From NCBI GenBank assembly GCA_017743475.1, contig JAGHYV010000053.1, positions 1 through 32,226 of the forward strand: 32,226 nucleotides of DNA. Direction: 5' to 3'. Every line of letters begins with the position of its first letter. Positions within the stretch are counted from its first letter, which is position 1. The notes beneath the pieces are model-generated. The model searched no databases, was not told the origin of the DNA, and saw only the letters and a list, made by a program, of their open reading frames with translations. This document shows positions 1 through 32,226 of this stretch, piece by piece. A program made the translations under genes and the position numbers. The DNA comes from Roseiflexus sp. (GTDB taxonomy: Bacteria; Chloroflexota; Chloroflexia; Chloroflexales; Roseiflexaceae).

Positions 1-60
1 GTCGCACAGGATACCATCCCAGGCCAAAAAGCGCAAAATCTTATATAACGAGGTACTAGC

Positions 61-175
61 CGTGGGGCTGATGGAAATTGAGAATTTAATCCGGTATGCG
101 CCTCGCGCCGTCGGGCTGAAGCCCTCAGCTATGCGAGGCGAAGCCCGCCTGCGCGGGCTATACCGGATTATGTAT
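61..175. repeat. Dispersed intergenic repeat, left copy
   Basis: This segment matches, in inverted orientation, the repeat at 31994-32115. Shared blocks include the GGGCTGAAGCCC near-palindrome (113-124), the CGTCGGGC and GGTATGCGCC blocks, and a segment reading ATTGAGAA...ATCCGGTATG. At 142-159 the copy also holds a 7-bp hairpin (AGCCCGC / GCGGGCT, 4-nt loop). It sits just downstream of the polysaccharide operon and encodes no convincing protein. It looks like a non-autonomous short interspersed element or a folded intergenic repeat. No transposase or target duplication is visible. The outer boundaries are approximate. Confidence 0.7.
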
Positions 176-186
176 TCAAAAGACCA

Positions 187-1395
187 TTATGCACTGGCAA
201 TCGCACTGGCAAACATCTCCACCGTCACCACGTCTGCTGACACGCCCAGACGCGCCAGATCGCGCTGGATTTCGTCGCGGTAGATCGGATTCATCACAAT
301 AACCACGTCTGGTCGATACTCGCGCAAAAATGTCGGACTGACGATCTGTTGCCCGGTTCCTGCCATGAACATGCCATGCTTGTGCGGATTGATGTCCACG
401 GTATACGTGATCTCACGCTCGATGCCAAGCGTGGTGAGGAACGCGACCCCTTTCGATCCCGATCCCCACAGCACCACCCGTCGCCCGGCGGCGTACTGAT
501 CGTTGAGATACGACCGCCAGCGGTGCAGCACCTGCGGCACTTCACGACGCAACGTTGCAACCCCTGCAGCCGTGCGATCCAGGTCATCCTCCAGACCGGG
601 AAAGATGCGCCCGGCGCCACTGCCCGGTTGCGCCTCGATCATCAGATACTGGTCGCCGTAGTCGCGCCACAGGTCGATCACATCAAATCCGCACCGCCGG
701 AAGAGACGCGCGAGTGAACCAGGGGTAAAGTAGGAACAATGCTCATAGTAAATATCCCAGAACCCGATCTCCTCCAGCACGCGGGTTGTGTCTGGAACCT
801 GAAAGAAAACCGTTGTGTGGGGCTGATCGGCAAGCGTGCGTCGAACCATCCCCACAAACGCTGCTGTCTGATGGATGTGCTCCAGGGTCATCTTGCAGAC
901 GACGAAATCTGCATGCAGATGGGCATATTTTTCGGAATAGAAGTCGGTGATGAACGTCACACGCTCGCTGGGGCGCGCCAGGCTGCGCTGCGCAACATAT
1001 GCCGGGTCGATGCCGATGCCGCGATTTTCGCCCAGGTCGCACAGCAGAGTGATGAACTCCCCTTTGCCACACCCGATTTCAATAATGTCCTTCCCGCGCA
1101 GGTCGTAGCGTTCAATTAGATGCTCTGCCAGCCGGCGCGCAAACGCATTGAACGTCGGCGAATACCCCTGCGTTTCTTCGTAGCGTTCGGAATACTCGTG
1201 GAGCGACGGGTCGAACGCAGTATTGCTGATGAACCCGCATGCCCGGCAAAAGCCGAGGCGAATATCGCCACGCGGATAGGTGATGGCTTCCTTGCGGGTG
1301 GGGAGCAGCAACACGCTGTGTACTGGCACGCGCTCCAGTTCGTAGAAGATCTCCATTCCGACAGCGCTGCAACTTGGACAGGGTATAGCAGCCAT
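187..1395 (-). CDS. SAM-dependent C-methyltransferase-like protein with N-terminal zinc ribbon
   Basis: This 402-residue protein is the last gene of the operon. An N-terminal zinc ribbon is intact, with CxxC pairs at Cys6/Cys9 and Cys50/Cys53. A class I methyltransferase core follows, with the SAM-binding motif EIGCGKGEF at about residues 106-114. A C-terminal Rossmann-like region contains GSGSKG and resembles the C-terminal domain of sugar C-methyltransferases of the TylC3/NovU type. Those enzymes methylate a carbon of NDP-keto sugars, so this one probably adds a branch to an activated deoxy sugar in the cytoplasm. The start at 1395 was chosen because AAGAGGAA lies just upstream of the ATG. 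A longer in-frame reading to 1575 would run deep into the upstream gene and shows no family-like sequence. The exact sugar substrate cannot be read from sequence. Confidence 0.85.
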   Translation of the reverse strand: MAAIPCPSCSAVGMEIFYELERVPVHSVLLLPTRKEAITYPRGDIRLGFCRACGFISNTAFDPSLHEYSERYEETQGYSPTFNAFARRLAEHLIERYDLRGKDIIEIGCGKGEFITLLCDLGENRGIGIDPAYVAQRSLARPSERVTFITDFYSEKYAHLHADFVVCKMTLEHIHQTAAFVGMVRRTLADQPHTTVFFQVPDTTRVLEEIGFWDIYYEHCSYFTPGSLARLFRRCGFDVIDLWRDYGDQYLMIEAQPGSGAGRIFPGLEDDLDRTAAGVATLRREVPQVLHRWRSYLNDQYAAGRRVVLWGSGSKGVAFLTTLGIEREITYTVDINPHKHGMFMAGTGQQIVSPTFLREYRPDVVIVMNPIYRDEIQRDLARLGVSADVVTVEMFASAIASA

Positions 1396-1423
1396 AGCGT
1401 TCCTCTTGCATACAACTGGCGTA

Positions 1424-2656
1424 CTACACAATAATCGGACTGGGGATGGGAATGATGAACCTGCCGCCGCGCTGCCGATACTCCGCCTGCTGACGCAGAA
1501 TCTCGTCGGCGAAGTTCCACGCCAGCAGCAGGACATAATCCGGTTGCTGCTCCAGCAGCGCTGTGGGAGGGACAATCGGCAGATGGCTGCCGCTCATGAA
1601 CTTGCCCTGCTTGTATGGATTCAGATCGGCGACAAAATCGATCAGTCGGGTGTCGATCTGGCAGTATGCCAGCAATGTGGTGGCTTTGGCGGCAGCGCCA
1701 TATGCAGCGATCCGTTTGCCCTGCCGCTTCAATTCGTGCAACAGCGCCATCAATTCGTCGCGAATAATGTGCACCCGGTCGGCAAACGAACGATAGAAAT
1801 CAACCCGATCCACGCCGCGTTCGCGCTCCATCGCCAGCAAGTCCCGCACCCGTTCGCCAACATCCTCGCGCCGCGCAACGAACAGGCGTAACGATCCGCC
1901 ATGGATTGGAGTGCGCTCGACATCGTTGAGGTACAGACCATTGGCGCGGAACAGCCGGTCGAGCGCTGTCACTGAGAAGTAACAGAGATGCTGGTGATAA
2001 ATAGTATCGAACTCGCAGTGATCGACCAGATCAACCACATATGGGCATTCGATCACTGCAATACCGTCATCCTTGAGCATAATGCGGATACCACTCACGA
2101 AACCGTTGAGGTCGGGCACATGCGCCAGGACATTATTTGCCAAGAAGACATCAGCAGCCTTGCCCTCGTTGCGCAATTGCAGCGCCAGTTCTCTGGTAAA
2201 AAACGTATTGAGGGTAGGAATGCCAATCTTCCGCGCAGCCTCTGCCGGGGCGCGTGCCGGGTCGATGCCGAGCACCGGAATGTTGCGTTCGACAAAGTTC
2301 CGCAGCATATAGCCATCATTGCTGGCAGCCTCGACCACCAGGCTTTCCGGTCCCAGCGGACGCGACGCCATGATCGCCTGGGCGCTGCGGGCAAAATGGT
2401 TTAGCAACGATTTCGAGACTGACGAAAAGTAGGGGTATTCGGCATAAAACAGCACTTCGGGATCAACGGTTTCCTGAATCTGGAGCAGCGCCGAATCCGG
2501 GCAAAACACCAGCGTCAGCGGTGCGAATGGCTCCTCACCGCCGAGTTGATCTGCCGTGAGCAACCGATCCGCCAGCGGCGTGACGCCGAACGACAGGATC
2601 GGCAGCAGATTGGGCGAACCGCTGGCACGGCAGCGTTGTTCAACACGGTACAGCAT
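1424..2656 (-). CDS. C-methyltransferase-like protein with altered zinc-binding cysteines
   Basis: This 410-residue protein has the same three-part layout as its downstream neighbour. The N-terminal region resembles the putative zinc-binding domain of sugar C-methyltransferases. The SAM-binding motif is [10 protein letters not shown], and the C-terminal Rossmann-like part has [11 protein letters not shown]. It likely acts on an NDP-keto sugar made by the rfbF and SDR genes just upstream. The two zinc pairs usually written CxxC read CRAS (Cys9/Ser12) and CPDS (Cys52/Ser55), so the metal site is probably lost. The start at 2656 is preferred because GAGGAAGG (2662-2669) precedes it at normal spacing; the ATG at 2671 has no such site. 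It lies 28 bases before the next methyltransferase gene and is clearly in the same transcript. The substrate is unknown. Confidence 0.83.
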
Positions 2657-2684
2657 GGCAACCTTCCTCATCTATCACTCGCTG

Positions 2685-3734
2685 CTACGCCGATCCAACC
2701 GCCAGCGCCTGCTCAGACCAGCGCAACGACGAGTCGAGTCGTCCCGACGCGATCAATTTGCGAATACGGTCGATGCGCTTGTACCGCGGACCCTCAAAAT
2801 CTTCGAGTTTCAACCCGATTGTGCGGTAGGCGTCGTAGAGTTCCTGCGCGCCCTTTCGCGCATCCCAGACAGGCTGAAAACTCGGCAGCACGCGCTGAAT
2901 CTTCGAGCAATTGACGCGGTAATTTCGCTTATCGGATTGTGCGCCCTCGGCGAACTGAATCCGGCATCCGGGCACCGTCTCATACACAATCTGCGCCAGA
3001 TCGCGGATGCGATAATTATCCTCATTGCGCCCGACGTTGAACGCCTCGTTGTGGATCAACTCGCGTGGCGCTTCGAGCACGGCGATAAACGCGCGCGCAA
3101 TGTCGGCGATATGCACAATGGGTCGCCAGGGTGTGCCATCGCTCTTCAGGTAGACCAGACCCGTCGTGTATGCCCAGGCGACAAGGTTATTCAGCACCAG
3201 GTCGAAGCGCAGACGCGGCGATACACCATAGGCAGTAGCATTGCGCAAATATGTTGGGCTAAAGTCGGCATCGGCGAGTTTCGCTAGGTCTTTCTCAACC
3301 AGAACCTTCGAGCGACCGTAGGGGGTCACTGGATTGAACGGCGAGGTTTCGTCCAGCATATCATCACCGGCAGCCCCATAGGCGCTGCACGACGATGAGA
3401 AAATAAAGCGCTTGATGCCTGCCTGCTTTGCCAGCATCGCTAGGCGTACCGACGCCAGATAGTTGATTTCGTAAGTCAACTGCGGATCGAGGTCGCCAAG
3501 CGGATCATTTGACAGACCGGCGAGGTGCATTACAGCATCGACGCCGTGCAGATCGGACGCTTCGACATCACGAATATCTTTCCGAATCTCCGGAACCTCG
3601 ACCGGCGGCTCGCCGAACGTGCAATCCTCGAACAGATCGCTATCCAGACCAATCACCTCATAGCCGCGTTCGAGCAGCATCGGTGTGAGCACCGTTCCGA
3701 TATACCCTTTGTGTCCTGTGACTAACACGCGCAT
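2685..3734 (-). CDS. NAD(P)-dependent epimerase/dehydratase (extended SDR)
   Basis: This 349-residue protein is an extended short-chain dehydrogenase/reductase acting on nucleotide sugars. The dinucleotide-binding motif GHKGYIG is at residues 7-13, followed by an acidic residue at the end of beta-2 (GLDSD). The active site has the SSSCSAYG segment and YGRSK, which is the YxxxK catalytic pair. [13 protein letters not shown] is typical of the nucleotide-sugar-binding half. Family members catalyse 4,6-dehydration, 4-epimerisation or 4-keto reduction. It does not look like classical RfbG (CDP-glucose 4,6-dehydratase), so epimerase or reductase is more likely. AAAGGA lies 8 bases before the start. 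It sits between rfbF and two C-methyltransferases, an arrangement expected for synthesis of a branched deoxy sugar. Confidence 0.88.
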
Positions 3735-3775
3735 GGTTGCATCCTTTCAGCACATTCCCATCGGATACGGCGACG

Positions 3776-4546
3776 CTACTCCCAGATCTTCCAGGGTGCT
3801 TTGCCGGTTTGCCAGAGACTTTCGAGCAACTTTTTATCGCGCAGCGTATCCATACACTGCCAGAAGGAGGTGTGTTTGTATGCCATCAGTTGCCCTTCGC
3901 GCGCCAGGCGCTGCAATGGCTCACGCTCCCAGGCAGTATCGTCGCCGTCGATATAGTCGAACACTGCCGGTTCGAGCACAAAAAATGCGCCGTTGATCCA
4001 TCCCTCGCCAGTCTGCGGTTTTTCATTGAACTCGATGATTCGATCCCCATCCAGTTCCAGGTGCCCAAAGCGCGCTGGTGGACGCACAGCAGTCAGCGTT
4101 GCCAGTTTGCCATGTGATCGGTGAAATTCGAGCAGGGCATGCAGATTAACATCCGAAACACCGTCGCCCCAGGTCAACATAAAGGTCTCATTGCCGAGAT
4201 ACGGCGCCAGGCGTTTGATCCGCCCACCGGTGTTCGTCGGAATGCCGGTATCGATCAATTCCACATTCCAGTCCGGACGATAGCCGCCATTCATTTCAAC
4301 GACGCCAGAGCGCAGGTTGACCTTCAGATTGCTGTTGAGCGAGCAGTAATCAACCATGTACTTCTTGATGACTTCCCCTTTGTAGCCGAGGGCGATGACA
4401 AAGTCTTTGAAGCCGTAATACGAGTAGTGCATCATAATGTGCCAAAGGATCGGGCGACCGCCGATCTCGACCATTGGTTTCGGCTTAACTTCAGTCTCCT
4501 CCGAGAGGCGTGATCCGACTCCACCTGCGAGAATAGCGACTTTCAT
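3776..4546 (-). CDS. rfbF: Glucose-1-phosphate cytidylyltransferase
   Basis: RfbF forms CDP-glucose from glucose-1-phosphate and CTP, the entry step to CDP-deoxy sugars (paratose, abequose, tyvelose and related). The 256-residue length matches the family. The N-terminal nucleotide-binding signature LAGGVGSRLSEET and the KPKPMVEIGGRPILWHIM block are characteristic of this enzyme rather than of RmlA. WGDGVSD carries the metal-binding Asp, and WINGAFFVLEP and the FWQCMDTLRDK end are also typical. Its ATG overlaps the stop of the upstream glycosyltransferase as ATGA, indicating translational coupling. No rfbG or rfbH partner is visible in the window; these may lie elsewhere or beyond the left edge. 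Confidence 0.93.
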   Translation of the reverse strand: MKVAILAGGVGSRLSEETEVKPKPMVEIGGRPILWHIMMHYSYYGFKDFVIALGYKGEVIKKYMVDYCSLNSNLKVNLRSGVVEMNGGYRPDWNVELIDTGIPTNTGGRIKRLAPYLGNETFMLTWGDGVSDVNLHALLEFHRSHGKLATLTAVRPPARFGHLELDGDRIIEFNEKPQTGEGWINGAFFVLEPAVFDYIDGDDTAWEREPLQRLAREGQLMAYKHTSFWQCMDTLRDKKLLESLWQTGKAPWKIWE

Positions 4547-5505
4547 AGCGAGTTCCTCCGTGCAACCGTTGTAAGATCCGTTTTACGCATGCGGCGTAGC
4601 GCCCGTGCCCCTAGTTGACGTCCGGCATGCACAACATCATTCCCCATCCGCGCCCAATTGTGATCGGAGGCAATCCAGTGCAGTAAGGCAACATAGCAGC
4701 GTCGTGTCTCCTCCGGTGGGAGAGGTGTTGCGCGAATGGCTTTGATGTACTCGTAGAGTGTGCGAAAATACGGCATCACGATTTTGCCTTCGTTCGCTGG
4801 ATCGAACCAGGCGGCACGGGCACGCAGTTTCGCCACGCGCACTGACTGCGCCGGATGACGGCGTGAAATGAACAGATGCTCAGGCACTTCATAGAAGGGT
4901 CCGAGCAACCCCAGTCGCGCCAGCAGTATCCGATCTGATGGTACATATGCGCCTATCAGCGGTGTGCGTCGCAGCACATCAGCGCGTATGACGCCGAATA
5001 CCTGAAAGCAGGGATGGCCGATGCAGATCAGGTCGTGAAAGCGAACGCTCGCCAGAGGCGATTCAGTGCGCAGACGTTCGTCGTAGGTGTACAGCGTATG
5101 ACCTGCCGGGTCGATGACACGGGTGCGACTGAAGGCGAGCACGACCTGCGGATCACGGTCGAGCGCCGCCACGCACCGTTCAAGAAACGTCGGTGCGATC
5201 AGATCATCGTGGGCATGCCACTTGAAATACACGCCGCGCGCCAGACTGAAGGCATAGTTGAAATTCCACGCTGCACCGCGGTTGATCTCGTGGCGCACAT
5301 ACCGGACGCGGGGATCACGCATCGTGTACGCGTGGCAGATCTCTGGCGTGGCGTCGGTTGAGGCGTTATCCGAAATAATCACCTCAAAATCGCCAAATGT
5401 CTGTGCCAGGATGGAATCAATCGCCTGACTCACAAAGTTTTGCCCGTTGTAGATGGGGAGCGCAATACTGACACGCGGTACATCGTTGCTCATGCCTTTA
5501 TGCAC
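4543..5505 (-). CDS. GT2 glycosyltransferase (tandem copy A)
   Basis: This 320-residue protein is a GT-A-fold family 2 transferase. The N-terminal part reads IALPIYNG then IISDNASTDATPEIC, the usual nucleotide-binding segment. HAHDDL carries the metal-binding Asp pair. The protein has no membrane segment, so it probably acts at the inner face of the membrane on a lipid-linked glycan. It is a close paralogue of the upstream neighbour, with a nearly identical stretch at 5311-5412. The GTG at 5505 was chosen because GGAAGG stands 8 bases upstream; the in-frame ATG at 5493 is a possible alternative. Its stop overlaps the rfbF start. Donor and acceptor sugars are unknown. Confidence 0.87.
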   Translation of the reverse strand: MHKGMSNDVPRVSIALPIYNGQNFVSQAIDSILAQTFGDFEVIISDNASTDATPEICHAYTMRDPRVRYVRHEINRGAAWNFNYAFSLARGVYFKWHAHDDLIAPTFLERCVAALDRDPQVVLAFSRTRVIDPAGHTLYTYDERLRTESPLASVRFHDLICIGHPCFQVFGVIRADVLRRTPLIGAYVPSDRILLARLGLLGPFYEVPEHLFISRRHPAQSVRVAKLRARAAWFDPANEGKIVMPYFRTLYEYIKAIRATPLPPEETRRCYVALLHWIASDHNWARMGNDVVHAGRQLGARALRRMRKTDLTTVARRNSL

Positions 5506-5534
5506 CCTTATGACCTTCCTGCCGATTTTCCGCC

Positions 5535-6494
5535 TTATGTCGCCCAGGTTGCTTTATGTATCACCAGACGGGTCGCGACCGCGAGGTCGTTCAACATTTC
5601 CCAGCGCGTTCGCCGCAACCACCACTGCATATGGGCATAACAGAGCAGACGATCGTGCCATGCCAGCGGCACACGCCCGATCACGCGCAGGAGTTCGAGC
5701 GTCCACCGCCAGTGAGTCAGCTCGATCTTGCCGCGATTACGCGGATCGAACCAGACCTGACGCTTCTGATAGTCACGATTTGCCTGCACTGAGGCTTCCT
5801 CGTGATCGCGTCGCAGGAAAAGATACTCCGGCACTTCGTAGAATTCGCCCCGCAGGATCAACTCAGCCAGCAGGATCATGTCCGACGACGAATAAGCGCC
5901 GATCAGCACCGTCTGGCGCAATACGTCGGTGCGAATGAGCCCAAAGATTGCGTTGATCCAGTTACGCGCCACCCGCAAATAGGCATAATACCGGGAGAAC
6001 GCCGACGCCTGGCGAAAGTGCAGGCTGTCTTCATCGTAGCCAATCACGCGATCGTGTTCATCGATAAACACGGTTTTCGAGTGACAGAGTACAACGCTAG
6101 GATGAGCATCGAGCACGGCGACGCACTGTTCGAGATAGGTTGGCGCGAGCAGATCATCGTGGGCATGCCACCTGAAGTACATACCGCGCGCCAGATGAAA
6201 CACGCGGTTGTAGTTTGGTGCAGCGCCCAGATTGCGCTCGTTCCGCACATACCTGATGCGGGGATCACGCATCGTGTACGCGCGGCAGATCTCCGGCGTG
6301 GCGTCGGTTGAGGCGTTATCCGAAATAATTACCTCAAAATCGCCAAATGTCTGCGCCAGGATCGACTCCAGCGCTGAGGCAAGGTACCGCTCACCGTTGT
6401 ATACTGGTAAACCGATGCTCACTCGCGGAGTTGGGTCTTTCCCGATTCGATTGACGACCATACGATGTGTTACTGCCGTTTGTGAGGATTTCAT
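5535..6494 (-). CDS. GT2 glycosyltransferase (tandem copy B)
   Basis: This 319-residue family 2 glycosyltransferase parallels copy A along most of its length. It shares the IISDNASTDATPEIC block, an HAHDDLLAPT metal-binding segment and a C-terminal segment rich in Trp and Arg. The two genes are adjacent and same-sense, with a nearly identical tract of about 100 bases in the 5' half, so they arose by tandem duplication with later divergence or gene conversion. A good promoter lies just upstream (6518-6546). The ATG at 6494 has only a weak ribosome site. A second ATG at residue 12 is possible and lies closer to the start of the conserved fold. Substrates are not predictable. Confidence 0.87.
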   Translation of the reverse strand: MKSSQTAVTHRMVVNRIGKDPTPRVSIGLPVYNGERYLASALESILAQTFGDFEVIISDNASTDATPEICRAYTMRDPRIRYVRNERNLGAAPNYNRVFHLARGMYFRWHAHDDLLAPTYLEQCVAVLDAHPSVVLCHSKTVFIDEHDRVIGYDEDSLHFRQASAFSRYYAYLRVARNWINAIFGLIRTDVLRQTVLIGAYSSSDMILLAELILRGEFYEVPEYLFLRRDHEEASVQANRDYQKRQVWFDPRNRGKIELTHWRWTLELLRVIGRVPLAWHDRLLCYAHMQWWLRRTRWEMLNDLAVATRLVIHKATWAT

Positions 6495-6517
6495 AGGCTG
6501 GAATAGCTACGATTTCT

Positions 6518-6546
6518 ACTATAAACGGTCAAGAGAACTTTTTCAA
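6518..6546 (-). promoter_or_regulatory. Internal sigma-70-type promoter before the tandem GT2 genes
   Basis: On the minus strand a -35 box TTGAAA (6541-6546) and a -10 box TATAGT (6518-6523) are separated by exactly 17 bases. They lie in the AT-rich gap between gmhA and the GT2 gene, with the expected transcript start about 17 bases before the ATG. This is seen in sequence; activity is inferred. Confidence 0.62.
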
Positions 6547-6603
6547 TTGCAATCTGTTTATTAACCTGGAAATAGTCGGGTAGTGTTGTTCAAAATTTTG
6601 TCA

Positions 6604-7194
6604 TTATTCAAACAGAGTACGTTCAACGATTTCGCACACGACATGCGCGACAGTGATATGCACTTCTTGAATGCGCGCCGTATTGTGCGATGGAACGCAC
6701 AGACAGAGATCGACGTGGTCAACCAGCGTTCCGCCCGATGCGCCGGTGAGTCCGACGGTTGCCATGCCGCCGTTGCGCGCGGCGCGCATGGCAGCAATGA
6801 CGCTCGCCGAGATGCCGCTGGTGCTGATCCCGATGACCATATCGCCGGGGCGTCCCAGCGCCTCCACCTGGCGGGCAAAGACGCGCTCGTAGCCGTAATC
6901 GTTGCTGATAGCTGTCAGAATTGAGGTGTCGGTCGTCAGTGCGATCGCTGGCAATCCGTGCCGCTCACGGCGGAAGCGGCTGACGAACTCGGCGGCGATG
7001 TGTTGCGCATCCGCTGCGCTGCCGCCGTTGCCACATAGCAACAGTTTGCCGCCGCGCCGGAATGTCTCGACAACCCGTTCCGCAATCGCAACAATCACCG
7101 GCGCCTGCGTCTCGATGGTGCGGCGCTTGACGTCGATGCTCGCTTCAATCTCATCAATCACCCAGCGGGTGAAAGAGTCGGATGGTGAGTTCAT
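6604..7194 (-). CDS. gmhA: D-sedoheptulose-7-phosphate isomerase-like SIS protein
   Basis: GmhA converts sedoheptulose 7-phosphate to D-glycero-D-manno-heptose 7-phosphate, the first step to activated heptoses. The 196-residue length and single SIS domain fit the family. Recognisable parts are LLLCGNGGSAADAQHIAAEF, the ALTTDTS segment, and GISTSGIS, which binds the phosphate. The C-terminal EVHITVAHVVCEIVE carries the Glu and His of the active site. AGGAA lies 7 bases before the ATG. The gene is embedded between GT4 and GT2 genes, implying a heptose or a related sugar in the glycan. No hddA, gmhB or hddC partner is present in the window, so a different sugar-phosphate isomerase role remains possible. 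Confidence 0.85.
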   Translation of the reverse strand: MNSPSDSFTRWVIDEIEASIDVKRRTIETQAPVIVAIAERVVETFRRGGKLLLCGNGGSAADAQHIAAEFVSRFRRERHGLPAIALTTDTSILTAISNDYGYERVFARQVEALGRPGDMVIGISTSGISASVIAAMRAARNGGMATVGLTGASGGTLVDHVDLCLCVPSHNTARIQEVHITVAHVVCEIVERTLFE

Positions 7195-7223
7195 ACACAG
7201 TTCCTGAGTTGCATGTCCGACAG

Positions 7224-8399
7224 TTACACAGTCCCATCACGCGCCATCAGCGAGCGACCGTGCGTCAGCGCCGCTTTGTACAATCCGATGTACTTCTGCG
7301 CTACTGAGTCCATTGCATAACGCTCGACAATGCGCTGACGCGCGCGCGCGCCCCACGCTGGCATACTGAATGCTTCCGGCAGCGCCCGCGCAAGCGCAGC
7401 AACATCCTCCGGCGCAATCAGTCGCCCGTTCTGTCCATCATCGATCAGTTCCGCCGCTCCGCCAACTCGTGTTGCGATACAGGGGAGACCGCATGCCATC
7501 GCCTCGAGGAGCGCAACCGGCATGCCTTCGGTACGCGAGGGGAGCACAAAAGCGTCAGCTGCCCGCAGATACGATGCGGTATCGGTTGTGCTGCCGGTGA
7601 AGATCACCGACCGATCAAGCCCTAGGCTGTGCACCTGCTGCACCAGGCGCTCACGCAGTTCACCATCGCCGACCAGTACCAGACGGGCATCGGCAAGCGC
7701 GGCATCACGTTGCGCCCAGGCATTGAGCAGAATATCAAGCCCTTTGGCGACGGTAAAACGTCCAGCAAACATGATCAGCGGCGCGTCGGGCAGATGGAGG
7801 TTTCGTCGCAGTGCTTGCCGTTCTGCAGGAGTCGCTGGCGCAAACCGTTCGACATCCACGCCATTCGGAATATCCCAGATACGTGCCTCCGGCACGCCCA
7901 TCGTGCGCAGTTCGTGGTGGATATCGCGCGCAATTGCAACGAATGCATCACCCCAAAGCAGCGCAGCCGCAACGCGTAGTTTGCCGGTCAGCGGACGGAG
8001 CCTGGTAATCTTTGCCACGTCACCGCGTGGACCGCGCCCATGCGGATTGATAACCAGACGCTTTCCCGGCAGTGCGCGCCCCATCAGCGCCAGCGTCATG
8101 GGCGAAATCATCTGGTGGCAGTGCAGAATCTGGTATCGCCGCCGTTCACGCAGCAGAACTGCCAGACCCGCGATCAGATAACTCCATCCGGCAATCGCGC
8201 GCCCTCCTGAAACGCCAACACGATACGTCGGTATGCCTTCGACTTCTTCGTATGATGCGGCGCCAGGATACGGACGGGTAACGACCATCACATCAACGCC
8301 ACGCGACCGCAAGGCGCGACTGAGCGCCAATGTATGCGTCTGTGCACCGCCGACCGAAGGATAGAAATCGTGCATGACCATGGCCACGCCAATCGTCAT
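7224..8399 (-). CDS. GT4 glycosyltransferase
   Basis: This 391-residue protein is a GT-B-fold family 4 transferase. The N-terminal domain has YPSVGGAQTHTLALSRAL, the glycine-rich acceptor-side loop. The C-terminal domain has FAGRFTVAKGLDILLNAW and the E-x7-E signature in EGMPVALLEAMACG, which binds the nucleotide-sugar donor. The start at 8399 was chosen because GGAGG stands 8 bases upstream and the protein then begins with the usual first beta strand; a longer reading to 8588 runs into the neighbouring gene without family features. It probably adds one residue to the lipid-linked repeat unit at the cytoplasmic face. The sugar is unknown. Confidence 0.88.
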   Translation of the reverse strand: MTIGVAMVMHDFYPSVGGAQTHTLALSRALRSRGVDVMVVTRPYPGAASYEEVEGIPTYRVGVSGGRAIAGWSYLIAGLAVLLRERRRYQILHCHQMISPMTLALMGRALPGKRLVINPHGRGPRGDVAKITRLRPLTGKLRVAAALLWGDAFVAIARDIHHELRTMGVPEARIWDIPNGVDVERFAPATPAERQALRRNLHLPDAPLIMFAGRFTVAKGLDILLNAWAQRDAALADARLVLVGDGELRERLVQQVHSLGLDRSVIFTGSTTDTASYLRAADAFVLPSRTEGMPVALLEAMACGLPCIATRVGGAAELIDDGQNGRLIAPEDVAALARALPEAFSMPAWGARARQRIVERYAMDSVAQKYIGLYKAALTHGRSLMARDGTV

Positions 8400-8415
8400 A
8401 GAGCCAGCCTCCGAA

Positions 8416-9561
8416 TCATACTGACGACCTCTGATCTCCAACAGCAACGATCTCCGCCCGTTGTTCAGGCGCGACGAGCGAAAGATACAACTGCTCGTGC
8501 CCGCGCACATACTGCTCAATACCGAATTCCTGACGAACCTTTGCCCGACTACGCTGACCAAACAGGCGCTGCTGATCTGGATTGCCAAGCATCTCGATTA
8601 GCGCATCAGCCAGGGCGGATACGTTTCCTGGCGGCACGAGCATCCCTTCCACGCCGGGAGTCACCAGGTCGCGGCACCCGCCGACATCGGTCAGAACGAC
8701 CGGACGCGCCGCTGCCATGGCTTCGACTGCCGTGACCGGCAGCCCTTCCCACAGGGACGACAGCGTGAACACGTGCGTTTCCGACAGAACGACCGGAATA
8801 TCGTGCCGCAGTCCTTCAAAAGTCACGGCATGAGCAATATTGATCGAGAATGCTTGCTGGCGGAGCGCAGCCTCCAGGCGTCCGTTGCCAACAATGCGGA
8901 GACGAGCGTCCGGGCGTTTGTGAAGAACCAGGCGAAATGCTTCCAGCAGGATGTGGTACGCCTTCTGTATATCCAACCGCCCGATAGTGGTCACCGTTGG
9001 CGGAAGACCGTCTGCGACACCCTCGGCAATCGCCAGGTACGGCTCCATTGGCACAGCATTTTTGATTGCAACGAGCCGCGACGGAGGAATCTTCCACTGA
9101 CGTTCATATGCGCTACCGATGCTTGGCGCAACCATAACCAGGCGTGTCGTCAGCGTTCGCGCCGTCAGGCGTTGCAACAGGCGGCGGTGAAACTTCTGCT
9201 GATCATAGTCGTGGGGAATGTTGTGCATCGTCGATACGACCGGAACGCCGGTCAATGCGCCAGCAACACGCCCGACCACGTCGGCGCCGGTGAGGTGGGT
9301 ATGCACCACATCGAAGTTGCCCTCACGTATGATGCGCACTAGCGACGCAACCACCCGTGGCTCATAGAAGCGACGCGCGCTCAGCATCGTCAGCGGAATG
9401 CACGTCGACTCGAACTCCTGCCGTAACGGTCCGTCGTGCAGCGCGACCAGGTGACTGTCGAACCGTTGCGGATCGAGACCGTTCAGCAAACCCGGCAGCA
9501 ACCGTTGCGCTCCGCCCAGCCCAAGTGTTTCGATAACATGCAGGATGCGCAGACGTTTCAT
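8416..9561 (-). CDS. GT4 glycosyltransferase
   Basis: This 381-residue family 4 transferase has the N-terminal GLGGAQRLLPGLLNGL loop, a VVHTHLTGADVVGR segment common in GT4 enzymes acting on lipid-linked sugars, and the C-terminal WEGLPVTAVEAMAAARPVV donor site containing E-x7-E. The ATG at 9561 shares one base with the stop of the upstream GT2 gene (TGATG), a sign of coupled translation. An ATG 15 bases further upstream is possible but would overlap more and has a poorer site. It likely acts in sequence with its GT2 and GT4 neighbours during repeat-unit assembly. Confidence 0.87.
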   Translation of the reverse strand: MKRLRILHVIETLGLGGAQRLLPGLLNGLDPQRFDSHLVALHDGPLRQEFESTCIPLTMLSARRFYEPRVVASLVRIIREGNFDVVHTHLTGADVVGRVAGALTGVPVVSTMHNIPHDYDQQKFHRRLLQRLTARTLTTRLVMVAPSIGSAYERQWKIPPSRLVAIKNAVPMEPYLAIAEGVADGLPPTVTTIGRLDIQKAYHILLEAFRLVLHKRPDARLRIVGNGRLEAALRQQAFSINIAHAVTFEGLRHDIPVVLSETHVFTLSSLWEGLPVTAVEAMAAARPVVLTDVGGCRDLVTPGVEGMLVPPGNVSALADALIEMLGNPDQQRLFGQRSRAKVRQEFGIEQYVRGHEQLYLSLVAPEQRAEIVAVGDQRSSV

Positions 9562-10556
9562 CAGATCTGTTTCCATTCCAGGTCTACAGGTTGTGCACCC
9601 CGCAACCGCAATCGGGCAAGCGGTGTGCGATCTACCAGAGCGGTGTACCATTTCCTGCCAAGCAATCCACGTAGCGCCACGCGCACCTGTTCCTGCGGAT
9701 TCTCAAACGGATAGATGAGGACGCGCAGCGCATGATAGAGTTGTGTCCTGCGCGGCATATCGAAATCTACCGCATAAGTAGCGCGCATCACCTCAACATC
9801 AGTCCAGGCGCGCAGGAGCAGCAGTGGACGCCACCCCACTGGTTGAAAGGCACAGATTGCACGAAATGCAATCGCCTGTTGTCCCGACAAACGATGCCAC
9901 ATGTTCTCATGGGCCAACCCGCCGCTGTGCCAGCGATACACACTGAGCGGTTGATGCACGAATCCAAGCGAACCACGCGCAGCAATCCGCACCCACAGAT
10001 CCCATTCCTCTGCCCAACGCATCGTTGTGTCAAAGCACCCCGCCGCAATCAGCGCATCCCGGCGCACCATCACCTGTGATGGATTCCCGACAATATTGCG
10101 CACCATCACTTCGCGACGCGCATCCAGGTTACGACGAGGACCAAATCGTTCCAGATAGCGACGATCCTTTTCGAACTTCCACGTCCAGCGATCACAACTG
10201 ACCAGGGCGACATCGGGGTGTGCGGCGACATATGCCAGTTGCAACTCTGTCTTTGGCGGCAACCAGAGATCATCGGCATCGAGGAATGCAACCAGATCGC
10301 CGCTCGTTTCCCGAATGCCGCGATTACGCGCTGATCCAGGTCCTCCGTTTCGCTTATAGACGTAGCGCACCCCATGTGAGGCGTAGCGTGCCACTACCCG
10401 GGCAGTATCATCGGTCGACCCATCATCGATGACCACAATCTCGTCCGGAAGGCGTGTCTGCGCCAGAACGCTCTTGATAGCATCCTCAACAAAATGCGCC
10501 GCATTGTACGTTGTGATAATCGCGCTCACGCGCAATCGGTCAGTTTTTATTGACAT
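9561..10556 (-). CDS. GT2 glycosyltransferase
   Basis: This 331-residue GT-A-fold transferase reads ITTYNAAHFVEDAIKSVLAQ then VIDDGSTDDT at the N-terminus and FLDADDLW at the metal-binding site. An ED-like segment, MRWAEEWDLWVR, lies where the catalytic base is usually found in this family. The C-terminal third is basic and rich in aromatic residues, with no clear membrane helix. It is quite different from the tandem GT2 pair, so it probably has another specificity. The ATG at 10556 lacks a strong ribosome site. Its stop codon overlaps the next start, supporting operon membership. Confidence 0.87.
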   Translation of the reverse strand: MSIKTDRLRVSAIITTYNAAHFVEDAIKSVLAQTRLPDEIVVIDDGSTDDTARVVARYASHGVRYVYKRNGGPGSARNRGIRETSGDLVAFLDADDLWLPPKTELQLAYVAAHPDVALVSCDRWTWKFEKDRRYLERFGPRRNLDARREVMVRNIVGNPSQVMVRRDALIAAGCFDTTMRWAEEWDLWVRIAARGSLGFVHQPLSVYRWHSGGLAHENMWHRLSGQQAIAFRAICAFQPVGWRPLLLLRAWTDVEVMRATYAVDFDMPRRTQLYHALRVLIYPFENPQEQVRVALRGLLGRKWYTALVDRTPLARLRLRGAQPVDLEWKQI

Positions 10557-10598
10557 GGCGGTTAATCTATGAAATGAACGACCCTGCCATCCAGTCGC

Positions 10599-12059
10599 TT
10601 ACGAGCGCGCCAGGGCTGCACGCACCATGGTTGTTGCTTCTCTTAGCGTGTCGCGACTGAACAATGCCAATGCACCACTATAGACAATTCCGCCAGCGAT
10701 TGCCGGAACGATTAACCCCACGAAATTCAACGGCAGCAGTGTTGCAATTCCAGCAACTGCCAGCGCCATAATCGCAGTTGCTGCAACAATCGGCGCCAGG
10801 AACCGGATCATATCAACGAAACGAAATCCAAGAATTCGCTGGACGACGATGCTATCCAGTACGGTTGAAGCCAGAGAAAGCGCAACCATACCGGCAGCCA
10901 CGCCATTAATACCCCATTGTGATACAAACCAGAGTGTGGCTACTACCCAGGGCAGTTTGATCAGTGTTAGCTTCGTTAGCAGATCAGGTCGATTGATCGA
11001 CTTGTACACGATGCCAGAGACATACGCAACGGACGCAATGCCAATTTCGAGTGCGATCAGTTGCATTGGTACAATCGCTGGTTGCCACTCCTCGGTATAA
11101 AACGTGGTGACAAAAGCCGGTGCGAGCAGTGCGATTCCAACTGCTGCTGGAAAAGCAAATAACGCGAGATAACGCAGGTAACCGAAATAGGCTGTCGCAA
11201 GCTGATCCTTATCCGCCTGTAACCGCGACAATACCGGAAATGCCACCATCATTACTGTATCGACAGTGCTGCGGATGAACATCTCCGGGACACGATAAGC
11301 AATCGTGTAGATACCCAGTGCAGCGCCGCCGAGCACCCGACCAACGATGATATAATCAACATTGACCATAAATGTACCAACCAAGCCAACAGCCACAATA
11401 TTGATGCCAAATCCCAGCATTTCGTAAAGGACGCCCCAATCAAAGGTGCGAGTCGGGCGCCAGCGCACAATCGCCCACGGTATGACCACCTCAAGCACCT
11501 TGTTCACCAGTTCGGCAACGACTAGACTCCAGACGCCGAACCCCTGCCATGCCATGCCAATCGCCACACATGCCTTGATAACATTGCGTGCAATACCCGG
11601 CAAAAGGTATGCTTTGAAACGCAGATCCCGCTGCAGCATCGCCATCGGTACAGTTCCGATCCCGACGAGCAGCAAACCTATGGAGAGAACTCGCAGTAAC
11701 GGGACGATCTGAGGTTCATTGAAGAAATCGGCGATGAGCGGCGCCATCAACCAGGCGACAGCATATAACACGATGCTGCTGCCAATACTGATGACAAATG
11801 CTACGTTTTGCGCCACGTCGAGCCTGTCACGACGAGCTATCAGCGCATGACCAACACCAAAATTGTTGAGCAGGTCAAGAAAGCCGATAACAATCGTGCA
11901 GTAGGCGATAATGCCAAACTCTGCCGGTGCAAGCAACCGTGCCAGAATAATGGTTGTAATAAAGGTGAGCGCTTTCGTGCTCAGAAAAGACAGAAAAGAC
12001 CAGAATGTGCCACGCACGGCGCGCGTGCCGATCTCCGCAGGTGATGTCGTTGTTTGCAC
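10599..12059 (-). CDS. wzx: Wzx-type polysaccharide flippase (MOP superfamily)
   Basis: This integral membrane protein of about 486 residues is expected to flip lipid-linked repeat units to the outer face of the membrane. A basic RAVRGTFWSFLSFLSTKALTF segment opens the first helix, followed by about a dozen hydrophobic helices. GIIAYCTIVIGFLDLLNNFGVGHALI is typical of the polysaccharide-transport branch (WzxC-like). The GTG at 12059 is preferred because GGAGGAGGAG (12068-12077) precedes it with 8-base spacing. A TTG at 12113 would add 18 residues with no helix. It lies 85 bases after the beta-propeller gene, in the centre of the operon, next to the ligase and chain-length genes with which it should cooperate. 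Confidence 0.87.
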   Translation of the reverse strand: MQTTTSPAEIGTRAVRGTFWSFLSFLSTKALTFITTIILARLLAPAEFGIIAYCTIVIGFLDLLNNFGVGHALIARRDRLDVAQNVAFVISIGSSIVLYAVAWLMAPLIADFFNEPQIVPLLRVLSIGLLLVGIGTVPMAMLQRDLRFKAYLLPGIARNVIKACVAIGMAWQGFGVWSLVVAELVNKVLEVVIPWAIVRWRPTRTFDWGVLYEMLGFGINIVAVGLVGTFMVNVDYIIVGRVLGGAALGIYTIAYRVPEMFIRSTVDTVMMVAFPVLSRLQADKDQLATAYFGYLRYLALFAFPAAVGIALLAPAFVTTFYTEEWQPAIVPMQLIALEIGIASVAYVSGIVYKSINRPDLLTKLTLIKLPWVVATLWFVSQWGINGVAAGMVALSLASTVLDSIVVQRILGFRFVDMIRFLAPIVAATAIMALAVAGIATLLPLNFVGLIVPAIAGGIVYSGALALFSRDTLREATTMVRAALARS

Positions 12060-12067
12060 CGGAACCG

Positions 12068-12077
12068 CTCCTCCTCC
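12068..12077 (-). promoter_or_regulatory. Strong ribosome binding site deciding the flippase start
   Basis: The minus strand reads GGAGGAGGAG, 8 bases before a GTG at 12059. It lies inside the longer open frame that begins at a TTG (12113), so the GTG start is favoured over that longer annotation. Confidence 0.6.
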
Positions 12078-12144
12078 AGCATTGCTCAGTCGATTGATGT
12101 TGTTGCCCGGCAATCATTCACGCTCCACTGCCCGTTCTGCCGCA

Positions 12145-13074
12145 CTACCACGAATGCCGCACATAGAACCGCTTGCGATACCCGTCGACGAGTGCAAGCC
12201 AGTTTCCGTTCTGCATATGATGAAGATCGAGGGTGTGCATCCCGCAAGCATTCCAGCCGGCGCGCTGCGGGGCAAGCACGGATGCTGTGCCATACGGTCG
12301 CTCAGCATAGCGTTCAGGAGTTAATTCCGTGATCTCGAATGCCAGGACCCGTTGACCATAGTGCTGCGAACAATCCTGCGCAAAGCGCACCAACCGCTCT
12401 CCATCGTGCACCACCCGTCCCGCCGGGCGCGCGCTGCGCGGATCATGCTGCACGATTGGACTGCACGGATGCTCCTTCCAGGGACCAGACGGCGTCGTTG
12501 CGTGATACAGGCGCAGGGCGCCGTTATCCTTTATGCCCGTCCCGACGAACATCCACCAGCGCCCCTGATACACAAACGGCGTCGGATCGAGGTACTCGTC
12601 ACCTTCGAGCAGCGTTGCCACGTGCGTCCAGCGCAGCGGAAACTCAACCGCGCGATAGAGCCGCACCTGACGGCATGCTGCTGTTTCGGGGGTCATGTAG
12701 AATGATCCGTCCCATGCAAACACATGGGGGTACGACAGATGAAATGGCTCGCGCAGCACAATCTGGCAATACTCCCAGTCTTTTCCATTGCGACTCGTCG
12801 CCAGACCGATCTGCCCACGCCGCAGGGTCGCGTGCAGCACCTCGAAGAACAGCAACCAGCGATCCTCTGTGCGCACCAGGAACGGATCAGCGACAAACAG
12901 CGCCGGGACATCGCGTACATGTGCAGCGGTCAACACCGGGTTGCGCACATCAGGCATCGGCGCAAGCGTCAGTGGACTGCCGCCACTATAGAGACCGATT
13001 GCCCAGTCATCCTTGCGCCGGATGCGTCGCAAAAACGGGAGTGCTTTTCGTAGAGATGCCAATAGCGTGCTCAT
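12145..13074 (-). CDS. Predicted beta-propeller protein of glycan clusters (GINT1 N-domain or GH43-like)
   Basis: This 309-residue protein has the repeated look of a five-bladed beta-propeller. Segments such as ADPFLVRTEDRWLLFFEV, QIGLATSRNGKDW, SYPHVFAWDGSFYMTPE and YLDPTPFVYQGRWWMFVG resemble the fold of GH43/GH32 enzymes and the N-domain found with glucosamine inositolphosphorylceramide transferases. Such proteins are frequent in bacterial surface-glycan clusters, but their reaction is not established. No signal peptide is visible, so it is probably cytoplasmic. The ATG at 13074 overlaps the stop of the ligase gene as ATGA. A longer open frame upstream is the shadow of the ligase gene. Function is left open: glycosyl transfer, sugar binding or hydrolysis. 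Confidence 0.75.
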   Translation of the reverse strand: MSTLLASLRKALPFLRRIRRKDDWAIGLYSGGSPLTLAPMPDVRNPVLTAAHVRDVPALFVADPFLVRTEDRWLLFFEVLHATLRRGQIGLATSRNGKDWEYCQIVLREPFHLSYPHVFAWDGSFYMTPETAACRQVRLYRAVEFPLRWTHVATLLEGDEYLDPTPFVYQGRWWMFVGTGIKDNGALRLYHATTPSGPWKEHPCSPIVQHDPRSARPAGRVVHDGERLVRFAQDCSQHYGQRVLAFEITELTPERYAERPYGTASVLAPQRAGWNACGMHTLDLHHMQNGNWLALVDGYRKRFYVRHSW

Positions 13075-14573
13075 CGTTGTGCAACCTGTACCGGCTGAGT
13101 CGAGCGTTCGGTTGCTTCGCGCTGTGCAATAACGACCAGCGCCACCGCCATGCCGACCTGCAACCAGAACATATACCCATAGGCGCCGTGCAGAAAGAGC
13201 GATGTTACCAGGTATCCGAGGAAACCGACCTTCACGGCTACCGAGAGATCCGCCATGCGACGTTCGCCGACTGCTGCGAAGAGCCGCTCTGCAACACGGA
13301 GCCTGCTCCACACAGCCAGGATCAATCCGATGAAGACGGCAAAGCCGACAACGCCCTGTTCAGCAGCGACTTCCAGATAGAGGTTGTGCGCATCACGCTC
13401 GGTATTCGAGCCAGCGCCTTCGATCTGGTTGATATAGTCCCGGTAATGGAACCGGTAATTCCCGCGTCCAACCCCGAAGATCAGATTGTCAGCCAGCATG
13501 GTCAGAGCGATTTCAGCCTTGACTGATCGCCCCTGGATCGATCCATCGTTATACGCACCTGCGTGTGCCACACCGGGCATGATTTCTTCCAGGGTGCCGA
13601 AACGCGTGCGGAACTCAGGCGGTGCGACGTACAGGAGCGCCCCGACAAGCAGCAACACCAGCAAATAGCGGGCATCGAGCCGCAGATACATCGCATACAC
13701 CACCAGCACGATCACAGCTCCCAGATACGCGCCGCGCGAGAATGTAAGTCCAATCGCCGAGAGTAACAACAGGAGCGCGGCAACACCAAACGTCTTACCA
13801 CGCCAGGTACGCCCGTTGAGGATTGCCCATACTGCCAGCGGTACCAGCACCAGCAGCAACTGACCGAAATAATTCGGATCGTTGACCGTGCCAAACGCAC
13901 GCGCGCGGTCGTCCATCGTGGTGGAAATCTGGCGCACTGCCGATTGTGCAAATCCCCAGTAGTTGTTGTCGTAGGTGCGGGTGATTTCCTGGTAGACGGT
14001 CAGCGCGCTCAGTGTCGCGCCAACGATCAGCAACCCCCAGATTGCGCGTTCGAATGCGATGCGTGTTGCCAGCAGGTTGAAGATAAGCACGGCGATGATG
14101 CAATCTTTTGCCGTGTCGATCAGTTGCTTCATCACTGCATCAGTGCTGCGTGCAAACCAGAGACCGATCGCCCCCACCACCAGGTATGCCAGAATCCACC
14201 AGATAACCGGGTCAGACACCAGACCTCGCGGACGTTCGGTGAGAAATCGTCGCGCCAGCAGCACAACCGTCAGGATGGCGACCATCGGCTTGACCAGGGA
14301 CGGGATGCCGTGATACTTGATCAGAACGTCTTGAATGTTCCCCCAGTGGATCACCAGCAACGTAGCTGCAATGTACTCCGGCTTGAAGAACGAGAGCGCC
14401 ACGAGAATCACCCCGCCTACGCCGCCGAGCAGCACCCACAGCGGTACATCGCGCGACAGCACGAACCCTGCGGTGACGGAAACCGCCGTGACCACTGCGA
14501 TCTGCACCCAGGCATGGCGCCAGAGTTCGACGCTTATCTGAACCGGATGCCTGAGCATACGTTCCAGCTGCAT
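13071..14573 (-). CDS. O-antigen ligase/polymerase family membrane protein (Wzy/WaaL type)
   Basis: This 500-residue protein has about ten to twelve membrane helices. The signature GTVNDPNYFGQLLLVLVPLA of the Wzy_C family is at mid-length. The large outer loop ends in a DAHNLYLEVAAEQGVVGF segment, in which the His is a hallmark of ligases and polymerases. It probably either polymerises repeat units on undecaprenyl diphosphate or transfers the finished chain to an acceptor at the outer face of the membrane. Because the cluster has a Wzx flippase and a Wzz-type protein and no other polymerase candidate, a Wzy role is the simplest reading. GAGGG lies 5 bases before the ATG. The C-terminus overlaps the next start. 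Confidence 0.87.
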   Translation of the reverse strand: MQLERMLRHPVQISVELWRHAWVQIAVVTAVSVTAGFVLSRDVPLWVLLGGVGGVILVALSFFKPEYIAATLLVIHWGNIQDVLIKYHGIPSLVKPMVAILTVVLLARRFLTERPRGLVSDPVIWWILAYLVVGAIGLWFARSTDAVMKQLIDTAKDCIIAVLIFNLLATRIAFERAIWGLLIVGATLSALTVYQEITRTYDNNYWGFAQSAVRQISTTMDDRARAFGTVNDPNYFGQLLLVLVPLAVWAILNGRTWRGKTFGVAALLLLLSAIGLTFSRGAYLGAVIVLVVYAMYLRLDARYLLVLLLVGALLYVAPPEFRTRFGTLEEIMPGVAHAGAYNDGSIQGRSVKAEIALTMLADNLIFGVGRGNYRFHYRDYINQIEGAGSNTERDAHNLYLEVAAEQGVVGFAVFIGLILAVWSRLRVAERLFAAVGERRMADLSVAVKVGFLGYLVTSLFLHGAYGYMFWLQVGMAVALVVIAQREATERSTQPVQVAQR

Positions 14574-14662
14574 AAGACCCTCATAATGTCATTGTGTCCT
14601 GTCGATGCTCCTCACCGCCGGGCGGATCGGTCAAACCACGCGAACAAAACAGGAGGACAGCG

Positions 14663-15355
14663 CTATTTCTCAGACGACGCTTTGTGCTGTGCTAGAACGG
14701 TTGCCTCAGCCGACGAGAGCGCCGGTTGCTGCAGGATCAGCGGCTTGTCATCAAAAATATCGATGCCTGACCGCAGTGCGGAAAGCGCATGCTCCATCAA
14801 AGCAAACGCCACACCCAGAATCAGGCCAAAGATCAGCCCAAGCGTTAACAAACGCGCTGGCTGCGGTGCGATGGGAGAAGTTGGCGGCATAGCCGGGTCG
14901 ATCACTTCCATCGAGATAACCTTCTCATAATCCTGACCGAGCATCTTCTGCGCCACAGTATTGGCGACCGCAGCTGCGAAAGCCGGATCAACGCTCTGCG
15001 CGCGCACTTCGATCAGGTTGGTCTCCGGCGGCGTGATCGTCTGCACGCGCGCTGACAGCACCGCTTCTACCGGCACCCCCATCTCGCGTGCGACCTCTTC
15101 GTGCATTGACATGCTTATCGCTTTGCGCGCAATCGTGTTGATGACATTGCGCCGCGTCAGGGCGTTGATTGTGTTCAGGATCTGGTTCGGGTCTTCCAGA
15201 ACAACACTCGGCTTTAACTCCACGATTGTCGAAGCCTGATAGACCGGCTTCTGCAAAAGCACGAATACCGCAGTACTTCCGACAGTTAATGCAGTTGCCA
15301 GAACAATCAACCACCAATTGCGGATCAAAACGCGAACAAACGTAGACAAGCTCAT
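14663..15355 (-). CDS. Wzz-type chain-length determinant / polysaccharide co-polymerase
   Basis: This 230-residue protein has the two-helix Wzz plan. One helix lies near residues 14-34 (WWLIVLATALTVGSTAVFVLL). The outer domain carries VEDPNQ-like and TPPETNLIEVRA segments. A second helix lies near residues 165-187, preceded by the Pro-rich PAMPPTSPIAPQPAR stretch typical of this family. It lacks the BY-kinase domain found in longer co-polymerases. It should set glycan chain length in the membrane together with the neighbouring ligase/polymerase. AAGGGAG lies 9 bases upstream of the ATG. The 89 bases between this gene and the ligase hold no recognisable signal. Confidence 0.87.
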   Translation of the reverse strand: MSLSTFVRVLIRNWWLIVLATALTVGSTAVFVLLQKPVYQASTIVELKPSVVLEDPNQILNTINALTRRNVINTIARKAISMSMHEEVAREMGVPVEAVLSARVQTITPPETNLIEVRAQSVDPAFAAAVANTVAQKMLGQDYEKVISMEVIDPAMPPTSPIAPQPARLLTLGLIFGLILGVAFALMEHALSALRSGIDIFDDKPLILQQPALSSAEATVLAQHKASSEK

Positions 15356-15379
15356 CGGTTAACGCTCCCTTCTTTACTG

Positions 15380-16615
15380 CTACCCGTTTGATTGATACAC
15401 GACATCAGCGGATGCCTGTCGCTCATCATCACGCCGTTGAACGCGGCGCCAGAGCGACGTGTGGCGTCCGGTCAGAAAGCGATACAGCCCGATCAAAGCG
15501 GCGCGATTGCCATTCACCAGAAATGCCGGAATGTACAGCACTTTGCCCAGTCTCCCGCGTGGTTCGCTGCGCCCTCCCAGCCATGCCAGCGCGTAGAACA
15601 GTGCCTGAAGCGCCAGCATGATTACATTGAAAGGATGCGCCAGGCGTGCCAGACCGCCGTGCGCAGCCGGACGGACGACCGCCGCAAGGTTGGCGATCAG
15701 GGCGCCGATCATCGCCAGCGGCACGAGCGGACGCAGGTATTTGTGCGATACGATCTGCCAGACGAGTAGCGGATTCGACCAGGGCAACACCTTGTGCGAG
15801 AAGCGCATCATGACAAACCGCTGTGCAACGATGCGCGCACGTCGCTCACGCTCATCGCGCGTCGATGATGAGATGCGCTCGACCGAGCGGGCATCGGGAG
15901 CGTAGACAACGCGGCATCCCTGCTTCAGCACATGCATGGCAAGGAACAGGTCGTCCGCCATCAACCTGGCTTCTGGCGGCATCGGTCGATCAAGCAGGGA
16001 ACGACGCACCGCCATGATTTCGCCGACTGCGCTGGTGCAACTGCCGAGCCGTGTTTCCTGACGCTTGATGTACGACTCGTACTTCCAGTACAACCCTTCC
16101 GAGTCTCCCAGGGCGCCATCTCCTTCGGCGATGACTTTGGCGCCGCTGACAGCGCCAACATGCGGATCGGCGAATGGCGCTACCAGCGCGCGCAGGGCAT
16201 TGGCGCTATAGAAGTTGTTGGCGTCGGACAGCACAACGATGTCGCCGCGCGCCTGTGGCAGTGCGCGCAGAATGGCCACCATCTTCCCTGCGCGCTCCGG
16301 TCGGTAACTCAGTTCGACCCCCTGATCGGCAAACCCGGCGACAATCTCCGGTGTGGCATCATTCGACCCATCGGCGGCAACCAGGATCTGCAACCGCTCG
16401 CGTGGATAGTCGAGCGCCAGACTGTTTTCAAGCTTCGCCGCAATTACGTTTTGTTCGTTGTACGCCGCAATCAGCAGCGTTACTGTTGGAAGATCGGCGA
16501 GCGGCGGGAATGGGCGCGCCGGTCGCAACCGCGCCAGAACGGTCAACAGCGCCGGATACCCCGCGTAGGTGTATGCGATGGTTGCCACACAGAACCAGAA
16601 CAACCGACCACTCAT
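15380..16615 (-). CDS. Membrane-bound processive-type GT2 glycosyltransferase
   Basis: This 411-residue protein has an N-terminal membrane helix (WFCVATIAYTYAGYPALLTVL), a GT-A domain and C-terminal hydrophobic helices, as in cellulose and hyaluronan synthase relatives. LLIAAYNEQNVIAAKLENSL and AADGSNDATPEI form the nucleotide site, LSDANNF the DxD-like metal site and ADDLFLAMHV the catalytic-base region. The usual QxxRW is replaced by a basic RRARIVAQRF segment, so it may not be truly processive. It probably adds a sugar to a lipid or a growing chain at the membrane. The ATG overlaps the stop of the upstream GT4 gene as ATGA. Confidence 0.86.
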   Translation of the reverse strand: MSGRLFWFCVATIAYTYAGYPALLTVLARLRPARPFPPLADLPTVTLLIAAYNEQNVIAAKLENSLALDYPRERLQILVAADGSNDATPEIVAGFADQGVELSYRPERAGKMVAILRALPQARGDIVVLSDANNFYSANALRALVAPFADPHVGAVSGAKVIAEGDGALGDSEGLYWKYESYIKRQETRLGSCTSAVGEIMAVRRSLLDRPMPPEARLMADDLFLAMHVLKQGCRVVYAPDARSVERISSSTRDERERRARIVAQRFVMMRFSHKVLPWSNPLLVWQIVSHKYLRPLVPLAMIGALIANLAAVVRPAAHGGLARLAHPFNVIMLALQALFYALAWLGGRSEPRGRLGKVLYIPAFLVNGNRAALIGLYRFLTGRHTSLWRRVQRRDDERQASADVVYQSNG

Positions 16616-17763
16616 CGCATAACCTCCGACTGGCGTTGCAGCGCAGCGTGGTAGACCGCTTCGGTGCGTTCGAAGAAGCGCTGTCGCGTATAGTGCTGCT
16701 CGACGGCGCGCTGCCCCTGCTGACCCAACTGCTGCACCAGTTCGGGATTATTGAGCAGAAAGATGATCTGCTCCGCCAGCGCGCGACTATCACCCGGCGG
16801 GACAAGGATGCCATTCTCCATCGGGCGCACATGTTCGGGAATGCCGCCGACGTTTGTTGCTACGACCGGCTTCGCACAGGCGAACGATTCGATGATAACA
16901 ATGCCGAATTCTTCCTCCAGCGAAGGGAGCACAGTAAAGTCAGCGAGCGCCATAATATCAACTGCATCGCTGCGCGCTCCTGCGAACGTGACATGACGCG
17001 CCACACCCAGATCACGCGCTGCCCGTTCGAGCGAGGCGCGTTCTTCGCCATCGCCAACCAGCACTGCCTGAAGGGTTGGATGTGCGCGTACCACCGTCGG
17101 AAGCGCCCGTAGCAGATGGATGTGCCCTTTGCGCGCGACCAGGCGCCCGACACTGGCGATGATCGGCACCGATCCGTCGAGACCAAGGTCTTCCAGCAAA
17201 CAGCGACGACGCTCTTCGGAGAGAGATAACGGGATGTTAATGCCAATTGGGATCACGGTGACACGGTCAGACGGCACGCCACAGGTCTCCATAACGAAAC
17301 GTTTCATCATTGCGCTCATCGTAATGGCCTGAACGCCGAGGGCGAGGCGCGTCAGACGACGATTCTTCCACGGCACTTCCTGAAGCGTCGTCACAACCGG
17401 CACATTGGTCAGGCGTGACGCCAGCTTCGCAGCGAGCGCAGCAAAGCGGTGGTGGGTATTCACAATATCGATGCGCCCGGCACGGATGATGTGCGCCAGT
17501 TTCAACCCGGCTGCCAGCAGTGCTGGCAGATTCGGCGTCCGCTTGCCCGGACCAAGATACGGAGTGAGCGGAGTCTGGTCATAGTGATGCGCAAACGCTG
17601 CCACGCGCCTGCTCCATTCACCGCCGCCAGAAGCGATGGCCACGAAATACCCGGCTTCCGCCTGGCTCTCAGCCAGCCGGATGAGATACTCGGTTGCGCC
17701 TCCAACCCCTAGACGCGGGCGCACATGCAAAACACGTAGTGGTCTGGTTGATAGCGTCGTCAT
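16612..17763 (-). CDS. GT4 glycosyltransferase
   Basis: This 383-residue GT-B-fold enzyme has RPRLGVGGATEYLIRLAESQ at the N-terminus and ASVGRLVARKGHIHLLRAL opening the donor domain. The E-x7-E signature sits in EEEFGIVIIESFACAKPVV. The NTHHRFAALAAKLASRL segment resembles transferases that use undecaprenyl-linked acceptors. Its ATG stands only 4 bases after the stop of the previous gene, and its own stop overlaps the following start, so translation is tightly coupled on both sides. It likely adds an early sugar after the initiating transferase. Confidence 0.88.
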   Translation of the reverse strand: MTTLSTRPLRVLHVRPRLGVGGATEYLIRLAESQAEAGYFVAIASGGGEWSRRVAAFAHHYDQTPLTPYLGPGKRTPNLPALLAAGLKLAHIIRAGRIDIVNTHHRFAALAAKLASRLTNVPVVTTLQEVPWKNRRLTRLALGVQAITMSAMMKRFVMETCGVPSDRVTVIPIGINIPLSLSEERRRCLLEDLGLDGSVPIIASVGRLVARKGHIHLLRALPTVVRAHPTLQAVLVGDGEERASLERAARDLGVARHVTFAGARSDAVDIMALADFTVLPSLEEEFGIVIIESFACAKPVVATNVGGIPEHVRPMENGILVPPGDSRALAEQIIFLLNNPELVQQLGQQGQRAVEQHYTRQRFFERTEAVYHAALQRQSEVMR

Positions 17764-17767
17764 ATGC

Positions 17768-19060
17768 TCACGCCTCGATTTCGCGCACGGTCAGCCGCTG
17801 TCCGTCCATCCGCCAGTCACGTTCAAAAAGAGCGCGCAATTGAGCAACACTGTATTCGAGATTGAATTCACGCAGCACCAGCTGGCGCCCTGCGGAAGCC
17901 AGGCGTCGTCCCAAGTCGCGGTCGGTATAGAGGCGCAGCAGCGCTTCAGCCAGCGCTGCCGCATTACGTTCCGGAACAAGTAAACCGGTTTCGCCGTCAC
18001 GCACCAGTTCGGGAATGCCGGAGATGGCAGTCGCCACAACCGGAATTTCGGCAGCAAGCGCCTCCATCAGTGCTACCGGGATGCCTTCCATCTTGCCGTT
18101 GGGCATCACAACGCTCGGCAACGCCAGCGCATCGACCTGTTGCAACAATTCGCTCACTTTATGACGCGGTTGAGCGCCAAGCAGCCTGACATGATCCGTC
18201 AGACCCAGACGGCGAATCTGTGCTTCGAGGTGCGGGCGATCCTCACCCTCGCCGACCAGCAGGCATTGGAAGGGCACACCCCGTCGATGCAGCACATCAC
18301 ACGCATCGATCAGGTAGCGCTGCCCTTTGTACCCCGCGAGACTAGCCACGCATGCAATCGTGAACAGTTCGCCCGGCTTACGTCGCTCGCGTGGACGGAA
18401 GAGAGTCGGGTCGATGCCGCAATGTACCACGACGACTCGCTCCTCAGCCGTCGCGCCGTACAGGTCGATCAGCATCCGGCGATTGAATTCAGAGATTGCC
18501 ACAATGAAACTGGCCGCAGCGACCTTCTCTCCCAGCATTGGGCGCTCGACGTAGAGATCGTGAGCATGGACTGTGAAACTGTACGGAATACCGGTCAAGA
18601 GGTGAACCACATACGCCAGAAGCGCCGGGTGGGTTGCATAGTGCGCGTGCAGGTGATCGACGTCGAGTTCGACCATGCGCCGCGCAGCATATGCGGCCTT
18701 AGGCACGACCACCAGCGCACGCGACAGGAACTTTGGCGACTCCAGGTTGCCGCGCACCGCACGCCACCACGCGCGCAGATAGGCACCGGGACGACGCAGA
18801 AGCCAGTAGATCTGCGCGTTCAGCATTGGGCGCGAGAACAACCGACAGAAATGCGCGCGCTCGACCATCCGTTGGGCATCGGCATGCTGCACTGGTTCGC
18901 GCTCGTGGATGAGCGGAAAGATTTCGACTCGCACTCCCTGCCGTTCGAGTTCTAGCATCTCGACCAGGATGAACGTCTCGGTAATCTTGGGGAAGCGCGA
19001 CATCGTATATGCCACAGTGCGCGGTTGTCGGAGAGAGGTACTCCGGGTCGCCTCAATCAT
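17768..19060 (-). CDS. GT4 glycosyltransferase (WcaL/colanic-acid type)
   Basis: This 430-residue transferase begins with TMSRFPKITETFILVEMLEL, the SxTFI-like opening typical of WcaL/AmsK-type GT4 enzymes. DVDHLHAHYATHPALLAYVV and FTVHAHDLY are also characteristic of that group. The donor domain has ACVASLAGYKGQRYLIDAC and the E-x7-E site in EGIPVALMEALAAEIPVV. It is the first transferase after the initiating enzyme, and its ATG shares one base with that gene's stop (TGATG). A role in adding the second or third sugar of the repeat unit is plausible, but the substrate is unknown. Confidence 0.88.
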   Translation of the reverse strand: MIEATRSTSLRQPRTVAYTMSRFPKITETFILVEMLELERQGVRVEIFPLIHEREPVQHADAQRMVERAHFCRLFSRPMLNAQIYWLLRRPGAYLRAWWRAVRGNLESPKFLSRALVVVPKAAYAARRMVELDVDHLHAHYATHPALLAYVVHLLTGIPYSFTVHAHDLYVERPMLGEKVAAASFIVAISEFNRRMLIDLYGATAEERVVVVHCGIDPTLFRPRERRKPGELFTIACVASLAGYKGQRYLIDACDVLHRRGVPFQCLLVGEGEDRPHLEAQIRRLGLTDHVRLLGAQPRHKVSELLQQVDALALPSVVMPNGKMEGIPVALMEALAAEIPVVATAISGIPELVRDGETGLLVPERNAAALAEALLRLYTDRDLGRRLASAGRQLVLREFNLEYSVAQLRALFERDWRMDGQRLTVREIEA

Positions 19061-19749
19061 CAGTACGCTCCACGTCCTTGAAAGACTGCCAGCGCCGTCC
19101 GCACCAGGATTTCGATATCCAGCCCCAGGCAGCGGTGCTCGATATACAGAATGTCAAGGCGTAACCGCTCATCAAACTCGGTGTTGCCACGTCCGTACAC
19201 CTGCCACAAACCAGTTAACCCTGGCTTGACATCGAGGCGCGCCGTTTGCCAGAGTTGATAGGTGCTCGCATCAAACGATGTCGGGCGTGGACCAACCAGG
19301 CTCATATCGCCGCGGATGACATTGATGATCTGAGGCAACTCATCGAGACTCGTCTTGCGTAGAAACTTCCCGACGCGTGTCACACGGGGATCGTTTGTGA
19401 TCTTGAAGTCGGGCCATTGCAACTCATTCAGATGCGCCAATTGCTTTTTCAGCTCCTCGGCATTTGGTACCATCGTGCGGAACTTATACATCTTGAAACG
19501 ACGGCCGCTCTTCCCGGTACGATTCTGGGTGAAGATAACTGGACCGCCGGGTGATTCGATCTTGATTGCCAGTGCAATAATGGCGAACAGCGGCAGGACG
19601 ATGGGTATCGCCAGCAACGACAGTGTCAAATCCATAATGCGCTTGGCACGCCGGTAAGCTCGTCCGCGCAACCACTGGCGCTCAGGGCGATAGCGCTCGA
19701 TCCATTCAAGTGAATACGCCCGTCGATCACGATTAACGATGGTAGCCAT
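19060..19749 (-). CDS. Initiating sugar-phosphate transferase (bacterial sugar transferase, PGT)
   Basis: This 229-residue protein transfers a sugar phosphate from a UDP-sugar to undecaprenyl phosphate, starting repeat-unit synthesis. A membrane-inserted hairpin (IMDLTLSLLAIPIVLPLFAI) is followed by IFTQNRTGKSGRRFKMYKFR, the catalytic KTSLDELPQIINVIRGDMS block, VGPRP, and KPGLTGLWQVYGRG. All are diagnostic for the WcaJ/WbaP C-terminal catalytic domain. It lacks the long N-terminal multi-helix region of WbaP, so it is of the compact PglC-like type. The ATG at 19749 has a weak ribosome site. The upstream gap of 46 bases contains nothing recognisable. Confidence 0.92.
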   Translation of the reverse strand: MATIVNRDRRAYSLEWIERYRPERQWLRGRAYRRAKRIMDLTLSLLAIPIVLPLFAIIALAIKIESPGGPVIFTQNRTGKSGRRFKMYKFRTMVPNAEELKKQLAHLNELQWPDFKITNDPRVTRVGKFLRKTSLDELPQIINVIRGDMSLVGPRPTSFDASTYQLWQTARLDVKPGLTGLWQVYGRGNTEFDERLRLDILYIEHRCLGLDIEILVRTALAVFQGRGAY

Positions 19750-19795
19750 AGTGTTCTCACAACGGTAGCTTCAACGACCCTCTTCTCCGTATGCC

Positions 19796-20668
19796 TTACA
19801 TATTCACCTCCGGCACACGCAACGCTTCTGACGAATGAGATTCTTGCGGTTGCGCCTGTCGGAGATGGCGCTCAGCCGCATCGAGCAAATCCTCGAAGGT
19901 CAACGAATGATTGGGGAATGTCGCCACACCGTAGTGAGCAGTAATTCCCAATCGATCCTGAACCAGATGTACCAGGCGATCTCCCAGCAATCTGGCGTTA
20001 TCTTCCGCCGTTTCGGGCGCCACTACGATCAGACGACCCGGCTTACTGTCCTCGATAATCAGGTCAGTACGGCGCAGATGGCGGGCGAGCATGCGTGCAG
20101 TCACTGCTAACACATACCGCTGCATCATCGCACGCTGAAGTTCCTGAACGAAACGATGGATCATCATGTTCAGCGAACGCGCATCTGCTTCAAGAATGAG
20201 AACGCTCAACGGACGACGCATGCGTCGACTGGCGCTCATCTGTATTTGCACATCCTCCTGTGCCTCGCTCATCGAGCGCAACCGGTCATTCTTATTCCGC
20301 AGGGTAATAATTTCGACCGCCTGGCGAAACTCCTCGAGCGCAGCGCCGACGCGGTGCGCTAAAACGGCAGTGCCAGCAACCAGGAGAAACTCGATTATCG
20401 TAAGGTAGGTGTGAATACCACCGAACTTCGGTGACGGATCGAGCGCAAGACCGACACCCAGCGCAATCCATCCTGGAACCACCGATAGCATAGTCGGACG
20501 TCGCCGGAAGAAGTGAAACAACGGCAGGAATACTACTGTTGCAATAACAACATAGGTGACCGGCTCGAGGTCTAGCGTATTGATACTCCCCAGATCGAGT
20601 CGTTCGATATTGAAACTGGCGATCAGCCAGAGCAACAATGCAACCACGCGACGACGTAAGCTACTCAT
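19796..20668 (-). CDS. Membrane protein with degenerate GGDEF-like domain
   Basis: This 290-residue protein begins with three or four hydrophobic segments (residues about 8-105, including VTYVVIATVVFLPLFHFF and IIEFLLVAGTAVLAHRVG). A short coiled-coil-like linker and a cytoplasmic domain follow. The last third reads AHYGVATFPNHSLTFEDLLDAAERHLRQA, which matches the C-terminal half of diguanylate cyclases. The GGDEF signature is absent; the corresponding loop reads DSKPGRLIVVAPE. It therefore cannot be expected to make c-di-GMP, but it may bind a nucleotide or act as a scaffold. Its position between two glycan genes, overlapping the upstream gene as ATGA, suggests it controls the polysaccharide machinery. 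Confidence 0.75.
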   Translation of the reverse strand: MSSLRRRVVALLLWLIASFNIERLDLGSINTLDLEPVTYVVIATVVFLPLFHFFRRRPTMLSVVPGWIALGVGLALDPSPKFGGIHTYLTIIEFLLVAGTAVLAHRVGAALEEFRQAVEIITLRNKNDRLRSMSEAQEDVQIQMSASRRMRRPLSVLILEADARSLNMMIHRFVQELQRAMMQRYVLAVTARMLARHLRRTDLIIEDSKPGRLIVVAPETAEDNARLLGDRLVHLVQDRLGITAHYGVATFPNHSLTFEDLLDAAERHLRQAQPQESHSSEALRVPEVNM

Positions 20669-21531
20669 GGCGTCTTTCTCTCTTTCACAGATGGATCTTG
20701 GGAACCAGAGCTTTCCGACCGATAGATGCGGTACGGGCGATCCATGTTTGCTTGCGAGTCGTCGGGATTGGCCATTCCGGCGCGTACCTGCAACATACGC
20801 AGGTTATACCGTAGCCGATAGAGCAGATAACGCGCCAGTTTGTACCATCCGCGCTCGAAGTATCGTCCAGACGTAAGCACTGCCAGGCGTGGCGCATTGC
20901 CATACGCTACCTGCATGCGGCGTGCCCGCAAGACCGGACCAATGCTAAAATCGGCAGGGAGATACCCCGCATCGAACAACTCGATGAACAGATCGCGATC
21001 AATAGCAAAATTACTGCCGCGAATCGTCGGGATCCCCAGCACCTGTCGCTTGAACCAGCGCGTCAGATGATGGATGATAACGCGCGCCTGTGTTGCAGAG
21101 TCGTTGTTCAGATCGCAAAAGTTGACCGGGGTATACGCCGCGCACGCGCCCGCAGCAAACTGCTGCACATACCAGTCCAGCAGCGTCGTTGGGTCTGGTA
21201 CACGGCAATCGGCATCGAAGTGAATCGTCAACCTCGATGCCGCAACCCGTGCGCCATGCACACGCGCTGTTACCGCAACCCGAATGCCAGGCTGGCGTAC
21301 ATCCGGCTGACTGACAACTCGTATCCCTGCTTGCTCAAAAGCGGTAAGTGAGGGAGGAGCATCCACCGGGTAGTTGTTGACCATGACAATGATCTCAAAG
21401 GTGTGCCGACCGCGATAAGCAAGGAGATCATTGATGACCACCCATACCCGCTCCAGGTCGGATTGCGCATTGACCGGGATGATGATCGAGCCGTCAGGCT
21501 GACGCGACTGATTGCTCCGTATCACATGCAT
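20665..21531 (-). CDS. GT2-like glycosyltransferase, first gene of the operon
   Basis: This protein of about 288 residues has a GT-A fold. GSIIIPVNAQSDLERVWVVI opens the nucleotide domain and IHFDADCRVPDP carries the metal-binding Asp pair. IRGSNFAIDRDLFIELFDAG lies in the acceptor region. No C-terminal membrane helix is evident; the end is basic and Ser-rich. The reading frame continues to a TTG at 21564 with no ribosome site, so the ATG at 21531 was chosen, although its site is also weak. It is the most upstream gene of the minus-strand operon, and its stop overlaps the GGDEF-like gene. Its substrate is unknown. Confidence 0.8.
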   Translation of the reverse strand: MHVIRSNQSRQPDGSIIIPVNAQSDLERVWVVINDLLAYRGRHTFEIIVMVNNYPVDAPPSLTAFEQAGIRVVSQPDVRQPGIRVAVTARVHGARVAASRLTIHFDADCRVPDPTTLLDWYVQQFAAGACAAYTPVNFCDLNNDSATQARVIIHHLTRWFKRQVLGIPTIRGSNFAIDRDLFIELFDAGYLPADFSIGPVLRARRMQVAYGNAPRLAVLTSGRYFERGWYKLARYLLYRLRYNLRMLQVRAGMANPDDSQANMDRPYRIYRSESSGSQDPSVKERKTP

Positions 21532-21735
21532 CCTGGCAAACCAGAATAGTTTCCACCTGTACAATAGTGTCCGTAGAAGGGTTCAAAAAATGAGAAATAT
21601 ATATCAACAGCCATCGCTACAAAGTCGCCTGCTAGGATAGTTCCTGCAATGCACTGTGTACATCACAAACATTACGTATGGAGCATTGTAGAAGGAAAAC
21701 CGGGCGACACTGCAGATCTGAATGTCATCCGTGGC

Positions 21736-21751
21736 TATAGCGTACACTATA
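21736..21751. promoter_or_regulatory. Near-palindromic candidate operator
   Basis: The 16 bases TATAGCGTACACTATA form an inverted repeat around GTAC with one mismatched pair. The arms are TATAG and CTATA. Placed midway between divergent genes, it could be a repressor or activator site. It also carries a TATAGT -10-like element on the minus strand, but no good -35 box accompanies it. Confidence 0.4.
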
Positions 21752-21821
21752 AAGCGAAGTAAGTAATGACAGCCTGGCGCATTTTGATGAAAATACTCTT
21801 AACATTGCATCCAACATCGCC

Positions 21822-21851
21822 TTGACATGTAAACTGGCAATGCAGCACGAT
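21822..21851 (+). promoter_or_regulatory. Candidate promoter for the SIS-domain gene
   Basis: A perfect -35 hexamer TTGACA (21822-21827) is followed after 18 bases by CACGAT (21846-21851), which matches the -10 consensus at three of six positions. The transcript would begin about 30 bases before the GTG start. The -35 box is convincing and the -10 box is weak. Confidence 0.4.
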
Positions 21852-21890
21852 AGCGCTGCACGACTGTTGCCATTACAGAGGAGATAACTC

Positions 21891-22934
21891 GTGATTACAT
21901 CGACGCTCCTTGAGGAGATTTATGAACAACCCGCAGTGCTGCGTCGGCTCATCGATGCGGAAATGGAACCGATGACCCGATTAGCACAGGCGCTTCACGC
22001 TCGCGACTGCCGGTACGTCGTCATTGCTGCGCGCGGAACGTCGGACAATGCAGCACGCTATGCGCAGTATCTGATCGGAGCGACTCTGGGAATGCCGGTT
22101 GCGCTGGCAACCCCTTCGCTCCATACGCGCTACGGGGTGCATCTGCGTTTCGATGGCGCCCTGGTCATCGGCATCTCGCAATCAGGGGCGTCTCCCGACA
22201 TCTGCGCTGTCGTAAGCGATGCCCGTCGTAGCGGAGCGCCGACGATAGCAATCACCAATTATCCGGAGTCGCCGCTGGCGCAGGCTGCCGAATTTGTGGT
22301 TCCGATCCACGCTGGGGTCGAACGGAGCATTGCTGCAACCAAGACGTACACAGCGCAACTGGCAGCACTGGCGATGCTAACCCTCAGTCTCACGAACGAC
22401 ACTGCCGGTCTTGCAACACTGGCGACGATCCCCGATGCTGTAGAAGCGACCTTTTCCCTGGATGGGCGCATGCGTGAGATTGCTGGCGAAATGGCGGGAG
22501 CGACCTCCGCCATCACCATCGGACGTGGCTATCACTACGCAACCGCCTGGGAGATCGCGCTCAAATTGAAGGAACTGACTCACATTGTAGCTGAACCGTA
22601 TTCGGCAGCAGACTTTCAGCATGGACCGATCGCCCTGGTGCACGAAGATATTCCGATCGTGCTGATAGCAACGCAGGGGGCTGTCGCCGACGATCTTGCC
22701 GAGCTAGCATTGCACCTGCGGAATCTCGGTGCACATCTGACTGCGATCAGCGACGTACCTGTTGTCCTGGAAACAGCCGACCAACCAGCGCAACTGCCAG
22801 TTAGCGTCGAGGAGCGTTTCGCGCCGATAACCGCTGTGATCGCCGGGCAGTTGCTCACTTTTCACTTGGCGCACGCGCGGGGGCTTGATCCGGATCGACC
22901 ACATGGCCTGCGCAAGGTAACCGAAACGCGGTAA
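21891..22934 (+). CDS. Two-SIS-domain sugar-phosphate isomerase/deaminase (GlmS C-domain type)
   Basis: This 347-residue protein corresponds to the isomerase half of glucosamine-6-phosphate synthase and lacks the glutaminase domain. The first SIS domain has AARGTSDNAARYAQYL and GISQSGASPDICAVV; the second has GRGYHYATAWEIALKLKELT and PYSAADFQHGPIALV, followed by a typical HxRGLDPDRP end. Family members include NagB-II glucosamine-6-phosphate deaminases and AgaS/FrlB-like enzymes, which act on amino-sugar phosphates in the cytoplasm. GAGGAG precedes the GTG by 7 bases. It is divergent from the glycan operon and could supply or recycle amino sugars for it, though this is inference. Confidence 0.85.
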   Translation: MITSTLLEEIYEQPAVLRRLIDAEMEPMTRLAQALHARDCRYVVIAARGTSDNAARYAQYLIGATLGMPVALATPSLHTRYGVHLRFDGALVIGISQSGASPDICAVVSDARRSGAPTIAITNYPESPLAQAAEFVVPIHAGVERSIAATKTYTAQLAALAMLTLSLTNDTAGLATLATIPDAVEATFSLDGRMREIAGEMAGATSAITIGRGYHYATAWEIALKLKELTHIVAEPYSAADFQHGPIALVHEDIPIVLIATQGAVADDLAELALHLRNLGAHLTAISDVPVVLETADQPAQLPVSVEERFAPITAVIAGQLLTFHLAHARGLDPDRPHGLRKVTETR

Positions 22935-22958
22935 AACAGAAAGAAAGCGACACCGGAC

Positions 22959-22991
22959 AAAAACGAGGCGCGCAGGCATCCGCCTGCGCGC
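22959..22991 (-). terminator. Intrinsic terminator of the auracyanin-like gene
   Basis: A perfect 10-bp stem (GCGCGCAGGC / GCCTGCGCGC, 22968-22991) with a 4-base loop is followed on the minus strand by CTCG and five T residues (22959-22963). The T-run exists only for leftward transcription, so it serves the copper protein gene. The hairpin may also slow transcripts arriving from the convergent SIS-domain gene. Confidence 0.8.
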
Positions 22992-23016
22992 TCAACATCT
23001 GGTTCGGAGCAACACA

Positions 23017-23487
23017 TCAAGGAGAGACGACGGTCATCACACCTTTCATGCCGCCAGCATAGTGTGCGGGGTAGGTGCAGAGAAAGACATACGTGCCAGG
23101 AGCAGGGGCAGTAAACGTGAGTGTCTCGCTGCCGCCAGGACCGAGCATCTTCGTCGCCGCGATAATGTTAGTGCGATCGGCAGGCAGGAAATCCGGAGGA
23201 CCGGCGTTGATTCCTTCATCATTGACCTTCGCAGCCACGTCCTCACCGCCTTTGACAATGACGAGATTATGCTGCTGCGCTGTTGAGACGTTCTTGAACG
23301 TCAGAGTGATGGTCTGCCCGGCTGGAACGGTGAACTCTTTTTTATCGTATGCCAGATTTTCACCATCAGACGCAATCTCGATTGTCGTGCTTGCACCGCC
23401 GCCTCCGCCAACGTTGCCGCATGCAGCAAGCGCAAATGCGGCAACCAGCACAACCATCAGCATCCACGAGGACTTCTGCATCTTCAT
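23017..23487 (-). CDS. Auracyanin-like blue copper lipoprotein
   Basis: This 156-residue protein is a small type I copper electron carrier tethered to the membrane by lipid. A signal peptide ends in the lipobox LAAC with the lipidated Cys at residue 23, followed by a Gly-rich linker. The cupredoxin domain supplies the four copper ligands His73 (QQHNLVI), Cys137, His142 and Met147 in the CTYPAHYAGGMKG segment. In Chloroflexus and Roseiflexus, auracyanins carry electrons between alternative complex III and the reaction centre. Length, lipid anchor and ligand set fit that family. The ATG at 23487 was chosen because AAGGG lies 8 bases upstream and the promoter overlaps any longer reading. The gene has its own promoter and terminator and appears monocistronic. 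Confidence 0.9.
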   Translation of the reverse strand: MKMQKSSWMLMVVLVAAFALAACGNVGGGGGASTTIEIASDGENLAYDKKEFTVPAGQTITLTFKNVSTAQQHNLVIVKGGEDVAAKVNDEGINAGPPDFLPADRTNIIAATKMLGPGGSETLTFTAPAPGTYVFLCTYPAHYAGGMKGVMTVVSP

Positions 23488-23522
23488 ACTGAACCCTTTC
23501 ACTGTTTCAGGTGGGTGTGTGT

Positions 23523-23550
23523 ATTTTATCACGATCTCGAAGGTTGTCAA
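23523..23550 (-). promoter_or_regulatory. Promoter of the auracyanin-like gene
   Basis: On the minus strand TTGACA (23545-23550) and TAAAAT (23523-23528) are separated by 16 bases, with a TG just before the -10 box (extended -10). The transcript would start about 30 bases before the ATG at 23487. The match is near-consensus and indicates strong constitutive expression. Confidence 0.75.
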
Positions 23551-23591
23551 TTGGTACTACGCTTGCATGCAGCAAAAGGATGCTGTGATTG

Positions 23592-24176
23592 CTACCGCGA
23601 AGGTTCGGGTTTTGCGTCCTGTTCTGCTGATGCGCTTTTGAGCAATGCTTCACGGAACGTCTCGACAAATTCGCGTGGACGAGCGGGGCTAATGATCAGC
23701 GGGGGCGCATCGTAGCGCGCCACGGCTACCAATCGCTCACGGTTCGTCGCCGCGAAGAAGACTTTGCCGTATGGATCGAGTTGAAACGGGCCATGATACC
23801 CGAACACGCCAGCATTGAACGACCATCGCAAGCCAAAGCGCGGCACATCCGCCAGCGCGCCCGCAAACGAAACTCCCAAAATCTGTTTGAAAGGAATGCG
23901 CAGTGCGCGCGCCCAGCGCCGCCGCACAACCAGCGTATCACTGGTCACGACATATGCGACAGGCTGGACGGCATAGTTAAGAGTTAACCACACTGCAAGC
24001 GTCAACGCAATCGCTATGGCGATAATCGTTCCGGTCAGCGCAACGCCAGCAACTAGCAGACCACTGAGATAGAGAAACAGCGCCGGGAGCGTCAGAATCC
24101 CGCCAAGCATCGCAACTCCATTGGTGATGCGCATAGCGTAGGAATCGAGCGCCGCCGCACTAAACGATGTCTCCAT
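23592..24176 (-). CDS. Membrane protein with PH-like domain
   Basis: This 194-residue protein has two adjacent membrane helices near the N-terminus (GVAMLGGILTLPALFLYL and VALTGTIIAIAIALTLAVWL). A beta-rich cytoplasmic domain follows, with VTSDTLVVRRRWARALRIPF and a GKVFFAATNRERLVAV segment. This plan resembles bacterial PH-domain membrane proteins of unknown role. The C-terminus is charged. The ATG at 24176 was chosen because the 28 codons upstream read like AT-rich promoter sequence; an ATG at 24260 is the alternative. It lies upstream of the auracyanin-like gene, which has a separate promoter, so a functional link is unproven. Confidence 0.65.
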   Translation of the reverse strand: METSFSAAALDSYAMRITNGVAMLGGILTLPALFLYLSGLLVAGVALTGTIIAIAIALTLAVWLTLNYAVQPVAYVVTSDTLVVRRRWARALRIPFKQILGVSFAGALADVPRFGLRWSFNAGVFGYHGPFQLDPYGKVFFAATNRERLVAVARYDAPPLIISPARPREFVETFREALLKSASAEQDAKPEPSR

Positions 24177-24308
24177 GTGCAAAAACCCTGACTTTAGTAC
24201 TTCTTGTGCATATGCCCATGGCATGGTATACCAAAAGTAAAGTCCTGTCCTGGTCTGCATTGTTGCGCTGCGCTCGCCAGGAAGCGACGATCACTACTCT
24301 GAGACGCT

Positions 24309-26250
24309 ATGTCGCCTAAACGAATCATCCCTTCTTCTTCCAGGAACCCGATCTTTTGGTTGCCGATGCCAGACCAGGGACTGCGTCGCCCAACGCTTGT
24401 TGCGCTGGGTGTTCTTCTGGTTCTCAACAGTGTCGCACTCGCAACACGACCACCCCGCCTATCGGTTGAAACATTCGTGACCGGCGCTGCCATCACGATT
24501 CTGGTGTTGCTGGGTGATCGATTCGCTGTGCACAAACCGGGAGGCTGGCGCCTGACGCTGGCGCCGGTTGTGCTTGCAAGTGCCACGCTGCTGGCAGACT
24601 GGTCGCTTGTGTTGATCGCTGCGCTAATCGGCGGTCTTTTCCAGATGTCGGTCTCCTCAGGGCGTCAGATCATTTGCCTGATTACTGTTCGCTCATTGAT
24701 CGCCAGCGGCGGTGCGCTGATCGCTCTAGGCGTCCCAATAGCGCCGCTTTTCGTGTCGTCGTTGGCGCTGGCGCTATTGATCGTTCTCGGGTACGTACTG
24801 GAAACGCTCGTTGATTCGATAGGCGCCGATGGATGGCAGATATGCTGGCGAGATGCAACAATCGGATCACTCCGCTGGTACATCCCTGTTGTGGCGCTGA
24901 TCGGCGTCTTGTTTGCCGCATTCCGCGACTCGGCGACCGCAGTGTTGCCCTTTGCACTGGCACTGCTGGGGTGTCTCCATATCCTGGCGCACATCCAGAC
25001 GCAGCAACATCGTACCCTTGCCGAATTGACCAGCCTGCGCGAACAACTTGGCGCACGCACAGAGCGTCTCGAGCGATTGCAGGCACTGACGACGGCGATG
25101 CTCGCTACTCTCGATGATCGTCGCCAGTTTCACATACTCTGCGAGCGTCTCGCGGCGCTGCTCGACGCCGAAGCTGGCTGGATTACGCTCTACGATCAGG
25201 ATGGATTGTGTGTTCCGACAGTTCATGGGTTAACCGTTCGTCATACCGAGTCCGCTCAGGTTGACCGGGCACGCTACGATGAGATTATTCAGCGGGGTCA
25301 GATTGTGCTGATCGCCGACGAACGCGTCCAGCAACTGGTACCAGCGATCAACTCCGACGATCCGATCCGCTGGTCAATGCTGCTGGTCATCCCACTGACA
25401 ACTGATCGCGGTGCAATTGGTGCGATTTGCCTGGCATTCGAACATCTGCGCGGTCTCGAAAGATCGCCGGATTCTTACCTCTTTCGCCCGTCAGGCAGCG
25501 GTGGCTATCGAGAACACGCGCCTCTTGAGCGAGTTGCGCCAGAAACAGGCGGAACTGATCCAGTCGTCAAAACTGGCTGCAGTTGGAACATTCGCCGCTG
25601 GTATCGGGCATGAGTTCAACAATCTGCTCGGCGGAATGCTCGGCTATGCAGAACTCGGTCGCAGCGCCAGCGATAGCGCCGAAAAGGATCAGGCGCTCGA
25701 TGTTATTCGACAGGCATGCCAGCGTGGGCGAAGCATTACGCGTGGTCTGCTCACCTTTGCGCGACGTAGTGAGCATCGTCGTGACATTCACCATCTGGCC
25801 GATGTGATTGCCGAAACGTTGACCCTTGTCGAGATCGATCTGCGTAAACTCAATATCACACTGGAGCGCGTCATCGAACCGACGCCAGCTATCCTTTGCG
25901 ACAGTGGGCAAATCGCGCAGGTGCTCCTGAATCTAATCACGAATGCGCGCGATGCTATCGGGCGTGACGGTGGAACGATCGTGGTGTCGCTTCGTCAGTG
26001 CGGCGCGTACGTCGAACTTGCCGTCAGTGATACTGGCGCAGGCATCCCCGAGCACGTGCGCGACCGGATTTTTGAGCCGTTTGTGACAACGAAGGGCGCG
26101 CTCGGCGCAAGCAACACACCCGGCACTGGTCTGGGGCTGTCGGTGTCGTATGGCATCGTGAAAGATCATGGGGGCGACATCCGCTTTGAGACGGAGATCG
26201 GTGTTGGAACGACCATGATCGTGCGTCTGCCGATCAATCCGCCATTCTGA
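24309..26250 (+). pseudogene. Sensor histidine kinase interrupted by a frameshift
   Basis: Read as a composite of about 646 residues, this is a complete membrane sensor kinase. Seven or eight N-terminal helices (residues about 25-230) lead into a coiled coil with LAELTSLREQLGARTERLERL, a GAF domain (about 270-385), a HisKA H-box with the phospho-acceptor His in GIGHEFNNLL, and a HATPase domain. The first frame (24309-25613) is correct to about 25460, after which it reads nonsense. The matching frame then moves by one base. The break lies at CTCGAAAGATCG, where the GAF domain's last helix should begin. Either one base was gained or two were lost, or the sequence has an error. Its natural signal and partner are unknown; an ANTAR response regulator is encoded about 3 kb downstream. 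Confidence 0.8.
25411..26250 (+). CDS. 3' frame of the interrupted kinase: GAF end, HisKA and HATPase domains
   Basis: This open frame carries the catalytic half of the kinase above. From about residue 16 it completes the GAF domain (KDRRILTSFARQAAVAIENT). The H-box follows in AAGIGHEFNNLLGGMLGYAE. The ATPase core has NLITNARDAIG (N box), DTGAGIPEHVRDRIFEPFV (G1) and GTGLGLSVSYGIVKDHGG (G2). The motifs resemble NtrB-like kinases. It opens at a GTG (25411) without a good ribosome site, so independent translation of this half is doubtful. If the frameshift is a sequencing error, this is simply the C-terminal part of one intact gene. Confidence 0.72.
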   Translation: MQLVRFAWHSNICAVSKDRRILTSFARQAAVAIENTRLLSELRQKQAELIQSSKLAAVGTFAAGIGHEFNNLLGGMLGYAELGRSASDSAEKDQALDVIRQACQRGRSITRGLLTFARRSEHRRDIHHLADVIAETLTLVEIDLRKLNITLERVIEPTPAILCDSGQIAQVLLNLITNARDAIGRDGGTIVVSLRQCGAYVELAVSDTGAGIPEHVRDRIFEPFVTTKGALGASNTPGTGLGLSVSYGIVKDHGGDIRFETEIGVGTTMIVRLPINPPF

Positions 26251-26263
26251 CAGCAGTGCACGC

Positions 26264-26476
26264 TTACTTCAGTTCTGGCAGTTCGATCGGGTCTTCGCGT
26301 GGCTCGCAAACGCCACAGTAGAGCGTGCGCGTCGTGACAATCGCCCGTGGCACGTTGCGATCGTCGCGATAGACGGCAACAATATGGGGCATCTCGCGCG
26401 CACAGTCCTTGCAGAGCGCTCGTCCGCAAAAGATGCAAATGCCATACGCTGGTCGTTCGCAGTGCCAGCAGTTCAC
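26264..26476 (-). CDS. Small zinc-ribbon-like protein, function unknown
   Basis: This 70-residue protein has three Cys-rich pairs and a His: CWHC at residues 3-6, CIFCGRALCKDC in the first third, and CGVC near residue 53. The spacing resembles B-box or treble-clef zinc-binding modules. No catalytic domain is seen, so a protein- or nucleic-acid-binding adaptor role is likely but unproven. The GTG at 26476 was chosen because a perfect AGGAGG lies 6 bases upstream. The longer frame to 26548 is unsupported. A TACAAT box (26517-26522, minus strand) could serve as its -10 element. It is convergent with the broken kinase gene. Confidence 0.72.
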   Translation of the reverse strand: MNCWHCERPAYGICIFCGRALCKDCAREMPHIVAVYRDDRNVPRAIVTTRTLYCGVCEPREDPIELPELK

Positions 26477-26482
26477 GCCAAT

Positions 26483-26488
26483 CCTCCT
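26483..26488 (-). promoter_or_regulatory. Ribosome binding site deciding the zinc-ribbon gene start
   Basis: AGGAGG on the minus strand ends 6 bases before a GTG. It is the best ribosome site in the area and places the start inside a longer open frame that would otherwise begin at 26548. Confidence 0.6.
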
Positions 26489-26547
26489 ATCAATGTCGAT
26501 GAATCTTTCTCTCTCGATTGTACTGGAGAATAATGGTCTGGTTCGCA

Positions 26548-26576
26548 TTGCACCGACTGTGACGCTGTGGTAAGAT
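26548..26576 (+). promoter_or_regulatory. Candidate extended -10 promoter for the beta-helix gene
   Basis: TTGCAC (26548-26553) and TAAGAT (26571-26576) are separated by 17 bases, with TGG directly before the -10 box. The start codon lies 33 bases downstream. The match is partial, but the extended -10 element adds support. Confidence 0.42.
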
Positions 26577-26608
26577 GCCGTAGGAGTTTATGCATCTGAG
26601 GCTGCCTT

Positions 26609-28177
26609 GTGGATCCTGTCGAACCGCCGTCCAACAAATCGCCAGTACGTGTGCCGATCCTCCGCATCTCGCGTGATACCGCGATCCTGCTAGCATCGCT
26701 TATCTTCCTTGCCTGCGCCATTCTGCTGGCTGTGTTGTTCCCGCCTTCCGGCGGCGAACCAGCGCGCGCCCTGACCCCGGTTGCGACGGTAGCCCAGGTA
26801 ACTGGCGTCGTTGTTGAGCCGACGGAACCGGGGTCTTCAGTCTCAACGCCTCTGCCAACTGATGTTACCCTGCCTTCAACTGATCTACAACCGTATCCTC
26901 CTCCGGCGGCAACGCTGCTGGTCACAGCATTTTCGCCCACGCTCGAACCGACGCTTGCAATAGCATCCTCGCCCACGCCGGAATTGCCGATACCGACGGT
27001 CGCATCTGAGGGGGCGGGCATAGCCCCAACTGCACCGCTCGCACAGGCGCCAACGCTCGAACCGACGCTTCCACCGCCACCCGTCGTCCAACCAACACTG
27101 GAACCGCCTGTGCCGACGCAACTGGTCGAGAGCCAACCCCTGCCGCCGACCCAACCGCCTGCGCCGCGTCCTACCCGTCCTCTGCCTACCGCGACCCCGC
27201 TTCCAATCGACATCATCCGAACCACAACCTACTGGACGCTTGCCCAAAGCCCAATCACGCTACGACGCGATACGCTAGTGGCATCCGGCGCTGCTCTGAT
27301 CATCGAACCGGGCGTTGAGGTACGCATCCCTCCCGGCATTGCGCTGTACGTCGATGGTCGGCTGTATGCCCTGGGTCAGGCAGATCGTCCAGTGCGCTTC
27401 ACTGGCGCAAGTTTGCCGCGCTGGGAGGGCATCTTCGGGCGACCCGGCAGCGACATTGTGCTGGAACACGTGGAAGTGCGCGGCGGTGGCGCAGGGGGAA
27501 CGGTTCTCGCATCAGACCGCGGCGGATTGACAATCCGTTCAAGCCGCATTGTTGATAATGGCGGTCACGTGCGGGTGTCAGGCAGAGGCTTCGAACTGCG
27601 TGACAGTGAGATAACCGGCAATGATCTGCCCTACGGCGCTGCCGTCGAAATCGTGTACGAGAGCGGCGGTACAGCTACGCTGATCGGCAATCGCATCGGC
27701 GGCAACCGTATGGCTTTCGGATCGCCCAATGTCCGGATCACTAACCTCAGCCCCAATGATACGGTCATCCTCGATATCCAGCGCAATCTGCTGGTCGGGC
27801 AGGATGGTCCTAACCTCACCCTGGAAACAAACGGTTTGTTGCAGGGATCAATTGTGTGTAATGGACTGATTGGCGGTTTGAATGGATTGAGCCTGCTCAG
27901 CACCCTGCCACAGACGCCAGGACTGCCCCAGTTGACGATTCGCAACAATGCTATTGAGGAGCACACGCCGCCGATCATTCCGATCTATCTGCAACGCGGC
28001 ATTGGGCGCGGCGCTACCAGTGATGTAGCAATCGATATGCGCGGCAACTGGTGGGGTGCTGCGGAAGGTCCTTACGAACCGGACAGACACGCCGACGGAC
28101 GTGGCGATGCTCCTGGCGATCTGGTGCTGTTCGACCCCTGGTTGACCGAACGCCCGCCCTGCGCTCCTGCACAGTAA
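26609..28177 (+). CDS. Membrane-anchored right-handed beta-helix protein with Pro/Thr-rich stalk
   Basis: This 522-residue protein has a short cytoplasmic tail and one membrane helix at about residues 24-45 (ILLASLIFLACAILLAVLF). A stalk of some 150 residues follows, rich in Pro and Thr with repeated PTLEPTL-like units. The outer domain (about 205-510) has the recurring short beta strands and Asn/Gly turns of a parallel beta-helix, such as LTIRSSRIVDNGGHVRVS and GGTATLIGNRIGGNRM. It ends in the NWWGAAEGPYEPDRH segment often seen in such proteins. It probably projects from the surface and may bind or cleave a polysaccharide; no catalytic residues are assignable. The GTG at 26609 has GAGG upstream. 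The serine hydrolase gene follows after 6 bases. Confidence 0.8.
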   Translation: MDPVEPPSNKSPVRVPILRISRDTAILLASLIFLACAILLAVLFPPSGGEPARALTPVATVAQVTGVVVEPTEPGSSVSTPLPTDVTLPSTDLQPYPPPAATLLVTAFSPTLEPTLAIASSPTPELPIPTVASEGAGIAPTAPLAQAPTLEPTLPPPPVVQPTLEPPVPTQLVESQPLPPTQPPAPRPTRPLPTATPLPIDIIRTTTYWTLAQSPITLRRDTLVASGAALIIEPGVEVRIPPGIALYVDGRLYALGQADRPVRFTGASLPRWEGIFGRPGSDIVLEHVEVRGGGAGGTVLASDRGGLTIRSSRIVDNGGHVRVSGRGFELRDSEITGNDLPYGAAVEIVYESGGTATLIGNRIGGNRMAFGSPNVRITNLSPNDTVILDIQRNLLVGQDGPNLTLETNGLLQGSIVCNGLIGGLNGLSLLSTLPQTPGLPQLTIRNNAIEEHTPPIIPIYLQRGIGRGATSDVAIDMRGNWWGAAEGPYEPDRHADGRGDAPGDLVLFDPWLTERPPCAPAQ

Positions 28178-28183
28178 CTGGCA

Positions 28184-29266
28184 ATGGCCGTGCCCATTCC
28201 AGCCATCGATGCCATTATTGCCAGCGCTATCGACCAGCGCATCTTTCCTGGTGCGGTTGTCCTGGTCGCGCGCGACGCAGAGATCCTCCACATTGCTGCG
28301 TATGGAACAATGACCTACGATCCACCTGGAAACGATCCCGTTACGCCAGCAACCATCTACGATATTGCATCGTTGACCAAAGTGTTCACTGCGACAGCGG
28401 CGCTGCTTCTGTACGACAGAGGGAGCATCGATCTGGCAGCGCCAGTTCAGGCATATCTGCCGCGCTTTCGTGCACGTGATGTTACCGTCTGGCATCTGCT
28501 GACCCATACATCGGGACTCGATCTGCGCCTTTCAATGCTTCGTCGCGCAGGGCGAGAGGGATTGCTGGCGGCAGCCTACAGTGCGCTGCCCGTCCGTCCA
28601 CCTGGCAGCAGCGTTGCCTATACCAACATCAATTCGTTTCTGCTGGGTGAAATTGTTGCCGCCGTGTATGGTCAACCACTTGACAGAGCAATCGACGAAT
28701 TGGTCTGCCGACCACTGAAACTGCAACACACTGGCTTTCGTCCCGATCCTGCACTGATTGCGCATATTGCGCCAACCGAGTTTGATAGGGAGTGGCGTGG
28801 ATGCCTGGTTCATGGCGTGGTTCACGATGAGAGCGCGTATGCACTCGGAGGCGTCGCCGGGCATGCTGGACTCTTCAGCATCGCCAGTGATCTATGGACA
28901 TTCTGCCGCGCCTGGCTCCCCGCCGGGAGCAATCATCACCCGGCGCCGCTCCTGAAACCAACGACCCTGACTCTGGCGATAACCAATCAGACGCCAGAAC
29001 TGGCTCAGGCGTGCGGTCTCGGATGGATGATTGATCGTCCAAACTTTATGGGGTCAGCGCCCCGCGGCAGTTACGGTCACACAGGTTTCACCGGACCGGC
29101 GCTGGTCATTGTCCCCCACGACCGCCTGATCATCATCGTGCTGAGCAACCGGGTACATCCGCAGCGCAGCGTGCCGCGTCACCATGCCGTTACTGCCGCG
29201 ATCGTTGCCGCAGCACTCGACAGCATGCCGGTGCAGTGTTCACTACCCGATCCCCAATCTGGATAG
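28184..29266 (+). CDS. Beta-lactamase-fold serine hydrolase (class C/esterase type)
   Basis: This 360-residue protein has the three catalytic motifs of the serine beta-lactamase/DD-peptidase fold: SLTK with the nucleophile Ser63 and Lys66, YTN at 147-149, and HTG at 300-302. The surrounding ALGGVAGHAGLFS and GLGWMI segments are typical of the AmpC/EstB-like group, which includes esterases, peptidases and lactamase homologues. No signal peptide is visible, so it may work in the cytoplasm; natural substrates are unknown. The start lies 6 bases after the stop of the beta-helix gene with a poor ribosome site, so translation is probably coupled. A role in beta-lactam resistance is not implied. Confidence 0.87.
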   Translation: MAVPIPAIDAIIASAIDQRIFPGAVVLVARDAEILHIAAYGTMTYDPPGNDPVTPATIYDIASLTKVFTATAALLLYDRGSIDLAAPVQAYLPRFRARDVTVWHLLTHTSGLDLRLSMLRRAGREGLLAAAYSALPVRPPGSSVAYTNINSFLLGEIVAAVYGQPLDRAIDELVCRPLKLQHTGFRPDPALIAHIAPTEFDREWRGCLVHGVVHDESAYALGGVAGHAGLFSIASDLWTFCRAWLPAGSNHHPAPLLKPTTLTLAITNQTPELAQACGLGWMIDRPNFMGSAPRGSYGHTGFTGPALVIVPHDRLIIIVLSNRVHPQRSVPRHHAVTAAIVAAALDSMPVQCSLPDPQSG

Positions 29267-29355
29267 TACGTGCACTAGTCGGAACAGGCGTATGTGGAAG
29301 AGCGATAAGTCTTTGTTACGGGCACCATTGTAGAAAGATTAGCTATTAAGCAGGG

Positions 29356-29383
29356 TTTACAAAGCAACACAGTATGATATGAT
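29356..29383 (+). promoter_or_regulatory. Promoter of the ANTAR response regulator gene
   Basis: TTTACA (29356-29361) and TATGAT (29378-29383) are separated by 16 bases. Both boxes match the sigma-70 consensus at five of six positions. The transcript should begin near 29390, about 40 bases before the ATG. The remaining upstream gap (29267-29355) shows no other signal. Confidence 0.65.
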
Positions 29384-29384
29384 T

Positions 29385-29420
29385 GAAACGATCATTGTCG
29401 TTTCCACACGTGAGTGGAAA
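29385..29420 (+). promoter_or_regulatory. Two overlapping inverted repeats with 6-base loops upstream of the ANTAR gene
   Basis: The first repeat is GAAACGA / TCGTTTC (29385-29404) and the second is TTTCCAC / GTGGAAA (29401-29420). Each has a perfect 7-bp stem and a 6-base loop. They share four bases, so both full stems cannot form together. The second lies fully inside the leader and ends 11 bases before the ATG, covering the GGAAAG part of the ribosome site. The first straddles the predicted transcript start and may be a DNA operator instead. Confidence 0.5.
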
Positions 29421-29431
29421 GAGCGAAAGCT

Positions 29432-30022
29432 ATGGCAGTTACGCGCATTCTTATTGCTGAAGACAACGATCTGGTTGCGCTTACGCTCGAAGAGCAACTA
29501 AAAGGGCTTGGCTACGATGTCATCGGCATCGCTCGCACTGGCGCCGAAGCCATTGATCTTGCAGCGCGCCTGGCACCAGATCTGATCATTATGGATATTC
29601 GTATGCCAGAAATGGAAGGGACGGAAGCGGCAGCACGGATCAACCAGCAGCGCCCAACCCCCATCCTGATGCTCACCGCGTATACCGACAGAGAAACCAT
29701 CCGCAAAGCAGAACAGGCTGGAGCACTTGGCTATCTGGTCAAACCGGTCAACGAAGCAGAACTGTCACCGGCAATCAACATCGCACTGGCTCGTTTCCGC
29801 GAATTGCAGGCGTTGCGTGCGCAGGTGCATGAACTGGAAGAGTCGCTCGAAGCGCGCAAATTGATCGAACGTGCTAAAGGCATCCTGATGCAACGTCTGG
29901 GGTTGAGCGAACGCGACGCCTACGAACGACTGCGGCAACGTGCGCGTGACAAACGCGCCAAGATGAAAGATATTGCCCAGGCGATCATCGAAGCCGAAGA
30001 ACTGCTGGGTTCTGGATCGTGA
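29432..30022 (+). CDS. Response regulator with ANTAR RNA-binding output domain
   Basis: This 196-residue protein has an N-terminal receiver domain with the acidic pocket in AEDND, the phospho-acceptor Asp55 (LIIMDIRMPEM), Thr82 and Lys104 (YLVKPV). A coiled coil at about residues 115-135 leads to the ANTAR domain (LIERAKGILMQRLGLSERDAYERLR, then a KMKDIAQAIIEAEELL helix). ANTAR proteins of the AmiR/NasR/PdtaR type bind RNA hairpins and block transcription termination. The ATG at 29432 was chosen since the protein then starts directly at the receiver domain; a GTG 18 bases upstream falls inside the leader hairpin. The stop lies 3 bases before the aroH promoter. Its cognate kinase is not known; the broken kinase nearby is a candidate. 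Confidence 0.92.
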   Translation: MAVTRILIAEDNDLVALTLEEQLKGLGYDVIGIARTGAEAIDLAARLAPDLIIMDIRMPEMEGTEAAARINQQRPTPILMLTAYTDRETIRKAEQAGALGYLVKPVNEAELSPAINIALARFRELQALRAQVHELEESLEARKLIERAKGILMQRLGLSERDAYERLRQRARDKRAKMKDIAQAIIEAEELLGSGS

Positions 30023-30025
30023 GAG

Positions 30026-30054
30026 TTGACACCTTCGCCAGGGTATGGTATAGT
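30026..30054 (+). promoter_or_regulatory. Near-consensus promoter of the aroH attenuator leader
   Basis: A perfect -35 box TTGACA (30026-30031) stands 17 bases before TATAGT (30049-30054), with TGG just before the -10 box (extended -10). Transcription should start near 30061, giving a leader of about 190 bases before aroH. It begins only 3 bases after the ANTAR gene stop codon, so read-through from that gene also enters the leader. Confidence 0.85.
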
Positions 30055-30094
30055 CGCAATATCAACACCTGAGACGGATGAGATAGTACCGATT

Positions 30095-30175
30095 ATGCAA
30101 TCGCGAAGCACGTATTACTTTTGGTTCTGGTACTTTGCCAGCTCACCAAGAGACTGGTTGCTTCGCGTTGGATGA
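30095..30175 (+). CDS. Aromatic-rich leader peptide of the aroH attenuator
   Basis: This 26-codon reading frame starts with ATG at 30095 and stops with TGA at 30173-30175. Codons 7-14 (30113-30136) read Tyr Tyr Phe Trp Phe Trp Tyr Phe without interruption, and a further Trp codon follows at 30155. Nine of 26 residues are aromatic, and all three aromatic amino acids are sampled. The run lies just after RNA segment 1 of the attenuator and the stop just after segment 2, the positions expected for a stalling leader peptide of the TrpL/PheL type. The ribosome site is weak (GGATGAG, 12 or so bases upstream). The peptide itself is probably not functional; its translation is the sensor. Confidence 0.85.
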   Translation: MQSRSTYYFWFWYFASSPRDWLLRVG

Positions 30176-30236
30176 CGTTTAGGATACCGGAACTCAGAAG
30201 GCGTGGAGCAACAGGCTCCACGCCTTCTTGATTTTT
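30102..30236 (+). promoter_or_regulatory. Translation-coupled transcription attenuator controlling aroH
   Basis: Three mutually exclusive helices can be drawn. 1:2 pairs CGCGAAGCA (30102-30110) with TGCTTCGCG (30159-30167), 9 perfect pairs enclosing the aromatic codons. 2:3 pairs 30157-30169 with 30200-30212, 13 consecutive pairs of which four are G-U; this is the antiterminator. 3:4 is the 14-bp terminator stem at 30196-30228 with its T-tract. A ribosome stalled on the aromatic codons covers segment 1, frees segment 2 to pair with 3 and lets aroH be transcribed. A ribosome that reaches the stop codon covers segment 2, so the terminator forms. The pairing is seen in sequence; the mechanism follows the known trp/phe/his attenuators. 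Confidence 0.85.
30196..30236 (+). terminator. Attenuator terminator upstream of aroH
   Basis: A 14-bp stem (left arm 30196-30209, right arm 30215-30228) with a 5-base loop is followed by a T-rich tail ending in five T residues (30232-30236). It ends 12 bases before the aroH ATG. Its left arm is the same stretch that pairs with segment 2 in the antiterminator. Confidence 0.92.
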
Positions 30237-30248
30237 AGGGAGCAACGT

Positions 30249-30647
30249 ATGACGATCGTCTGTCGTGGCATTCGCGGCGCAACTACCTGCGATGAAAACA
30301 CGCGCGAGGCGATCCTTGAAGCGACGCGCGACCTGTTGCAGCGCATCGTTGCCGCAAACGGCGTGCGTCCAGAGGACGTCGCCAGCGCCATCTTCAGCAC
30401 TACGCCCGACCTGACTGCTGAATTCCCGGCTGTTGCTGCGCGTGAACTTGGCTGGCTCGACACTGCGCTGCTCTGTACGCACGAAATGGCAGTTCCCGGC
30501 AGTCTGCCACGTTGCATTCGCGTGCTGATCCACTGGAATACCACACGACGAGCAGAAGAGATCGTTCATGTGTACATTCGTGGCGCACGTACGTTGCGTC
30601 CTGACCGGAGCAGGATCCAGGCGCTGGCAGAACCATCGGGACAATGA
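30249..30647 (+). CDS. aroH: Chorismate mutase, AroH type
   Basis: AroH converts chorismate to prephenate, the committed step to Phe and Tyr, in the cytoplasm; the fold works as a trimer. The 132-residue length fits the Bacillus subtilis type. Aligned by eye to that enzyme, the key residues are present: Arg9 in RGIRGATT (B. subtilis Arg7), Cys76 and Glu79 in CTHEM (Cys75, Glu78), Arg91 in CIRV (Arg90) and Tyr109 in HVYIRG (Tyr108). AGGGAG precedes the ATG by 6 bases; an earlier TTG at 30228 lies inside the terminator and was rejected. Expression is controlled by the attenuator, and a second terminator overlaps the stop codon. Confidence 0.95.
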
Positions 30648-30678
30648 AACAGCGGTGGGGTTTCCTCCGCTGTTTTTT
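30647..30678 (+). terminator. Intrinsic terminator after aroH
   Basis: An 8-bp stem, AACAGCGG (30648-30655) with CCGCTGTT (30667-30674), is followed by a run of T residues to 30678. Two more G-C pairs can form inside the 11-base loop. It begins at the aroH stop codon and separates aroH from the DAHP synthase gene. Confidence 0.88.
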
Positions 30679-30740
30679 ACGGTCACCGGGGTGCGCATGT
30701 TGAGAGGAGCAAGCTGCAGGACAGGCAGGGCACGTAAAGG

Positions 30741-30769
30741 TTAAGAAACAAGACAAGCCGATCTATTCT
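30741..30769 (+). promoter_or_regulatory. Candidate promoter for DAHP synthase
   Basis: TTAAGA (30741-30746) and TATTCT (30764-30769) are separated by 17 bases. Each matches the consensus at four of six positions. It lies after the aroH terminator and would give the DAHP synthase gene a promoter not governed by the leader peptide. Confidence 0.42.
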
Positions 30770-30912
30770 GCATAAGCCATCGGAAGGAGCATGCCATGAC
30801 CACGCTGGAACTCGATGTCATCGTCCGGCCGCGCCTTCGCCTGGCGCTACCGCTTGAACACCGTTCATCATTCATTGAACAGCTGTTGCCGCTAGCAAAG
30901 GAGAATGCATCC

Positions 30913-31947
30913 ATGATTGTCGTCATGCAGAGCACTGCAACCGAAGAGGAGTTGAACGCAGTTCTAGCACGCATCCAGGAGCATAGTCTCAAGGGAAGTG
31001 TCATCTACGGTGAGGAGCGGAACATCGTTGGTGTGATCGGGTCGGCGATTCCGTCGACGTTGCGCGAAGAACTTGAGCGCCTTCCGGGCGTCCAGGAAGC
31101 AGTGCGCATTACTCGACCGTATAAACTGGCCGCGCGTGAGTTCCACCCCCAGGATACCATCGTCCAGGTCGGCGATGTTGCCGTTGGCGGAGGTTCTTTC
31201 GTGGTGATTGCTGGACCGTGCGCTGTTGAAAGCGAAGCGCAGATTATGGCAACTGCGTTCGCAGTGCGCGAGGCGGGCGCTCACATGCTGCGTGGCGGCG
31301 CCTTCAAACCACGATCTTCCCCCTACACCTTCCGCGGTTTGGGCGAGGAGGGGTTACGACTGCTGGCGCTGGCGCGAGCCGAAACAGGATTGCCCATCGT
31401 GACTGAGGTGATGACGCCGACTGATGTCGAACTGGTAGCGCGCTACGCCGATGTGCTCCAGATTGGGGCGCGCAATATGCAAAACTTTCAGTTGCTGGAA
31501 GAAGCCGGTCGCAGCGGAAAACCGGTGCTGCTCAAACGCGGGATGTCGGCGACGATCGAGGAATGGCTGCTCTCTGCTGAATACATTATGGCGCAGGGCA
31601 ACCCGAACGTCATTCTCTGCGAACGCGGCATTCGCACATTTGAGACAGCGACGCGTAACACGATGGACCTGAACGCTGTGGCACTCGCCAAACGACGCAG
31701 TCACCTGCCAGTGGTCGCCGATCCGTCGCACGGTACGGGCAAGTGGTACCTGGTGCCACCGCTTGCACTGGCATCGCTCGCCGCTGGTGCCGATGGTGTC
31801 ATGATTGAAGTGCATCCCGATCCAGATCGCGCAGCCTCGGACGGCGGACAGTCGCTCACATGTGAAAACTTTGCTGCATTGATGCCGCGGATGACCGCAC
31901 TTGCCGAATTGCTTGGACGGAAGAGTCACTCATTGGTTGCACGTTGA
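30913..31947 (+). CDS. aroF: 3-deoxy-7-phosphoheptulonate (DAHP) synthase, type I-beta
   Basis: This enzyme joins phosphoenolpyruvate and erythrose 4-phosphate, the first step of the shikimate pathway. A ferredoxin-like regulatory domain occupies the first 70 or so residues, as in the Thermotoga maritima enzyme, where it mediates Phe/Tyr inhibition. The barrel follows with [44 protein letters not shown] and RGIRTFET. Metal ligands are the Cys of GPC, His of DPSHGTG, Glu of IEVHP and Asp of SDGGQS. The ATG at 30913 was chosen because its start (MIVVMQS) aligns with the T. maritima start and AAGGAG lies 9 bases upstream. An in-frame ATG at 30796 with AGGAG would add 39 residues. Confidence 0.93.
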
Positions 31948-31993
31948 TGCGCTACTAAATGAAAGGGGGCGCTCGCCTGCCTGATTTTGCATT

Positions 31994-32115
31994 CCATAGC
32001 CGAGGGCTTCAGCCCCACGACTAGCTCGGTAGAGCGGATTTATTTCTCAATCTCCATCAGCCCGACGGCACAAGGCGCATACCGGATTTATTTCTCAACT
32101 TTCATTAGCCCGCCA
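31994..32115. repeat. Dispersed intergenic repeat, right copy with tandem subunits
   Basis: This segment matches the left-end repeat (61-175) in reverse orientation. It begins with GAGGGCTTCAGCCCC. The block CGGATTTATTTCTCAA appears twice, at 32035 and 32083, a period of 48 bases, each followed by a CCATCAGCCC- or TCATTAGCCC-type tail. The block GGCGCATACCGGATT is shared with the left copy. No reading frame is convincing. It lies downstream of the DAHP synthase gene. Confidence 0.68.
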
Positions 32116-32226
32116 CCGCTGGTTCCGGCGCCCAGCGCGCCGCAGGCGGCGCCAGCGCACACCCTCGCACTCGGTCCAGCCGAAACGTTCGTTCCGCGCG
32201 GCGCTGCAAACAATAGGCGTGCAGCA
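32116..32226. other. GC-rich window end, nothing identified
   Basis: No gene, terminator or clear repeat could be supported here. GGCGCC- and GCGCGGCGC-type short palindromes occur but do not form a long hairpin. A feature may continue past the window edge. Confidence 0.3.

Follow-up and report, generated by a model that had tools for sequence, protein, structure and literature searches.

A leader peptide rich in aromatic codons and a probable transcription attenuator upstream of aroH in Roseiflexus and related Chloroflexota

The chorismate mutase gene aroH of a Roseiflexus genome is very likely preceded by a ribosome-mediated transcription attenuator, which we located in a window of 32,226 nucleotides (the whole stretch of DNA that was analysed). 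Support for this interpretation comes from homologous leaders across the order's four families, from covariation in the antiterminator (2:3) and terminator (3:4) helices, and from a conserved promoter. The elements of the locus are listed below in window coordinates.

29432-30022, gene for a response regulator with an ANTAR domain (PF03861, RNA-binding antiterminator type), just upstream of the promoter
30026-30054, + strand, promoter TTGACA-17-TATAGT with TG before the -10 element (extended -10), 11/12 matches to the consensus
30095-30175, + strand, leader peptide ORF of 26 codons, MQSRSTYYFWFWYFASSPRDWLLRVG followed by a stop; homologous aromatic-rich leaders stand before aroH across the order
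30113-30136, + strand, putative sensing codons, eight consecutive aromatic codons (TAT TAC TTT TGG TTC TGG TAC TTT)
30102-30110, + strand, segment 1 (CGCGAAGCA), the 5' arm of helix 1:2, 9 bp with 30159-30167
30157-30169, + strand, segment 2 (GTTGCTTCGCGTT), the 3' arm of helix 1:2 and the 5' arm of antiterminator 2:3
30200-30212, + strand, segment 3 (GGCGTGGAGCAAC), which forms the antiterminator's 3' arm and the central part of the terminator 5' arm
30196-30236, + strand, intrinsic terminator 3:4 with its T-tract, 30196-30209 pairing with 30215-30228
30249-30647, + strand, aroH, chorismate mutase, the regulated gene (TIGR01796, E 4.5e-40)
30648-30678, + strand, second terminator-like hairpin AACAGCGG...CCGCTGTT-TTTT in the gap between aroH and aroF, present in all five Roseiflexus genomes
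30796-31947, + strand, aroF, DAHP synthase, probable second member of the operon (PRK08673, E 6e-151; TIGR01361)

The first-pass annotation of this DNA had described a 26-codon leader with eight aromatic codons, and its placement proved exact to the base: leader codons 7 to 14 read Y Y F W F W Y F. The run is also unique in the genome. A pattern search with the IUPAC codon TDB repeated eight times, over both strands of the 4,972,449 bases, found two sites, and only the one at 30113-30136 is aromatic throughout; the second contains a Cys codon, a TTG and a stop. Within the genus the run is kept aromatic despite synonymous T/C changes and exchanges between Phe and Tyr. The ORF at 30095-30175 thus carries a cluster of codons for end products of the pathway, as leader-peptide attenuators do. 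On reading the sequence, we saw no clear Shine-Dalgarno motif before the ATG of the Roseiflexus leader.

All three helices claimed earlier were found where they had been placed. Besides the 9-bp helix 1:2, these are 2:3, with 13 pairs including G-U (30157-30169 with 30200-30212), and 3:4, with 14 bp, the loop AACAG and then TTGATTTTT. The three are mutually exclusive, so that the terminator, which stands between the leader ORF and aroH, competes with the 2:3 antiterminator. The stop codon TGA (30173-30175) begins 4 nt past segment 2, in agreement with the claim that it follows that segment immediately, and a ribosome terminating there could cover segment 2. Folding of 30095-30236 gave -65.2 kcal/mol (z = -7.4 against dinucleotide shuffles). 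When the part that a stalled ribosome would cover was removed, the minimum-energy fold of 30140-30212, representing the state that such a ribosome would leave free before segment 4 exists, contained exactly the 13-pair 2:3 helix.

From these elements we infer how the leader would be translated, where ribosomes would stall, in which direction termination would respond and to which amino acids. Transcription would start near 30061, and a ribosome would then begin the 26-codon leader. When charged tRNA-Phe or tRNA-Tyr (in Roseiflexus perhaps tRNA-Trp as well) is scarce, it would stall within 30113-30136 and cover or disable segment 1, leaving segment 2 free to pair with segment 3 before segment 4 has been transcribed. 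No terminator would form, and RNA polymerase would read into aroH and probably, in part, into aroF. With charged tRNAs at hand, the ribosome would reach the stop at 30173 and cover segment 2, so that 3:4 would form and the transcript would end near 30236. Without translation, helix 1:2 would protect the terminator in Roseiflexus.

The promoter lies directly upstream of the leader, between the ANTAR regulator gene and the leader ORF. Of 63 order members, 50 carried a TTGA..N..TATANT promoter ahead of the aromatic run, where shuffles predict 0.21, and its -10 element ends about 45-73 nt 5' of the run. This bears on the simplest alternative, in which the hairpin would simply terminate the preceding gene and the small ORF would be a product of chance. 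The terminator does separate two genes on the same strand, but a conserved promoter parts the leader from the gene before it, and the conservation of the aromatic run, of the 2:3 pairing and of the covariation contradicts a chance ORF. We regard this explanation as extremely improbable.

The neighbouring regulator gene raises another alternative, namely that the response regulator encoded at 29432-30022 acts as an antiterminator through hexaloop hairpins in the leader. Its PF03861 domain, its synteny upstream of aroH and one AGAGAC hexaloop hairpin (4 bp) in the leader would agree with this. Nevertheless, the two tandem hexaloop hairpins (A1, G4) that should precede the terminator of an ANTAR target were not found in the window, and a single 4-bp A..G hexaloop hairpin occurs in just 14 of 66 leaders. 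Moreover, the leader persists where the regulator gene is not adjacent, and the aromatic codons would stay unexplained. We rejected an ANTAR-target attenuator on the missing tandem hairpins and consider regulation of this kind very unlikely. The ANTAR gene stays beside aroH in about 28 members of the order, with no evident reason.

No match to a leader-peptide family (Phe_leader, Trp_leader and others), a T-box or a plausible riboswitch was obtained from Rfam at the gathering threshold, and a search of 29980-30300 up to E 10 returned only three families, all unrelated and scoring far short of their gathering thresholds. A T-box riboswitch was set aside because no covariance model matched. Elsewhere in the window, the Rfam match to CRISPR-DR28 at 137-160 is a single stretch, with no repeat array in 1-3000.

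Conservation was examined among relatives, whose assignment to Roseiflexaceae, Chloroflexaceae or the Herpetosiphon type is inferred. The aroH gene was present in 82 of 100 relatives, and an aromatic-rich leader preceded it in nearly all usable members and in all four families of the order, although the search was scored by aromatic content and some weak members may be chance finds. Such a leader was absent or unrecognisable before aroH in genus g3 of the order, and none was found before aroH in three other families of the class, one case being doubtful.

An alignment of 56 leaders (54 distinct sequences) was used to assess covariation. Across the 54 distinct sequences, 89.3% of the cells of helix 2:3 were paired and 5 pairs showed two-sided changes; its score was reached by 0 of 500 shuffles. 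For 3:4, 92.5% of the cells were paired, with 8 pairs changed on both sides. The number of cells changed on both sides was 25 for 2:3 (shuffle mean, 9.1) and 95 for 3:4 (mean, 30.1). Since slid-register controls for 2:3 likewise yielded some two-sided pairs, the strength of 2:3 rests on its paired percentage and its score. Column pair 10:80, the most informative one, exchanges U-A (25) and C-G (16 distinct sequences). Column 80 is a position in the terminator loop that covaries with segment 2, and the exchange is therefore explained by 2:3 alone. The C-G state of this pair requires at least 7 changes on the AroH tree, 3 of them forced by well-supported branches. In genus g8, the 2:3 pairing was mostly no better than that of shuffled sequences.

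Support for helix 1:2 was more restricted. The shuffle fraction for this helix was at most 0.01 in the genus and its sister genus and up to 0.185 in other Roseiflexaceae; the helix is supported in Roseiflexaceae and in Herpetosiphon-type members, but in most Chloroflexaceae it was no better than shuffles. The check proposed earlier, for covariation of the helices upstream of aroH, came out positive for 2:3 and 3:4. The description of a complete attenuator with three helices applies to Roseiflexus, but it does not hold as a general feature of the order.

Segment 2 is conserved even though it is read in three frames, as WLLRV, GCFAL or LVASR depending on the genus, which points to selection on the RNA and not on the C-terminus of the peptide. 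This observation weighs against nascent-peptide arrest, in which a leader peptide with a conserved DWLLRV end would sense a small molecule and stall the ribosome in the manner of the TnaC or ErmL leaders. The C-terminal peptide is indeed conserved in many leaders of Roseiflexaceae and Chloroflexaceae. However, four leaders (L008, L042, L045 and L048) use other frames for these nucleotides, Phe and Tyr replace each other freely within the aromatic run, and Herpetosiphon-type leaders end in LPTKD. We rejected arrest on the differing frames, and judge it to have very little chance of being correct.

We then considered which amino acids the attenuator would sense. Phe and Tyr codons were present in all 64 order leaders scored, which bears out the expected conservation of the aromatic codons, and Trp codons in 15 of the 64. 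Weighted by genus, the aromatic residues of the leaders are 52% Phe, 43% Tyr and 5% Trp; a rough background for the last share is the approximately 20% of Trp among aromatic residues in long ORFs of the window. Chorismate mutase is the entry to the Phe and Tyr branch, not to that of Trp, and the conserved signal fits its end products. No Trp leader was found before trpE in the 28 readable loci of 30 in the order. Judged by codon content, the conserved signal is Phe plus Tyr, and Trp is an addition in Roseiflexus, where a Trp response is possible.

The first-pass annotation had proposed a sensor of Phe, Tyr and Trp, that is, of total aromatic supply; the Phe and Tyr part stood, and Trp failed as a conserved input. 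As a variant of the attenuator, with which it can hold together, a total-aromatic sensor would have Trp codons as true inputs, and shortage of any one of Phe, Tyr or Trp would relieve termination. In each of the five Roseiflexus leaders, Trp takes up 2 of the 8 codons; it recurs in leaders of genera g5, g10, g24, g25 and g30 and in 11 of 23 leaders from other classes, and aroF, the next gene, contributes to the synthesis of all three amino acids. On the other hand, 49 of the 64 order leaders lack Trp, the enzyme does not lead to it, and a terminator parts aroH from aroF in Roseiflexus. The TGG codons of Roseiflexus also lie within an inner hairpin of the 1:2 arm (UGGUUCUGG with CCAGCUCACCA) and may serve pairing; their fixation could widen the sensor or maintain this hairpin. 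We hold a total-aromatic sensor to be possible but somewhat doubtful.

Regarding the regulated genes, the earlier identification of a chorismate mutase downstream of the leader was borne out by the TIGR01796 match to AroH. The earlier annotation made no mention of the DAHP synthase gene that comes next. At each of the 73 loci in which aroF was visible, it stands after aroH in the same orientation. The copy at 30796-31947 is the genome's only hit to TIGR01361 above the cut-off, in a genome search that covered this DAHP synthase model. The hairpin at 30648-30678, located by a scripted scan in L001, L002 and L004 and by eye in L003 and L005, lies between the two genes and makes control of aroF uncertain in the Roseiflexus genome. 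Few genera outside Roseiflexus have such a hairpin; in nearly all Chloroflexaceae and in every Herpetosiphon-type member, the scan found none. The direct target is aroH, and aroF is probably, though not certainly, the second gene of the operon.

Distribution beyond the order was examined with a covariance model spanning segment 2 to the T-tract, searched against the Roseiflexus genome itself and 400 genomes of the phylum. Matches above 38 bits were found only before aroH and within the order. Twelve weaker matches elsewhere, read individually, look like plain terminators, and other weaker ones sit immediately before aroH in genomes of other classes (G178, G304 and G379). Outside the order, 60 Chloroflexota genomes were sampled; 18 of them had an ORF with at least 6 aromatic residues in 10 before aroH, compared with 2 of 60 in a reverse-strand control, both from family f47. 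In this sample, no aromatic leader was found before aroH in families f27 (genome sizes reaching 13.7 Mb) and f10 of the same class. A terminator follows most leaders of other classes, and their 2:3 pairing is significant in some and not significant in many; named Anaerolineae records present the same picture.

Five members of a soil group (L154, L157, L158, L168 and L169) have Phe/Tyr leaders, such as MTGRVRFAGFYFYAYLGPARDRLGMG followed by a stop, about 165 bases before aroH, with no terminator found after the leader. In most of the five, GCCTCCT can pair with the ribosome-binding site AGGAGGC of aroH, which suggests a translational version of aroH control. The leaders might all belong to an old, phylum-wide family of Phe and Tyr leaders of aroH that kept its sensing part but changed its output, with a terminator as output in Chloroflexia and Anaerolineae, a hairpin at the ribosome-binding site in the soil clade, and Trp added in lineages such as Roseiflexus; we put this forward as a proposal with slightly less than an even chance of being right.

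The mechanism itself is textbook. In the pheL-pheA, pheST and trpL leaders of gamma-proteobacteria, helices 1:2, 2:3 and 3:4 are mutually exclusive and the stop codon lets the ribosome cover segment 2. The aroH leader of Roseiflexus shares with them the leader peptide, the exclusive helices and the placement of the stop; unlike it, they use one amino acid per leader and precede other genes, and the aroH leader matches none of the Rfam leader families. In each of the ilvL and thrL leaders, several end products of one branched pathway are represented by codons. This mixture is shared by the aroH leader, but theirs concerns branched-chain amino acids or Thr/Ile instead of aromatic ones.

Leaders before the neighbouring function aroF are known in other phyla. 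The aroR leader of aroF in Corynebacterium glutamicum (Neshat et al. 2014), as summarised in a review (PMC11802643), has Phe-Tyr-Phe codons, and its ribosome-mediated attenuation was tested; according to the same summary, transcription was affected by Phe only and not by Tyr. As described there, it resembles the Roseiflexus leader in placing aromatic codons before an aromatic-pathway operon with a DAHP synthase, but it belongs to another phylum and has a short run, whereas the Chloroflexota leaders have 4-9 Phe/Tyr codons before aroH, with aroF next. In Acholeplasma, the uORFC-13-1 motif that precedes aroF is a predicted Phe uORF with a terminator; it differs in being a run of U that encodes at least one Phe, and its description is limited to Acholeplasma and environmental sequences (PMC8632094). 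Chloroflexota are absent from the text of a broad survey of attenuators (PMC2965389). The suggestion that such an element had not been described for aroH in Chloroflexota was upheld insofar as we found no paper or Rfam family, in a search that mostly did not reach subscription journals, but it needs qualifying by the Phe/Tyr leaders of aroF known elsewhere. The aroH leader family, spread across much of Chloroflexota, appears to be without description in the literature searched.

These leaders extend leader-peptide attenuation of aromatic biosynthesis to Chloroflexota and allow many short ORFs before aroH to be named. The 56 sequences are a natural alignment in which antiterminator, terminator and sensing run evolve side by side. 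The mixed Phe/Tyr runs, with Trp added in some lineages, offer a test of whether such a leader senses scarcity of any one amino acid or only of the scarcest.

A second putative leader attenuator of the classical type was noticed in the same genome, on the reverse strand of contig C13 upstream of ilvB (L304); its presence speaks for the reading of the aroH leader as an attenuator. Its leader reads MNRQNASFLLSLILVALIIITGL followed by a stop; GTTTGGGAGG can pair with CCTCCCAAAC, and the terminator is GAGCCCCTCCC...GGGAGGGGCTC-TTGTTT. Similar Leu/Ile/Val leaders stand before ilvB in other Roseiflexus and Chloroflexus-type genomes.
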